In this document: piece by piece, positions 1 to 51,915 of the stretch
Layout: the number at the start of each line of letters is the position of its first letter
Position numbering within the stretch: position 1 is the first letter of the stretch
IMG/VR virus record: IMGVR_UViG_3300006916_000006
Span: 1 to 51,915 of that record
DNA length: 51,915 nucleotides
Strand: one strand, 5' to 3'
Origin: a virus
Translations under genes and position numbers: made by a program
The notes under the pieces: generated by a model
The model's input: only the letters and a program-made list of their open reading frames with translations
Told to the model about the DNA's origin: nothing
Database searches by the model: none

Positions 1-123
1 ATATATTGTAGCGGTCGAATAGCAGGCCGGTTTCGTCCGTATCATCTAAGTATTGCTCCATAGGTTCCATTTTATACCCCTTCTACACGGTTGAATTGCA
101 AGTGACTGATTGCCACCTTGTTA
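1..123. repeat. Terminal direct repeat, left copy
   Basis: These 123 bases are identical to the last 123 bases of the window (51793-51915). An exact end-to-end overlap of this kind is what an assembler leaves when it closes a circular or circularly permuted molecule, so the true unit is about 51,792 bp. The first 70 bases are the 5' part of a small leftward gene that is complete at 51707-51862. A genuine short terminal redundancy is possible but less likely, because the repeat cuts through coding sequence without regard to gene borders. Confidence 0.9.
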
Positions 124-445
124 TGTCTGCTATGGTGCAATGTGCGTATGCATTTTGAAATTGCTCTTTTGCGTGTTCTGCATCCTCAGCCATGCAAGTG
201 AATGTGAGTGGTGCGCCGTATTCATAGCTGTGTATAATATACTCGTGTAGTGGTTTTTCAAAATCCTCACTCAAAAGATAGCTTGCGAGGATTGGCTCCT
301 CCGCAGCCCATAGCGGATATATATCGATACTAACACCATCTTGGTTGTCTGTTATATAAACCGTTCCACGCCCTTCTATATCAATAGCAATCTGCCCATC
401 ATCAAGAAAAGCGGACTCGTCAATTATAAATTGTCCTAGTTTCAT
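83..445 (-). CDS. Hypothetical protein, left leftward operon
   Basis: About 120 residues, acidic, no family recognised. The frame is open to an ATG at 457 that overlaps the stop of the upstream gene (TAATG), but the only good ribosome-binding site (GGGGG, five bases before the codon) precedes the ATG at 445, so the start is placed there, giving MKLGQF. The N-terminal half looks like a compact beta-rich fold and the C-terminal part has a Cys and an EHAKEQF helix. It is one of seven small consecutive genes read leftward across the contig junction. Role unknown. Confidence 0.7.
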   Translation of the reverse strand: MKLGQFIIDESAFLDDGQIAIDIEGRGTVYITDNQDGVSIDIYPLWAAEEPILASYLLSEDFEKPLHEYIIHSYEYGAPLTFTCMAEDAEHAKEQFQNAYAHCTIADITRWQSVTCNSTV

Positions 446-456
446 TTTATCCCCCA

Positions 457-903
457 TTATATCACGTTAAAAACTTGTAAGCCGCAATCCTCGCACGCTC
501 GCCGCCAGCCTATGCCCTCGCATTTGTCGATTGCGTCAGGTGTTAAGAACTGTTGGATTGTTTGATTGATGCGCTCGCGTTCCATACGCTCCACAAGCTC
601 CACGCTATCCAGGTTCAGGTTATATTCTCTAGCAACAGTTAGTTTCACGCTGGCTAGCTCATCATGCAAGCGCCTTTTTAGCTTCATAGCTGCCACCTGA
701 AAGCTCGCACTGTGTTTGTCGTAGCCATAGCCACCAGCTTGCCCTAGTTGCATTTCATAACCCCATATTTGAAGAAAGCAGCGCACGTTACCACTGTTGC
801 CATGTTTAAAGATGACGCGCCCGAAGTTGTCGCCGGATTCAGTGACCAGGCAATAGGCGCTAGTGTTTGCTGTTGCCTTGTCGAATGTTTTATAAATATC
901 CAT
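457..903 (-). CDS. Hypothetical protein with GYGYDK motif
   Basis: A 148-residue protein starting MDIYKTF with an AAAGGA ribosome-binding site. Its centre carries GRVIFKH, a Trp-containing strand and a GGYGYDKHSA motif, a pattern I have seen in small proteins of phages and mobile elements whose function is not established. The C-terminus has a CEDC pair and a further upstream Cys, so a metal site is possible. It lies in the leftward small-gene operon and is almost contiguous with the gene below. Likely an accessory early protein; no activity can be assigned. Confidence 0.75.
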   Translation of the reverse strand: MDIYKTFDKATANTSAYCLVTESGDNFGRVIFKHGNSGNVRCFLQIWGYEMQLGQAGGYGYDKHSASFQVAAMKLKRRLHDELASVKLTVAREYNLNLDSVELVERMERERINQTIQQFLTPDAIDKCEGIGWRRACEDCGLQVFNVI

Positions 904-923
904 TTTATGTATCCTTTTTGTTG

Positions 924-1106
924 CTATTGTATTTCACGTTGAAACGCACGCGCTCTTAATTCATGTAAAAAACGCCCATGTTCTATCACGCAATTTGCCA
1001 GCTCATCACCCATTCCATAGTGACTAGCAAAGGCATCTATTGTTAAGAAATTATTAAAATAATCTAGAAACGCATCTGCTAGCGCATTGTTAAAAGTTTC
1101 ATTCAT
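924..1106 (-). CDS. Small hypothetical phage protein
   Basis: Sixty residues starting MNETFNN, preceded by AGGAG at eight bases. The sequence reads as two or three helices: FLDYFNNFLTIDAFASHYG followed by an ELANCVIEHGRFLHE helix. Small proteins with this helix-turn arrangement are common in phages, but no activity is known to me. It sits between a one-helix membrane protein upstream and the GYGYDK protein downstream in the same transcript. Confidence 0.7.
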   Translation of the reverse strand: MNETFNNALADAFLDYFNNFLTIDAFASHYGMGDELANCVIEHGRFLHELRARAFQREIQ

Positions 1107-1130
1107 GTTATTTACTCCTAGGTTAAAAGG

Positions 1131-1307
1131 TTAATACGCGCTATCCACGGGCACGCATAACACTTGCCTGGCTTCGCGTTCGCAATATAAGTTAGGCTGG
1201 CTTGTGAACCCACCATTGATTGCATGGAATAGCGCAAGGCCACCTGCAACAATCAGTAGCAAATAAACCGTGTACGCGCTAATATATTGAGTGAGTGGTT
1301 TATCCAT
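1131..1307 (-). CDS. Small single-pass membrane protein
   Basis: A 58-residue reading frame, MDKPLTQYISAY, then a hydrophobic segment at about residues 13-30 (VYLLLIVAGGLALF), then a short tail with two Cys (YCEREAR, LCVP). An AAGGGC site lies eight bases upstream of the ATG. The gene fits tightly between its neighbours. The N-terminus is probably inside and the tail in the periplasm. Function unknown; small phage membrane proteins of this size can be lysis, exclusion or envelope-modifying proteins. Confidence 0.6.
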   Translation of the reverse strand: MDKPLTQYISAYTVYLLLIVAGGLALFHAINGGFTSQPNLYCEREARQVLCVPVDSAY

Positions 1308-1328
1308 TGTTTTAGCCCTTAATTTTTA

Positions 1329-1583
1329 TTAGATTAAGTATTCCGGGTGCTTATAAAATTCAGCGATATTCTCCCGGATAACATCGCGCACAACACGGAT
1401 GCCAGAAAAACAATCATACCCTTGTGGGGTAACAAACCGAGTGCCATTGTTCTTTGATATGATATAAGGGTTCCTTTTATACTCAGGGTAGTGTTCCACC
1501 GTCGCAATAAGAAGCCGCCCGGCGTCTTTATGAGTAACGTAGACACCTCTATCCCATGCATTTTTCACTATGGTTATTTTCAT
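1329..1583 (-). CDS. Hypothetical protein, first gene of left operon
   Basis: 84 residues (MKITIVKNAWD), preceded by a very strong AAGGAGA ribosome-binding site. It is the promoter-proximal gene of the leftward small-gene operon. The sequence is rich in Tyr, Arg and Val and suggests a small beta-sheet protein. No family is recognised. Its promoter, described at 1605-1667, has the GCAAC start shared with several early promoters, which suggests early expression. Confidence 0.75.
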   Translation of the reverse strand: MKITIVKNAWDRGVYVTHKDAGRLLIATVEHYPEYKRNPYIISKNNGTRFVTPQGYDCFSGIRVVRDVIRENIAEFYKHPEYLI

Positions 1584-1904
1584 TTTTTATTCTCCTTTTG
1601 TTTGGTTGCCTCTATCTTATAGCGCGGCATGATTGCTTGCACAAGTGAAAAAATGCAATTTTTCACTCTTTTTCTGTAAGTGTTTGAAAATAAAGCAATA
1701 AAACTTTTATTGAGAAAAAAGATGCTTTCTTTCACTTTTTGCTTGCAAGCTGTTTTGTTTCATGGTAAAATCACGCTAGGCCGAGTGCAACCGAGGCAGA
1801 AGGAACCAGATACCTCTTATCAACAAAAAATGTTGAAAAAGTGTCACCGGAGTCACCACCCCTGCGCGTTTTTTAAAAGTTAATTTTTCGTTAATTTGTA
1901 GGAT
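1584..1904. other. Non-coding upstream region of left operon
   Basis: No credible gene. The left end holds the leftward promoter and its palindrome (1605-1667). The middle is AT-rich, with a further half-site similar to AGTGAAA near 1728-1736. At about 1820-1840 there is a short inverted repeat around AACATTTTTTGTT, followed by a direct repeat of GTCACC with a five-base gap. A hairpin of that type could end transcription, but there is no clear T-run. Confidence 0.5.
1605..1667 (-). promoter_or_regulatory. Promoter and palindromic operator of left operon
   Basis: On the minus strand a TTGTGC -35 (1639-1644) stands 17 bases from a TATAAG -10 (1616-1621). GCAAC then starts exactly at the predicted +1 (1605-1609), as at other promoters of this genome. 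Unlike those, the spacer has no GAANNNNNTTC palindrome. Instead a perfect nine-base inverted repeat, AGTGAAAAA with a six-base loop (1644-1667), abuts the -35, so a different repressor or activator may act here. Confidence 0.65.
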
Positions 1905-1905
1905 G

Positions 1906-2060
1906 CCCGTCGCAAATTTGCTACAAAGCCCGTTGCAATTTTTCATAATTACTACCGAACCCGTCCAAAATTTGCTGCAAAGCCCGTTCGAGTTTTTCAT
2001 AAACGCTACCGAACCCGTCGCAAATTTTCATGATTGCTTGTTCGCCCGTCCAAAATTCTT
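1906..2060. repeat. Iteron-like repeat cluster
   Basis: CCCGT followed by an A/T-rich stretch occurs six times, starting at 1906, 1929, 1960, 1983, 2014 and 2045, so with steps of 23, 31, 23, 31 and 31. The first four form two 54-bp tandem units (1906-1959, 1960-2013) that are about 80 percent identical; the fifth and sixth are truncated copies. The array is non-coding and lies just downstream of the putative small-terminase gene. Repeats like this serve as replication-origin iterons or as terminase binding (pac) sites; sequence alone does not decide. Confidence 0.7.
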
Positions 2061-2092
2061 GTAGAATGTGTCTGTGTGGTGTTCAGGAGGCT

Positions 2093-2127
2093 CAGGGGTG
2101 CGTTTAAAGCATTTTTATGTACCCCTG
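2093..2127 (-). terminator. Hairpin downstream of putative small terminase
   Basis: CAGGGGT (2093-2099) pairs with ACCCCTG (2121-2127) across a 21-base loop. It lies 22 bases beyond the stop of the leftward gene 2149-2748. A long T-rich stretch is inside the loop rather than after the stem, so it is a weak terminator candidate. It could equally be a structural element bordering the iteron array. Confidence 0.3.
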
Positions 2128-2148
2128 CACTCAAGACACCCCCTTTCG

Positions 2149-2748
2149 TCAATTATGAGGCTTCTGAGGGCTTTTCTGCTTTGAAGCAATCATCGCAGCC
2201 ATGAGCGTATCAAAATCTGGCTCATCTTCTGCGTTGGTAATGTTGTCGCCGGCAATGGCATCTGGCGTAGGCGCGTGGGTGCTGTCGCCGTTAGGCATGG
2301 ACTCAGATGGTGATTGCTGGCGTTCAGAAGGCTCAGGAGAGGCATTTGGGGTGGTTTGGGTGTGGGGAGTGCCTGGAGCAAGTCCTGATGCCTGTAGGAT
2401 GGAATTAATCTCGTCTGTGAACTCAGCAGAAACGCTCAGGGACATATTCGCAGTCTTATGCACGCCCCCGTGTTCGAGTTCGTTGTACAGGATTTTGAAC
2501 GCAGACGTGTCGCCCTCAAGGGATTTCTTAATCTGTGCAGCCAGCATCGCGTCAATAATGGCCATCTGACCATGAGCGGTCGTCGCAGGGGCCAACACCA
2601 TACGCGCCAAACGCTCAGAGGGCTTCGTGGGGGACGCATTGGGGGTTCCAGATAGCTGGGGGCTTTGGGGGTCAGAAACCCAATGGTCAAACGTCTGAGC
2701 GTCAATAGCAGCGAGTGCGTAGTCGTAGATGGAAGGTTCTGTTGTCAT
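2149..2748 (-). CDS. Putative terminase small subunit
   Basis: About 199 residues. The central segment (MAIIDAMLAAQIKKSLEGD, then an AFKILYNEL helix and a His-Gly-Gly turn) matches the pattern of many phage small terminases, which bind the packaging start site and stimulate the ATPase. The C-terminal third is a low-complexity Pro/Ser/Thr region ending in a DEPDFDTLMAAMIA helix that could contact the large subunit. The frame is open to a TTG at 2784, but the ATG at 2748 is preferred: a TTGATT-17-TATGAT promoter ends seven bases before it and there is no ribosome-binding site, which suggests a leaderless message. The coding strand is very C-rich, like terL and the portal gene. The gene is separated from terL by the small-gene operon, which is unusual. 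Confidence 0.55.
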   Translation of the reverse strand: MTTEPSIYDYALAAIDAQTFDHWVSDPQSPQLSGTPNASPTKPSERLARMVLAPATTAHGQMAIIDAMLAAQIKKSLEGDTSAFKILYNELEHGGVHKTANMSLSVSAEFTDEINSILQASGLAPGTPHTQTTPNASPEPSERQQSPSESMPNGDSTHAPTPDAIAGDNITNAEDEPDFDTLMAAMIASKQKSPQKPHN

Positions 2749-2755
2749 AACACGC

Positions 2756-2784
2756 ATCATATCGGATTGCCGCGTGGGAATCAA
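2756..2784 (-). promoter_or_regulatory. Leaderless-type promoter of putative small terminase
   Basis: TTGATT (2779-2784) stands 17 bases from TATGAT (2756-2761) on the minus strand. The predicted start falls one base before the ATG at 2748. There is no Shine-Dalgarno sequence. No GAANNNNNTTC palindrome is present. Confidence 0.4.
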
Positions 2785-2993
2785 ACCGGCGGTAGCCTTA
2801 TCGGCGCGTTGGGCATTAGGTAGGTGGGGGTCAAAGAAAACACGAATCCCCCTCGCAGGTTCTCATCACAAAAAACCAACACGCTCCCCCTCGACTCCGG
2901 CTTAACAAAAATCACTCCTGCAATACCCATAGGTTGTAAAAGTCGCAAAAACCCAAAAACTGTCCCAAAATGAGACAACTGACCACATGTCAT
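2781..2993 (-). CDS. Doubtful small reading frame
   Basis: Seventy codons (MTCGQLSHFG to the stop at 2781), overlapping the longest version of the gene below by four bases. Against it: no ribosome-binding site, a G/T-rich coding strand opposite to the C-rich strand of neighbouring genes, and a start codon region that lies inside a CTGACCAC inverted repeat. It may simply be part of the divergent control region. Confidence 0.2.
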   Translation of the reverse strand: MTCGQLSHFGTVFGFLRLLQPMGIAGVIFVKPESRGSVLVFCDENLRGGFVFSLTPTYLMPNAPIRLPPV

Positions 2994-3341
2994 ACTAGTG
3001 GCACACCAGTGGTCAGGTCCAAAAAGCCCCTAGAGTTAGATTTTTCTCTTATATTTCAATATCAATTTCTGTACCTGGTCAAGTGGTATACCAATTTTTG
3101 AAACTTCTAATATAATGCTTTCTAACAGGGCTTACTGTGCTATATATATCACACCCCCTTCTCTACACCCCTAAATACCAACTTATTAGGTTTTATCTAT
3201 ACCACTTGGGCAGCTAGCATAATCAACATTGAAAAAGAATCATTTTTTCTCATTCCGCACCCAAAAAATATCTGACCACTACCCTACCAGTGGTCAGCCA
3301 CCAAAAAACATGAAAAAACTTCTTGATACCAAAAACACCCC
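2994..3341. other. Divergent control region, possible origin
   Basis: 348 bases without a gene between the leftward and rightward arms, AT-rich. It holds three sets of inverted repeats built on an ACCACT/AGTGGT core: CTGACCAC (2979-2986) with GTGGTCAG (3009-3016); AAGTGGTATA (3081-3090) with TATACCACTT (3198-3207); and a tight hairpin CTGACCACT/AGTGGTCAG (3272-3280 and 3289-3297, eight-base loop). A TATAAT at 3111-3116 follows a GAAACTTC half-site (3100-3107) and may be a weak rightward promoter. The layout suits a replication origin or a switch bound by a dimeric protein. Confidence 0.6.
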
Positions 3342-3351
3342 ATGTTAAAAT
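3312..3351 (+). promoter_or_regulatory. Replication-arm promoter with operator
   Basis: TTGATA (3323-3328) lies 17 bases from TAAAAT (3346-3351), predicting a start near 3358. The 11-mer GAAAAAACTTC (3312-3322), a member of the palindrome family found in other promoters here, ends just upstream of the -35. Because this promoter lies inside the 5' end of the longest reading frame (ATG at 3342), the gene start is moved to 3396. Confidence 0.6.
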
Positions 3352-3395
3352 CATATCACCTAAGCAACCCACAACCTATAAGCGAGTATGACCCC

Positions 3396-4082
3396 ATGCA
3401 TCCAAGCCTCACAAACATCCCCACAATAGAAATACCGATGTTCACTTCGCGCCCAAAAGCCACATCACCCACACTGGGGGATATAATAGAAGAGTTAATG
3501 ACATTGCCTTTGCGAACTCCAACCGCATACTTCATGTATGCACCATCACTAACAGTGTCTGACACCAACAACACACCCCGCACCAACACCACCCCCAACA
3601 CACCCAACACCCAAGGCACACCAGAGCAAAACCCTTATTTACTGACGCCCTCACTCCTACCCACACTCCCACTAAGCCCGGAGCCTTTGGCCAACAGCCG
3701 CCGTCAGTACCCTTTACTCAATGACATATGCTGCTACCTCCTTGCCCACTCATCATCCAGTGGCAATTCCTTAACCACTGCGTACCCCCTCTTCGTCAAT
3801 GAGCGCCGCCGCCAGCCTTCTCCGGCGCTGAACTCTCACAGAATGTTTGAACTAACCCAGAAAGTCATCTACGTTGATCTCCCCCATGGCACAAATCGTA
3901 CCCGGAGAAAATTAGCTATGTGTTTATATCTTGTCTCGCGTTTTGCAGCTCCCCCACGGGTGGGCAGTCTGGCGTGGAAAGAATCTCAGAATTTGATGAA
4001 TTGGTTACGGCGAGCGTCTGTGCCTAATGAGAGCGATGGGCGATATAAGAACTCCCCCGCCACCAATATTACCCCCGCCTAG
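3396..4082 (+). CDS. Hypothetical protein upstream of primase
   Basis: About 228 residues from MHPSLTN. An ATG at 3342 in the same frame is possible, but it precedes the predicted transcription start. The N-terminal half is rich in Thr, Pro and Asn with a low-complexity stretch (about residues 55-80) that looks disordered. The C-terminal half has an NERRR basic patch and two helical segments (MFELTQKVIY, LAMCLYLVSRF) and may be the folded part. First gene of the rightward transcript and 57 bases before the primase-helicase, so a role in replication initiation is plausible but unproven. The coding strand is strongly C-rich. Confidence 0.6.
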   Translation: MHPSLTNIPTIEIPMFTSRPKATSPTLGDIIEELMTLPLRTPTAYFMYAPSLTVSDTNNTPRTNTTPNTPNTQGTPEQNPYLLTPSLLPTLPLSPEPLANSRRQYPLLNDICCYLLAHSSSSGNSLTTAYPLFVNERRRQPSPALNSHRMFELTQKVIYVDLPHGTNRTRRKLAMCLYLVSRFAAPPRVGSLAWKESQNLMNWLRRASVPNESDGRYKNSPATNITPA

Positions 4083-4139
4083 CCGCCAACATTACCAAAA
4101 CACACCACCTACAACCCAAACCACAAAGGCACTGCAACC

Positions 4140-7100
4140 ATGCCCTACAAAATCCCACAACCCCCTCTACTCTTCCCGGCACTGACGCCAAAGACATTCT
4201 ATGACTTAAATTGGAATCCATTCCCTGTTCACCCCCCATCATCCCCCGTCTATGAGAACCCCAAGCGCGTCCCTGCCGCAGTCATTAAACATTGCACAAC
4301 GACACCTGCGTCAAACCTACTTCCCCCTGAAGACCAACACCCCTATGAACCTCACTCACTTGTGGGCAAACTGCCCGCCATAGCTGGCTGGCGTGGCAGA
4401 CCCAAACCTGCGGCCTTTATTCCATCTCATTACACTCAGCCACAACCCATGAACATTGGCCTTAATCTGCCAAAGACCATCCTTGTCCTCGACGTCGATA
4501 ATCATAATCCTGACCCACAAAATCCCTCAGAGCCAAACCAGAACCTCCGGCAACTCTGTGAAGACCTTAGCTTAAACGAAGACTATCTGACCCACGTTAA
4601 AACCAAAGACGAAGCGCGTAATGCGACGTGGTTACAATACCTCCTCTCTAATGATTCCCCATCACGCCAGGGGCAACTGCCCGACCACTTCCTGCGTGCC
4701 ATCACTGACCCTAACCTCCACACACCCCCAACACCCCACCCTGCGAAAGCCCACGGTGCGTCATGGGGGTCCTCTTTCTATAAACGTAATCCCATCCCTG
4801 ATGACCTCACAGACGAACACGGTCTTCCTGTCACTGCCCTTGACCTTATGACCCCCTACCGTGTCTTAACCGGCAGCAAACCTCACCCCGGCACACATCT
4901 GGCCTTTCGTATCCCCGCCGAGAAAGCCACACAAATTCGCAAGAATCTCAAATCCTACCCCGGCATTGATTTTCTCAATTACAAATCCATGATACTAGCG
5001 CCAGGTTCTGTCCACCGTAGCAACAACTATTACACCCCATGCCCACTCAACTTCACACCCCCCTGCGAAGACAACCTCATTGGCATCCTTCAATACTTCC
5101 GGGCGTCCCTACCCTTCGATAAGGCTGTCAAACTCAAACCTGAGAAACTTCAGCGTATCCGTGAGACTGAGCCTGAACTATGGCAGAAACTCTGCGACAC
5201 TTACCTACCCCTCCTACACGCTTACACAGCGAGGTTAATGTTATCCTGGACACCACAAGCCCCCGCAGCTCTGTTAAACGTCCTGACAAACAATTATACC
5301 CCACGGCAGTTCCTATTCCCTAAAGGGTTGTCCCCGACCCCCCATGCCTCCACCCTCAGCGACCCAAACACCTCTGACAGCGCCAACCCCCCTATCTATG
5401 AAACACCTGAGTCTATTGATGACCTCTTATCTATCTACCATAACTCCACAGAAACCCCTTATGACACAGACGAAGATGACCCTGAGAATCATGCGACCGC
5501 AGAAGACCTCTTCAAACACGACCCACGCACACACACAGAGGCCACACAACTCTGTAAAACCCACCCTGCGGCCATAGAAGGGTGTGGGGGTAATTTAACA
5601 ACCTTCACACTTGCGGCCAGACTTAACGACCTTCACCTCCATCCCGACACCGCGATGGAACTAATGGAAATCTGGTACAACCCACGTTGCGAGCCACCGT
5701 GGGACTCAACCGAACTTGAGCAAATCATTATCAATGCCTACACCTATTGCCACCGCAAACCTGAGACGGCAAAGCAAACCATCGACCGCCTTTTCCGCGA
5801 GGCCAGAGAACTTGCGGCCTTAACCCAGGAAGCAGAGACCACCACACTGACCAAAGAACAGGCCACACAATCCTCTGCGGATGAATTTGACACCCTCATG
5901 TCTCAATTCATTAAAGACAATGAAAAACTGTCCCCTGTGCCAACGCCCACGCCCACACAGCCCTCTACCCCTGTCCAAACCGCAAAAGAAGAACCCGCAG
6001 AAGAGCCTACCGGTGCGCCCATCACGCAACTGACACCCAAAGAGCGCCCTGACACAGACATACCCCTCTTACCAAACATCCCGCCGTCAGACCTGTACCC
6101 AAAATCATCCCCCGACTCCGGCAAGACCATTTATAGTTTCATGCCTTTAGATGGCCAGCCACACCCAGCAGGGAATCCTCAGACCCGTGTCCCAACAAAA
6201 GACAAGCGCCTTGAAATCTTCAATGAGTATTCTGGCCATCAGACACGGGCAGATATTGAAGAACAACTTGAGTCTGAACGGCGTACATGGATGAACGAAG
6301 TCGAGATCATCACCGATGAAAAGTCCGGTGCGACACGACTCAACCCTGCGCGTAAACTTAAAAATATTTCCCTCTTTTTGACACACCTCGAAGAGTTCCA
6401 GGGATTATTGTCTTATTCAACCTTTGCAAACCAAATCATCGTCACGCGTCCATCACCCATCTTTACAAATCGGATACCCGAACTCTGCCCTCGTAACGCC
6501 AAAAATTTCCCTCACCATATCGGCGTACCCCTCGACGACCGTATTGAAAGCATCATGAAGTCCTACCTTGAGCGTTACTCTCAATTCGGCCTTGATGACC
6601 AAATGCGCGACAGTCTCCTCTATAATGGTATCAGCGTAGGCAAAGACCAATTCACTGAAGCTGTACAAATGGCAGCCTATGCAAACCCATCTCATCCTGT
6701 TAGAGACTACGCCCTTGAGTGTCTTCTCAAATGGGACGGTGAGACACGTTTATTTGATTGGTTGCCTCAGATTGCCAACACAAAAACAGACATCTACACC
6801 CGCGAGACTGGCGCACTTATGATTCAGGCCATCATTGCGCGTGCGTTTAACCCAGGCCACAAGTTTGACTACATGTTTGTCCTCGACGGGGAAGAAGGTG
6901 TGCGGAAGTCAACTTTGTGCCGTACCTTGGCAATACGCCCTGAATGGTTCAAAGAATCTTCTATGGACATTGAAGACCCAAAAAACATCATGGAACAGAC
7001 GCAGTCCTCTCTCGTGGTGGAAATGCCCGAACTTGTGGGGATGTATAAACGTGAAATTGAAGCCATGAAACATTTTATCACCACCACCAGCGACCACGGC

Positions 7101-7787
7101 AGACCTGCGTATGCCAGATATGCAACGACCATCAAACGTCAGTTCATTCTTTTCGGTACAACCAACGACACTCAATATCTGAGCGACTCTTCTGGCAAGA
7201 ATCGTCGGTTCATCCCAGTCAACATCCCCCAAATTATGGACACAACCCGACTACAACACATCATGCCCCAACTCATAGGTGAGGCTCTGTGGCATTACCT
7301 CTTAGTGCGGAAAGAGTCTCGCCGCCGCCGGACAGACTTTGCAAATTACGAACTTGTCCTGTCCCAAGGCGCAGATGAGATTGCATCAAACCTGCGAAAA
7401 GACCGGCTTATACAAGATGACCGGTTCCACCAGATTGAGCCATGGTTAAACGGCGACGGCACACCAGAAGACTTCACCTGGCCAGCGCCGACGATTTACA
7501 ACCGCGAGAACAATCTTGTCTATGCTATCGACACTCAGACAATTGCGCGTGTTTTATTCCGCATGACCATGCGCGAAGTCAACCCCAAAGCCCAGCGAGA
7601 AATTAAAAGCCTCATGACCGGCCACGGCTGGAAACATGAGCGTATCCAATACCAGAAACAACGCCTCAGAATGTTCATACGCCCCAACAGCGAGAGAGAG
7701 CGTCACCTTTACGGTGTTCAAACCATTGAAGGGAAGTCCTATGATATGACCGGGAAAGTCGTCGAGGCAAAAAGTGCTACTAAATAA
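4140..7787 (+). CDS. PrimPol-VapE replicative primase-helicase
   Basis: 1,215 residues. The N-terminal part is an archaeo-eukaryotic primase-polymerase domain: LVLDVDN with the catalytic D118 and D120, a GTHLAF motif with the conserved His, then GIDFLNY and a LAPGSVH strand. The middle (about 430-680) is a helical and Pro/Thr-rich linker. The C-terminal half is a virulence-associated-E type (VapE, DUF5906-like) P-loop ATPase: Walker A near residues 917-926 (DGEEGVRKST), LVVEMPELVGM, the ITTTSDHGRPAY element, FGTTND and GKNRRF with the arginine-finger region. Such proteins make primers and unwind DNA at phage origins. The Walker A has Arg where Gly is usual (GVRKS). A weak AAGG site precedes the ATG. 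Confidence 0.9.
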   Translation: MPYKIPQPPLLFPALTPKTFYDLNWNPFPVHPPSSPVYENPKRVPAAVIKHCTTTPASNLLPPEDQHPYEPHSLVGKLPAIAGWRGRPKPAAFIPSHYTQPQPMNIGLNLPKTILVLDVDNHNPDPQNPSEPNQNLRQLCEDLSLNEDYLTHVKTKDEARNATWLQYLLSNDSPSRQGQLPDHFLRAITDPNLHTPPTPHPAKAHGASWGSSFYKRNPIPDDLTDEHGLPVTALDLMTPYRVLTGSKPHPGTHLAFRIPAEKATQIRKNLKSYPGIDFLNYKSMILAPGSVHRSNNYYTPCPLNFTPPCEDNLIGILQYFRASLPFDKAVKLKPEKLQRIRETEPELWQKLCDTYLPLLHAYTARLMLSWTPQAPAALLNVLTNNYTPRQFLFPKGLSPTPHASTLSDPNTSDSANPPIYETPESIDDLLSIYHNSTETPYDTDEDDPENHATAEDLFKHDPRTHTEATQLCKTHPAAIEGCGGNLTTFTLAARLNDLHLHPDTAMELMEIWYNPRCEPPWDSTELEQIIINAYTYCHRKPETAKQTIDRLFREARELAALTQEAETTTLTKEQATQSSADEFDTLMSQFIKDNEKLSPVPTPTPTQPSTPVQTAKEEPAEEPTGAPITQLTPKERPDTDIPLLPNIPPSDLYPKSSPDSGKTIYSFMPLDGQPHPAGNPQTRVPTKDKRLEIFNEYSGHQTRADIEEQLESERRTWMNEVEIITDEKSGATRLNPARKLKNISLFLTHLEEFQGLLSYSTFANQIIVTRPSPIFTNRIPELCPRNAKNFPHHIGVPLDDRIESIMKSYLERYSQFGLDDQMRDSLLYNGISVGKDQFTEAVQMAAYANPSHPVRDYALECLLKWDGETRLFDWLPQIANTKTDIYTRETGALMIQAIIARAFNPGHKFDYMFVLDGEEGVRKSTLCRTLAIRPEWFKESSMDIEDPKNIMEQTQSSLVVEMPELVGMYKREIEAMKHFITTTSDHGRPAYARYATTIKRQFILFGTTNDTQYLSDSSGKNRRFIPVNIPQIMDTTRLQHIMPQLIGEALWHYLLVRKESRRRRTDFANYELVLSQGADEIASNLRKDRLIQDDRFHQIEPWLNGDGTPEDFTWPAPTIYNRENNLVYAIDTQTIARVLFRMTMREVNPKAQREIKSLMTGHGWKHERIQYQKQRLRMFIRPNSERERHLYGVQTIEGKSYDMTGKVVEAKSATK

Positions 7788-7814
7788 AAAATCACTTATC
7801 CCCAAAATTACTTG

Positions 7815-7855
7815 TTGACAAAGGTGAAGTAACTTCGTTATACTATAGAGGCAAC
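7815..7855 (+). promoter_or_regulatory. Early promoter with internal palindrome
   Basis: TTGACA (7815-7820), an 18-base spacer containing the perfect palindrome GAAGTAACTTC (7826-7836), then TATACT (7839-7844), with GCAAC starting at the predicted +1 (7851). It is the consensus member of the promoter family of this genome and drives the small-gene block starting at 7882. A dimeric regulator sitting on the palindrome would directly block polymerase. Confidence 0.85.
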
Positions 7856-7881
7856 CAACCATTAACACATAGGAGTTTATC

Positions 7882-8193
7882 ATGGATGCAAACATTATCA
7901 CTCAGACCAACACACCTGTACTTCAGGGCGACAATGCTACGAAAGCATTAGAGTCTCTGGCACGCAAATACGCTGAAGTCAAAGAAATCGAGCGTCAGGT
8001 AAAGCTGGAACTGTCCAGCCTCAAAGACCAGATCCTTGACATCGTAGGCGAAGGCAATGAAGCAGTGGCAGGTGAGTTTCGTATTCAACACAAAACCTTC
8101 ATCACCAAGCGTAAAGTGCCAACCACTTATACGATTGAAGAAACACCGTCCTCACGTTTCGATGTAAAATACGTCGGACGTGCCGGACAGTAA
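7882..8193 (+). CDS. Hypothetical early protein with coiled coil
   Basis: 103 residues (MDANIIT), with an AGGAG ribosome-binding site. Residues 17-60 form an amphipathic helix typical of a coiled coil (ALESLARKYAEVKEIERQ, then LELSSLKDQILDIV). The C-terminus is basic and beta-rich (FRIQHKTFITKRKVP). It is the first gene behind the strongest early promoter, so it should be made early and abundantly. Unrecognised; an inhibitor of a host protein or a small DNA-binding protein would fit, but nothing in the sequence proves it. Confidence 0.75.
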   Translation: MDANIITQTNTPVLQGDNATKALESLARKYAEVKEIERQVKLELSSLKDQILDIVGEGNEAVAGEFRIQHKTFITKRKVPTTYTIEETPSSRFDVKYVGRAGQ

Positions 8194-8199
8194 ACCAAC

Positions 8200-8303
8200 A
8201 CTGAGAGGCAGAATTCGGACGTTGACGGGGTGCAACGTAGCATACCAAGTGATTCTCATAGGGCGCTCTCTCAGTCTGAAGGTAAAACCCGCGAAAGAAT
8301 CAC
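8200..8303 (+). ncRNA. Structured leader with alternative pairings
   Basis: The 134-base gap holds nested stems: P1 ACTGAGAG/CTCTCAGT (8200-8207 with 8268-8275), P2 AGAAT/ATTCT (8210-8214 with 8252-8256) and P3 ACGTTG/CAACGT (8219-8224 with 8233-8238). The 3' strand of P2 is also part of GTGATTCT (8249-8256), which can pair perfectly with AGAATCAC (8296-8303); that stem excludes P2 and traps one strand of P1. Two exclusive folds upstream of a gene without a ribosome-binding site look like a switch. It is not a tRNA. Confidence 0.45.
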
Positions 8304-8327
8304 ACCACCCCACCAAATTTAACAGTA

Positions 8328-8708
8328 ATGGATCAAGACATGTGGGTTAGCAAAAAACGAATGGAAGAGATTGAAGGGCGCCTTGCAGAGTGTGAGAGGC
8401 AGGACGACCTACTTAAAAAGAGCGTGCGACACCTCCGAGGCAAAGTCGCCATCTGTGAGTGTCCCTTCAAGGAAGGAGATTTAGTGCATGTTAAAAAGTC
8501 GTATGGCACGTTTAATGGCGAGGTCATTGAAGTCTGCCAATCTTCAGACCCCGGCCCGATACGTCCAGTGCCGCGAGTTTTCATCCCCGGAGAAGGTCAC
8601 GCGTTCTTTGTTCGCAGTGGCTCACAATATGTTTTGATGCCAAAACCATCAACAATCAATCGGGGTGTAACCCTTCACGCAGGTCATGTTGACCGCGCAG
8701 AAGACTAA
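8328..8708 (+). CDS. Hypothetical protein, coiled coil plus SH3-like part
   Basis: 126 residues. Residues 8-40 are a charged helix (RMEEIEGRLAECERQDDLLKK), then CECPFKEGDLVHV and a small beta domain whose GDLVHVK...GTFNGEVIEV pattern resembles KOW or SH3-like barrels. The start at 8328 has no Shine-Dalgarno sequence and lies just after a structured leader, so its translation may be controlled. An internal ATG at 8340 is possible. No firm family assignment. Confidence 0.65.
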   Translation: MDQDMWVSKKRMEEIEGRLAECERQDDLLKKSVRHLRGKVAICECPFKEGDLVHVKKSYGTFNGEVIEVCQSSDPGPIRPVPRVFIPGEGHAFFVRSGSQYVLMPKPSTINRGVTLHAGHVDRAED

Positions 8709-8740
8709 ACAGACAGATTTTAGCAATAAAGGATTATATT

Positions 8741-9118
8741 ATGAGCATAGACAAATACGCATTTGAAGAAGGTATGGCTGACGCTGAGTTAGGCAGACAA
8801 ATATTTGAAGACAACCCTTTTGACGCAATTCGGCAGCGCCGCAAACACCTTAGCTGGCGGCACGGCCACGCGGAATTTACCAAATACCACCGCAAACGGG
8901 AGAAACAAGAGAAGCTGGACTATGAAAACGAATTAAATTGTTTTGACCCAACCAAAGGCGCAGTTGAGCGCGAATTGTTGGCAGGTATTCTGGAAACAAT
9001 GGTTCGCATTGCAGAAAACAATGAAGCCTTCCAGCAAGCACATCTCGACGCACAGAAAGAAATTGACCAGACGTTGCGGGATATGTGGATGGAACTTGTA
9101 GAGCTGCGGAGGAAGTAA
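8741..9118 (+). CDS. Hypothetical early protein
   Basis: 125 residues (MSIDKYAFEEGM) with an AAGGA site eight bases upstream. The N-terminal half is rich in charged residues and aromatic His/Arg (RQRRKHLSWRHGHAEF), the C-terminal half is a long helix (LLAGILETMVRIAENNEAF onward). Its stop TAA shares a base with the ATG of the next gene, so the two are translationally coupled. Unknown function. Confidence 0.7.
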   Translation: MSIDKYAFEEGMADAELGRQIFEDNPFDAIRQRRKHLSWRHGHAEFTKYHRKREKQEKLDYENELNCFDPTKGAVERELLAGILETMVRIAENNEAFQQAHLDAQKEIDQTLRDMWMELVELRRK

Positions 9119-9426
9119 TGAAACTTATACCCCACATGAACAAAGACATGACCGAAGTTCGGTGTGACCAAACGGGTCAACTGCTTGGCTTCGCTCACCC
9201 AGACTTTGAGAGAAGTGGGATGCCCTATGTTGAAGTGCTTTGTGCGCCACCTGCATACGGAGTGTCTGAAAGTGAGGAGTCTACGACTGTGCCAAGGCCA
9301 GACGTAATCCAACTGACCCGCGAGTGGTTTCACTTTACTGGCACACGAAGGACTGTGCATCGCTTATCGACATGGAAAGTCAATCGTGACGAGTGGACAC
9401 GACTCGTTGAGCGGGGGTGTCTATGA
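9118..9426 (+). CDS. Hypothetical early protein
   Basis: 102 residues from MKLIPHM. A longer frame starts at 9085, but the ATG at 9118 is preferred because GGAGG lies just upstream and it overlaps the previous stop (TAATG). Small beta-rich protein with CDQTGQLLGF near the start and a basic C-terminus (TGTRRTVHR). No family recognised. Confidence 0.65.
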   Translation: MKLIPHMNKDMTEVRCDQTGQLLGFAHPDFERSGMPYVEVLCAPPAYGVSESEESTTVPRPDVIQLTREWFHFTGTRRTVHRLSTWKVNRDEWTRLVERGCL

Positions 9427-9572
9427 ACCATCTACACCGAATTAGATATGGGTTGTGCGATTTAGGTGCTGTGCCTGTGTCAATGTTGAAACAATGGGCT
9501 GATGATGCTCTGGCGGCTGGTATGACAGACGTTAGGGACAAGATTGGTTGTGAGATTGTGTATAGGAGTTAA
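9423..9572 (+). CDS. Very small hypothetical protein
   Basis: A 49-codon frame, MNHLHRIRYG, coupled at both ends: ATGA overlap with the gene before and a TAATG overlap with the gene after. It reads as a helix-turn-helix-sized peptide (VPVSMLKQWADDALAAG, then TDVRDKIG). The tight coupling supports a real gene. Function unknown. Confidence 0.55.
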   Translation: MNHLHRIRYGLCDLGAVPVSMLKQWADDALAAGMTDVRDKIGCEIVYRS

Positions 9573-9574
9573 TG

Positions 9575-9832
9575 ATGGCGGGGAACCAAAACGCAGAGCA
9601 ACGCAATTTTGAGATGTCAAAAGACATCCTAGGCGCGTATGAATGGCTCTATCTGAATGACACTTGCGACATTGACGCACCCGCAATCGGAGACGTCATT
9701 GACGAAGAGCTACAGCGTCGCGGCACATACAAACTCAGGACGGGCGAGTATAAAGACGTTCTGGACTGGCTAGGGCATAGCTACAGCGCCAGAGAGATTG
9801 CACAATTTTTAATCGAAAAAAGGAGAAACTAA
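9575..9832 (+). CDS. Hypothetical early protein
   Basis: 85 residues (MAGNQNAEQ). Two adjacent ATGs exist at 9572 and 9575; AGGAG lies six bases before the second. Helical and acidic, with YEWLYLNDTCDIDAP and a C-terminal SAREIAQFLIEKRRN helix that resembles a winged or helix-turn-helix recognition segment. DNA binding is possible but not shown. Confidence 0.65.
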   Translation: MAGNQNAEQRNFEMSKDILGAYEWLYLNDTCDIDAPAIGDVIDEELQRRGTYKLRTGEYKDVLDWLGHSYSAREIAQFLIEKRRN

Positions 9833-9834
9833 CC

Positions 9835-10383
9835 ATGACAATACGAATCAAATTTCCGGCGGATGCAGACTTGTCTAAAGTTGAGTTAGACGGGCTAGGT
9901 GGGTTAAATGTAACCTGTTTTGAAATGTGCCTTGAACGAGAAGATGAAAGTTTTTGTGATGTCCGACTTCTTGAGGATGTGCGTATTGAGCTGTGCCAAA
10001 GCACCCCCATAGACGTGAATTTCTATGACAGCGTTGGTCGTAAATTAGGCCGCTTTATGTTTTACCTAAAGAAGGAGTCCTCTGTTGAGTACGCGGCCAA
10101 AGACAACACCATCTCTTTATCTGGTTTCCCAGACAAGAAGTTCTTTCCAATGCTTTCTATAGGCTACAAAGCAGGTGTGACCCATTCACGTCACGACCCC
10201 AGAACAGTAACATTCGGTGTTTCAGTGTGCGTCTTCGACACCGAAGAAGACACCTCGGTTTCAGAGGTCGAGGCCGAACTCTCAAAGTATTTCCAGAAAG
10301 CAAGCGTTGAGGGTTTCCTCAAATGTTTGACCCAGCACAGGGAAAAACTAAAGAATACCAAAGCACAACCACAAAATTCTTAA
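9835..10383 (+). CDS. Hypothetical early protein
   Basis: 182 residues (MTIRIKFPADADL), starting two bases after the previous stop, with an AAAAAGGAGAAAC leader. The first 100 residues alternate hydrophobic strands, and a YAAKDNTISLSGFPDKK segment is followed by a second beta region and a C-terminal basic helix. The leader from the ribosome-binding site to the ATG is repeated almost exactly before the next gene (10386-10406), a sign of local duplication. No family recognised. Confidence 0.65.
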   Translation: MTIRIKFPADADLSKVELDGLGGLNVTCFEMCLEREDESFCDVRLLEDVRIELCQSTPIDVNFYDSVGRKLGRFMFYLKKESSVEYAAKDNTISLSGFPDKKFFPMLSIGYKAGVTHSRHDPRTVTFGVSVCVFDTEEDTSVSEVEAELSKYFQKASVEGFLKCLTQHREKLKNTKAQPQNS

Positions 10384-10403
10384 CCAAAAAGGAGAAACTA
10401 ACC

Positions 10404-10676
10404 ATGAAACCACAAAACTACCCTGACATAGAGAAGGCATTTTACGCCACTTTGACTAACCTCCCTGTTGAGAGCTACACACAGCAATTCTCTGACCAAG
10501 AGCTGTGTCAGTTTCTAAAAGCTGCGGCAGTGATACCAGAAGACACAGAAACCCCGCCGGACGTGTTAGAGGCGTATGTGTTTGGCGCACGTCTGGCAAT
10601 CGGGGCAGCTCAACTCCTTGGCTTCGACGCTGAGAAAGAAGAGATGCAGACCGCATTATTTGGAGGTGAGGGCTAA
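10404..10676 (+). CDS. Hypothetical early protein
   Basis: 90 residues from MKPQNYP, chosen because the ATG at 10404 follows the AAAAAGGAGAAAC leader; a longer frame from 10323 lies inside the gene before. Mostly helical, with EQLY-like packing segments and an acidic C-terminus (FDAEKEEMQ). Function unknown. Confidence 0.65.
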   Translation: MKPQNYPDIEKAFYATLTNLPVESYTQQFSDQELCQFLKAAAVIPEDTETPPDVLEAYVFGARLAIGAAQLLGFDAEKEEMQTALFGGEG

Positions 10677-10889
10677 ATGAAACGCAAATTTATTATCTTC
10701 GTCACCGCAGTCCAGATACTTTTCTGCGTCTGTATTATTAACTGGCTGTATTTCACACCGAGCGACCAGCTTCAGCGTTTGTCTGATGCTCACCAGCGCC
10801 ACGCAAAAGCCCTGAAAAAGCAATGCGAGGCACAACGTAAACTTGACCGCGAAGTGTGGGAATTAAAACTTTGGCAACAATGTGGGTAG
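10677..10889 (+). CDS. Small membrane-anchored protein
   Basis: 70 residues. MKRKF then a hydrophobic helix (about residues 6-27, IIFVTAVQILFCVCIINWLYF) and a helical charged tail (LQRLSDAHQRHAKALKKQ) that may form a coiled coil. The ATG directly follows the previous TAA. The positive N-terminus suggests the tail is outside the cytoplasm. A superinfection-exclusion or envelope role would fit the size and early position, but this is inference. Confidence 0.6.
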   Translation: MKRKFIIFVTAVQILFCVCIINWLYFTPSDQLQRLSDAHQRHAKALKKQCEAQRKLDREVWELKLWQQCG

Positions 10890-10898
10890 GAGAAAACC

Positions 10899-11162
10899 AT
10901 GACCGTTGAACCTTTGAAATTATCTGATGACCATGTGCGCTTTTTCGTCAATTCTACTGACGAAAACGCACCGCGAAAATGTATTGACGCAAAAGAGACA
11001 GAAGACGCGGTGCGGTTTTACGCACACTGGTATTACCACAAAATCCACACCTTTATCACAACAGCGATACGGGTTGAGCCAGAGGGGAAACCGGCAAAGT
11101 TCTACCGCGTGGACGCTGTGCAGGGCGAGTTTATCATCACAGACATCACAGGAGTTAAGTAG
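10899..11162 (+). CDS. Hypothetical early protein
   Basis: 87 residues (MTVEPLKLSDDH), with an AGGAG site. Contains AVRFYAHWYYHKIHTF, rich in His and aromatic residues, and ends in two beta strands (KFYRVDAVQGEFIITD). The stop TAG overlaps the GTG start of the next gene. Unrecognised. Confidence 0.65.
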   Translation: MTVEPLKLSDDHVRFFVNSTDENAPRKCIDAKETEDAVRFYAHWYYHKIHTFITTAIRVEPEGKPAKFYRVDAVQGEFIITDITGVK

Positions 11163-11419
11163 TGCCAAAAACTAAGACGCACCCAAAAGAAGCAAATAAA
11201 GAAATGTCTAAATCTTTCCTACTTTGGGCAAAAGACAAATCTGCTAAACTCAAACACCCGGTTCCGGTGACAATTGCCACGCAGGTGTGGGGTAGTTTTT
11301 GGGTTGAACACGCTTTAGAGAAAAATTATGTGGAGGCGATAAAGCTGTGGCCAAACAGATCAAAGGTTATTGGGTTAAAATTAACTGAAAAAGGGGAAAA
11401 CCTTGCAGCAAAACTATAA
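11162..11419 (+). CDS. Hypothetical early protein, GTG start
   Basis: 85 residues beginning at a GTG that overlaps the previous stop (TAGTG), with GGAG upstream. Basic, Lys-rich (PKTKTHPKEANKE), with a WAKDKSAKLKH segment and IGLKLTEKGENLAAKL at the end, which resembles a winged-helix wing. Possibly nucleic-acid binding; not recognised. Confidence 0.6.
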   Translation: MPKTKTHPKEANKEMSKSFLLWAKDKSAKLKHPVPVTIATQVWGSFWVEHALEKNYVEAIKLWPNRSKVIGLKLTEKGENLAAKL

Positions 11420-11666
11420 ATACCGAATCGTAGTTCAGGAGATGGACACTCAAGAGACGCGGATAAGTGTTTCGGACGAGGTGTTCACATCTTTTACCAC
11501 AGCAAAACTCGGTGCAGTCACACTGGCAACGCAAACATCTATCCGCGACCGTTTCTTTATCCAGCGCATTGATACCGGGGAGATTGTGGCTTTGTTTTTT
11601 GGCACAGTTGTAGATGAGTCAGAGATACAGGAGGGGGGTTATGACCGAAGCACAGTCCTTCATTGA
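11403..11666 (+). CDS. Hypothetical early protein, TTG start
   Basis: 87 residues starting at a TTG preceded by GGGG at a good distance. The first internal ATG (11442) has its AGGAG directly abutting it and so is unlikely to be used. A compact beta-rich protein (YKYRIVVQEM, FTTAKLGAVTLATQ, RFFIQRIDTGEIVALFFG). It overlaps both neighbours by 17 and 26 bases. Function unknown. Confidence 0.6.
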   Translation: MQQNYKYRIVVQEMDTQETRISVSDEVFTSFTTAKLGAVTLATQTSIRDRFFIQRIDTGEIVALFFGTVVDESEIQEGGYDRSTVLH

Positions 11667-11988
11667 TGACGCAAGGCAAACATTGACAAATTTAGACAGT
11701 ACACAACATGAAAAGTTCAATTTAGCGATCGAGCAACGCATGGGGGAACTCATAAAACGCCGGAGACTTGCTGCGGGTATGAGTCGCGCAGAACTTGCGA
11801 CTTACGTTGGGTGCAAAGAGAGTTACATCTTCACCCTGGAAAACGGCACAGATCGGTTTCGCGCACACCAACTGTCTCGCATCCTCTACGCCTTGAAGAT
11901 AACACCGGCATCTTTCTTTGCGGAAGTGTTCAAACACATGACGTACTTACTTGGGAACCCTAACAGCATTTACGAGGTAAAGAAATGA
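11641..11988 (+). CDS. XRE-family helix-turn-helix regulator
   Basis: 115 residues from MTEAQSF, chosen over an upstream start at 11614 because GGAGG lies just before 11641. Residues 34-95 are a classic HTH_3 domain: GELIKRRRLAAGMSRAELATY, then VGCKESYIFTLENG as turn and recognition helix, and the AHQLSRILYALKITPASFF closing helices. A short N-terminal helical extension may dimerise. This is the most obvious DNA-binding candidate for the GAANNNNNTTC palindromes that sit in most promoters of the genome, since XRE dimers bind sites of that size. It lies in the transcript of the 7815 promoter, which carries such a site, so feedback control is plausible. Not tested. Confidence 0.85.
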   Translation: MTEAQSFIDDARQTLTNLDSTQHEKFNLAIEQRMGELIKRRRLAAGMSRAELATYVGCKESYIFTLENGTDRFRAHQLSRILYALKITPASFFAEVFKHMTYLLGNPNSIYEVKK

Positions 11989-12269
11989 CCATTAAAGACG
12001 ACTACAAAATACGAGAGCGTAAACTCCGACATGGTTTAATGGGTTTGCGGATTGATGCAGACTATCTGTGTAACCAATTAGCAGAAGAATATTGTGGCCA
12101 ACCTGCGGAGGTGTGGAATCAGGGCAAGGACACTGTGGTTGTGGGGGTCATCTGTGACTTCACCGCAGAAGAGCCAGACTTTTGTGTAAAGGCCGTTGTG
12201 AGCCGCGATGATGGGAAACCCAATCTTTCTGCACCACTCAAAAACATTAGAATAGTTGTTGACAAGTAG
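11985..12269 (+). CDS. Hypothetical early protein
   Basis: 94 residues (MTIKDDYKIRER), coupled to the regulator gene by an ATGA overlap. Helical N-terminus (LRHGLMGLRIDADYLCNQLAEEY), then beta strands (DTVVVGVICDF, FCVKAVVS). Its 3' end contains the -35 of the next promoter. Function unknown. Confidence 0.65.
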   Translation: MTIKDDYKIRERKLRHGLMGLRIDADYLCNQLAEEYCGQPAEVWNQGKDTVVVGVICDFTAEEPDFCVKAVVSRDDGKPNLSAPLKNIRIVVDK

Positions 12270-12299
12270 GAAGAAACTTCGCTATACTACCTTTGCAAC
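12259..12299 (+). promoter_or_regulatory. Early promoter with internal palindrome
   Basis: TTGACA (12259-12264), 18-base spacer with GAAGAAACTTC (12270-12280), TATACT (12283-12288), GCAAC at the predicted +1 (12295). Same geometry as the 7815 promoter. It overlaps the end of the upstream gene and serves the helicase block starting at 12319. Confidence 0.85.
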
Positions 12300-12318
12300 C
12301 AAACAAAGGAGTAACCTT

Positions 12319-12474
12319 ATGATTTTACTTACCCAGAACGTCAAAACCTATTTTGACCAGAAAGATGATGAAGCCGACGTGCAGCCCGCGTTTGAGAAAG
12401 ACGTATTAAGCCCGTCTGAAATCTACGCAATCGTGCGACTGGCGGGAGCTGTGGAGAATAACTATGTTTATTAA
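12319..12474 (+). CDS. Very small hypothetical protein
   Basis: 51 residues (MILLTQNVKTYF) behind AAAGGAG. The frame continues upstream to 12256, but that would start before the promoter. Acidic, with a FEKDVLSPSEIYAIVRLAGAV helix. First gene of the helicase transcript. Function unknown. Confidence 0.6.
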   Translation: MILLTQNVKTYFDQKDDEADVQPAFEKDVLSPSEIYAIVRLAGAVENNYVY

Positions 12475-12628
12475 GACACAAGAACAGAAAAATCCATACC
12501 ACTCCGGCGAACCCACGATTGCCTTGCCCTCCGGGGGCATGATTAACCCCTACACCGGCAAACCCGTGACTGACCCGAACTTAGCGTATGAGCTTTGGCG
12601 GGAGGCACAGCGCGGATGGCTGGAGTAA
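12464..12628 (+). CDS. Very small hypothetical protein
   Basis: 54 residues, MFIKTQEQKNPYHSG, overlapping the previous gene by 11 bases with GGAG upstream. It contains PSGGMINPYTGKPVTDPN, a loop-rich segment, and ends in a LAYELWREAQRGW helix. Coupled to its neighbours. Unrecognised. Confidence 0.5.
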   Translation: MFIKTQEQKNPYHSGEPTIALPSGGMINPYTGKPVTDPNLAYELWREAQRGWLE

Positions 12629-12831
12629 AACCGGAAGACATTCAGCAATACTGCGCCCCCACAGAACAACTCTGCGACTTGTGGCGTATGTGCGGTGCAG
12701 CCAGAGATGGGTGGCCTGTTAGTAAGCGACTTAGATGCTGGGGCAGAGTGGTACAAACAACCGTCAAAGCGGGACAAGATGGTGTTATGGTCTGCCCCCA
12801 TTTGGCATTTAACTTAGAAAAGAGAACATGA
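12616..12831 (+). CDS. Small cysteine-containing protein
   Basis: 71 residues from MAGVKPED, with GGGAGG upstream; a TTG at 12595 would add seven residues. Five Cys (YCAPTEQLC, RMC, RC, VC) are spread over 50 residues and could bind a metal. The ATG of the helicase gene overlaps its stop. Possibly a helicase accessory factor by position only. Confidence 0.5.
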   Translation: MAGVKPEDIQQYCAPTEQLCDLWRMCGAARDGWPVSKRLRCWGRVVQTTVKAGQDGVMVCPHLAFNLEKRT

Positions 12832-14405
12832 TTCTAACCTACACCAACAATGGCATCTTTTTCCTGAAGGATGCGCCTCAGACGGACACACTGCGGTTTA
12901 TGGCAGAAGGGTGGCACAGACGCGATGATGGCACGTTTTGGACGAACAGTCCTTATGCTGCCGCACTGCACTTATCACACGCTGACGCAGCCACAGAAGC
13001 CTATTTCAAACCATTGCTGCAACGACTGCGCCATAGTCGCGCAGAAACAAGCGATTTTCCTTGTGTAGAGACAGGCGACCCCGAAACCGCGTTAGACGCA
13101 ACACAGAGGGCGGGGGTCGAGTGGGCGGTCAACACACCTAATGCTTTGATTGCTGACCCGATGGGTTCGGGCAAGACAGCGATGGCGCTTGTGGCGGCGA
13201 ACACACTTGGGGCAGAGACGATACTGGTTGTGTGTCCTGCGATTGTGAAGCAGAATTGGATGCGTGAATTTGGCCGGTTTTACATCCACGGCACGAAAGA
13301 TGTTGAAATAGTCAATGGGTCAAGACACAAAATCACCAAAAAACGTATCATTATTAACTACGACCTTATCCACAAACCAACAATCCTCCAGCAGCTTTTG
13401 GACGAGTCTTTTGATCTAATTATTCTGGATGAAGTGCATTACTTGAAGAACATCAAATCAAAGCGCACGTTGGAGACACTCTCTATGGGGGGCGTTGCCA
13501 ACCTTGCCAAGCGCCGCATCGCGCTCTCTGGTACGCCTTTAACTGCGCGTCCAAGAGAAGTGTACCCCGTGATGGTTTCGTTTGCTCCTGACGCTCTGAC
13601 GCCGTTTGAGAACTATTTTGATTACACTCGCCATTTTTGCAATGGTCGCAAGACGCGCTTTGGCTGGGATGATTCTGGCGCGTCAAACCTCCAGGAACTC
13701 AATTTCCGACTACGCACCAGTATCATGCTGCGCCGACCACCAGAACTATTCCGCAAGTCTGCGCCGACGATTGTTTATCAGCCCGTGGATATTCGTAATC
13801 ACCGTGAATATCTGGACGTTGAAAACTCTCTCCTGTCCACGCCGGAATACTCACGGGTGATTGAAGAACTTGCCCCAGATGCACTGAAGAAAAAACAAAA
13901 GAATGACAAAAATTTGGGCGAAGCAGCGACATTGCGTATTCGACTGGCTGAACTCAAAGTGCCTCCAGTGGTAGATTTCATCAAAGAGACACTTGAGCAG
14001 GATGAGAAGATTGTCGTGTTCTGCCACCATAAGATTATGGTTGAGGGCATCATTGGTGCTGTCGGCGCGAGTAACTGCGTCAGAATTACCGGCGACACAC
14101 CCCAGACAGCGAGGCAAGAAGCCATTGAGTTATTTTGTTCCGACGAAAAGGTGCGCGTTCTGGTAGGTAATATACAGGCAGCAGGGACAGGACTGGATGG
14201 GCTACAGAAAGCTGCAAACATCTGTTTATTTGCGGAGACAACATGGATACCTGGTGAAATTGACCAGGCCATTGCCAGACTTGACCGCAGGGGTCAGAAG
14301 AAACAGGTTTATGCCTATTTTCTTCCGGTAAAAGGTTCTATTGACGAAACCATATCAAAGAGCATCAACACAAAACGTAAAACAATCGAAGAGGTACTAA
14401 AATGA
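12828..14405 (+). CDS. SNF2-family ATP-dependent DNA translocase
   Basis: 525 residues. Residues 1-75 form a small N-terminal module; the helicase core follows with Q-like region, Walker A GSGKT (113-117), motif II DEVH (201-204), motif III LSGTP, and in the second RecA domain the ITGDT strand, GLDGLQ and the motif VI QAIARLDRRGQ with its arginine fingers. The closest known group is the SMARCAL1/HARP-type, which anneals or remodels forked DNA without full unwinding. In phages such proteins accompany DUF2800, DUF2815 and family-A polymerase and are thought to act in replication or recombination. ATGA overlap with the next helicase gene indicates coupled synthesis. Confidence 0.9.
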   Translation: MILTYTNNGIFFLKDAPQTDTLRFMAEGWHRRDDGTFWTNSPYAAALHLSHADAATEAYFKPLLQRLRHSRAETSDFPCVETGDPETALDATQRAGVEWAVNTPNALIADPMGSGKTAMALVAANTLGAETILVVCPAIVKQNWMREFGRFYIHGTKDVEIVNGSRHKITKKRIIINYDLIHKPTILQQLLDESFDLIILDEVHYLKNIKSKRTLETLSMGGVANLAKRRIALSGTPLTARPREVYPVMVSFAPDALTPFENYFDYTRHFCNGRKTRFGWDDSGASNLQELNFRLRTSIMLRRPPELFRKSAPTIVYQPVDIRNHREYLDVENSLLSTPEYSRVIEELAPDALKKKQKNDKNLGEAATLRIRLAELKVPPVVDFIKETLEQDEKIVVFCHHKIMVEGIIGAVGASNCVRITGDTPQTARQEAIELFCSDEKVRVLVGNIQAAGTGLDGLQKAANICLFAETTWIPGEIDQAIARLDRRGQKKQVYAYFLPVKGSIDETISKSINTKRKTIEEVLK

Positions 14406-15574
14406 GCGAACTAAACGAACAGCAGAAAAAAGCCGCAGAAGAGATTTACACATCTATTGTCGAAGAGCAGGAAGACCATGTGTTAATGGGTTTTGCAGGG
14501 ACAGGCAAAAGTTACATGTGCCACCACCTTGTGAAAAACGTACTGCCAAGACCGTTGCTTTGTGCGCCAACAAACAAAGCGGCCAAAGTGTTGTCTGAGT
14601 ACACTGGTCGGGACGCAACAACACTGGCGAAAGTGCTATGTCTGCGTTTGGAGAAAGGTCAGCTAATTTCTTACGGCAAACCTGATTTATCAGACTACGA
14701 TTGCCTTGTTGTGGATGAAGCCTCTATGGTCAGCACACTTTATATGAGACTGTTATCTGAGAAAGTGAGAATCCCTATTTTGTATATTGGCGACCCCGGA
14801 CAGTTGCCGCCGGTTAAAGAAGACGAATCGCTGGTTTTCCACTGTCCCAATAAATCTTGCCTGACACAGATTGTCAGACAAGCCGCAGATAACCCACTCA
14901 TTGGCTACAGTAAGACAGTGCGTGAAAATGGGTTTAACCCCGCCACAATTCCGTTTGATGATAAGTATCTGCGTAAAGTTGGCGCAGAACACGCAGTGGA
15001 TTTATCAGTGAAAGCTACAAAAGCAGGTAAGAGTTTTGTCATCGCCGGATGGCGCAACAAGACCGTTGATATGATTAACAAAGCGGTGCATGAGGAAATC
15101 TATCCTGATGGCTCTGAGTACGCTGTTGGGGAGACGATTGTACTACAACAGCCTCTTGTGGACGCTAATAAAGACATTCTTATGAATAATGGGGATGAGT
15201 CTGTGATTGAAGAAATCACACCATACACGCCCGATGACGCATTGTTCAAAGGTCAGTTCCCGATGTGGAAAATCAAGTTGTCAGACGGATATTCTCTGAA
15301 CACTTTACGCGCCGATGCCAAGTCTCGTTTTCAAAATCTGATTGATGGGTATTTCAAATCGGGGCGCAGCGAGATGGCGTGGGCAATGCTTGAGCGCATC
15401 ACAGAGATTAAACACACTTACGCCATGACCATTCATAAACTACAAGGTTCGTCCTATGACAATGTGGGGGTTGTGACAGACGACTTAGCCGCGTGCTTCA
15501 TGCCCGATATGCAGAAAAAGCTGGCGTATGTGGCGGTGACACGTTCACGCAACCGAGTGTTATTTTTTGTTTGA
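14402..15574 (+). CDS. Dda/RecD-like superfamily 1 helicase
   Basis: 390 residues. Motifs of SF1B 5'-3' helicases are clear: Walker A GFAGTGKS (30-37), PTNKAAKVL (motif Ia), VVDEASMV (motif II, 103-110), YIGDPGQLPPV (motif III), TIHKLQGSSYD (motif V) and YVAVTRSRNRV (motif VI). Length and layout match T4 Dda, which loads at forks, strips proteins and assists origin firing and strand exchange. The gene overlaps the SNF2 gene by four bases and ends at the -35 of the next promoter. Confidence 0.9.
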   Translation: MSELNEQQKKAAEEIYTSIVEEQEDHVLMGFAGTGKSYMCHHLVKNVLPRPLLCAPTNKAAKVLSEYTGRDATTLAKVLCLRLEKGQLISYGKPDLSDYDCLVVDEASMVSTLYMRLLSEKVRIPILYIGDPGQLPPVKEDESLVFHCPNKSCLTQIVRQAADNPLIGYSKTVRENGFNPATIPFDDKYLRKVGAEHAVDLSVKATKAGKSFVIAGWRNKTVDMINKAVHEEIYPDGSEYAVGETIVLQQPLVDANKDILMNNGDESVIEEITPYTPDDALFKGQFPMWKIKLSDGYSLNTLRADAKSRFQNLIDGYFKSGRSEMAWAMLERITEIKHTYAMTIHKLQGSSYDNVGVVTDDLAACFMPDMQKKLAYVAVTRSRNRVLFFV

Positions 15575-15611
15575 TATGTGAAAAAACTGCGCTATAATAG
15601 TAGGGCGCAAC
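15571..15611 (+). promoter_or_regulatory. Early promoter, degenerate palindrome
   Basis: TTGATA (15571-15576) and TATAAT (15593-15598), spacing 16. GAAAAAACTGC (15580-15590) occupies the operator position two bases before the -10 but has one mismatch to the symmetric form. GCAAC starts at 15607, two bases later than in the other promoters. Drives the nuclease-SSB-polymerase block. Confidence 0.75.
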
Positions 15612-15630
15612 TAATAACCAGAAGAGGAAA

Positions 15631-16290
15631 ATGATTATGCGAGATTTAACTGAACTCAAGCAAGCCCTTGACGGGGTATCTGCGGCCATCTTAAAGTTGG
15701 TGTCAGATCCCCCGACCACACAACCTGTAGCCGAAGTCAAAGCTGTTGTTGATTTGGATTATGAATTGCTGGCCAGAGCTGTAGGCGACGCTGTAGCTGC
15801 GGCACTCCCTGAGAAGCCCGTTGCAAAAAAGCGTGCCACAAAGAAAGCTAAGGCAGAGCCAGAAGCAGCGCCTAAAGAAACTATTAAGGAACCCGTCCAA
15901 AAACCTGAGCCTAAAATAGAGGCTGTAGAAGCCCCATCCAAAAAAGGCGACACGATTGAAGATGTGACAGACGACATTCTGGATATGCTCAGTGACCCGA
16001 TTGAAGCAAAGAAGGCCGAAGTGGTGACAGTGGGTGAGAAAGAGACAAAAGAAATTGAAGTCTCTCAACCTGCAAATAAGACAAGTGAGACAAAAATAGA
16101 ATTGTCCCCAAAATACATTAAGGAACTTATCCATGCTACGCAGCTTCAGGTGAACAGTGGTGAGTTTATGCAAGCTATCCACGACAAGTTCGGCGGCGTG
16201 TTCCTTGCAGACCTCACTGCGGAAGAAAACATCCGCGCAACGTATGACTTTATTGCAGAGTATCGCGCCAATGCAGGGTTGGTAGATTAG
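15631..16290 (+). CDS. Hypothetical replication-block protein
   Basis: 219 residues starting MIMRDLTEL behind AGAGG. A short helical N-terminus, then a long Lys/Glu/Pro/Ala-rich linker (about 65-145; runs such as EKPVAKKRATKKAKAEPE) that should be disordered, then a folded C-terminal helical part (YIKELIHATQLQVNSGEF, DKFGGVFLADLTAEEN). Such a two-module layout with a charged linker is typical of adaptor proteins. It precedes the DUF2800 nuclease without a gap, so an interaction with the replication proteins is reasonable, but no family was recognised. Confidence 0.7.
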   Translation: MIMRDLTELKQALDGVSAAILKLVSDPPTTQPVAEVKAVVDLDYELLARAVGDAVAAALPEKPVAKKRATKKAKAEPEAAPKETIKEPVQKPEPKIEAVEAPSKKGDTIEDVTDDILDMLSDPIEAKKAEVVTVGEKETKEIEVSQPANKTSETKIELSPKYIKELIHATQLQVNSGEFMQAIHDKFGGVFLADLTAEENIRATYDFIAEYRANAGLVD

Positions 16291-17490
16291 ATGCCCCCTG
16301 TAGGTCACAGTCGTGTTGGTGCGTCATCTGCCTATCGGTGGATGGCGTGTCCGGGGTCAGTCCGTTTATCTGCGGGTATGCCGAATGAGTCTTCGGTGTA
16401 CGCAGAGGAAGGAACGGCGGCGCACGAACTGGCAGAGAAGTGCTTGCTTGAAGAGCGCGAAGCGGCGGAGTTTATCGGCCAGGCCATTTATAAAGACTAT
16501 GTCGTTGATGATGAGATGGCCGGCCATGTGCAGCTTTACTGCGATATTGTTACTGAGCAAATGGCAGAATCGGGCGAAGGGGCATTGTTGCGGGTGGAAG
16601 AGCCTTTTCACCTTGAATGGCTGCACAAGGATTTATACGGCACGAATGATGCCTGTGTTATAGAGCCTTATGGCACAATCCATGTCTTTGACCTGAAATA
16701 CGGTCAGGGGGTGGCGGTTGAGGCTGAGAATAACAGTCAGCTTCTTTACTACGCATTAGGCGCGGCAGAGATAGTGGGGAGATTGTTTACAAAAGTAGTT
16801 GTCCACATTGTCCAGCCGCGTTGCGACCACCCAGAGGGGGTGCATCGTACATGGGAAGTGGGTTACAAAGATTTGTATGAGTTCGCAGATAAATTGCGAG
16901 AAGCTGTTGAAGCCACAGAGCAAGAAAACCCACCTTTGGTCACAGGGTCACATTGCCGCTTTTGTAACGCAAAGCCCGTATGTCCGAAGGTAAAACAGGA
17001 ACTCATGGAAGTGAGTAAAGCCGAGGTCAAAGATGATGGGCAGATTGTTTTACCCGCACCGCAAGACCTGACATCTGAAGAACTCAAAGCCGCCTTGGAT
17101 ATGTCAGGACTGTTTAACACTTGGGTTGCGGATATTTTCAAATATGCTTTAGCAAAGGCGCGAGAGGGTCAGGAAGTTGAAGGTTATAAACTCGTTGAGA
17201 AACAAACGCGCAGGGGGTGGAAAGATGAAGACAAAGCTGTGGAAACGCTCAAAACAATCTTGCCAGAGGAAGATGTCTATACCAAAAAAGTCCTTACGAT
17301 GCCGCAAGCTGAAAAAGTTTTGCAGAAGCGTCTCGGAGACAAGAAAGAAGTTGAAAAGGCGTTGGCTGGACTTTGGGAAAAGCCGAAGGGCGACTTAACA
17401 CTCGCACCCATTACAGACAAACGTACTGCGAAAACGGGTAAATCCACGCAGCAGTTGGCGAATGAGTATTTCAAACGTAAGGAGGGGTAG
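16291..17490 (+). CDS. PD-(D/E)XK nuclease, DUF2800 family
   Basis: 399 residues, in the DUF2800 family. The RecB/Cas4-like nuclease core is visible: TAAHE with H45, YGTNDACV with D120, the HVFDLKYGQG strand with D134 and K136, and the QLLYY helix with Q150. One Cys near the N-terminus (C20 in ACPGS) and three near 222-231 (CRFCNAKPVC) are spaced as in AddB and Cas4, so an iron-sulfur cluster is likely. These proteins are consistent partners of DUF2815 and family-A polymerase in phage replication modules and probably process DNA ends during recombination. The ATG directly follows the previous stop. Confidence 0.88.
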   Translation: MPPVGHSRVGASSAYRWMACPGSVRLSAGMPNESSVYAEEGTAAHELAEKCLLEEREAAEFIGQAIYKDYVVDDEMAGHVQLYCDIVTEQMAESGEGALLRVEEPFHLEWLHKDLYGTNDACVIEPYGTIHVFDLKYGQGVAVEAENNSQLLYYALGAAEIVGRLFTKVVVHIVQPRCDHPEGVHRTWEVGYKDLYEFADKLREAVEATEQENPPLVTGSHCRFCNAKPVCPKVKQELMEVSKAEVKDDGQIVLPAPQDLTSEELKAALDMSGLFNTWVADIFKYALAKAREGQEVEGYKLVEKQTRRGWKDEDKAVETLKTILPEEDVYTKKVLTMPQAEKVLQKRLGDKKEVEKALAGLWEKPKGDLTLAPITDKRTAKTGKSTQQLANEYFKRKEG

Positions 17491-17664
17491 ATGGTACAGC
17501 AGGAGATGTTTACAGAAACAAAGAAAGCAGGGGAGATGACACAGTTTCCTTGGGTTATACGCGGAGATTGTGGCGCTCAGATTGCTGAGTTGAAATCAGA
17601 GATTGCGATGTTGCGAGGTGAAATCCGCGATATGCGTAAGTTAGTTAGACAACAGGATGAATAG
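17491..17664 (+). CDS. Small coiled-coil protein
   Basis: 57 residues, MVQQEMFTETK, immediately after the nuclease stop with GGAGGGG as ribosome-binding site. The C-terminal 30 residues (AQIAELKSEIAMLRGEIRD onward) form a regular heptad coiled coil, so it should oligomerise. Its place between the nuclease and the SSB-like gene suggests an accessory to one of them. Confidence 0.6.
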   Translation: MVQQEMFTETKKAGEMTQFPWVIRGDCGAQIAELKSEIAMLRGEIRDMRKLVRQQDE

Positions 17665-17760
17665 GAGGCTCAGACAAGTAAATGACACAGTAAATCTATG
17701 GCAATTTTATATCGAAATAACGAAAAACAAATAACAAAACGACAAACAAAGGAAACTATC

Positions 17761-18519
17761 ATGTCAAACTACAAATATATTATCCACCAACCTGAAGATA
17801 AGATTCTGATTATCCCTGGGCGACTCGGTTCAAACCCGGTGCGTATGTTCAATGCGAAGAAAGATGATTATGGTAACGAGAAGTACGAGGCCACCATTCT
17901 CTTTGACCAGAACAACGAACGCTACAAAGGTGCGGCGGGTGAAGTTCTGGCGGTGTGGAAGTCTCTGTTCTTCCCATTAATCAATGCAGAAACCAACGAT
18001 GATTTGACAGACGCACAAAAGGCACGCATCCCAGTGCGTTCTGGCAAGGCTATCCTTGAAGCAATCCGTAAGAAAGCAAAACAGAATGGCGAGTACGACG
18101 AAGAAAACTTCATCACCGAAGGGGACTTGCTCGATACTTTGCAAACGCACATGAGCATGAAGGTGAAGGAGCACAAGGTTAATAAAAATCTCGGTATTGA
18201 GAATAAGATGGTTGTTCGTGATATTGACGGCAAAGACCTGACCGTGACCACACTTGGCAAATCCATCAAGGCCGGTGATTATGGTGATTTCCTTGTGCGA
18301 TACTACACCATGGAAGCAAAAGGTGATAAACAAGCCTTGGTGGTGTTTCAACTTGTTGGTTTCCAGAAGACAGAAGATGGTGAACCAATTAAGATGGGTA
18401 AAGTCCAGACTGGTGCGGAACTGGCAAACAAATTCTTCAAGGCAAAGAAAGCTGTCGCTGCGTCAGCCGATGAGGCAGACACTTTGACTGAAGACGACCT
18501 TTCTTCTCTGATTGATTAG
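17761..18519 (+). CDS. Single-stranded DNA-binding protein, DUF2815 family
   Basis: 252 residues from MSNYKYI, chosen because AAAGGA precedes the ATG at 17761; an upstream start at 17698 has no site. The family is DUF2815, considered related to T7 gp2.5-type OB-fold SSBs. Features that fit: a strand-rich core (GRLGSNPVRMFNAKKDD, KYEATILFDQ), a VTTLGKSIKAGDYGDFLVRYY segment, and an acidic C-terminal tail (DEADTLTEDDLSSLID) like those by which SSBs recruit partners. It lies between the DUF2800 nuclease and the polymerase, the usual order. Confidence 0.85.
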   Translation: MSNYKYIIHQPEDKILIIPGRLGSNPVRMFNAKKDDYGNEKYEATILFDQNNERYKGAAGEVLAVWKSLFFPLINAETNDDLTDAQKARIPVRSGKAILEAIRKKAKQNGEYDEENFITEGDLLDTLQTHMSMKVKEHKVNKNLGIENKMVVRDIDGKDLTVTTLGKSIKAGDYGDFLVRYYTMEAKGDKQALVVFQLVGFQKTEDGEPIKMGKVQTGAELANKFFKAKKAVAASADEADTLTEDDLSSLID

Positions 18520-18531
18520 AGAAGACACGAA

Positions 18532-18654
18532 ATGGCTGGGGGTCGAGGCACTCCTTTTGGTTCGGTTGCACATTCCTTAGAACCTCCCCTCAGTCGTCCC
18601 TGCGGTGTCAAAAGCCGCAGGGACACCCCTTCATTTACATTTAGCCGGAGCTGA
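18532..18654 (+). CDS. Possible 40-residue peptide before polymerase
   Basis: A 40-codon frame (MAGGRGTPFGSVAHSLEPPL) fills the gap between the SSB-like gene and the polymerase. It is basic, Ser/Pro/Arg-rich and has no convincing ribosome-binding site. A strong hairpin (18596-18624) lies inside it. It may be a leader peptide or simply non-coding. Confidence 0.25.
   Translation: MAGGRGTPFGSVAHSLEPPLSRPCGVKSRRDTPSFTFSRS
18596..18624 (+). promoter_or_regulatory. Perfect hairpin upstream of DNA polymerase
   Basis: GTCCCTGCGG (18596-18605) pairs perfectly with CCGCAGGGAC (18615-18624) around a nine-base loop. No T-run follows, so it is not an intrinsic terminator. It ends 33 bases before the polymerase ATG and could protect or control the polymerase message. 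Confidence 0.6.
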
Positions 18655-18657
18655 CGG

Positions 18658-20649
18658 ATGCAAGTTGACATCGACTTTGAGACACGTTCCCATGTGGATA
18701 TTAAGAAGTGCGGCGGCTGGCGATATGCAGAAGATAAAAGCACCGAAATCATCTGCTTATATTACACGATTGATGACAACCCCATAAAAGGTTGGCATCC
18801 ATTGCTGGGCGAACCTTTCCCACAAGATTTGCGCGACGCTGCGGAGAATAAGAACGCTATCTTTTACGCACACAATGCTTTCTTTGAGCGGTGCATCTGG
18901 CGGGAAAAGCTGACCAAAGGTTTAATCTATTTCATAGAAGACAGATTCACCCCTCTGACACTACCAGACATTCCACGCTCGCGCTGGATGTGTAGTGCCG
19001 CAGTCGCCTCCGCTCACGCACTGCCCCGTAAATTAGAAAAACTCTGTCAGGCGCTTAAAACCGCCGCCCAGAAGGACATGAGTGGCAACAGGACAATGTT
19101 AAAGATGTCCAAGCCGCGCAAGCCCACGAAGAATGATAAGTCGCTGTGGCACCATAAGCAGGAAGATTTTGAGAAGGTGTATCAATACTGCGCCGATGAC
19201 GTTGAAGCAGAACACGCATCTTTGCAGGAAGTAAACCCTCTGTCACCCAGAGAGCGCCTTGTGTGGGCAGTTGACCAATGTATCAATGACAGGGGTGTTC
19301 AGGTGGATGTTGAGCTTGCTGAGGCCGCTATGCGGATTCACAAGGCTATGATTAAACGCTACAACACAGAGATTGCAGAGCTAACCGGCGGTGAAGTAAC
19401 CGCAGTGTCTCAGGTGGCAAGATTACTGACGTGGTTTTCGGGGCAAGGCCTGACCGTCAACTCTGTGGACAAAGATGCGTTGGAAACCATCATTGCAAAC
19501 GAAGCATTGCCAGAAACCGTCCGGCGCGTGGCACAGTTGCGGCGTGAAGGAAGTAAGACTTCTGTTGGCAAATACGCCGCAGCATTGCGTGCCGCAGACA
19601 GACCTGGGCGGGTGCACGATTTGCATCTGTATCACGGGGCTGCAACCGGAAGATGGGCTGGCAAACTCGTGCAGACACAAAACCTACCTCGCGGCGTACT
19701 GGCTTCAGAAGAAGCGATGGAAGACGCAGTTGCCGCAATTAAAGCTGAAGACATTGATGCCATTCTTGAAATGGGGCAGGTGTCCACAATTCTCAGTTCA
19801 GCCATCAGGGGGATGTTTATTGCCGCTCCAGACCATGATTTATTTGTGGCTGACTACGCTGCCATTGAAGCCAGAGCCTTGATGTGGCTGGTGGGTGACG
19901 AAAACGCACTGACCATCTTCCGTTCAGGGCAGGACATCTACAAAGACATGGCGGCGACCATTTACAGCAAGAAAGCTGAGGATGTCACTAAAGACGAACG
20001 TCAGCTCGGCAAACAGGCCATTCTCGGCCTTGGCTACGGCATGGGTTGGGCGAAGTTCCTTGAGACTTGTGCCGGGTACGGCATGGATGTGACCGAAGAA
20101 CTGGCTAAGAAGGTTGTGGACGTATTCCGCAGCAAGTATTTCCGCGTGAAAGCATTTTGGTATGCGTGCGAAGAAGCTGCAATTAAAGCCGTTGAAACAG
20201 GTGTGCCGCAGACGGTTGGTTATGTTACTTACCGCGTCAAAGGTAAATTCCTTGAGTGCGTACTGCCCTCCGGTCGCCCGATTCGCTATTACAGGCCATC
20301 AGTGCGTCTGAAGGATACATCGTGGGGTGAAGAGAAAATGACACTTCATTTCTGGGGTACAGATAGCATGACGGGTCAGTGGGTTGAGCAAACGACATAC
20401 TCGGGGAAATTGGTCGAGAATCTTACCCAGGCAGTCGCCCGTGACTTACTCGCGGAAGCCTTAATTGCCGTTGAAACCAGCAAAAAATACCTTCCGGTTC
20501 TTCACGTCCATGACGAAGTTGTGGCTGAGTGCAAGAAAGGCGAAGGTGACGTGCGCGAGTTTGAAGCATTGATTTCTCAAGTACCCACGTGGGCTGAAGG
20601 ATTGCCACTAGAAGCGGAAGGTTGGGTTGGTAAACGATACCGAAAATAG
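18658..20649 (+). CDS. Family-A DNA polymerase with 3'-5' exonuclease
   Basis: 663 residues, GGAG eight bases before the ATG. The N-terminal proofreading domain starts at once: VDIDFETRS (D6, E8), the FYAHNAFFE region, and YCADDVEAE as the exo III motif. The polymerase palm follows: ATGRWAGKLVQTQNLPRG, motif A ADYAAIEAR with D399, motif B RQLGKQAILGLGYG with R448 and K452, motif C HVHDEVV with H618, D619 and E620. There is no 5'-nuclease domain. The length and early start of the exonuclease match the phage polymerases that accompany DUF2800 and DUF2815. This is the replicative polymerase of the phage. Confidence 0.95.
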   Translation: MQVDIDFETRSHVDIKKCGGWRYAEDKSTEIICLYYTIDDNPIKGWHPLLGEPFPQDLRDAAENKNAIFYAHNAFFERCIWREKLTKGLIYFIEDRFTPLTLPDIPRSRWMCSAAVASAHALPRKLEKLCQALKTAAQKDMSGNRTMLKMSKPRKPTKNDKSLWHHKQEDFEKVYQYCADDVEAEHASLQEVNPLSPRERLVWAVDQCINDRGVQVDVELAEAAMRIHKAMIKRYNTEIAELTGGEVTAVSQVARLLTWFSGQGLTVNSVDKDALETIIANEALPETVRRVAQLRREGSKTSVGKYAAALRAADRPGRVHDLHLYHGAATGRWAGKLVQTQNLPRGVLASEEAMEDAVAAIKAEDIDAILEMGQVSTILSSAIRGMFIAAPDHDLFVADYAAIEARALMWLVGDENALTIFRSGQDIYKDMAATIYSKKAEDVTKDERQLGKQAILGLGYGMGWAKFLETCAGYGMDVTEELAKKVVDVFRSKYFRVKAFWYACEEAAIKAVETGVPQTVGYVTYRVKGKFLECVLPSGRPIRYYRPSVRLKDTSWGEEKMTLHFWGTDSMTGQWVEQTTYSGKLVENLTQAVARDLLAEALIAVETSKKYLPVLHVHDEVVAECKKGEGDVREFEALISQVPTWAEGLPLEAEGWVGKRYRK

Positions 20650-20652
20650 TGC

Positions 20653-20692
20653 TTGCATAGATGAAATTGTTTCGTTATAATGAAAAGGCAAC
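20653..20692 (+). promoter_or_regulatory. Early promoter with internal palindrome
   Basis: TTGCAT (20653-20658), 17-base spacer with GAAATTGTTTC (20663-20673), TATAAT (20676-20681), GCAAC at +1 (20688). The 33 bases ending in this -10 are identical to the promoter at 36615 that drives the reversed cassette in the late region. It serves the last early operon, 20711-22707. Confidence 0.85.
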
Positions 20693-20710
20693 GCGAACAA
20701 GGAGTTGAAT

Positions 20711-21133
20711 ATGAAAAGGGCAGATAGACTAATAGAGACCGGCGGCTGGGAGGCATTTGACAAAGACAGCGAATCTTGGCTGGCGATAGTAACGGACGAA
20801 CAAAACCCTCTGTGGCTGAAAGATAGTGAAGATGGCGTACCGTATTATGGATATTACGACGGAAGTCAACCTTCTCAAGGCTGGGTGTCCCTCACGAACA
20901 ACAAAAGCACAAACCCTAAGTTTTACCTGAGAGAAAAGACTCTCAAATTCATTGAGCGGCACATAAAATGGCAGAGCGATTTCATTGCAGCGCAAGGCGC
21001 TATCCTTGCCCATTTTCGGGAGCGGGTGCTTTGGTTGGCGGATGCGGCCAATAAGGATTTACCAGAACGCTGCCGCGAAGAAATAGGTGAGTTACTGGAC
21101 ACGTTAAATCAAATGGAGAACAGTAGGCGATGA
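20711..21133 (+). CDS. Hypothetical early protein with GGW motif
   Basis: 140 residues from MKRADRL with AGGAG upstream; a TTG two codons earlier is less likely. The start, RLIETGGWEAF, resembles KLIENGGWRPI of the protein at 37325, which follows the copy of the same promoter. The middle is aromatic (YYGYYDGSQPSQGWVS) and the C-terminus is a long helix. Its stop overlaps the next ATG. Function unknown. Confidence 0.65.
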   Translation: MKRADRLIETGGWEAFDKDSESWLAIVTDEQNPLWLKDSEDGVPYYGYYDGSQPSQGWVSLTNNKSTNPKFYLREKTLKFIERHIKWQSDFIAAQGAILAHFRERVLWLADAANKDLPERCREEIGELLDTLNQMENSRR

Positions 21134-21378
21134 GTGAATCTTTATTGCAACATTTCAGAAAGAACAAAGGTCTGACAGAAGACGCAGTGTTTCCTTTTGG
21201 TAAATACAAGGGTGACAAAATTGGCGATGTCCTCGATGAAGACCCGTCTTATATCAGTTGGTGGGCAGAGAATGTCAAAGAACACCCTTTGCACAAAGAC
21301 ATTGTTATGGCCGCAGAACACGAAGCGCGTCTTCAGGATGAACCATTTAACTTTGATGACAGTTGGGGGTGTAGATAA
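21130..21378 (+). CDS. ExoX C-terminal-like domain protein
   Basis: 82 residues. The core FPFGKYKGDKIGDVLDEDPSY followed by ISWWAEN is the pattern of the small domain found at the C-terminus of exonuclease X-like proteins and in stand-alone phage proteins. It is thought to bind DNA or a partner, not to cut. ATGA overlap with the gene before and close spacing to a RuvC-like resolvase suggest DNA metabolism. Confidence 0.75.
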   Translation: MSESLLQHFRKNKGLTEDAVFPFGKYKGDKIGDVLDEDPSYISWWAENVKEHPLHKDIVMAAEHEARLQDEPFNFDDSWGCR

Positions 21379-21581
21379 TGCCTTTAGATAATAGCTTTGA
21401 TTGGTCAAAAGTGAAACCCGTGCAAAAAGCACCTGTGTCGCCCCCGCAGTCTCGACCACTGCTGAACCCGTCTAAAAAATCCTGTGTGGCAGACATATCT
21501 TTCTGGGTGTTTGTGATGCTGCCTTTGTTGGCGCTCATTGCTTTACTGACGTTCGATTTTCTTTACTGGTTGGTGTATTAG
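21378..21581 (+). CDS. Small C-terminally anchored membrane protein
   Basis: 67 residues, MPLDNSFDWSKVKP, a Pro-rich stretch, then a hydrophobic helix at about 39-64 (ISFWVFVMLPLLALIALLTF). Shares a base with the previous stop. The orientation is probably N-inside with the anchor at the end. Unknown role among DNA-processing genes. Confidence 0.6.
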   Translation: MPLDNSFDWSKVKPVQKAPVSPPQSRPLLNPSKKSCVADISFWVFVMLPLLALIALLTFDFLYWLVY

Positions 21582-21582
21582 T

Positions 21583-22056
21583 ATGCCCGTCCTTGGAATT
21601 GACCCCGGCTCGTCTGGTTGTGCTGTTGTGCTGTCTGATGAAGGCGAACACTTGCAGCACTTTTATTTCAAGACCATGCAGAGTGGCAAGACAAAGCGGT
21701 TTGACATGATGAGTGCCAATTTTCATTTTGCTGCCTTGCAAGGCTATGACATCAAACGCTGCTTCGTTGAGAAGGTTGGCGCTATGCCTGGGCAGGGAGT
21801 GACATCCATGTTCAATTTTGGCTACGCCACAGGGTGCATTGAGGCTTTGGCTGTCACTTATGGCTTCCCATTCACACACATCACACCTGCAACATGGAAG
21901 AAAGAGTATGGCTTCACTGGTGCAGATAAAGACGCACCACGAGTTAAAGCCGCTTTGCGCTTCCCAAATGTGCCAGATATACATAAGAAAGCAAAAGGTC
22001 AGGCGTTGGCCGATGCAATCTTTATCGCGTATTCGGGAATGGGATGGAAATTCTAA
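21583..22056 (+). CDS. RuvC-like Holliday junction resolvase
   Basis: 157 residues. The RNase H fold of RuvC is marked by GIDPGSSG (D7), the FVEKVGAMPGQG strand and loop (E63), the TPATWKKEYG segment, and a C-terminal ALADAIFIAY helix with D144. Phage RuvC-like enzymes resolve branched DNA before packaging. It sits with the ExoX-like and GapR genes in the last early operon. The fold and three acidic residues are visible; cutting activity is inferred. Confidence 0.9.
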   Translation: MPVLGIDPGSSGCAVVLSDEGEHLQHFYFKTMQSGKTKRFDMMSANFHFAALQGYDIKRCFVEKVGAMPGQGVTSMFNFGYATGCIEALAVTYGFPFTHITPATWKKEYGFTGADKDAPRVKAALRFPNVPDIHKKAKGQALADAIFIAYSGMGWKF

Positions 22057-22076
22057 GTCATATGGAGATTATGAAG

Positions 22077-22370
22077 ATGGAATCAGAAGCCGAAGCACTG
22101 TTAGATGTTGCCTTACGAACAATCCGCGAACGGGGCAAAGAATACGGTTCAGCGATGCCCTTGTTCAATCAGGTGGCTGAACGCTGGTCGCTGACACTCA
22201 AAACCGATGTCACAGCCGCGCAGGTGGCACTGTGCATGATTGACATGAAAATTGCTCGAATCAACAACGGGTCAACAAAAATGGACAACGCGGTGGACAT
22301 TGCAGGGTATGCTGCATTGTTGGCCGAAGCCCAAACCAACCCTCAAGCAAAAGGAGATAGACATGACTGA
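22077..22370 (+). CDS. DUF6378-family phage protein
   Basis: About 97 residues from MESEAEALL. Several in-frame ATGs occur from 22044; GGAG at 22064-22067 is best placed for 22077 (22071 also possible). The pattern RERGKEYGSAMPLFNQVAERW, then VALCMIDMKIARI and MDNAVDIAGYAAL is the DUF6378 family, common in phages and helical like MazG-type nucleotide hydrolases, though no activity is established. It precedes and overlaps the GapR gene. Confidence 0.75.
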   Translation: MESEAEALLDVALRTIRERGKEYGSAMPLFNQVAERWSLTLKTDVTAAQVALCMIDMKIARINNGSTKMDNAVDIAGYAALLAEAQTNPQAKGDRHD

Positions 22371-22707
22371 GGAAGTAGTAATGATTGGTGGTAACGCGAT
22401 TGCACAGTTGCGTGCCTATATGGAAAAGATTGTGCGCCTTGAAGAGCAGAAAGCTGATATTTCTGCGGATATTCGTGACGTGTATGCAGAAGCGAAAGGC
22501 AACGGTTTTGATGCTAAAGCTATGCGTGTCTTAGCACGTAAGATTCTGAAAAACAGTTTTGAGGATGACGCAGAATTAGCAACAATGGTTGACTTCTACC
22601 GCGACAAAATTGAAGAAGCGGTGAAACAAGAACACGCCTATGAAGCCCGCTGCGCTGAGGGGGAGGGTGAATCCGCAGATCAGGATAGCAGTGAAATAAC
22701 CACTTGA
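22363..22707 (+). CDS. GapR-family DNA-binding protein (DUF2312)
   Basis: 114 residues from MTEEVVMIGGN with AAGGAG upstream. Residues 12-80 match the GapR/DUF2312 family: coiled coil YMEKIVRLEEQKADISADI, then the hallmark DVYAEAKGNGFDAKAMR. In Caulobacter GapR grips overtwisted DNA ahead of polymerases and forks and aids topoisomerases. The family is largely alphaproteobacterial, so the gene points to the host. The phage copy has an acidic Ser/Glu tail. Last gene of the rightward arm; its final 28 bases overlap the end of the opposing fibre gene with no space for a terminator. Confidence 0.88.
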   Translation: MTEEVVMIGGNAIAQLRAYMEKIVRLEEQKADISADIRDVYAEAKGNGFDAKAMRVLARKILKNSFEDDAELATMVDFYRDKIEEAVKQEHAYEARCAEGEGESADQDSSEITT

Positions 22708-23816
22708 TCGGCACTATACCTTGCCATTGGGCAGATACCTTCGTATGCCCGTATTTTAACTTGGCAGTTATTATAACTTGTAAAGTCCCCCGCACTCTCT
22801 AAATCATTTGACAGAGCCGTGGGGGACGAAGTTAGATCAAAGACCCCACAGGTCAAGGGGTTCCCAGTATTGGTGTTTCCGCAAGCGTGGCCGGAACTCA
22901 GTAACCCGGCAAAAGCAAAAGCGCAGGGGATACCATTTAAGGCTACTATCGAGCCGTTTGACGGAGTGCCATCCAGTCCAGTCACTGGGCGATACCTGTT
23001 CGCGGCGGTGGAGTAGAGGACACCCGCAGATGTAGAACTCAGCTTCACCAGAGCTGGCCACTTACCCGTATCTGTGGACGCAGAGGTATCTACAGTGTGT
23101 TCAGTGCCGACGGTCACAGTGCCGGTTAAACCGGTTACAGGGCAAATTCGGACATTATTACTACTGTCGTTGAAGGATACCGCCGCGAGAGTTGAGCTGA
23201 GAACCACTATGTCGGCGCACATATCGGTATTTTGAAGGGAGGAACTAACTGTTTGCGCGGTGTTCACCGTGTTCGAAGTGCCGAGGGCGGTTACAGTGTT
23301 AATAAAGATGCTGGTCTCTGCGGCGTTTTTATAACTGATGAGAACACTGGTGTCTGTGATTTTTTCAATTCGAGCCTTACGAGCTGAGGGGAGAACGTTT
23401 GATCCACTGGCAACTTCGATCGCCGTACACGCTAGTGTCGCCCCAATACCGGTCACATATCCAACGTACAGTTTATCTGTCGCTGCATTGTCATAAAATA
23501 AAAACGCAGCGGTTGAGGTGGTGAGGGCAACAATGTCTGACAAACCAACTGCGGTGTACCCCGTCAATAGGTTGGCCGCATTGGTAAAATCGGCAGAGTA
23601 ATCCAGCGTGTAATCTGTGGATATGTCTTTTGCCAGGTAAAGAGAACCAATCGCAGTTCCCCCGTGACCCCCCACCCCAAAAACATATCCGTTTGGTAGA
23701 GGGCAGAGCATTGCCTGAGAATAGGTGGCGCTATTGACAATCTGAACCATGGGTGTGGCGGTGAATTTACGCCCACCGGAAGCACTAGATGCAGAATAAG
23801 TACGCGAGTAAGGCAT
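22680..23816 (-). CDS. Tail fibre or receptor-binding protein, propeller-like
   Basis: 378 residues, the last late gene. After MPYSRTYSASSASGGRK the protein is a series of repeats of about 45-50 residues with a pattern such as LSSTLAAVSFND or LSSTSAGVLYST followed by a polar loop and a VTGL strand, which suggests a beta-propeller. Position at the distal end of the tail operon and the high Ser/Thr/Gly content fit a receptor-binding tip. Its start overlaps the fibre gene upstream by one base. No named family assigned. Confidence 0.65.
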   Translation of the reverse strand: MPYSRTYSASSASGGRKFTATPMVQIVNSATYSQAMLCPLPNGYVFGVGGHGGTAIGSLYLAKDISTDYTLDYSADFTNAANLLTGYTAVGLSDIVALTTSTAAFLFYDNAATDKLYVGYVTGIGATLACTAIEVASGSNVLPSARKARIEKITDTSVLISYKNAAETSIFINTVTALGTSNTVNTAQTVSSSLQNTDMCADIVVLSSTLAAVSFNDSSNNVRICPVTGLTGTVTVGTEHTVDTSASTDTGKWPALVKLSSTSAGVLYSTAANRYRPVTGLDGTPSNGSIVALNGIPCAFAFAGLLSSGHACGNTNTGNPLTCGVFDLTSSPTALSNDLESAGDFTSYNNCQVKIRAYEGICPMARYSADQVVISLLS

Positions 23817-24832
23817 TACACGATGTCCTTCGTATGCTTGAGTTGCAAGAACAGGTTTGCCGCTGAAGACGTACTGCTAACAGTGATTGTCACGTCATCC
23901 CCAGCGGCCACTGTAGCGTCGCTGAAAGTGTTGTCGTTGCTACTGGTGGTAGAAACACTCAGACTCGCAGTCTCAACACCGTTAATTTTGAGAGAAACAC
24001 TACACGTCCCTGCGCTCACCTCACCAATAAAGTCTGTCAACGTGTGTGCATATTGTGCGTTGTAATACCACACATAATCTTGGTCGGCAGGAGTCTCAAT
24101 GAACAGATCATGATACTCTGTTACTGCTGTGATACTACTGATCGCCAGAGGGACAGCCATCGTAATGGTGTTTGCCCCTGCGTCGCACACAAAAGCGTTA
24201 TCTGTATCCACACTATTCCATTTCAGATCGTAGTCAAACCCGCCAAGGTTAAACTCAGCGCCGCTAACTGCGTATCTAATTCGCCCCGTACCATTGAGGC
24301 TATAAACCAGTCCCGCATCATAGTAGAGACCTGTGGTGGGATAGTTGGTAAACGCCAAAGACGGAGTGGAGCTTGCTCCATCCGCAAGGGTGCCAACAGA
24401 CCCGGTTGCTCCTGTTGCACCTTTTGCCCCGGCCAGTTGAATGTTCCACGCCGCAATTGTGCCAGATCCCGCAGTTTCAGTTACGTTGACAGTTAGTGTT
24501 GTGCCAGAACGTGCTGTAACCTGCCCATACATATAATTCGTTGTTGGCGCAGCTTGGTCAGCAATGGTCACAAACGAACCTGCTAGATATGGCACTTCTG
24601 ATGCCATTGTGAATACTTTACTGCCTGTACCAATCGCAATTGATGTTGTTGATGTTGTGGTGAGGCCATTGACAAAATCCGCCAAATAGTCATCCAGGAT
24701 GGCTACATACCGGGGCAACGATTTCCCGGTGCCAGAAGTGACGATAGTGCTGTATCTTTGTGATGGGTCGGAACCCGCACCTATCAAGTCATCAGTATCG
24801 TAAGTAGTGCCGTTCGGGGTAATGACAGTCAT
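23816..24832 (-). CDS. Tail fibre protein with collagen-like segment
   Basis: 338 residues. The N-terminal 125 residues contain the TTSIAIGTGSKVFTMA, FVTIADQ, and NYMYGQVTARSGTTLTVNV motifs common in alphaproteobacterial phage fibres, ending in a short GAKGATGATGSVG collagen-like run that should trimerise. The rest is beta-rich with a TGLYYDAGLVYSLNGTG segment. GGAGA precedes the ATG and the start overlaps the previous stop (ATGA). Confidence 0.75.
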   Translation of the reverse strand: MTVITPNGTTYDTDDLIGAGSDPSQRYSTIVTSGTGKSLPRYVAILDDYLADFVNGLTTTSTTSIAIGTGSKVFTMASEVPYLAGSFVTIADQAAPTTNYMYGQVTARSGTTLTVNVTETAGSGTIAAWNIQLAGAKGATGATGSVGTLADGASSTPSLAFTNYPTTGLYYDAGLVYSLNGTGRIRYAVSGAEFNLGGFDYDLKWNSVDTDNAFVCDAGANTITMAVPLAISSITAVTEYHDLFIETPADQDYVWYYNAQYAHTLTDFIGEVSAGTCSVSLKINGVETASLSVSTTSSNDNTFSDATVAAGDDVTITVSSTSSAANLFLQLKHTKDIV

Positions 24833-25968
24833 GCTATTCTCTCCACCAGTGAAAAGGCTTTGGTGTTGTTGTTAAAAAAGTTTGCGCTCAAAGAACTCAA
24901 ACCACTAAACCTTGCGGGGAATGACCGGCGCACCAGATATTCCACATCGTCTTTATCATAGACGAAATAAAGATTTCCATCAATGTCCACCTCCGCGTCA
25001 ATATCAAACAAGGTGCTGAAGGCTTCCTCATCATTCAGGAAGTCCAGATTGAAATCTACAAAACGCTGGCCTTTACGTTTTTCAAACACGTCTGCGCCCC
25101 CACGAGCGGATTCAGATGTTGTGTTCGATCTGCGCCCAAAAGTCACCCCATAGCTCATGTTATACCGAGGTTCAAAGGTGGGGGTGACATAAAGCCCCAT
25201 CAACTCAACATACCCATCCGTGTTTGCTGTGTCTGTGACGGTGATACGAATAAACTGACAACTCTGTGTCGTGTCAAGGATGTATAAATGCTGTTTCGGG
25301 AAATTGAACCGCGTGAAATCTTCGTCACTGTACTTACCCGTCCAGATACCGATTGACCCCCAGGAAAGCCCACCTCCGTCTAAAGGGTACACAAGGGGGT
25401 AGTAGTCTATTGTTCCGCTGTCAAAGAGTTCATTTGAGCCACTGTAGTCCCCAGTGTGGCAGGTAATCGCCGCCGCGTTAGCTGCGTTCGCCGCCAACCC
25501 CGCTGTTGCGCTGGAGACACGTTTAATGGTTAAGGTGATGGACGTACCTGTGCCGCCGGATGTAACCTGATAGGTCGTGTCATCTCCCGCAATGGTGAAA
25601 ATGTCCCCGGCAGTTATGGTGACGCTACTGGCCGCGGTAACATCGAGTGTCGTGTCTCCGGCAGTTTGCGCCCCATCAACAGTCACACCTGCCCATGCTC
25701 GCGTGGACGAGCCTTGGAACTGAATCTGTCCTGTGGTGGAGATGTTGCTGTCTGGGATGCCAATAAAGCCGACAGGTCGTGTTGCGCCGATGTCAATGTC
25801 CAACACAGTGCTGGCTGCATCAGCGTTGGTTGAGCGTGTTGTTTCTGTGAAGAACTCAGCGTTAAGGTTCTCCGGTGACAAAGTAGCCACCCACGAACCG
25901 CCGCCAAAACGCGGTGTTACCGTTGTCAGGTCAATATAGTTTGGCGCACAGAGTAACATTGAACCCAT
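24829..25968 (-). CDS. Minor tail / baseplate protein
   Basis: 379 residues from MGSMLLCAPN; an upstream frame begins at 25989, but the ATG at 25968 overlaps the hub stop (TAATG) with GGGGAGG upstream. Beta-rich throughout with RPVGFIGIPDSNIS, a CQFIRITVTD strand pair and a C-terminal FNLDFLNDEEAFSTLFDID domain that resembles the tail-tip proteins of siphophages of alphaproteobacteria. Between the hub and the fibres, so probably a distal-tail attachment protein. Confidence 0.65.
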   Translation of the reverse strand: MGSMLLCAPNYIDLTTVTPRFGGGSWVATLSPENLNAEFFTETTRSTNADAASTVLDIDIGATRPVGFIGIPDSNISTTGQIQFQGSSTRAWAGVTVDGAQTAGDTTLDVTAASSVTITAGDIFTIAGDDTTYQVTSGGTGTSITLTIKRVSSATAGLAANAANAAAITCHTGDYSGSNELFDSGTIDYYPLVYPLDGGGLSWGSIGIWTGKYSDEDFTRFNFPKQHLYILDTTQSCQFIRITVTDTANTDGYVELMGLYVTPTFEPRYNMSYGVTFGRRSNTTSESARGGADVFEKRKGQRFVDFNLDFLNDEEAFSTLFDIDAEVDIDGNLYFVYDKDDVEYLVRRSFPARFSGLSSLSANFFNNNTKAFSLVERIA

Positions 25969-28133
25969 TAGACGGCTACGCCTCCCCACGCTTGTAGTGT
26001 TACCAACGATGCACCCGCGCCACTTGACTCCGATGCAAACCGCAATCTCCGGCCAATAATCCGATAAATGCGGTCTTCTACTTGTATCACATCTCCGAGG
26101 GACAGCGCAAATCCGTACAAAACAGGTACTTCAATCTCAACCGTCAGGCGTATGACATCATAGAGGGTGAGTTCATATGAAGCCCGACTCGCGGCATCTG
26201 CGGAGTCAGCCAGTGCCGTTTCCAGTGTGCGCTCAAGTGAGTTGAGGTGTTTTGTCTGCGTACCTGCATCTGTTGCGGATTCAGTACGCCACTCTTCACT
26301 GACAAAAGGTATGTCGCCAAGGTTGGGCGCGTCCCCTGCGACACCATAAACATCAGCCTCGCGCATCAGGGTGTAGTTTTTCTGGTAGTGAACATTGGCA
26401 CGGTAGATAGGGATGCCGTTGCCCACATCAGAGGGTGACAGAATTTTAATCTTTGCGTCAGAACTTCCATCAATCAGTACGCGACTGTCAAAATTACGGG
26501 ACACTTCACCGGATGTTGGTACTTTGAAGCGCCCTACGCGATACGCACCGCCAATCGTATTCCACAGATACATTTTTGCCGATTCAAGTATGGGGGGCAA
26601 CACTCGCCCAACCTGAGCCTCTGTGTTATCCTGAAAATGGAACGTGGGTGAGTTGTCCTCTGCGTTGGCTGTGATGATGCAGAGAGGACATAATGTATAT
26701 CCCACACTCTTCATTATTTTCCACACATTACAGGCAACAGAGTGATTGTATGCAGCGGCAGAAGTCGTTGGGTTATACGGGCCGACTTCATATACACCGT
26801 CCTCCAGCATCGCACCGTAAAGGACAATAGACCCCGCAGCAGTTGCAGTACCATCTTGCGGGTAGAAGCGCAGTTGAGTGGAGGTGTTGTTTGCATCGAA
26901 CGTCATAGAGCAACGATACCAACCACCGCCCATTGCGGTCATTGTTGGATTCAGGAGGCCGGAAGACGTGACATTGTTTGTTACTGTTGTGGTTGTGCCA
27001 TCTGCGGTATCAAACTCGACTTCTGCCCTCACGCCGGAACCGGTGGCACGAATTGCCATTGTCTCCAACGTACCCGCCTTCAGGAACACCGAAACTGTGT
27101 AATACCTGCCAGAAACAGTCGTGACGTCCTGACGAATGTTTGCCCCACCTGTGGCCGTCTTTGTGATAGTGTGGGCGGCCTGAATATCATCGGGCGCAGT
27201 ACCCGCACCCGCAGAAGCAACAGAAACATGGTTCAACGTCCACGCTGCGTTTGTGAAGTCTTCACTATAGAGAAACAGGTTTTTCCAACCTTCAATAGCG
27301 TCAAACGTCACTGTCTTGTCTGGAGTTGTACCAAAGGCAACATAGCACCCACGCTCGTTGTCACCCTCATCGAAGGCGTAGCTGCCTAAGTAGTAATCAA
27401 ACGTCCCCGCCGTAACCGAACCGCCCGTAGCGGCTGTGACGAACGACGATAGCGTAGTATGTGCGGTTCCGGCGGTAATCGAGGCTCGACCCACGTACAT
27501 TGTTGGCACTTCGGCCACGGGGTCAGAAGATAGTTGGTATATCTCATTCGCCCTGTCAACAAGGATTGCAGGCATATTACCCGTTGACCCTTTACCCAAA
27601 AGTCTCGGTTTTGGCGAATCTCCAATATCATCGCCTGTGCCTTCGAGATAAATTGTACTTCCGTCATTTGTCCCCGCATATTTATGGGTTTGATAGGATT
27701 CTGTCAGCACCGTAAAGAAGGGACTGCGGATGTTAATCCGAATCTGCCTGTTTGAGAAATCAATCGACTGGATAATGGCGCGGAAACGCACAGGACTGTC
27801 GGCGGGGTCTTGTGAGTCAGAGGTGAGTTCTTTAATCAGCATCTCGCGTCCGTCTAACCCTCTATCCAGAAGATAGTCTAGCCTACGGGAAGCGTTATTG
27901 AGCAAGATGCTTCCGGCACTTGGCACAGTCATACCTGTGGTTTTACGGTCATCAAACAGATATTCTTCAATCGACCCAGCGTCCAACACCAACGGCAGGT
28001 ACACCTGATTGGCGGGGGTATGCGTACTGCGCGTAACATATCCCTCACCTGTAGCGAAATACTCACGGACAACACCCGCTGTTGTGTCATCGTAAGTGTC
28101 AAACTCAACCAAAAATTTACGGATTAAGGCCAT
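25968..28133 (-). CDS. Tail tip hub protein with carbohydrate-binding-like insert
   Basis: 721 residues. The N-terminal part (MALIRKFLVEFDTYDD, then the LFDDRKTTGMTVPSAGSILLNN region) and the C-terminal part (LSLGDVIQVEDRIYRIIGRR) form the hub. Between about 283 and 470 sits a module starting NLFLYSEDFTNAAW and continuing ATGGANIRQDVTTVSGRYYTVS and WYRCSMTF, which has the look of a CBM4/9-like or head-fibre-type jelly roll that binds sugars. Its ends are marked by short hub segments, so it is an insertion. ATG overlaps the tape-measure stop. Confidence 0.7.
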   Translation of the reverse strand: MALIRKFLVEFDTYDDTTAGVVREYFATGEGYVTRSTHTPANQVYLPLVLDAGSIEEYLFDDRKTTGMTVPSAGSILLNNASRRLDYLLDRGLDGREMLIKELTSDSQDPADSPVRFRAIIQSIDFSNRQIRINIRSPFFTVLTESYQTHKYAGTNDGSTIYLEGTGDDIGDSPKPRLLGKGSTGNMPAILVDRANEIYQLSSDPVAEVPTMYVGRASITAGTAHTTLSSFVTAATGGSVTAGTFDYYLGSYAFDEGDNERGCYVAFGTTPDKTVTFDAIEGWKNLFLYSEDFTNAAWTLNHVSVASAGAGTAPDDIQAAHTITKTATGGANIRQDVTTVSGRYYTVSVFLKAGTLETMAIRATGSGVRAEVEFDTADGTTTTVTNNVTSSGLLNPTMTAMGGGWYRCSMTFDANNTSTQLRFYPQDGTATAAGSIVLYGAMLEDGVYEVGPYNPTTSAAAYNHSVACNVWKIMKSVGYTLCPLCIITANAEDNSPTFHFQDNTEAQVGRVLPPILESAKMYLWNTIGGAYRVGRFKVPTSGEVSRNFDSRVLIDGSSDAKIKILSPSDVGNGIPIYRANVHYQKNYTLMREADVYGVAGDAPNLGDIPFVSEEWRTESATDAGTQTKHLNSLERTLETALADSADAASRASYELTLYDVIRLTVEIEVPVLYGFALSLGDVIQVEDRIYRIIGRRLRFASESSGAGASLVTLQAWGGVAV

Positions 28134-31100
28134 TAGACAGGGGTACTCCGCAAGGCAACATTGCTCATTGAGCGGCCAAGTTCATCAACACGCTGCCCCA
28201 GACGCTCTAACTGTGAACCCAGATACTCTGTTTCTTTAGCGGATTGCTGACGGTACGCCGCAAATTCTTTCGCCATCTGTTCTGCGCCGTATAGGAACTC
28301 TGTGTTGCCAGAAGTAACAATCTGGGCAGGTGAGCCGAAGTTGACTAATTCAGGGCCGCGCTCGCCCACCATGGCCAAACCGCCGCCGTAACGTGAGTTA
28401 CCTGTACCTGAAGCAAACCCAAACAGGGCGCGTTGGTCAGCAAGGATGGAAGCCACATCTGCTTGGTCGCCTAATACGTTTTGGAGGTTGGCCAGATAAT
28501 TAAGTCCTGCTTCGGGATTCTGCTTTACGAAATCCGCAAACGTACCCTGCGCGGTAGAGAAGTTGAACGCACCAAGAGAAGACTGCACTTTGAGACTACG
28601 GTCAGTGCGGAGCGACAAACCAGACACTTTACTTAGTTGGTCAAGCACACTGTCATTCTCGCCAGGGCGCAGGATTTGTGCGAGGGAGACAGGAGTGCCG
28701 AGACCAGTGCTTGAGAAGGACGCACCGGTAGCGTCAATCAACTGTTGCAGCAAATCATTGGTGGTGAACTGCTCACGAAGCATTTGCTCTTCCACAGACA
28801 CACTACTACGGGCGAGGTCATCCGCTTTATTGAGAAGTTGGAATACATCTTCAAGGCGGGACAGGTATTGCTCCGTAGGCCCGAAGTAATCCAGAGATGC
28901 GTTGAGGTAATCCTGTGTTGTGGACTGCAAATCATCCAGTGCAGAGATGTCACCGGAAGCAATACGGTTTGATAACCTGTCAAAGATGTTTTGTGCCTCA
29001 TTAGCGCGGCCAAGGCGGTTCAGACCACCTAGCTGGGGGTTAAGCAGCAGTGAGTCACGGATGGCCTGTATGTCGAGCAGATAGTCTTTCAGGCGGTCAC
29101 GCAGTCCTTCAATGGCTGTTTCCTGCTCGCCGAGGATGTCTTCAAGGATTTCTTTACGGCGCAGACCATAGAACTCTTCCACCAAGGCGAGGTTGCCACC
29201 AATGTCGATGGCTTCACGCAGTATAGGGGCAATCTCACTCTGCAAACCTTGCAGTTGGAACGCAGTTGGGTTGCTGATGGATAGGATGCGGTTGGAGATG
29301 TTTTGGTTAAAGCCACCACGCAGGCGGTTAAACTGTAAATCCCGCGCCTGAGCAATTTTCTCTTCCTCCAGACGCAGGCCTTTAGCTTTCTCAATATACT
29401 CATTGGCCTGTGCGTTGAGTTCGGAGATAGCTGCACCCATGCTGGAAATGACAGGGTTGACGAAAGTGAGATTGTCTATGAGAGATGCGAATTGTAAATC
29501 ACCTAAAACTTCCTCAAACGTGCGGCCTTCCGTGTTGATATTCTCAAGTGCCGTTGTCAGATTTTTACCAGTGACATTGCCAAGTTTCGCCAACTCTAAT
29601 GTGAGGCGAGCAAGTCCTTCGTTAACCTGCTTTTCATCCGTTGGGTCAAACTCAATACTACTGAGAATGTCTGGTGAACCAACGCGACCAATGTCAAAGA
29701 AACCTCTGTCATTGTTGCGACCGCCAAAGATAGACAGGCCGCTTATTCCAAGTCCCTGAACAGCGTTGAGTGATTGCGTGATGGTACCAAGTCCTTGCGC
29801 CAGACCGTCTGCGAACTCAGTGCCGATGGTTTTCCCCGCAGTGCGCGTTTCTGTCAGGCCGTTTGAACCTGTTTCAGCATAAAGCTGACTTATTTGAGAC
29901 GGTGCGCCGCCACCGAAAAGACCGCCGAGAGCGTTTCCAGCAAACGAACCGAGGGCAGCGCCGATTGGCCCACCGATTCCAGGGAGCAAGATGTTACCAA
30001 TAACCGCCCCACCTATGCCTCCCGCAGTACCTCCAATAGATGCACCGATGCCTCTGTCTGAGCCAAACAGCGCGTTCGCGCCTAAGTTACCCGCGAACCC
30101 GCCAAGGGCGCTACCAGGGGTAAACGCGCCTTGAATATTAGAAGCTGTTGCAAAACCCCCTAAAGGAACGCCTCCAGAACCTAAACTCAGAAGTCCTTTC
30201 CCAACCAGACTTGCGGCTCCCGCCGTTGGTCGGAGAAGAGAAGAAAAAGAACTACTGCCACCAGAACTGCCGCCGAGCTGACCAGTAATTTTATCTATGC
30301 CGCTTTGCCCAACGCCGAGGAAGCCGCCAACACCTTGCACAATAGGTACAATGACAGGTTTTGCGATTGCCAAGGTCGCCATCTGGGCAAGTAAATCAAT
30401 GAACAAATCCTTGATGCGGTCAACAAAACCTTTGAACCCACTGACACCATCACGGAAAATGTCTTTGAATGTATCTGTAAATGCGTCGTTGATGTTATCC
30501 GCAGCACGTTCAAAGATACGGGCAACCTCATCTGCACCCTTCTCTTGGTCTTTGATGTATTTATCCAACGCATCCTGACTTGCACGAGCAAACGCTTCAT
30601 CAACCTCGGTGGTTAGTTTACCGGCGGAAAGCGCGCGTTGACGCAGGGCTTCTAACTCTTCCAGTCGAATTTGATACTCTTCCAGTGGGGTGCGTGTACG
30701 GCTGACCAAATCCCGAAGCGATTTGGCCAAATCATCTACATCACCGGCAACGCCACCGCCACCTGTTTCCCCCGGTTTCTTCCCTGTGATTGGGTTGAGG
30801 CCGAGAGAGTTCTTTATTGCTTCAAAATTCCGCGTGTATTCGTCTTGGACTTTCTGCAAATTTTCATACGCACCAGAAACCCTGTCCAAAGCATGGGCTT
30901 CTGCGATGTTTTGGGCGCGAGCAACATCATTGGGAGACCCTGGGCGCAATAAATCTGAAGAAACTGCGAGTTCCGGCACAAGCCCTTCTCGGATTCTGGC
31001 AAGATTTTGCTCGGCTTTTTCAAGTTCAACGATGGCCTTACCAACAGCTTCTATCCCCGCGATGCGCTCAAAGTCCTTGAGCAGTGCCTCTTCTTGCGCG

Positions 31101-32410
31101 GCAGTTACCCCCTCAACGCTTGATTTTAGCCGATTATACTGGGCTACCGCTTTGTCCAGAGACTTGTTGAATTTCTCTTGGGATTCCACCCCCGTATTCA
31201 ATCCGTCGATGAATTGGTCAAGAACATACACAATGCCGCCAATCGCAGCGGCGTAGCCTATGAACAGTGGGTTTCGCAGTAGGGTTAGGAGTGCGCCGTT
31301 CAACCTAAGCGTGGAGGCCGTACAGGTGTTGGCGGTGAAAGCATATACGGACAAAACCCCATTTATGCGTGTCAGCCCAACACCGAGCGCGCCGACCCAT
31401 TTCAACGCAGATATTAACGCCGGTACAAACCTCAAGGCCAGTATTGCGCCGCCGGTAAGGGCTATTTGCAAGAACACATCCAAATTGTCAGCAAGGGCAG
31501 AAACCACCCCAGCCAGTTTTGATGATGCACCGGTGGCTTGGGAAATACCTCCCACATATACCGTTATCGCGTTGCCGAGTTTCTGGAACGCGCCGCCGAG
31601 CGTCACTACTGCGGTCGAGAAATCTTGGTTAATCTCAGATTTCATTGCCTCTAATGCTTTTATGAATCGCTCAAATGTGATGCCGCCGGTTTCTGCGAAC
31701 TTTTTGAGGCTATCAAACTCAAACCCTAATTTCTTCAAACCTTTCTCAAGATTTGTAGCGATGGGGGTGGCTTGTTCCAGAATGGAGTTGAGTTCCTGCC
31801 CAGACAATCTGTTTGCCGCCAAACCCTGCGATAGCTGAAACAACGCTGCTTCGGTGGACTGAGCGTTGCCGCCAAGTGTTGCTGTTGCTTTTGCCACGAG
31901 TTCAGTGACGCTCAGAACTTGCTTCTGGGATATGTTGTATTGACTGGCGTTCCTCGCCAGACGACTGAACAAAGTCACATTTGCCTGAAGACTTGTGCGC
32001 GTATCCTGTGATATTTTGAAGAGCTGTGCCTGAGCCAGATTGAGTTCATCAATGCCATTTGTAACCAGTCTGAGTCGGTTCTGTAATTGCTGTAACTGGT
32101 CGCCAGCGCGTACCAGAGTTGTGATAGCTGCACCTGCGGCAGCGACAGCGGCAACCACACCTAACATTGAGCGTTCTGCGCCCTTAGACACTGAGTTCAA
32201 GGTTTCAAAACGTGCAGCGACACCGCCAAGTGGGCCGTCGACTAATCGGACAGCTTTTTGTAATGCAAAAAATGCTTCAGAATTTTTATCGACAGATTGC
32301 TTTGTTTGCTTGGCACTGCGCCGGATGTTTTCCGTTGACCGCCGGAACTGTTGCTCCCCAAGAACAACGCCTTTGGTATCAAGGGCTATCTGAACGGTTA
32401 TGTCGGCCAT
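28133..32410 (-). CDS. Tape measure protein
   Basis: 1,425 residues, the largest gene. Residues 70-250 match the tape-measure N-terminal domain (LQNRLRLVTNGIDELNLAQA, ATATLGGNAQSTEAALFQLSQ, LSGQELNSILEQ). Hydrophobic stretches occur near 310-380. A Gly-rich zipper-like region lies around 700-830 (GASIGGTAGGIGGAVIG), and the end carries GGGLAMVGERGPELVNFG, a usual closing motif. By the common rule of about 0.15 nm per residue the tail would be roughly 200 nm. The 5' end overlaps the frameshifted chaperone by 32 bases. Confidence 0.92.
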   Translation of the reverse strand: MADITVQIALDTKGVVLGEQQFRRSTENIRRSAKQTKQSVDKNSEAFFALQKAVRLVDGPLGGVAARFETLNSVSKGAERSMLGVVAAVAAAGAAITTLVRAGDQLQQLQNRLRLVTNGIDELNLAQAQLFKISQDTRTSLQANVTLFSRLARNASQYNISQKQVLSVTELVAKATATLGGNAQSTEAALFQLSQGLAANRLSGQELNSILEQATPIATNLEKGLKKLGFEFDSLKKFAETGGITFERFIKALEAMKSEINQDFSTAVVTLGGAFQKLGNAITVYVGGISQATGASSKLAGVVSALADNLDVFLQIALTGGAILALRFVPALISALKWVGALGVGLTRINGVLSVYAFTANTCTASTLRLNGALLTLLRNPLFIGYAAAIGGIVYVLDQFIDGLNTGVESQEKFNKSLDKAVAQYNRLKSSVEGVTAAQEEALLKDFERIAGIEAVGKAIVELEKAEQNLARIREGLVPELAVSSDLLRPGSPNDVARAQNIAEAHALDRVSGAYENLQKVQDEYTRNFEAIKNSLGLNPITGKKPGETGGGGVAGDVDDLAKSLRDLVSRTRTPLEEYQIRLEELEALRQRALSAGKLTTEVDEAFARASQDALDKYIKDQEKGADEVARIFERAADNINDAFTDTFKDIFRDGVSGFKGFVDRIKDLFIDLLAQMATLAIAKPVIVPIVQGVGGFLGVGQSGIDKITGQLGGSSGGSSSFSSLLRPTAGAASLVGKGLLSLGSGGVPLGGFATASNIQGAFTPGSALGGFAGNLGANALFGSDRGIGASIGGTAGGIGGAVIGNILLPGIGGPIGAALGSFAGNALGGLFGGGAPSQISQLYAETGSNGLTETRTAGKTIGTEFADGLAQGLGTITQSLNAVQGLGISGLSIFGGRNNDRGFFDIGRVGSPDILSSIEFDPTDEKQVNEGLARLTLELAKLGNVTGKNLTTALENINTEGRTFEEVLGDLQFASLIDNLTFVNPVISSMGAAISELNAQANEYIEKAKGLRLEEEKIAQARDLQFNRLRGGFNQNISNRILSISNPTAFQLQGLQSEIAPILREAIDIGGNLALVEEFYGLRRKEILEDILGEQETAIEGLRDRLKDYLLDIQAIRDSLLLNPQLGGLNRLGRANEAQNIFDRLSNRIASGDISALDDLQSTTQDYLNASLDYFGPTEQYLSRLEDVFQLLNKADDLARSSVSVEEQMLREQFTTNDLLQQLIDATGASFSSTGLGTPVSLAQILRPGENDSVLDQLSKVSGLSLRTDRSLKVQSSLGAFNFSTAQGTFADFVKQNPEAGLNYLANLQNVLGDQADVASILADQRALFGFASGTGNSRYGGGLAMVGERGPELVNFGSPAQIVTSGNTEFLYGAEQMAKEFAAYRQQSAKETEYLGSQLERLGQRVDELGRSMSNVALRSTPV

Positions 32411-33211
32411 TGACTATCCTGCTTTCCCGCTTTTCAGGGGTTTGTTGCTCTTTCTCAAGTCTCTTGTGCTGATGCTCTAGGTAGGTGTTGTCCATAGAGA
32501 ATATCAACTCAACAAACTCGTCTATGTTTGTTGTACCATAAATTTCAGTATATGTCTTGATACCCTCTAATGTCAAAGGCATGGGTGTGCCGGACATCCC
32601 AGCATACTGCCGTGGCCGGTTAATGAGCCAGAAGGCTTGCCAGAACTCCACAAGCCATGACGGCAGTTCTGGGCGCACTGGAACAGGGACGGGCAAACCT
32701 TTCGCCCGTCGCTTTTCAATCAGTTCCATGTGTTCAGGATGGACATTCCCCCACTGAAGATGCCAGTGCAGGGATTCAGTTAGTTTTTTATGTCTTCAAC
32801 CCTTGCGTCAGCGTCGAAGTTGGCGAGGTCTTGGGCTAGTTCAAACGCCTCACTGAACAAAGCGTTCCATGATTCATCTGCGGGGTCAACACCTGCGATG
32901 GTTGTTAAGTTCTCAAAACTGTACGGGACTTTCTTGCCGTCTTTGTCTTTAACTGCCCAGTCTACCCACAATTCTTTGGCAATGAGCGTATGCAGTTTAC
33001 GGTTCAACTCTTTACGCAGGGGTTCATTCTCAACAGCGTTTTTGCCTTTAGCCTTAATCTCTTTTTCAATCTTAGCTGCTTTCAAAACGAAAGGTTTGTA
33101 AGTCGCAGCGCGGGTTTTGATTTCAGTTCCATCCGACAATTCAACCCATGCGCCTTCATACTCAGCTTCAAGGTTACGTTTCAGACCTGCGCCGAAGTTG
33201 ACTTCTGACAT
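32379..33211 (-). CDS. Tail assembly chaperone, -1 frameshift fusion
   Basis: Reading 33211 down to the slippery site and shifting back one base gives a fusion of 143 plus 134 residues. After the shift the frame reads LTESLHWHLQWGNVHPEHM and joins the second frame ELIEKRRAKG without a stop. The second part has a PSWLVEFWQAFWLINRPRQY segment and a charged C-terminus that overlaps the tape-measure start. This is the lambda gpG/gpGT arrangement, in which the fusion helps wrap the tape measure. A separate start at 32729 has no ribosome-binding site, which supports frameshifting. Confidence 0.85.
32780..33211 (-). CDS. Tail assembly chaperone, short form
   Basis: 143 residues, MSEVNFGAGL, ending in ARVEDIKN at a TAA. 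A beta N-terminus (GAWVELSDGTEIKTRAATYK) precedes a helical Lys-rich part and a VDPADESWNALFSEAF helix typical of siphophage gpG-like chaperones. This is the major product when no frameshift occurs. Its AGGAG lies inside a strong hairpin (33215-33250), so its translation may be limited. Confidence 0.85.
   Translation of the reverse strand: MSEVNFGAGLKRNLEAEYEGAWVELSDGTEIKTRAATYKPFVLKAAKIEKEIKAKGKNAVENEPLRKELNRKLHTLIAKELWVDWAVKDKDGKKVPYSFENLTTIAGVDPADESWNALFSEAFELAQDLANFDADARVEDIKN
32783..32789 (-). promoter_or_regulatory. Programmed -1 frameshift site A AAA AAC
   Basis: On the minus strand the zero-frame codons are ATA AAA AAC TAA, so the canonical heptamer A AAA AAC lies directly before the stop codon of the short chaperone. 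Slipping one base back opens the reading frame of the second chaperone. It is one of the most slippery heptamers known in bacteria. Confidence 0.85.
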
Positions 33212-33214
33212 AAA

Positions 33215-33250
33215 TAATCTCCTGTGGTTTTATGTTACCACAGGAGACTA
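33215..33250 (-). promoter_or_regulatory. Hairpin sequestering the chaperone ribosome-binding site
   Basis: The two arms (33215-33228 and 33237-33250) pair over 14 bases with one G-U, ten of them perfect around CUCCUGUGGU/ACCACAGGAG, with an eight-base loop. The AGGAG that serves the chaperone ATG at 33211 is in the stem. The sequence after the stem is AUUAUUU, too poor in U for a strong terminator. It separates tail tube from chaperone translation. Confidence 0.75.
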
Positions 33251-33278
33251 CTATAAAGAAGTTATTTCGTCAATAAGA

Positions 33279-34433
33279 CTAGGTGTACTTGGTCACTGAT
33301 GCCGTTGCAACCTGTGTTGGGTCGAGAACCGCAGTAAAGGACATCGCGTCCTGAAGATCAGAGTTGACCCCTTGGTTGTTGTTACTTCCATCTGTGATAT
33401 AGACTTGAGGGAAATCCCACACATATCCATCACCGTTGCTGTCTTCCGTTACAATTGCGAGATCAATAGCCGTGAAGTTACGTTTGAAGTCATCAAAGGT
33501 CTTATCTTCTTTGAACACTGTGAAGTTGCCACTCACGCCGATGGAACGTTGGTTCACTGCGATGTTTGTCAGACTGCCAATCGCACGCAGGGCTTCCGCG
33601 TTTGTGGTGATGGAGAAGTCCAAAGACGCAAAGTCTGCTGTGGATAGCGCGCCGTTCACATAGATGGCTTTGATGTCATTCACCGTATTCATGCTCGGTG
33701 AGGTAGAAGCCGCAGTGTGTGAGCCAGAGAAGCCACTGGACGTTGCATACACACCGTTACGACCAATCAGGCTCAGAGAGCCTCCAGCCAAGTCAGACGT
33801 ATTGAAGTTCAAGTTCAACGTGTTCACCTTCATACCTGTGAACAGTTGATACTGAGTGATGTCAGCCAAAACACGTTCAAACGTGAACGATTTTTCCGTC
33901 GTAGCGTTTTCGAGGTACTGGCCTTTCAGTGTGATGGATTCACCGGCTGTTTCATCCGTCACTGTGCCGTGAGACAGAATCAGTTTTGATGTGCTGGACT
34001 TTGTGGCAACTTTGAACCAGCCGTCGTTTGTGCCACTGGTTGTGCCAGAAATTTTCAACCACTGACCTTCCTGCACATCACCAAAACCTGCACCTGAGTC
34101 ATTCACCGAGTTATCAGAGTTGGCAAAGCTGATGGTTGTAGCCGTGTCTGTGTAGGACGTGGCATAAGTGCCACGCAGTACAGCCTCAAGGAATGGGTCG
34201 AGTTCCGCGTACTGCAATTCTACACCAATGTCGCCGGTTACGGTCAGACCAGTACGAATTGTACCCGCAATGTTGGTGTCAGAACGAACAATGTTTGAGT
34301 TTGTTGTCTCGTTGGATACGTTCAGGGAGTTATTGGTGAAGTTGAGATACGTTGCCGCACCAGCGGGGTTCGTGCCTTCCGTGACTTCTACTTTATAGAG
34401 CAGTGACTCTCTGTTTGCTGATGCGATGGCCAT
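33279..34433 (-). CDS. Major tail tube protein
   Basis: 384 residues, MAIASANRESLLYKVEVTEG. Pattern NPAGAATYLNFTNNSLN, NIVRSDTNIAGTIRTGL and a C-terminal ITDGSNNNQGVNSDLQDAM match phage tail-tube proteins of siphophages. The central part (about 95-170) is an Ig-like or extra beta domain (GTTSGTNDGWFKVATKSS) that would project from the tail. GGGAG precedes the ATG, which overlaps the previous stop. Structural protein, expected in high amount; the hairpin after it may reduce downstream translation. Confidence 0.88.
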   Translation of the reverse strand: MAIASANRESLLYKVEVTEGTNPAGAATYLNFTNNSLNVSNETTNSNIVRSDTNIAGTIRTGLTVTGDIGVELQYAELDPFLEAVLRGTYATSYTDTATTISFANSDNSVNDSGAGFGDVQEGQWLKISGTTSGTNDGWFKVATKSSTSKLILSHGTVTDETAGESITLKGQYLENATTEKSFTFERVLADITQYQLFTGMKVNTLNLNFNTSDLAGGSLSLIGRNGVYATSSGFSGSHTAASTSPSMNTVNDIKAIYVNGALSTADFASLDFSITTNAEALRAIGSLTNIAVNQRSIGVSGNFTVFKEDKTFDDFKRNFTAIDLAIVTEDSNGDGYVWDFPQVYITDGSNNNQGVNSDLQDAMSFTAVLDPTQVATASVTKYT

Positions 34434-34594
34434 TACTCATCTCCCTTCGTTGTTTTGGTGAGTTTCTTGGGTTTAGGTGGGTTGAAAACCTCAACGGACT
34501 TCTCTTCGAGCAACTTAGCCGCTTGTTCTTCAGGCAGGTCGACGATCTTGCCTGTTTTACAAAAACCAATATCACGAAGAAATTTCACTTTCAT
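34433..34594 (-). CDS. Small head-tail region protein
   Basis: 53 residues from MKVKFLRDIGF, preceded by AGAGG; a longer start at 34615 lacks a site. The pattern FCKTGKIVDLPEEQAAKLLEE is shared by small phage proteins and by the N-terminus of the protein at 44170-44508, which also has a growth of VTEVPDQYVDSL after the first strand. Its role is unknown. The C-terminus is Lys/Pro-rich. Confidence 0.65.
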   Translation of the reverse strand: MKVKFLRDIGFCKTGKIVDLPEEQAAKLLEEKSVEVFNPPKPKKLTKTTKGDE

Positions 34595-34604
34595 AATCAA
34601 CCTC

Positions 34605-35036
34605 TTATAAGACACTTACATGAATATCATATCGGAACGGAATCAGCAAGGGAGTGAGCCAGAACTCACCCCTGGCATATTCAACTTGCTCAGATGCAAT
34701 AATGCGGGGGTCATAGCAATCAATGCTCTCAAACGTCTTTCCACGATAGATTTCAGCAAGTTGCCCCGCGTATGTTAGCCCTGTACCGATGCCGCCGTTC
34801 TGAGGGGTCATAATACGCAACTCATAAAACCCAAACACTTCCACCAGCGGATTATTGCCATTGATGGTGCGGAAAGGGGAACCTTGATAGTCCACGCGGT
34901 AATGCACAAAGCCGGAATCAAGGTTTTTACCATAGTCAGATTGGTTACTGGTGACAACAGGCAGCGTTGACCAATTCGCGGTAAGGCGTTTCAGCCCATG
35001 TTCTGCAACGTGATGATAAATATCTGCATCAGCCAT
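34605..35036 (-). CDS. Tail terminator protein (DUF4128-like)
   Basis: 143 residues (MADADIYHHVAEHGLK). The fold pattern FVHYRVDYQGSPFRTI, VFGFYELRIMTP and PLLIPFRYDIHV matches siphophage tail terminators of the DUF4128 type, which cap the tail tube at the neck. Position between the gp10-like neck protein and the tail tube is the standard place. Confidence 0.78.
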   Translation of the reverse strand: MADADIYHHVAEHGLKRLTANWSTLPVVTSNQSDYGKNLDSGFVHYRVDYQGSPFRTINGNNPLVEVFGFYELRIMTPQNGGIGTGLTYAGQLAEIYRGKTFESIDCYDPRIIASEQVEYARGEFWLTPLLIPFRYDIHVSVL

Positions 35037-35038
35037 GG

Positions 35039-35581
35039 CTAAAATCCACCAGTCTTGAGCGTTCGGGGGATGGCCTTTGCCACAATCACGTTAAGTTCTG
35101 CCCGTAAACGATTTGCCGAGGGCTTAGTAACCCCTTGCGGCGCAGTTCGAGTACCCAGACGGTTTATGTCACCCGCGTTGAACCGATTGATTGACCCTGT
35201 GCCATCCGGCTCATAGGTTACGCTGTTGCTTATATACAAGGTATCTCCAAGTTTCATACTCAAAGAAACCCCTTTGTTTCGCCCCAAAAACGATGAAGGG
35301 CGACGGTTAATAGGGAACGGTTCTTCCAGTCGTTCGGCATTAAATGAATAATATGCAGACTTAGGCTGTTGGGAAGTATCTGGCGAACCCACTGCTGCAC
35401 GCCAACTGTCTATGAAACGCCCTGTCCAAACCGGCGAACCTCCATCGCTCACAGTACCGGTCACAGGGTTGTGAGTGATGTCTATGATTCCTTCTGCCAC
35501 CCCGTGAACCACAGACAGCATGATTTCCTCAACGGCATCACGAACTTTGTTTATCTGAGCATCAAGATTGATTGTAACCAC
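35039..35581 (-). CDS. HK97 gp10-like neck protein
   Basis: 180 residues starting at a GTG with GGGGGG upstream. It has the helix-then-basic-loop layout of HK97 gp10-family proteins (INKVRDAVEEIMLSVVHGVA; PVWTGRFIDSWRAAVG; MKLGDTLYISNSVTYEPDG). These join the tail to the connector. Neighbours on both sides are head-tail joining genes, which supports the call. Confidence 0.75.
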   Translation of the reverse strand: MVTINLDAQINKVRDAVEEIMLSVVHGVAEGIIDITHNPVTGTVSDGGSPVWTGRFIDSWRAAVGSPDTSQQPKSAYYSFNAERLEEPFPINRRPSSFLGRNKGVSLSMKLGDTLYISNSVTYEPDGTGSINRFNAGDINRLGTRTAPQGVTKPSANRLRAELNVIVAKAIPRTLKTGGF

Positions 35582-35583
35582 AC

Positions 35584-35940
35584 CTAATGCCCCCCTCGCA
35601 CTGTCAGGATGTAGAGCGCGTCTTCCCCAAAGGCAGTGCGCCTATCAACACTGACGACTTTGTAAGTGTCGCCTCCCAGCAAAACAATATCGTTTTCGTC
35701 AGGTACAAAGCTCACGGCATCGGCGGCAATCCGCACTTCACGGTCGCCGTCTCGCACAAGCCCCGATATTTCTTTTGCAGTGTAGCGACGCGCGTGTGCT
35801 TTTATTGTTGAATTTGTGTACGTGGGGGTGTTTGCCAAGGTTGTTTCGTTGAAAGACACGCTGGATAGCCGCCGATAGGTCACTGTTTCCCCGTGAGATT
35901 GCAGAACAGCGTCGATGCGCTCTGGTATGTTCAGAGTCAT
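35584..35940 (-). CDS. Head-tail adaptor / stopper protein
   Basis: 118 residues, MTLNIPERIDAVLQSHGE. The pattern TVTYRRLSSVSFNE, KAHARRYTAKEISG, FVPDENDIVLLGGDTYKVVSVD is that of phage head closure (SPP1 gp16-like) proteins: a small beta barrel that plugs the portal channel. It is coupled to the connector gene by an ATGA overlap. Confidence 0.75.
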   Translation of the reverse strand: MTLNIPERIDAVLQSHGETVTYRRLSSVSFNETTLANTPTYTNSTIKAHARRYTAKEISGLVRDGDREVRIAADAVSFVPDENDIVLLGGDTYKVVSVDRRTAFGEDALYILTVRGGH

Positions 35941-36560
35941 GCGCGGCGCTCGCGGTAGGGTTCGAGTAGTAATGCCGCCGATGCGGGGATGCCTAACGCG
36001 CCACCAGAACCTTGTGTGTTACCATAACGCACTGAATAGACTTGTGGCACTGTCTCAGAAGCAATCGCAGAGTCGCGCTGACGGCCATAATAGAAAGATT
36101 TAACAATCTCAATACAGGCTTGCTCAATTTCCGCAGGTAATGTGGGTGTACCTGAACCAAAGCTGTGCAGGACATAGCCATAAGTGTAGTCAATGGAGTA
36201 ATCAAACTCTCGCTCAGTGTTTGTCCAGTTTGTGACCTTGCGGATGATTCCGGCTTTATCATCTTCGAGGAAATAATCTGACGCAGCAACCGCAGTGCCT
36301 TCGTATGAAACGCTGTGCAAGGTTGTGACGGGGTAGCGTGAAGTCATCAGAATTTCTGAACCATCGCTCGCTAATGTCTCTGTGACTCGCTGCTGAGCAA
36401 ACTCACGCTGGCAGTAAGACACAATCAATGCACTGGCACGTTCAATAAAACGGCCAATAATTGTATCATAAGTGGACACGTCAATACCTAAGTCATCTTT
36501 GACTCTGGCAGTCGTTGTTAAGTCAGTCGATGCTGCTGCGGAAGTAACGGTTATGGCCAT
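35937..36560 (-). CDS. Head-tail connector (gp6-like adaptor)
   Basis: 207 residues, MAITVTSAAASTDLTT. The helices ARVKDDLGIDVSTYDTIIGRF and IERASALIVSYCQREFAQ and the PVTTLHSVSYEG strand match gp6-like connector proteins that ring the portal. There is no ribosome-binding site; a weak promoter (36568-36597) places the start of transcription at or next to the ATG. It is the first late gene after the reversed cassette and therefore may need a separate promoter. Confidence 0.8.
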   Translation of the reverse strand: MAITVTSAAASTDLTTTARVKDDLGIDVSTYDTIIGRFIERASALIVSYCQREFAQQRVTETLASDGSEILMTSRYPVTTLHSVSYEGTAVAASDYFLEDDKAGIIRKVTNWTNTEREFDYSIDYTYGYVLHSFGSGTPTLPAEIEQACIEIVKSFYYGRQRDSAIASETVPQVYSVRYGNTQGSGGALGIPASAALLLEPYRERRA

Positions 36561-36567
36561 AGCGGTG

Positions 36568-36597
36568 AGTTTAGCACAGATTTTTTATTCTCGCCAA
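36568..36597 (-). promoter_or_regulatory. Possible leaderless promoter of connector gene
   Basis: TTGGCG (36592-36597) and TAAACT (36568-36573) with 18 bases between them on the minus strand, ending seven bases before the ATG of the connector gene. Both hexamers match four of six consensus bases. Weak on its own, but it repeats the geometry of the terminase and HTH promoters. Confidence 0.35.
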
Positions 36598-36614
36598 CTA
36601 TGTGCAATTAGTGC

Positions 36615-36654
36615 TTGCATAGATGAAATTGTTTCGTTATACTGGAGGGGCAAC
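36615..36654 (+). promoter_or_regulatory. Promoter of the reversed cassette
   Basis: TTGCAT (36615-36620), GAAATTGTTTC (36625-36635), TATACT (36638-36643), GCAAC at +1 (36650). The stretch up to the -10 is identical over 33 bases to the early promoter at 20653. The cassette behind it thus should be expressed with the early genes although it lies among late genes. Confidence 0.85.
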
Positions 36655-36726
36655 AGGAACAAGGAGATTTAACAATTTATGACGGGAGGAGCGGCGCGCA
36701 AAAATATAGGGCGGGGCGCAAATTAT

Positions 36727-36763
36727 GGCAGGTGAGCGAGGGTAATTGACTACGCCACCTGCC
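36727..36763 (+). promoter_or_regulatory. Inverted repeat in cassette leader
   Basis: GGCAGGTG (36727-36734) pairs with CACCTGCC (36756-36763) across 21 bases, in the 5' untranslated region of the reversed cassette. No T-run follows. The leader from 36650 to the first gene at 36790 is 140 bases long and G-rich around 36680-36720. An 18-codon frame at 36679 lies in it but is not convincing. Confidence 0.4.
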
Positions 36764-36789
36764 ACCAACATTAACAAAGTGAGGATGAG

Positions 36790-36939
36790 ATGGAAGAAAA
36801 AGTAAAAATAAACTGGGACGTTATTAGGGCTAAAATGGCCGTTAATTTCTTTCAGGCTGGCGCTGCATTTTTGGGTGTGGTTGCGACTGCGGCGGCGACG
36901 GTGCTGTTCATAAAAGTAATTATGGTACTTTCATCATGA
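36790..36939 (+). CDS. Very small membrane protein
   Basis: 49 residues (MEEKVKINWDVIRAK) with GAGG directly upstream; a hydrophobic helix spans about residues 17-47 (AVNFFQAGAAFLGVVATAAA). Its TGA overlaps the next ATG. First gene of the reversed cassette. Function unknown; a holin-like or exclusion peptide would fit the size. Confidence 0.55.
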   Translation: MEEKVKINWDVIRAKMAVNFFQAGAAFLGVVATAAATVLFIKVIMVLSS

Positions 36940-37253
36940 CCAGTAACATATCAAAAGAGGCGATTGCTGAGACGTTGCGGTTTGGCGATGAGTTAGAAAA
37001 ACGTAATAAACAGATGATAATGCAAGCGCGCCGTGTTGGCAGGAATGATGCAATGGGAGCGCTGCTAGCAACTCGTCAAGTCCGAGAGCTTGCGGCAGAG
37101 CTGGAAAAGAAGGATGCGCTGGTGGATGAGATTGAGAGGATATGCGCCCAGCAAGACTTCAATGACAAGATGAACCGCGTTATTGCTAACGGACTAAGTC
37201 CAACAATCTCGGAGACGGTGCTACAAGAAATCAAAGAAGCGAGGGGTAAGTGA
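36936..37253 (+). CDS. Coiled-coil hypothetical protein
   Basis: 105 residues, MTSNISKEAIAE, coupled by ATGA overlap. Nearly all helix, with QVRELAAELEKKDALVDEIE as a clear heptad region. Charged and soluble. Similar in style to the coiled-coil protein at 38059 in the same cassette but not clearly homologous. Role unknown. Confidence 0.65.
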   Translation: MTSNISKEAIAETLRFGDELEKRNKQMIMQARRVGRNDAMGALLATRQVRELAAELEKKDALVDEIERICAQQDFNDKMNRVIANGLSPTISETVLQEIKEARGK

Positions 37254-37324
37254 TGTGTAAAAATATGACAATAATCTTTGCACGTTTTTAGAATATGTAA
37301 AAAAAAAAACAGGAAAATTTTAAC

Positions 37325-37708
37325 ATGAACAACATTGAAAAACTGATTGAGAATGGTGGCTGGCGGCCTATTAAGGAAATATCTAGGTATCATGGAAGGG
37401 GAAGATTAATGATGGCGATTCGCCTTTTTTCAGGTGAGCAATCTTATGCACTTTTGGAACACGATGCGCTTCTTGGGCATGTCGTTCACTGGATGAGCAA
37501 TTCAGTTATTAGTGTAAGTTCTATTGATGTAACCCACTTCATGCCGCTTGATACCGCAGAGCGCATGGCGAAGGTGATTGAGGTGTTAATGATGCGCTTA
37601 GCACAGATTGCCAGCGGTGATTACAAAGCTTGTGGCGCAACGGCGGAGGAAGTGGCTGCATCTGCGTTGTTAGAGGTAGAAAGGATGATGGGGGTAAGTA
37701 ATGCGTAA
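37325..37708 (+). CDS. Hypothetical protein with GGW motif
   Basis: 127 residues, MNNIEKLIENGGWRPI, with GGAAAA upstream after an A-tract of eleven bases (about 37300-37310). The opening motif resembles that of the protein at 20711, which lies behind the twin promoter. The middle contains LLGHVVHWMSNSVISVSSIDV and the C-terminal half is helical with a single Cys. Possibly the two proteins share an N-terminal domain duplicated with the promoter. Function unknown. Confidence 0.65.
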   Translation: MNNIEKLIENGGWRPIKEISRYHGRGRLMMAIRLFSGEQSYALLEHDALLGHVVHWMSNSVISVSSIDVTHFMPLDTAERMAKVIEVLMMRLAQIASGDYKACGATAEEVAASALLEVERMMGVSNA

Positions 37709-37805
37709 ATCAACCTACCGCCTGTTACAATGCCTCGGCCAGCTTGTGTTTTGGGGTGCTTTTTTGGGCGTTGTTATGCTCGGTATTATAGGATTAGGCT
37801 TATGA
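37701..37805 (+). CDS. Tiny membrane protein
   Basis: 34 residues, MRKSTYRLLQCLG, then a hydrophobic helix (LVFWGAFLGVVMLGIIGLGL). GGGGG lies just upstream. It overlaps the end of the previous gene by eight bases and the next start by four (ATGA). Coupling on both sides supports it. Unknown role. Confidence 0.5.
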   Translation: MRKSTYRLLQCLGQLVFWGAFLGVVMLGIIGLGL

Positions 37806-37981
37806 TGTTTGCCTTAATATGCTTTACGTTTAGTTGCGTTGAGCCGGATAAGATACGGGCTTTAGAGCCTATCATTGTGGATAACCGGGAGGAGTGCCGG
37901 ATTCACATTGATGGTGAACTTGCCGACTATTCAGAAAGAAATTGTGACGCTGTGTTGGAACAGCTTAAATTAAGGGGGTGA
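37802..37981 (+). CDS. Small secreted protein or lipoprotein candidate
   Basis: 59 residues. MMFALICFTFSC could be a short signal with a Cys in a loose lipobox, then VEPDKIRALEPIIVDNREEC and two more Cys (EC, NC). The paired Cys suggest a disulfide in the periplasm. The start at 37802 overlaps the previous stop; a longer frame from 37730 would cover the preceding gene. Role unknown; envelope-localised exclusion is one possibility. Confidence 0.5.
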   Translation: MMFALICFTFSCVEPDKIRALEPIIVDNREECRIHIDGELADYSERNCDAVLEQLKLRG

Positions 37982-37982
37982 C

Positions 37983-38066
37983 ATGGACTGTTTTTGGGGT
38001 GCATTTTTTGCTATACTGGCTTGGAAGGTAATCGCCTTCTTGTGGGAGATTTATTACCATGGCTGA
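37983..38066 (+). CDS. Tiny membrane peptide
   Basis: 27 residues, MDCFWGAFFAILAW then KVIAFLWEIYYHG, almost entirely hydrophobic and aromatic. Overlaps the next gene by eight bases. No ribosome-binding site beyond GGGGG ten bases upstream (GGGGGTGAC). Too short to be sure. Confidence 0.35.
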   Translation: MDCFWGAFFAILAWKVIAFLWEIYYHG

Positions 38067-38376
38067 TATTCTTAAGTTCCAGAACGCCAATCAGTTAAGG
38101 GATAATGATTCCTTAGAGCGCGAATTAAGCGAGGCAAGGCAGCTGATCGTTGCGTTAAATACCATGCTGTTAGAACAGCAATCCGTGGCTGATGTTTTCT
38201 GCAATGGTTACAAAGAACTTGAACAAGCCGTGAAGTTGCTTGAACAGGATCGAAAGCACTCCATGGAGCGGTTTATGTTTGAGCAAAAGCGTAACGTGCA
38301 TTTAATGGAAAAGCTCGATGCCTTAGAGTGGAAATATAAAGAGGCAATGCGCTGGCGATATGAGGGGGCTGATTAA
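38059..38376 (+). CDS. Coiled-coil hypothetical protein
   Basis: 105 residues, MADILKFQNANQ, GGGAG eleven bases upstream. Predicted to be one long coiled coil (RELSEARQLIVALNTML, LEQAVKLLEQDRKHSM, LMEKLDALEWKYKEAM). Last gene of the reversed cassette; its end overlaps the o-spanin gene on the other strand by four bases, so the cassette and the lysis genes converge without a terminator. Confidence 0.65.
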   Translation: MADILKFQNANQLRDNDSLERELSEARQLIVALNTMLLEQQSVADVFCNGYKELEQAVKLLEQDRKHSMERFMFEQKRNVHLMEKLDALEWKYKEAMRWRYEGAD

Positions 38377-38642
38377 CACCCCCACTTTCCACACACCTTC
38401 TGATCTTTTAGCCTAAAGGGCTTTGGACAGTCTTCACGGTTAAGTTGGTGCCTGTCAAGTTGGCGCATAAGAATGGGGTCATTATCGCGGATATATTCGC
38501 GGGTATCAGAATACCAACTAAAGGTCTCCGATACGTCGCAAAAGTCACCTGTCGTATTTTGACAACCGCTTATCAATGGCAGCATCAGAACTACCATTAG
38601 ACTTGTCAGCATTCCGCTTTGCTTTTTGCATTGCTTCAACAT
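38373..38642 (-). CDS. Outer-membrane spanin (Rz1-like lipoprotein)
   Basis: 89 residues with a signal peptide and lipobox LPLISGC (lipidated Cys at about 27). The mature part has three further Cys and ends in CGKWGC. Its 5' end overlaps the i-spanin gene by 98 bases in another frame, the usual embedded Rz/Rz1 layout. Spanins fuse inner and outer membranes in the last step of lysis, which also shows that the host is Gram-negative. Confidence 0.82.
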   Translation of the reverse strand: MLKQCKKQSGMLTSLMVVLMLPLISGCQNTTGDFCDVSETFSWYSDTREYIRDNDPILMRQLDRHQLNREDCPKPFRLKDQKVCGKWGC

Positions 38643-38763
38643 ATCGCTGCTTATCCTCCAACTCCGCTTTTAACTTGGCATTCTCTTTAATATTGCGGTA
38701 CGCAATATAGCCAACACCCAGTAAAAACAAACCAATCAAGCCGAACGTGTAAAGGTTAGGCAT
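38545..38763 (-). CDS. Inner-membrane spanin (Rz-like)
   Basis: 72 residues. MPNLYTFGLIGLFLLGVGYI is an N-terminal anchor, followed by a charged coiled coil (KENAKLKAELEDKQRYVEAM) in the periplasm. Size, topology and overlap with the lipoprotein gene are those of an i-spanin. The start overlaps the holin stop by eight bases. Confidence 0.82.
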   Translation of the reverse strand: MPNLYTFGLIGLFLLGVGYIAYRNIKENAKLKAELEDKQRYVEAMQKAKRNADKSNGSSDAAIDKRLSKYDR

Positions 38764-38977
38764 CTTTCTTCTTTGGCAGCACTGTTAGCTTGTCTTTGGC
38801 GGTAAAGCGGCCATACACTGTTAATACAAAGCCAACAACGCCCACTAAGCTGTCAATGAACACCGGAGCTGTTTCAGCAATATCCGCCGGTACAAGATCG
38901 CCAATGCCAAACAAGGCGGCTGCGGATGCTAATGCACCCCACAATGTCTTTGATTTAATAAAGTTCTTAAAATCCAT
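38756..38977 (-). CDS. Holin
   Basis: 73 residues, MDFKNFIKSKTLWGALASAAAL. Two hydrophobic helices (about 13-33 and 40-60: FIDSLVGVVGFVLTVYGRF) and a basic C-terminus KLTVLPKKKDA, as in class II holins. GGAGAAAC precedes the start. It lies between amidase and spanins, a standard lysis order. It should open the inner membrane to release the endolysin. Confidence 0.82.
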   Translation of the reverse strand: MDFKNFIKSKTLWGALASAAALFGIGDLVPADIAETAPVFIDSLVGVVGFVLTVYGRFTAKDKLTVLPKKKDA

Positions 38978-38991
38978 AAGGTTTCTCCTCG

Positions 38992-39423
38992 TTAGGTAAT
39001 ATTAACACGTTTTTTCCATTCTTGCACGTCAAAGGAAGGACACGCCTTTCCACTGTCAAGTTCACGATGGCCAACTATCTTTGCCTTCGGGTAGTTTCCA
39101 TGCCAATAGCTTATTAAATCCAGCAGGGCGCTCCACTGCGCGGCTGTGAAGTTGTCTTCTGGCTGACCATGCTCATCTATACCACCAACCATACAAACGG
39201 CTATAGAGCGGCTGTTGTAGCCCTTAACATGCGCTCCGGGTATGCGTTCCCATCTTCCGCGCTCAACGCCACCATTGCGGCGGATAACGGCGTGGTAGCC
39301 TATTTCCCTGAAGCCGCGCTCTTTATGCCAACGGTCAATCTCGTCCTTTCCAATGTCCATATCCGGCGGGGTTGCACTGCAATGGATGACGATGTAATTA
39401 GTTTTGGTGCGCTCAATGGTCAT
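38992..39423 (-). CDS. Endolysin: N-acetylmuramoyl-L-alanine amidase
   Basis: 143 residues of the Amidase_2 family, T7 lysozyme-like. Zinc ligands are H14 (VIHCSAT), H119 (VGHRELDSG) and C128 (KACPSFD); Y43 (IGYHAVIRR) and K126 complete the active site. It cleaves between MurNAc and the first Ala of the peptide. No signal peptide, so it depends on the holin. Start overlaps the stop of the PAS-protein gene (ATGA). Confidence 0.93.
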   Translation of the reverse strand: MTIERTKTNYIVIHCSATPPDMDIGKDEIDRWHKERGFREIGYHAVIRRNGGVERGRWERIPGAHVKGYNSRSIAVCMVGGIDEHGQPEDNFTAAQWSALLDLISYWHGNYPKAKIVGHRELDSGKACPSFDVQEWKKRVNIT

Positions 39424-39947
39424 TGTAAATGCTTTAACACCTCCGCGATAATATACGCAATAGAGCCTAATGTGGCTGCAATGGCGGCAATAATGAACTT
39501 CATGTTATCCTTTACCACCTCCCACAATACGGAGCCTAGTTTTGGGCGCTTGGAGGGGTAATGATCCTCCCTTGGTGGTGCAATTTCAGTCACGCCCGCC
39601 ACCTGTGACAAGAAAAAGGCAAAGCTATTATCCTGATTTACCTTTGTCACTTTCAACTTAATCTTAACAATGCGCCCTAACTTAGTGATGTAGCGCTTAT
39701 ACATGATATAACTTTCGCGCTTGCCTGTGGCCACTTCCATGGCCATTTGCTCATCCGCCTTTAAATCATCGGGATGTGTAATATCCTGCCAGCGCTTGCC
39801 CTGCAATTCAACCTCGGCATATTCTGTTATGTTGCAAAAGGTTGGGTTTGCCTCCAGAAAGGTGCCATCTTGCGCCACAACGGCGGCACCGGTCAGGCTT
39901 TCTTCCCACAGCGCCTTCATAAAACCTGGGTCGCTGCGATAGGCCAT
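39420..39947 (-). CDS. Membrane-anchored PAS-domain protein in lysis block
   Basis: 175 residues. Residues 10-118 form a PAS (S-box) domain: VVAQDGTFLEANPTFCNITEY, then VELQGKRWQDITHPDD, SYIMYKRYITKLGRIVKIKL and FFLSQVAGVTEI. A charged, Pro-rich linker follows, then one hydrophobic helix at about 147-170 (FIIAAIAATLGSIAYIIAEVL). No kinase, cyclase or HTH is attached. The PAS domain should lie in the cytoplasm. The gene is coupled to the amidase (ATGA) and to the gene upstream (TAATG). A PAS domain senses ligands, redox state or light; in this setting it might tune the timing of lysis, but this is inference. Confidence 0.85.
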   Translation of the reverse strand: MAYRSDPGFMKALWEESLTGAAVVAQDGTFLEANPTFCNITEYAEVELQGKRWQDITHPDDLKADEQMAMEVATGKRESYIMYKRYITKLGRIVKIKLKVTKVNQDNSFAFFLSQVAGVTEIAPPREDHYPSKRPKLGSVLWEVVKDNMKFIIAAIAATLGSIAYIIAEVLKHLQ

Positions 39948-40330
39948 TACGGCGTCTCTAGTTTAATTTGCATCATAATCCAAACGCAACCAAGCGTTAT
40001 TCCAACTATGGATGCTCCACTAACAAACCACGCAATAAAGCGAATATACCACCGCCTGCAATTCATCTTATCCAGCAACGCCGCAAGTTGCGTCACCTTT
40101 GCATCCAGCGATCTAACCTTTTTATCCATGCTTTTTAGCTTTTCATCAGAAACAAGGCGCTGGGCGCGTATTTCTTCCATCTCTTCGCGTATCTCATTTA
40201 AAAGATCAATCAGGCCGTGCCTCGCCTGCTGGGCTTCCCGGCATTGATGCTCAAGAAGTTCTTGCGATACTTTCTGCCGCTCCTCGATGCGCTTAACCCC
40301 TTCAGCGATTTCTTTAAGGTCATTAGACAT
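39947..40330 (-). CDS. Coiled-coil plus membrane anchor, XhlA-like layout
   Basis: 127 residues from MSNDLKEIAEG; a longer frame from 40351 is less likely. Residues 3-95 are a long coiled coil (VKRIEERQKVSQELLEHQ, LLNEIREEMEEIRAQ, KSMDKKVRSLDAKVTQL) and a single helix follows at about 100-122 (FIAWFVSGASIVGITLGCV). This is the plan of XhlA-type haemolysin/holin partners. Overlaps the upstream gene by eight bases and the PAS gene by one. Confidence 0.72.
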   Translation of the reverse strand: MSNDLKEIAEGVKRIEERQKVSQELLEHQCREAQQARHGLIDLLNEIREEMEEIRAQRLVSDEKLKSMDKKVRSLDAKVTQLAALLDKMNCRRWYIRFIAWFVSGASIVGITLGCVWIMMQIKLETP

Positions 40331-40946
40331 ACGCCGCCACCATACCAACACACAGGCCGCTAAGCAATTCAGATACGTTCACCGCTAGCTTGTCGCTATC
40401 CTTGCGCCAGAATAGCCCTGCAAAGCGATAGGATGCACCAAAGGCAACCGCTAACAGGGGCAGCACAAGAACAAGGAGGGGGTTAGAAAAATACGCCCCC
40501 ACGGCCACCAATGGTGCAAATCGTACCAATGCGTCAAAGGTCATCCATATCTGGCCATATAAACGCATGGAAGAGGGTTTATCAGGGTTCGGAGTCCCGT
40601 CAGTAATCTTCTTATATACCCACTGTGCAGGGCGGTCTTTCCACCATTTCTGCCCCTTAGGGGATTCGTAAACATCGTTGCCCAGCTCGTTACCATGAAT
40701 GGCCAGAAAACCCCTGCCCCATCCAAAGGCAACCGCCCAGCATAAAGCCACAGCTAAGGCCACGCTATGCTGCCATATATCCGTTAGGAACAGGTAGTGT
40801 AGCCCTGCCATGTATAGCGCATAAGGATACTTGCCTGTAATCCAATCCAGCCACTTTGGAGCGCCGTAATCAGAATAGGTAATGCCCCGCATATAGCGCC
40901 ACAGCAGGCCGAAGATGATAGCATAGGTGGCTTGGGACAGAATCAT
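40323..40946 (-). CDS. Multi-spanning membrane protein in lysis block
   Basis: 207 residues with four or more hydrophobic segments (TYAIIFGLLW; SVALAVALCWAVAFGWGRG; LVRFAPLVAVGAYF; LLVLVLPLLAVAFGASY; VSELLSGLCVGMVAAYV). The central part has an Asn-Glu-Leu-Gly loop and a basic stretch. Unrecognised; it is the first gene of the lysis group and is coupled to the fibre gene upstream (shared base). It may be a second holin or an accessory to the PAS protein. Confidence 0.65.
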   Translation of the reverse strand: MILSQATYAIIFGLLWRYMRGITYSDYGAPKWLDWITGKYPYALYMAGLHYLFLTDIWQHSVALAVALCWAVAFGWGRGFLAIHGNELGNDVYESPKGQKWWKDRPAQWVYKKITDGTPNPDKPSSMRLYGQIWMTFDALVRFAPLVAVGAYFSNPLLVLVLPLLAVAFGASYRFAGLFWRKDSDKLAVNVSELLSGLCVGMVAAYV

Positions 40947-41725
40947 TACGCCGCCGTAACAGAAAGTTGGCCGCTGTTTACCGTAAAGGCATTGCCTGAT
41001 GTTACGGTCACGCTGGAGTCTAATGCGCCATGAATAAGGCGATTCCCAGATGATGCCGCATCCTGAATGGCGAAGTGGGTTGCGGCAGTCCAGTTACCCG
41101 TCGCTGTCGGGAATGTAATGGTTACATCGTTTGAAATAGAACCGCTTGATGCTGTGCCAAACGAGGCAGAAACATCGGTACGGGCATATGCATTGCCTGT
41201 CAGCTCAGTGCCGCCCGTTGTGTCATTCGTAGCATCAGAATACAGCGCCATGTAAAGGGAGGGGCTGGTATAGGTTGCACCTGCAAATACATGGTCAAGC
41301 AGCTCATTGGCAAGGTAGTCAGCGCATTCCCCCGCCGTGAAAGCGATGGTTAATTCTCCGATTGCAATGTTGGCGACTTCCCCGTCACCAACCGCCTTTC
41401 CGGTGTCAAACGCCCCGTAAACAAGCAGGTTTCCAGATGTGGATGCGTCAAAGATACCCCAGTGCGTTACTGTACCCCATGAACCTCCGGACGCTGCTAC
41501 CGTTGTGATTGCGACGTCATTAGCGATGGTGCGACTTGCTGCTGTACCAAAGGCGCTTGAAATATCCGTTCTGGCGTATCCATTACCAGAAACAGCCGTA
41601 CCGCCACCCGCATCGTTTGGCGTGGCCGTGTAAAGCTGTAAATACAGGCTAGGGCTTGTGTACGCCGCGCCCGCAAAGACGTGATCTAGCAGCTCATTTT
41701 CTAAATAATCTGACATTTGTGACAT
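40946..41725 (-). CDS. Head-spike / fibre protein with tandem duplicated domain
   Basis: 259 residues made of two similar halves (about 5-130 and 134-259). Each starts DYLxNELLDHVFAG, then YTSPSLY, a TPNDxGGGT or TNDTTGGTE loop, GNxYARTD, and a WGxxTHWGIFDAS or WTAATHFAIQDAA segment near the end. The module is common in alphaproteobacterial and other phages as a fibre or decoration protein of unknown binding target. AGGAG precedes the ATG. It is next to LamG-like spike genes, so a head-spike component is likely. Confidence 0.7.
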   Translation of the reverse strand: MSQMSDYLENELLDHVFAGAAYTSPSLYLQLYTATPNDAGGGTAVSGNGYARTDISSAFGTAASRTIANDVAITTVAASGGSWGTVTHWGIFDASTSGNLLVYGAFDTGKAVGDGEVANIAIGELTIAFTAGECADYLANELLDHVFAGATYTSPSLYMALYSDATNDTTGGTELTGNAYARTDVSASFGTASSGSISNDVTITFPTATGNWTAATHFAIQDAASSGNRLIHGALDSSVTVTSGNAFTVNSGQLSVTAA

Positions 41726-41734
41726 GATAATCTC

Positions 41735-43402
41735 CTATACGATTGATACGCCGTTATTGTTAGTCCAAGCCGATACACCGATAACCTCGTCATCATTAAC
41801 GTTGCTTGATGCTGAAATTGCAGAAATACACCCTGTTAATCCAGCCATTGTTGAGGCCGATGCCTGTGCGCTACCCGTCCAGACAGAGGATGCCGGGAAG
41901 TCTTGGTTTAAGAAAATAGCGGGTGTCTTCATGGTGCCGTCAAAGAAGCCATCTTCAGTATCGTTGTTTCCGAGGTTGTAATCATCAGAAACCCCGGTGT
42001 TTACCGTCAGACTTGTTGGTACGGAACCACCGCCTACGGATGTTCCGGTGTCTCCATTCATATACACCTTAACCCGGTCAACAGAGGACGCCTGCGTGCC
42101 GTCATAGGCAACGGCAACATAAATAGGTGTGTTAGCCCCGACAGTCTCAATAATAGAGCCGTTCTGGCCATATTCAGTGCCATTATGGCGGAAGTTAATC
42201 TGAACTGCGTCATTTACCGAATAGCGCTGGACGGCAACCTCAATCGCATTAGTAACCCCCGCGCCCGTTGGTGGCCCGAATATACCACGCACTGAATCAG
42301 CCGTCTCAAAGCCAATGGTAAAGGCAATCGCAAACTTGGTGACGGTAATGGTGCTGTTGGTTGTGTCAAACAGATCACGCGCACCGATAGAAAGCGTCTG
42401 GCTGCTGGTTGACTCAAAGTCCATCGTTCCGTCGACCGCTGGCGTCACTTGCGTGGCATTGCATGAATTGGTCATGGCAACCGTGGCATCTGCCCCTGTA
42501 AAGTTGACAGCCTGCGTGGCGTTGCATGAATTGGTGATAGCAACACTAGCAACCGTTCCCGATAGCAAGATTGACTGAGTAGCGGTCAAGGAGTTCGTCA
42601 GGGCAAGGGTGGAATCTGCACCCGTGAAGAAGACACGGTTTGTTCCCCACTTGTTAATCAGATAGGTATGAATTGCCGCCGCCTCTCCATCCGTTACATA
42701 GCGGTCATAAATTAAAACCTCACCGATGCGCCCATTAGTGTATGTGCTTACTACGCCGTTAGAATCCCTTGCGCCTAGCGCCAACACATCCACTGTGGTC
42801 TGCCCAACATCAATAGAGGCTGTGTTTAGGTCAGCGCCGTCAAGGCGTGTTGTTGCGGAGGTGCCAGCCGCGTTAGTTCTGAAAGAGAATACATGGGGCG
42901 TTGTGTCCGTAGTTCCGCCAATCGGGCCAATAGCACTGCCACCTGCGTCTTCACGCTTAATGTAGGCATATTGCGTGGCTGTTTGACGCAAGATCATTAA
43001 AGAGTCTGCATCGGCGGAGTTACCCCACACAAGTAAGTCGTTATTTTGCAAGGTGTCCATCTCACACACCATAAATGCCGCCATAGGTGTGTCATCACCG
43101 CTAAACAGGGATGCAAGGCTGTTGACGTTCATCACATCTGAGCCAGTGAAGTCAATGGCGGGGTTGCCGTCCATGCCAGCGGCTTGGTAGGTCGGTCTAT
43201 CAGCTCCTGAAGATGTGAATGAGGCGCTGCCATAACGAGATGCCCACGCGCTCACCAAGTCACTGCCATCCTTAGTGATGGTGGAAAGTTCTGTTGCATC
43301 GACCCACAGCCGCAGCCCCTCTGCGGGGTACGCGGGCGGCAAAACACTTGCGGAACCCAGGATTGAGGCCACACTCGTAGGGCTGAATCCCAGCCCCAAC
43401 AT
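41735..43402 (-). CDS. Head-spike fibre with two LamG-like domains
   Basis: 555 residues from MLGLGFSPTS; the ATG at 43402 overlaps the stop of the spike-base gene. Domain 1 (about 18-255) is a concanavalin/LamG-type sandwich (GLRLWVDATELSTI, AIDFTGSDVMNVN, GRIGEVLIYDRYV). Then come three 21-residue repeats of the type TLALTNSLTATQS / VAITNSCNATQAV / VAMTNSCNATQVT. Domain 2 (about 335-530) is a second LamG-like fold with MDFESTSSQTLSIGARDLF and YVAVAYDGTQ. Sugar binding on the host surface is likely, by analogy to gene-transfer-agent head spikes. Confidence 0.75.
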   Translation of the reverse strand: MLGLGFSPTSVASILGSASVLPPAYPAEGLRLWVDATELSTITKDGSDLVSAWASRYGSASFTSSGADRPTYQAAGMDGNPAIDFTGSDVMNVNSLASLFSGDDTPMAAFMVCEMDTLQNNDLLVWGNSADADSLMILRQTATQYAYIKREDAGGSAIGPIGGTTDTTPHVFSFRTNAAGTSATTRLDGADLNTASIDVGQTTVDVLALGARDSNGVVSTYTNGRIGEVLIYDRYVTDGEAAAIHTYLINKWGTNRVFFTGADSTLALTNSLTATQSILLSGTVASVAITNSCNATQAVNFTGADATVAMTNSCNATQVTPAVDGTMDFESTSSQTLSIGARDLFDTTNSTITVTKFAIAFTIGFETADSVRGIFGPPTGAGVTNAIEVAVQRYSVNDAVQINFRHNGTEYGQNGSIIETVGANTPIYVAVAYDGTQASSVDRVKVYMNGDTGTSVGGGSVPTSLTVNTGVSDDYNLGNNDTEDGFFDGTMKTPAIFLNQDFPASSVWTGSAQASASTMAGLTGCISAISASSNVNDDEVIGVSAWTNNNGVSIV

Positions 43403-43665
43403 TAGTATGCTCCAAAGATGCCGGTAGCTGCCGTACCTGTTGAGTAGATGCGCGTAGCACGAATTGGATGCCAACCGGCAGTTAGGTTCATTGTGACTGT
43501 ATCGCCGCCCACAGTATCTAACTTAACATCACCCGCGACCTCGACATAAAGGGCGCGGGTGGCATTTGTTAAATCCACAGTGTCGCTTTTGGCCGCATCT
43601 GCGTCGAATAGATGTTCGCAGGGGGACTCAAGGCCAGCGCGGTAGCTTTCAAATGAATCAGCCAT
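43402..43665 (-). CDS. Head spike base protein (RCAP_Rcc01079 family)
   Basis: 87 residues. The pattern MADSFESYRAGLESP, then a run to TNATRALYVEVAGD and WHPIRATRIYSTGTAAT is that of the spike base family first named from the Rhodobacter capsulatus gene transfer agent (Rcc01079), which sits on the capsid vertices and carries a fibre. Its partner fibre follows directly. The family is mainly alphaproteobacterial, supporting the host call. Confidence 0.82.
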   Translation of the reverse strand: MADSFESYRAGLESPCEHLFDADAAKSDTVDLTNATRALYVEVAGDVKLDTVGGDTVTMNLTAGWHPIRATRIYSTGTAATGIFGAY

Positions 43666-43667
43666 TA

Positions 43668-44126
43668 TTATGCACCATACGCAGTGATTGCATCAGAAAC
43701 CACGATTTCTCCGGTTGTTGGGCAAGTCGCCGCAACATAGAAACCTGTGTTTCCGGTATCTGTGATTTCCAGAATGAACGTACCATCAGTTTTGGTCTGA
43801 GCGATGATGTGCTTCTTCGCTGTCAGAGCTGTCAGAACTGTGCCAGAAGCAGTTTTAGCCGTAACCGTACCAGAAGCCGTTGTTCCCGTAATACCAAGAC
43901 CCGTAGCTGCGTCAGATAGCCAGATTTCAACATTCATAGCACGCTCAAGAGCATTACCTGCGCCGTCCAAAAGTTGCAGTGTGACTTCGGCTACGTTTGC
44001 CCCGCCAGCAGCTTGCGCGAAGCTGATGGAGTTGGGGGTCAGTTTGCTGTTGAGGAACAGAGCGTTGGCTGTGCCACCCCCTGCCTGGGCAAATCCGTTG
44101 TTTGTGTTGTAAGTTGAGTATGCCAT
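43668..44126 (-). CDS. Head decoration protein, Ig-like
   Basis: 152 residues, MAYSTYNTNNGFAQ. After a Gly/Ala-rich N-terminus the VTLQLLDGAGNALERAMNVEIWL stretch and repeated TASGTVTAKT/ASGTVLTALT strands match an invasin/Ig-like fold of phage head decoration proteins. Placed between spike base and capsid-associated genes. Binding partner unknown. Confidence 0.6.
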   Translation of the reverse strand: MAYSTYNTNNGFAQAGGGTANALFLNSKLTPNSISFAQAAGGANVAEVTLQLLDGAGNALERAMNVEIWLSDAATGLGITGTTASGTVTAKTASGTVLTALTAKKHIIAQTKTDGTFILEITDTGNTGFYVAATCPTTGEIVVSDAITAYGA

Positions 44127-44169
44127 GATGAGAGTCTCCGTGGTGAGTTTCTGTTAATGTTGTACCAGA

Positions 44170-44508
44170 TTATTCATCCGCTGCCAAGGATGCCTCAATG
44201 GCTTCGATGATGTCGGCTTTCTTTGACGCGCCGGAAAGGTCAATGCCTTCATCGTCAGCGTACACTTTCAGCTCTGCAACTGTCATTGCCTGAAAATCAA
44301 TCTGTGCGGATTCCATTTCGCGCTCAAAAGCGACTTCAAAAGCTGACTTTTTTGGCTCAGTTGTTTCCGGGAGGCAGATATAACCTTCATCAAACAGAGA
44401 ATCTACATACTGGTCAGGTACTTCTGTGACTTCACCGCGCTTGAAAAGGGCGGGTTTCGCATCGGGTTCGATACGCGCTTTGAAAGTGGTGAGAATTTTT
44501 ACAAGCAT
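44170..44508 (-). CDS. Small head protein with SAP/Rho-N-like C-terminus
   Basis: 112 residues from MLVKILTTF; a longer frame from 44550 lacks the GGAGA site. The N-terminal strands (FKRGEVTEVPDQYVDSLFDEG) recall the protein at 34433-34594. The C-terminal 35 residues, AMTVAELKVYADDEGIDLSG followed by KKADIIEAIE, form a HeH/LEM- or Rho-N-like helix-hairpin module found in many phage head proteins, of disputed role. Confidence 0.7.
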   Translation of the reverse strand: MLVKILTTFKARIEPDAKPALFKRGEVTEVPDQYVDSLFDEGYICLPETTEPKKSAFEVAFEREMESAQIDFQAMTVAELKVYADDEGIDLSGASKKADIIEAIEASLAADE

Positions 44509-44575
44509 GAGAGTCTCCTGAATTTTGTAAGTGTGCGCGGGGAGTAACATACCCCCCGCACATCATTTGTCACCG
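44509..44575 (-). promoter_or_regulatory. Hairpin between decoration gene and small head protein
   Basis: On the minus strand GTGCGGGGGG and CCCCGCGCAC flank a nine-base loop (about 44533-44562), a stem with one mismatch. No T-run follows, so termination is doubtful. The element lies between the decoration gene 44576-44992 and the next ribosome-binding site and may set relative levels. Confidence 0.35.
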
Positions 44576-44992
44576 TTAGGCAACAGGTGACTCGGATGGG
44601 TGTCCGAGTACAGCAAACGCAGCCAGAGGCGCGTCCCCTGAGTTACCCGCAGGGGTGATGGTCAGGCGCACATAACGCTTGCTGCCAGTGTAACCCAGTT
44701 TACGGGTTGTGTTGTCAGCAGCGAATGTGAAGCTCGCACCTGCTTCTGTGCCGATAAGGTCGCTATCAGCAACCGCAGCAGCGTCAGAAAGGGCGCTGTT
44801 ATCACCTTCTTCCAGCAGCACAGTGAAGGTAGCGTCAGCGTCAGCCAGCGTACCTGTCAGGATGCCGAAAGTCACAGAGCCGTAGCCCTGTGTGTCGATG
44901 ATTTCACTCACCAGCGCGGTATTGTCAGTCGCAACAACAGGGGAAATGCCGCGAACAATCCCAATGTCATTGTAGAGGTCCATATTAGCCAT
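44576..44992 (-). CDS. Capsid decoration protein
   Basis: 138 residues, MANMDLYNDIGIVRGI. Contains VTFGILTGTLADADATFTVLL and SKRYVRLTITPAGNSGDAPLAAF, a beta-sandwich pattern of decoration or cement proteins that directly follow the capsid gene in many alphaproteobacterial phages. AGGAG nine bases upstream. Confidence 0.7.
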   Translation of the reverse strand: MANMDLYNDIGIVRGISPVVATDNTALVSEIIDTQGYGSVTFGILTGTLADADATFTVLLEEGDNSALSDAAAVADSDLIGTEAGASFTFAADNTTRKLGYTGSKRYVRLTITPAGNSGDAPLAAFAVLGHPSESPVA

Positions 44993-45036
44993 GATAAAAT
45001 CTCCTATTTGGCTTAATGGTTAGCTTCAACTGCTTC

Positions 45037-46272
45037 TTAGGAAGCAGCACATTTCAGTTTGACCAGAGCTTCGCCCAGTACAACATCACCGCCTACGCGA
45101 CGACGTACATACATGACTTGCTCATCCGTACCAGCATTGCTGTATGGGTCAACCAGTACAGAAGTACCAATACGGTCAACGATGGTGTATCCGGCGGTGA
45201 AGTCACCAAACACAACAGGATACAGGCCAGCGCCAATATCGTCGAGGTCTGGCATTTCCACAACAGGATAACCCATGAACGTATTTGGCGTACCACCGGA
45301 AAGACTGCCATTCTGCCACAGGTAGTTACCATTACCGTCTTTCAGCTTACGCACGAAAGCGATAGTGGAACGGTTCATGCCGTAAACAGCGCGAGCCGTG
45401 TAACCTGTTTTGATGTCAGAAGCGAGGTCAATCAGGTTGTCAGCGTTGAACGTAGCCGCAAAACCGGACACCGTTTCGAGAATCTGGCTGGATTGCATGA
45501 AACCAAAAGGCTTCTCAATACCATTACCACTCACAAAACCTGCGCCTTCCTGACGAGCCAGTTCTTCACCCGCGTCGTCAACAATCAACTGACGCATATT
45601 CACAAACGCATCTTCCAAATCTTCGTTGGTGATGATGGTTTTTGCGATTTGCTTATGAGCAGTGATTGTGCCACGAGCGTAGGTGCTGTTGCTTGCAGTT
45701 GAAGCGTCGCCTTCACCAACCCAATATGCGGTCACAAGGGTAGAACGCTTAGGGATGTTGATACGCTTGGTGTCAATAGTACGAACACGAGCCAATGCAC
45801 GAACATTGGAAATCTCCGTAATTTTCTTCACCAATTCGCGGTCGTAGGCTTCTGGAACGAGGTATCCACCATCGGTTAGATTGTCAGTACGAAGAGTTTT
45901 TACTTCTTCAGGGGACAAGGCTTCGGATGGGTGAACATTCGTCAGGCGTTGCTTCAGGGCGCGTCCGATAAGGTCGATTTCCTTACGGATGTTTGCTTCT
46001 TTAGCATCGTCGCCGTTCAGTTGAGGGCGGGAAAGCTGAGTTTCAAGGTCAGCCATTTTGCTCTCAAGTTCGTCGATACGTTTTTGCTTCTCAGCCTGTT
46101 CGCGCACGATTGCGTCTGACTTTTCCTGCCAGTTGGCCTGGATTTCGTCAATTTTTGCCACTTTTGCCTTTTCGTCGGCAGTAAGTGCGTTCTTTACACT
46201 CTTTTCAATCAGTTCACGGGACTCTTTCAGAGACGCCTGAACTTCATGGAGTTCTTTTTGGATGTCGGACAT
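45037..46272 (-). CDS. Major capsid protein, HK97 fold
   Basis: 411 residues. Residues 1-100 are a coiled-coil delta domain (RELIEKSVKNALTADEKA, EQAEKQKRIDELESKMADLE) that the protease should remove. The mature HK97-fold part starts near ALKQRLTNVHPSEA and shows VPEAYDRELVKKI (N-arm and P-domain), an AYWVGEGDAS E-loop region and GDFTAGYTIVDRIG near the end. Sequence order protease-capsid fits. GGAGA precedes the ATG. Confidence 0.93.
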   Translation of the reverse strand: MSDIQKELHEVQASLKESRELIEKSVKNALTADEKAKVAKIDEIQANWQEKSDAIVREQAEKQKRIDELESKMADLETQLSRPQLNGDDAKEANIRKEIDLIGRALKQRLTNVHPSEALSPEEVKTLRTDNLTDGGYLVPEAYDRELVKKITEISNVRALARVRTIDTKRINIPKRSTLVTAYWVGEGDASTASNSTYARGTITAHKQIAKTIITNEDLEDAFVNMRQLIVDDAGEELARQEGAGFVSGNGIEKPFGFMQSSQILETVSGFAATFNADNLIDLASDIKTGYTARAVYGMNRSTIAFVRKLKDGNGNYLWQNGSLSGGTPNTFMGYPVVEMPDLDDIGAGLYPVVFGDFTAGYTIVDRIGTSVLVDPYSNAGTDEQVMYVRRRVGGDVVLGEALVKLKCAAS

Positions 46273-46285
46273 GACACTCTCCTGA

Positions 46286-47398
46286 TTAGTTAGTTGTGGT
46301 TAAAAGTTTTGTCAGTTTCTCCATTTCTTCCCTGATGGATTTCAGTGTTGAAATGGATTCAGACGAAACTTCCTCCGTCACGGCATCACGCCCTTCAGAT
46401 TCCGTTTCACTATCGTCAATAATGTTAAGTTCATCCTTAACCATTGACTTCATTTTCCAGACAGTCGCCGTAGCTTCTTTTCTGGAAAATCCTTTGGAAC
46501 GCAGGATTCGCTCAATATCAGCGTATGTCTCTGCGTCTTCGAGTGATTTCACGGCTGTCACTTGTGCCATTGTGTTGGCTGGTTCTGTGACAACAGAAAT
46601 CTCCCATAAATCAATCTCTTTAATCGTGCGAACACCGCTATTTTTGTCGATGTCATATTCTTTGACCATGAATCCAATGCTCATACTGTCTAAGTCACCG
46701 GCTTTCAGTAGTGCGTAGGCTTCACGCCCCATCATTGTGCCAAGATTGATGCGACCTTCTACATACAGGCCATAATCATCTTCTTTCATCACGGGGAATG
46801 AGCCAATCGGCGTAGCCATGTCATGTTGCCAACACATTTTTACCTTACGACCACCGTCAAGGCAGCGTTTGAACGCATTTGGCGCAATAATGTCTTTTGT
46901 GCGGTCAATGTTACCAAATGTTGACGCATACCCTTTGAAATAGCCAAAAGACTGGCCATTTTCTTCATATTCATCGAAGGATTTAACTTCGAGATGGGCA
47001 GAAATGGTCTGTTTGCCCTTGAAAGGGTTGAGTTTTACGGGGTCAGAACTTTTCATAGATTCATCAATCCTGTCTAGTTGGTCGCGCTTGGACTCAGACC
47101 ATGTACGACCGGAGTCCCCACCCCACAATAACCACGCAATGTATCCCGCAGATGGTCGCTTGCCGTCGCTGCCGGTTTCGTCAAGGTTGTCGCCTTCATG
47201 GCGAGGCCAGTATTTCGCAATGTGGCGAATTTTCTCTGGGCTGGCTTCTTCGTTTGACAGAAGATACCGCGCTGTGGCTTCACCAGTCTGATTGTTGGGG
47301 TTGGGGTACTCTTTTTCGAGGTCAAGGCCACGGCGAGCGTTCTTCTTAACACCATCTGGTATTGATAAATCAACGTCTTTGCCACGGTATTTCACCAT
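46286..47398 (-). CDS. HK97-type prohead protease with extra N-terminal domain
   Basis: 370 residues. The protease core (about 125-290) has MCWQHDMATPIG (catalytic His), a LDSMSIGFM Ser motif and EISVVTEPAN, as in the U35 family. In front of it, residues 1-110 form a separate module: PDGVKKNARRGLDLEKEYP, TARYLLSNEEASPEKIRHIA, PRHEGD and PSAGYIAWLLWGGDSGR, which in other phages exists alone or joined to other head proteins. The C-terminus is a helical acidic tail ending LREEMEKLTK. It cuts the capsid delta domain during maturation. Confidence 0.88.
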   Translation of the reverse strand: MVKYRGKDVDLSIPDGVKKNARRGLDLEKEYPNPNNQTGEATARYLLSNEEASPEKIRHIAKYWPRHEGDNLDETGSDGKRPSAGYIAWLLWGGDSGRTWSESKRDQLDRIDESMKSSDPVKLNPFKGKQTISAHLEVKSFDEYEENGQSFGYFKGYASTFGNIDRTKDIIAPNAFKRCLDGGRKVKMCWQHDMATPIGSFPVMKEDDYGLYVEGRINLGTMMGREAYALLKAGDLDSMSIGFMVKEYDIDKNSGVRTIKEIDLWEISVVTEPANTMAQVTAVKSLEDAETYADIERILRSKGFSRKEATATVWKMKSMVKDELNIIDDSETESEGRDAVTEEVSSESISTLKSIREEMEKLTKLLTTTN

Positions 47399-47479
47399 TT
47401 AATGCACCCTTTACGGACAAATTTTGTAGTTTCAATGGTGAAACTACCATGGAAAGGGGGTGTTACGCAAGTGAGGGGG

Positions 47480-48931
47480 TCAGTCTTTGCCTTCAGGGTT
47501 GGCTACGGTCTCTGCAGGCGTGTCTTTCGCTGGCGCAGGATTAGGGCTACCAATGACAGGCATATCGTTGATGTCAACGTCTTCACCCGCGATTGGCCGC
47601 CCGTTGGGGTCAACGATTTTATTGCCGTATTTGATTGGCGGGTGTTTGAAAATCTTACGTTTTTCATCAATCGTCATAATCAGAGACTTCTCAATAGCGT
47701 CTCTGCGCTCAACACGGCGGGGGATAAGAACGTCAATTTCATCACGGTTGACCATAAAGGCGTGGGTGTTGGCAATGTCGGGGTATCGGGGCAGAAGGAA
47801 ACGATTGAGATGCGTACAAAGTTCATCTGCAAGTGGCAGAATACGGTTTTCATAGAACTCAAGACGGAAATTGGACAGATTATTGGCTGTCACACTGTCT
47901 GCGGTGATAAGTTGAACAGGGATGCCTAAAACTTTGTAGATGGAGTGTTCAGAACGCTCTTTCATTAGTGCAAAATCAAGGTCTTTGGGTGTCATCTGCA
48001 TTTCTTGCCACTCTAACCCACCTTCAAGGACAAGAGGCCGCCCAGCATTGGCACTTCCTTGATAGTTTTTCTGGATTTGAAGTTGAAGACGCTTGAATTG
48101 TTCTTCGGACATCATCGCAGGTTGGCCGTCACGGGCTTTGAGGGTAAATGCTCCTGATGGCCGCGCACCATTGGTCAGAAGGGAGATATTATGTTGTGAA
48201 GCGTAAATCCAATGATTGATTTCGTAATACAGGGATGTCGTCTCAGGATTACCTTTGAAATCAGCCGTACCATAATTGGGGTTGAATGAGTGGGTGTGAT
48301 ACACAGCCTGAGTATCATCGGGGCTATAGTACTGTGGGTCACGCGGGGACTTACGGACGTACTCTTCAGGTGGTTTCGTTGAACCGGGCGCAGTTGAGGG
48401 TGTGTAACGCAATGTGTCAGGGAAACCCTGAGAATCCCTACGGCTTTCGATGTGAATGTAAGAAGGGTTGAGTAGGTACAACTCAGTTGGCGGCCTACGA
48501 CGCAGCCCAGAGGTCATGTAATAGGTGTTACCAGACAGTAGTTTCCAGATAATTGCATCGCGGATATACTCAAACTTGGTCTTCTGCTGAAATGGGTTTG
48601 GTGCGTTTAGAAGTTGAATGACAGGGTGTGTGGGGTCATCTTCATTCGTTTTAATGTCAGACAGAGTGATAGGGATAGAGGCCACAGCGTTGGCAATACG
48701 GGTCACAGCCGTATAGAGGGGCGCAATGGACTCAAAATTACGGATAATAGATTCCAGGGGCAGTGTACGGTACGCATAAACTTGCCCGGATGACTGATTG
48801 AACATGAGGGCGGCGTACGGGGACTCGCCCTTTTGTTCCGGGGCATTGGCGGAGTCAAAAGGATTTAAGGTGTTGGTGGTCTTAGGGGCATTTAAGGAGG
48901 ACTTAGGTGATGATTTTGTGAAAGGCCACAT
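47480..48931 (-). CDS. Phage portal protein, HK97 family
   Basis: 483 residues. ALMFNQSSGQVYAYRTLPLESI is followed by VTRIANAVASIPITL, then EYIRDAIIWKLLSGNTYYM, NWIYASQHNISLL, GASGAFTLKA-like and NLSNFRLEFYENRILPLADEL, the order of HK97-type portals. It makes the dodecameric DNA channel. A strong GGAGG site precedes the ATG. The coding strand is C-rich, unlike the following protease and capsid genes. Confidence 0.9.
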   Translation of the reverse strand: MWPFTKSSPKSSLNAPKTTNTLNPFDSANAPEQKGESPYAALMFNQSSGQVYAYRTLPLESIIRNFESIAPLYTAVTRIANAVASIPITLSDIKTNEDDPTHPVIQLLNAPNPFQQKTKFEYIRDAIIWKLLSGNTYYMTSGLRRRPPTELYLLNPSYIHIESRRDSQGFPDTLRYTPSTAPGSTKPPEEYVRKSPRDPQYYSPDDTQAVYHTHSFNPNYGTADFKGNPETTSLYYEINHWIYASQHNISLLTNGARPSGAFTLKARDGQPAMMSEEQFKRLQLQIQKNYQGSANAGRPLVLEGGLEWQEMQMTPKDLDFALMKERSEHSIYKVLGIPVQLITADSVTANNLSNFRLEFYENRILPLADELCTHLNRFLLPRYPDIANTHAFMVNRDEIDVLIPRRVERRDAIEKSLIMTIDEKRKIFKHPPIKYGNKIVDPNGRPIAGEDVDINDMPVIGSPNPAPAKDTPAETVANPEGKD

Positions 48932-48996
48932 GATACCATGCCTCCGCGTGTGGTTATGGTGGGTTTAGGTCAAATTAACACGCTTTTGGGGTTTTG

Positions 48997-49407
48997 TCAT
49001 GCCTTGGGACTTTTAGGGGTTTCTGGGTTTTCTGAGGTGGGGTTGGGGGTGAGGTGTGAGTTTTGACTCATGACACGTTGAATCTGCCGAAACACAAGGG
49101 CGAGGGTAATCTTCGCCGTTGAAGAAGGCTCAGTTGCCCCATTAAGGTAAGACACAACAGAACGTGGGGTGACATCAAGGATACGGGCGATGTCTTTCTG
49201 CGTAAATGCCAATGCGTGAATCATGTACGCTGCAATCGGGCAGTGTTGGACTTGCTGCCATGCATGTTTGTTTTTCACAAAGGCACAGTTTTGTTTTACT
49301 TCTTCAGACGTGCGCGTGTAGAAGTCTTCAAGACTGGAAATGACTTCATCAGCCGCATTGAGATACGGACGTGCGAGTGTCAGGGCATGTTCAGAGCGTT
49401 TTGGCAT
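48997..49407 (-). CDS. Helix-turn-helix protein between terminase and portal
   Basis: 136 residues. FTQKDIARILDVTPRSVVSYL followed by NGATEPSSTAKI is a helix-turn-helix with a clear recognition helix. The N-terminal half is helical (ADEVISSLEDFYTRTSEEVK) and the tail is Pro/Ser-rich. It could be a transcription regulator or a packaging factor. Its promoter contains a GAANNNNNTTC palindrome and the ATG coincides with the predicted transcription start, so it may bind its own promoter. It has no ribosome-binding site. Confidence 0.72.
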   Translation of the reverse strand: MPKRSEHALTLARPYLNAADEVISSLEDFYTRTSEEVKQNCAFVKNKHAWQQVQHCPIAAYMIHALAFTQKDIARILDVTPRSVVSYLNGATEPSSTAKITLALVFRQIQRVMSQNSHLTPNPTSENPETPKSPKA

Positions 49408-49413
49408 AGTTGT

Positions 49414-49442
49414 ATATTACGAAATGTTTTCACTTGTGTCAA
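49414..49442 (-). promoter_or_regulatory. Leaderless promoter of HTH gene with palindrome
   Basis: On the minus strand TTGACA (49437-49442), 17 bases, TAATAT (49414-49419). The first base of the ATG (49407) is at the predicted +1. The spacer contains GAAAACATTTC (49421-49431), of the same GAANNNNNTTC form as the early-promoter palindromes. No Shine-Dalgarno sequence. Confidence 0.7.
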
Positions 49443-49472
49443 GTGGGGTGTTGGTGGGGCGGGGGTGGGTGC

Positions 49473-51014
49473 CTATAAGGTACGGATTCGTGGCTCAGAC
49501 GGGAATGAGGATTTTACAAAATTGAGATATTGGCTGATGGAGTCAACAATATCGTCGTGCTTACCGTTTGGGAAATACATGCATTGCCGTTCGAACTCTT
49601 CCCACCATGGTCTTTGTTGGTGGTCATTGGGTAGTAAGAGAGATGAGGACTCAATAAAGGCGGGTATGGACGTCGCGGCACGTGTGAGTTTGTTTTGTTG
49701 TGGTGTAGGCGTGATGGCTTTGATGGGCAATGTGGTGTCTTTCCGCAGGTCTTGGATAAGTTGTTGCCCAGAGGCTTTGTCTTCAATTAGAATGACGGTT
49801 GGGTGTGGGGTTTTATTGGCCTGAGAAATGACGAGTTGATAGAGTTCAGGATACTCAAGGCGCGTGGCGATAACGTCTAAGAGGTAATGGTGGGTTTTGG
49901 TCTCTAACCATGTCGTACACACAGAGAAGTCGCTACGAGAGGTGGTTTTGATGGCTGTGTCCCAACTATGGGTGATACGCAGGGCTTGTGTTGGGGGTGG
50001 GAGATTTGCAGGGTCATAGGTACAGGACTGAAGTTGTTGGAGATTGATGATACCCCCGTCTGTCGGGGCAGGGTTTTGCATATACTGAGAAGCAAACGTG
50101 TATGGGCCACGCTCAGGGTCCGTCTTAATGGCCTCCAGGGATTCGCGGGTATCACGAGTCGGGTGAAGGAGGTCATCGGGATTCTGAGTGTGTGACGTGT
50201 TGTAGAAATAATAGGTTTGGGGGTCTTCTGTCTGGGGGTGGATTGCAGGTAGAATGACAGGCGTGAATTGTTCGCTTGGTGGACGCTTGGGGTTTTGGCG
50301 CAGGAGTTCACCGGGCAGGTCTCCTTCATGAAGACGCTGGGCAATGACGATGGTCGAACCATTGGTTTTATCATTGAGTCGTGAGGGGTACAGGGTATTG
50401 AAGAAGAAACGATTGGCACGTGTAAGTTCCGTGGGTGAGAAGGCTTGCTCGGGGGAGAGCAAATCATCAATCAGAAGTGTGTCAGCACCAAATGATGTCA
50501 CCGTGCCTTGGGGTGATGTCGCAAGGCATTGACCGCCTTTAGTCGTGGTGATGTGAGACTCCGTAGCTTTTTCAAGTATGGGGGTGTCGGGGGCAGGGAA
50601 TATCTGTTCGTACAGAGGGTGCTTTAAGAGACGAGCGAGTTTTGTATTGATGTTCGCAGAAGCCCTGGTTGAGAAGGACGCAATGATAGCCTGAAACGAA
50701 GGGTTGTGGCCTAAGCAGAACGCAGGAAAAGCCACAGAGACAGTTTCGGTCTTCAGGGAGCGCGGAGGAACATTGATAATCAGGTTACGGTTTCTTTGTT
50801 CAGGTGTGAGGGTTGACGGATACGCAGGGTGATCAGTGGGCAATGAGGATTGCAGCATCCAGCACAAATATTCCAGATGCCAGTTCCAATTCAGTTTGGT
50901 GTTGGGGTTGAGTATGCGAAAGGCAAGGCGCAGGAAAACACGGAAGTCTGTTTGCGCCAGCTTGAGAGCGAGTTGGATTTGCTCAGTGGGGGGTGTTGTG
51001 TGGGGGGTGTTCAT
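49473..51014 (-). CDS. Terminase large subunit
   Basis: 513 residues. The ATPase has a VPPRSLKTE Walker A (residues 82-90), TLLIDDLLS Walker B (D183, D184) and a conserved Gln-Arg-Leu coupling region (VIAQRLHEGD). The nuclease has THSWDTAIK (D352), VILIEDKASG (E411, D412) and KHDDIVDS near 490. It powers packaging and cuts the concatemer. The ATG at 51014 lies six bases after a TATAAT and has no ribosome-binding site. The coding strand is strongly C-rich. Confidence 0.93.
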   Translation of the reverse strand: MNTPHTTPPTEQIQLALKLAQTDFRVFLRLAFRILNPNTKLNWNWHLEYLCWMLQSSLPTDHPAYPSTLTPEQRNRNLIINVPPRSLKTETVSVAFPAFCLGHNPSFQAIIASFSTRASANINTKLARLLKHPLYEQIFPAPDTPILEKATESHITTTKGGQCLATSPQGTVTSFGADTLLIDDLLSPEQAFSPTELTRANRFFFNTLYPSRLNDKTNGSTIVIAQRLHEGDLPGELLRQNPKRPPSEQFTPVILPAIHPQTEDPQTYYFYNTSHTQNPDDLLHPTRDTRESLEAIKTDPERGPYTFASQYMQNPAPTDGGIINLQQLQSCTYDPANLPPPTQALRITHSWDTAIKTTSRSDFSVCTTWLETKTHHYLLDVIATRLEYPELYQLVISQANKTPHPTVILIEDKASGQQLIQDLRKDTTLPIKAITPTPQQNKLTRAATSIPAFIESSSLLLPNDHQQRPWWEEFERQCMYFPNGKHDDIVDSISQYLNFVKSSFPSEPRIRTL

Positions 51015-51020
51015 AGGGCG

Positions 51021-51049
51021 ATTATAACATAGAAGAAAATTCTGTATAG
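51021..51049 (-). promoter_or_regulatory. Leaderless terminase promoter with palindrome
   Basis: On the minus strand TATAAT (51021-51026) lies exactly six bases before the terminase ATG, so +1 is the A of the start codon. A -35 is weak (TATACA or CTATAC at 51043-51049). The spacer contains GAATTTTCTTC (51032-51042), a GAANNNNNTTC palindrome. Confidence 0.6.
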
Positions 51050-51062
51050 GGGTGGGGTGCGG

Positions 51063-51180
51063 GAAGTTATTTCTTTATACTAAAAAATTTGTGTTAGTTG
51101 GGATTGGGATAAGAGAATTTATTTCTATATACTGATTTTTCTGAGTTAGTTGGGGTTGAGCGAAGTTACTTCTATATACT
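51063..51180 (+). repeat. Three tandem operator-promoter repeats
   Basis: Three degenerate units of about 50 bp, each with a palindrome followed by TATACT two bases later: GAAGTTATTTC (51063-51073) with TATACT at 51076; GAATTTATTTC (51115-51125) with TATACT at 51128; GAAGTTACTTC (51162-51172) with TATACT at 51175. Each is followed by an A/T tract and TTAGTTGGG. -35 elements are poor (best TTGGGA at 51104-51109, spacing 18). With the site at 51032 this makes four palindromes beside the terminase gene. They point rightward as promoters but could mainly be repressor or packaging sites. Confidence 0.75.
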
Positions 51181-51186
51181 AAAAAT

Positions 51187-51264
51187 TTTACATTAGTTGG
51201 GGTAGGGGTCGTGTGTGCAGCACCTTTCAAGCTGCACTCGATTTTACCCCGCAGGGGGGTTTTT
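51187..51264 (+). ncRNA. Putative small RNA with two hairpins
   Basis: A transcript from the third tandem promoter would begin near 51187. It contains a perfect hairpin GTGCAGC/GCTGCAC (51215-51221 and 51231-51237, nine-base loop), then CCCC-GCA-GGGG followed by GG and five Ts (51247-51264), a good intrinsic terminator. There is no reading frame in the stretch. Length about 78 bases. It may be a true RNA, or the hairpins may just stop read-through toward the opposing left operon. Confidence 0.45.
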
Positions 51265-51305
51265 GGTGATTGGGCGTCTTTTATTGGTGATTGGGTGTCT
51301 TTTTG
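51263..51305. repeat. Two 21-bp tandem repeats
   Basis: TTGGTGATTGGGCGTCTTTTA (51263-51283) is followed by a copy with TGGGTGTCTTTTT (51284-51304) and the start of a third (TGGTGAT). Non-coding stretch between terminase and the left operon. Meaning unknown; it may be part of the packaging or origin region. Confidence 0.6.
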
Positions 51306-51433
51306 TGGTGATGCGCGACAAGGTGCTATCCCCTGCCGCGCTGTTGATTAATTCAGAATTGCATCTAATGCATGGATAAGCGCGAAAAAAGCGCCTATAC
51401 ACATGCAAAAAACCGGAAAAAATACGTGCATAG
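51306..51433. other. Non-coding end of left operon
   Basis: No gene. An imperfect hairpin, GCGCG/CGCGC with internal pairs and mismatches, spans 51313-51341, and GCGC occurs on both sides of an A-run near 51380-51395. Neither ends in a clear T-run in the leftward direction, so the end of the left operon transcript is not obvious; read-through into the terminase gene is possible. Confidence 0.4.
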
Positions 51434-51688
51434 CTAAAGGTCCTTTTTCCGTGATACATCTGCAACATTGCAAGTGATGCCCTTGTCTTTACGATACTGC
51501 CAGCGCCATAAGTCATCTATGCCGCTAAGTTTTGCCGCTGTTGTTAGGTATTGCTCATCGTAGCCATAAGTTACCTTAGACTTGTCGCTTGTTCCATCTG
51601 AATAGTGCAGCGTGCAAGTGTGGTATGTGTTGCCATAGGTTTTGTCGAGCCAGCGCTTACCGCTAATATGTGTGATTGTTTTTTGCAT
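51434..51688 (-). CDS. Hypothetical protein, left operon
   Basis: 84 residues, MQKTITHISGKRWLDKTYG, with a perfect AGGAGG. Beta strands with many Tyr (NTYHTCTLHYSDGTSDKSK, VTYGYDEQYL), then a WRWQYRKDKG segment. No family recognised. Last gene of the leftward small-gene operon; transcription would next meet the terminase region. Confidence 0.7.
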   Translation of the reverse strand: MQKTITHISGKRWLDKTYGNTYHTCTLHYSDGTSDKSKVTYGYDEQYLTTAAKLSGIDDLWRWQYRKDKGITCNVADVSRKKDL

Positions 51689-51706
51689 CGCTAAACCTCC
51701 TATTTT

Positions 51707-51862
51707 CTAATTATTCAGCCACTCATCAAACGACAATAAAGGCTTCCCTGTTGTTATATCATTACCCCTGCCATCATCTGCGCAAGATAAGTATATATTG
51801 TAGCGGTCGAATAGCAGGCCGGTTTCGTCCGTATCATCTAAGTATTGCTCCATAGGTTCCAT
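51707..51862 (-). CDS. Very small acidic hypothetical protein
   Basis: 51 residues, MEPMEQYLDDTDETG, then LLFDRYNIYLSCADDGRG and a LSFDEWLNN end. AAGGGG six bases upstream. The gene bridges the artificial contig border: its first 70 bases are also present at the start of the window. Close spacing on both sides supports it as a member of the left operon. Unknown role. Confidence 0.6.
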   Translation of the reverse strand: MEPMEQYLDDTDETGLLFDRYNIYLSCADDGRGNDITTGKPLLSFDEWLNN

Positions 51863-51915
51863 TTTATACCCCTTCTACACGGTTGAATTGCAAGTGACTG
51901 ATTGCCACCTTGTTA
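51793..51915. repeat. Terminal direct repeat, right copy
   Basis: Exact copy of bases 1-123. In the closed molecule only one copy exists, so base 51792 is followed by base 1. The overlap shows the assembly is complete and that genes on the two ends belong to one operon. Confidence 0.9.

Follow-up and report, generated by a model that had tools for sequence, protein, structure and literature searches.

In phage lambda the CI/Cro operators cluster between divergent promoters at a spacing of ~20 bp, and the usual location of a repressor operator is an inverted repeat in the spacer of a near-consensus promoter. Operator clusters and dispersed phage operators are both known kinds of control element. 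In cluster A mycobacteriophages of the L5 type, one repressor is paired with many short sites throughout the genome, some of them true operators within promoters, and the site motif diverges between related phages along with the repressor (PMC6550527). The C1 protein of phage P1, which maintains lysogeny with antirepressors, is likewise a single repressor, and the promoters on which it acts have its scattered operators nearby (PMC8198154). A different use of repeated sites is seen in the lambda cosB (R3-I1-R2-R1), where the small terminase subunit, TerS, reads three R sites next to the terminase gene (PMC4669245). In TerS proteins the HTH is at the N terminus and precedes an oligomerisation core (PMC9611059).

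We analysed a window of 51,915 nt (the whole stretch, positions 1 to 51,915, of IMG/VR record IMGVR_UViG_3300006916_000006) from an uncultured phage lineage. The two ends of the record have 123 identical bases in common, so that it closes as a 51,792-bp circular map; a 100% identical contig from another sample, L003, spans both the end junction and the array described below. The early genes run rightward at about 3.3–22.4 kb and encode a primase/helicase, helicases, an exonuclease, a DNA polymerase and a RuvC-like resolvase. The late genes run leftward and include terL, an HTH gene and those for the portal, protease, major head protein and tape measure. No integrase was found among the proteins scanned (some small ORFs lay outside the scan), and an Rfam search of the whole window gave zero matches. 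Third codon positions are strongly C-rich on the sense strand (−0.29 to −0.38) in the first early genes (3342–7787) and in terL (49473–51014), unlike most of the genome. A tandem non-coding repeat of ~55 bp (TTTTGGACGGGTTCGGTAG...) occupies 1906–2028, at the left end of the window.

Upstream of terL we found four copies of the palindrome GAA-N5-TTC, at 51032, 51063, 51115 and 51162 (Table 1), exactly where the original prediction had placed them. As it had also proposed, the first overlaps the terminase promoter, lying between TATACA and TATAAT, and each of the others is joined across 2 nt to a TATACT on the + strand. The description of an array held for the four sites and needs one amendment: the last three are tandem copies of a ~50-bp segment that also carries TTAGTTGGG, once per array unit (51094, 51146 and 51193). 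When the three copies were compared, 16 of 19 columns were invariant in the palindrome plus TATACT and 9 of 9 in TTAGTTGGG, against 12 of 33 in the remainder. Elsewhere in the window TTAGTTGGG shows no enrichment. The site at the terL promoter is the weakest of the four, with symmetry limited to the outer GAA/TTC.

Table 1. Putative operators, promoters, genes and hairpins of the window
Feature	Position	Strand	Details
Operator in early promoter spacer, TTGACA-18-TATACT	7826..7844	+	operon with XRE gene
XRE (Cro/CI-type) protein, early operon	11614..11988	+	HTH_31 and HTH_3 above cut-off; rival candidate binder
Operator in early promoter spacer, TTGACA-18-TATACT	12270..12288	+	helicase operon
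Operator in promoter spacer, TTGCAT-17-TATAAT	20663..20681	+	promoter and composite-site scans
Operator plus TATAGT, ahead of tail-assembly-chaperone gene	33250..33268	-	site beside -10 of leftward promoter
Operator in promoter spacer, TTGCAT-17-TATACT	36625..36643	+	rightward small genes within late region
HTH protein, 136 aa, between terL and portal	48997..49407	-	weak HTH_3 match; candidate binder
Strong operator match within HTH coding sequence	49337..49347		84 bp from HTH promoter site
HTH-gene promoter TTGACA-17-TAATAT	49414..49442	-	spacer operator GAAAACATTTC (49421-49431); 6 nt to ATG
terL, large terminase subunit	49473..51014	-	phrog_38, E 4.8e-89; Terminase_6C
terL promoter TATACA-16 nt-TATAAT, extended -10 TGtTATAAT	51021..51048	-	-10 to ATG 6 nt
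Operator 1, GAAGAAAATTC, in terL promoter spacer	51032..51042		rank 14 of 51,782 with independent matrix
Three tandem ~50-bp direct repeats	51054..51207	+	spacing 52 and 47; 73-80% identity to copy 1
Array unit 1 core, GAAGTTATTTC-TT-TATACT	51063..51081	+	sequence, shuffles, matrix
Array unit 2 core, GAATTTATTTC-TA-TATACT	51115..51133	+	sequence, shuffles, promoter scan, matrix
Array unit 3 core, GAAGTTACTTC-TA-TATACT	51162..51180	+	best-scoring site of genome
Hairpin H1, 7-bp stem, 9-nt loop	51215..51237	-	preserved in relative L002, different sequence
Hairpin H2, 11-bp stem, no U-tract	51313..51341	-	preserved in relative L002, different sequence

The cluster of sites is real and non-random. 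The composite GAA-N5-TTC-NN-TATANT has eight matches in the genome, where dinucleotide shuffles average 0.005, and local shuffles gave a mean of 0.02 sites against the three observed, with 0 of 5,000 shuffles reaching three. Since the copies of the array are not independent of one another, a matrix built from sites elsewhere is the fair test; trained only on sites outside the region, it ranked the four sites 1, 2 (tie), 12 and 14 among 51,782 positions.

At least six promoters distant from the array contain the same type of site, as a short inverted repeat overlapping the −35/−10 region. All four of the operator-bearing rightward promoters have TTGACA or TTGCAT as −35 and TATACT or TATAAT as −10. 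Because the site lies in the spacers of near-consensus promoters, we read it as an operator, with repression as its probable effect. Matches to the matrix that are weaker or otherwise placed were found at 3312, 34576 and 49337. The last of these bears on the claim that no gene other than terL has more than one site, which was nearly right: the HTH gene has one in its promoter (49421) and the match within its coding sequence. We also noted that the early promoters at 7839, 12283, 20676 and 36638 (+), and a leftward promoter near 1620 (−), share a transcript leader, (G)GCAAC...AACAAGGAG; at the promoter near 1620 the leader is present and the operator is absent. Directly after the operator-promoter of the tail-assembly-chaperone gene, a 16-bp hairpin is found at 33190–33253 (−), with −28 kcal/mol for the stretch, and its 3′ arm includes an AGGAG Shine-Dalgarno sequence, as might be expected if translation, too, were gated.

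IMG/VR was searched for relatives with TerL, MCP, DNA polymerase, portal and HTH queries and with three pattern scans. The only close matches were the same phage (L003, L004, L086, L087 and L121) and one relative, represented by L002 and L139, which are themselves the same phage (99.6% identical across the shared 2.7 kb). Matches to the promoter-operator pattern in L140–L156, L158 and L163–L166, which were partly inspected, showed nothing array-like and are probably due to chance or unrelated. Two contig ends from different samples of the window's own phage, L003 and L004/L087, fall 31 bp apart within terL (49987 and 50018), which may be due to chance or to some local effect of assembly or of a terminus.

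TerL of L002 is 81% identical at the protein level (about 74% for terL DNA), and the gene order terL, HTH, portal is kept in L002/L139. The comparison covers positions 1–5043 of L002, a contig without the early region, in which the XRE gene is not visible. Full GAA-N5-TTC sites are located at 632 (upstream of terL), at 728 (overlapping the terL promoter, TTGAAT-17-TACACT, 7 nt to the ATG) and at 2344 (in the 17-nt spacer of the HTH-orthologue promoter, TTGACA-AACACGAAGAATCTTCG-TAGAAT), and there is a half site near 666. The relative, therefore, keeps sites at three matching places and has fewer by terL, two full sites and a half site against four in the window; the match within the HTH coding sequence (49337 in the window) was not seen in L002. 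The HTH orthologue is 27% identical, and the core of the site has diverged to GAAGAT-N-ATTC (GAAGATNATTC) or GAAGAATCTTC, as against GAAGTNACTTC in the window. When the upstream regions of the two phages were aligned locally, the best match coincided with a single array unit (CCCAACTA...AAAAATCA...GTAT...GAA...ATTC), with a score of 28 that was reached by 0.4% of shuffles. Conservation of position with change of core is as reported for L5-type repressor sites (PMC6550527), and across the two lineages available it fits an operator evolving together with a phage-encoded regulator.

Two proteins of the phage are candidates for the binder. The AlphaFold model of the 136-aa HTH protein (pLDDT 82.5, from a low-depth alignment) has a long N-terminal helix (residues 6–40) and the HTH at about 57–90. 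Its nearest folds in Foldseek are XRE, HigA and C-proteins, with a best E of 0.2 and none at E ≤ 0.001; the likeness of the predicted fold to XRE regulators and antitoxin repressors is thus weak. The protein had no match in the named-phage collection. The early XRE protein has the best-supported Cro/CI-type domain in the genome, with sequence matches to 434 Cro and C.BclI; it is not significantly similar to the HTH protein. We regard the HTH protein as the leading candidate, because the site is found at the promoter of its own gene in both phages.

Taken together, we favour the reading, at a probability of roughly 0.6, that the region upstream of terL is a multi-operator element repressing the terL/late promoter within a phage-wide regulon, most likely through the HTH protein. 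The sites, their placement in promoters, their excess over chance and their recurrence with a diverged core are all observed. The control switch suggested by the original prediction gains from the match between these sites and the operators of other promoters and from their recurrence in the diverged relative; the packaging part of that suggestion is less well supported. We infer binding, repression rather than activation, the HTH rather than the XRE protein as binder, and cooperativity.

In mechanistic terms, a repressor, most likely the 136-aa protein, would bind GAA-N5-TTC as a dimer and, given a site within or next to the −35/−10 spacer, would block RNA polymerase. One operator would cover the leaderless terL promoter, and the three array units may have arisen by duplication of an operator-plus-−10 segment. 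The array operators, 31, 83 and 130 bp upstream, would be expected to increase occupancy locally, by looping or by binding that is cooperative, the result being a tight, threshold-like shut-off of terL and of the late genes behind it. The level of the HTH protein would be self-limiting, because the promoter of its gene bears an operator. Some observations fit this repression scheme less well. Not all of the site spacings (31, 52 and 47 bp) correspond to whole turns of the helix, the weakest site is that of terL itself, and the relative has fewer sites. In addition, the −10 elements of the array face away from terL, and TTAGTTGGG has no role in the scheme.

The operators of the window resemble those of lambda CI/Cro in being clustered on a control promoter, and two encoded HTH proteins might share the sites; the spacing here, however, is 31–52 bp, and the cluster is at the late terL promoter. 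Many short sites across the genome, some within promoters, recall L5, but the sites here are symmetrical and lie mostly in promoter spacers, whereas L5-type stoperators are asymmetric, mostly outside promoters and oriented one way through genes with transcription. Also, no integrase or partition gene was recognised here, and the candidate regulator is encoded in the late head operon. As with P1 C1, a single repressor would act at promoters near scattered operators; genes for lysogeny maintenance with antirepressors, as in P1, were not recognised. The placement of the cluster and the regulator family, an HTH protein without a named-phage homologue, appear new. Without prior annotation, the analysis thus points to a phage-wide regulon of an uncultured lineage and to its likely regulator; between relatives the operator motif has changed, whereas its places in the genome have been kept. 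If the reading is correct, the same repressor would hold the terminase/late and the early promoters in a phage without a recognised integrase, and the regulator gene would sit inside the head operon.

The same control region might be read instead by the XRE protein, whose operon has a promoter with a perfect site, giving a timed shut-off of early and late genes, with the HTH protein doing something else. This is a variant of the favoured reading, with which its probability overlaps, and we hold it tentatively. The strength of the Cro/CI-type domain and the perfect site speak for it; against it, the sites of L002 cluster at terL and the HTH gene (the early region of L002 is missing), and the geometry of HTH autoregulation is conserved in both phages.

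We next consider packaging. The array could be a packaging-initiation site of the cosB or pac type, in which the terminase or its small subunit reads the repeats by terL. The idea is reasonable because lambda cosB has three TerS sites by the terminase gene (PMC4669245), and here, too, repeated elements resembling protein sites stand directly upstream of terL in non-coding DNA, next to a non-coding block whose hairpins are conserved in L002. The likeness extends to three repeated sites for an HTH protein adjoining the terminase gene, of which the repeats and their position are observed and the protein sites are candidates. However, R sites serve packaging and adjoin cosN, whereas the site here is a promoter element found genome-wide, in at least six promoters outside any packaging region. 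The HTH protein does not have the topology of TerS, as its HTH is C-terminal to the long helix rather than N-terminal (PMC9611059), and no TerS was among the top PDB matches listed. Another candidate TerS, 2149–2784, gave only a sub-threshold DUF5681 match, and no recognisable TerS that could read the site was found among the proteins here. The region is crossed without a break in the window, in L003 and in L002, and closure of the genome by the 123-bp overlap falls at another place, though in judging virion ends it should be borne in mind that cellular concatemers would give the same read-through. The cumulative GC skew of the whole genome has its maximum at 51,325, and third-position skew changes sign somewhere between terL and 3342; gene by gene, however, the flip is spread over ~4 kb, from 51.0 to 3.3 kb, and we therefore did not count skew in favour of a terminus at the array. 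No genome end was placed there by the assemblies or by the skew profile. We consider this function unlikely, and the original suggestion of a terminase recognition site has lost ground accordingly. If an end were mapped nearby, the conserved block at 51200–51265 would be preferable to the palindromes as a cos/pac candidate. The case also cautions that repeats adjoining a terminase gene need not be packaging sites.

Two further possibilities are doubtful, each slightly more so than packaging. The extra copies might titrate the regulator and so hold back early promoters and terL until replication has increased the number of sites. It would suit a decoy that three of the four lie away from any conventional gene promoter and that two rank with the genome's best. 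The array, however, would be a small sink, as with it the total of sites goes up from about ten to just thirteen; the relative keeps sites here too but fewer, and placement immediately by the terL promoter suggests local action; titration is compatible with the data and requires nothing beyond operator function. Alternatively, the units might be three regulated rightward promoters whose short RNA would be antisense to the upstream leftward transcript at its 3′ end and would stop at a terminator-like hairpin plus T-run (51246–51260). The 2-nt register between operator and TATACT is the same as in true promoters. However, the −35 hexamers are poor: a recognisable one at 16–18 nt from TATACT, as expected of σ70 promoters, occurs in unit 2 only (TTGGGA, 18-nt spacer, which passes 9/12), and units 1 and 3 have none. 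Terminator-like sites are no commoner than in shuffles, the one at 51246–51260 is not preserved in L002, and the conserved hairpins favour the opposite strand. A dual role of one site and one HTH protein as late operator and packaging signal, coupling packaging to transcription shut-off, seems very improbable.

The conserved hairpins H1 and H2 lie between the upstream small-gene operon and the array. Those of their base pairs that changed to non-Watson-Crick stay paired as G-U only when read leftward, so, on a comparison of two sequences, they probably act in leftward RNA, for instance at the boundary of the upstream transcript.

Neither terL nor the HTH gene has a Shine-Dalgarno sequence, and the distance from −10 to ATG is 6 nt for both in the window and 7 and 9 nt, respectively, in L002; on these grounds their mRNAs are predicted to be leaderless or nearly so. 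The gene at 35937–36560 (−) is perhaps leaderless too (TTGGCG-18-TAAACT, 7 nt to the ATG), and several other genes have clear Shine-Dalgarno sequences. Finally, 51348–51431 (−) encodes an unannotated hydrophobic mini-protein of 27 aa, MHVFFPVFCMCIGAFFALIHALDAILN, with a counterpart in L002, MAIFFPVFIILLSLFFTLASGCNIIL.
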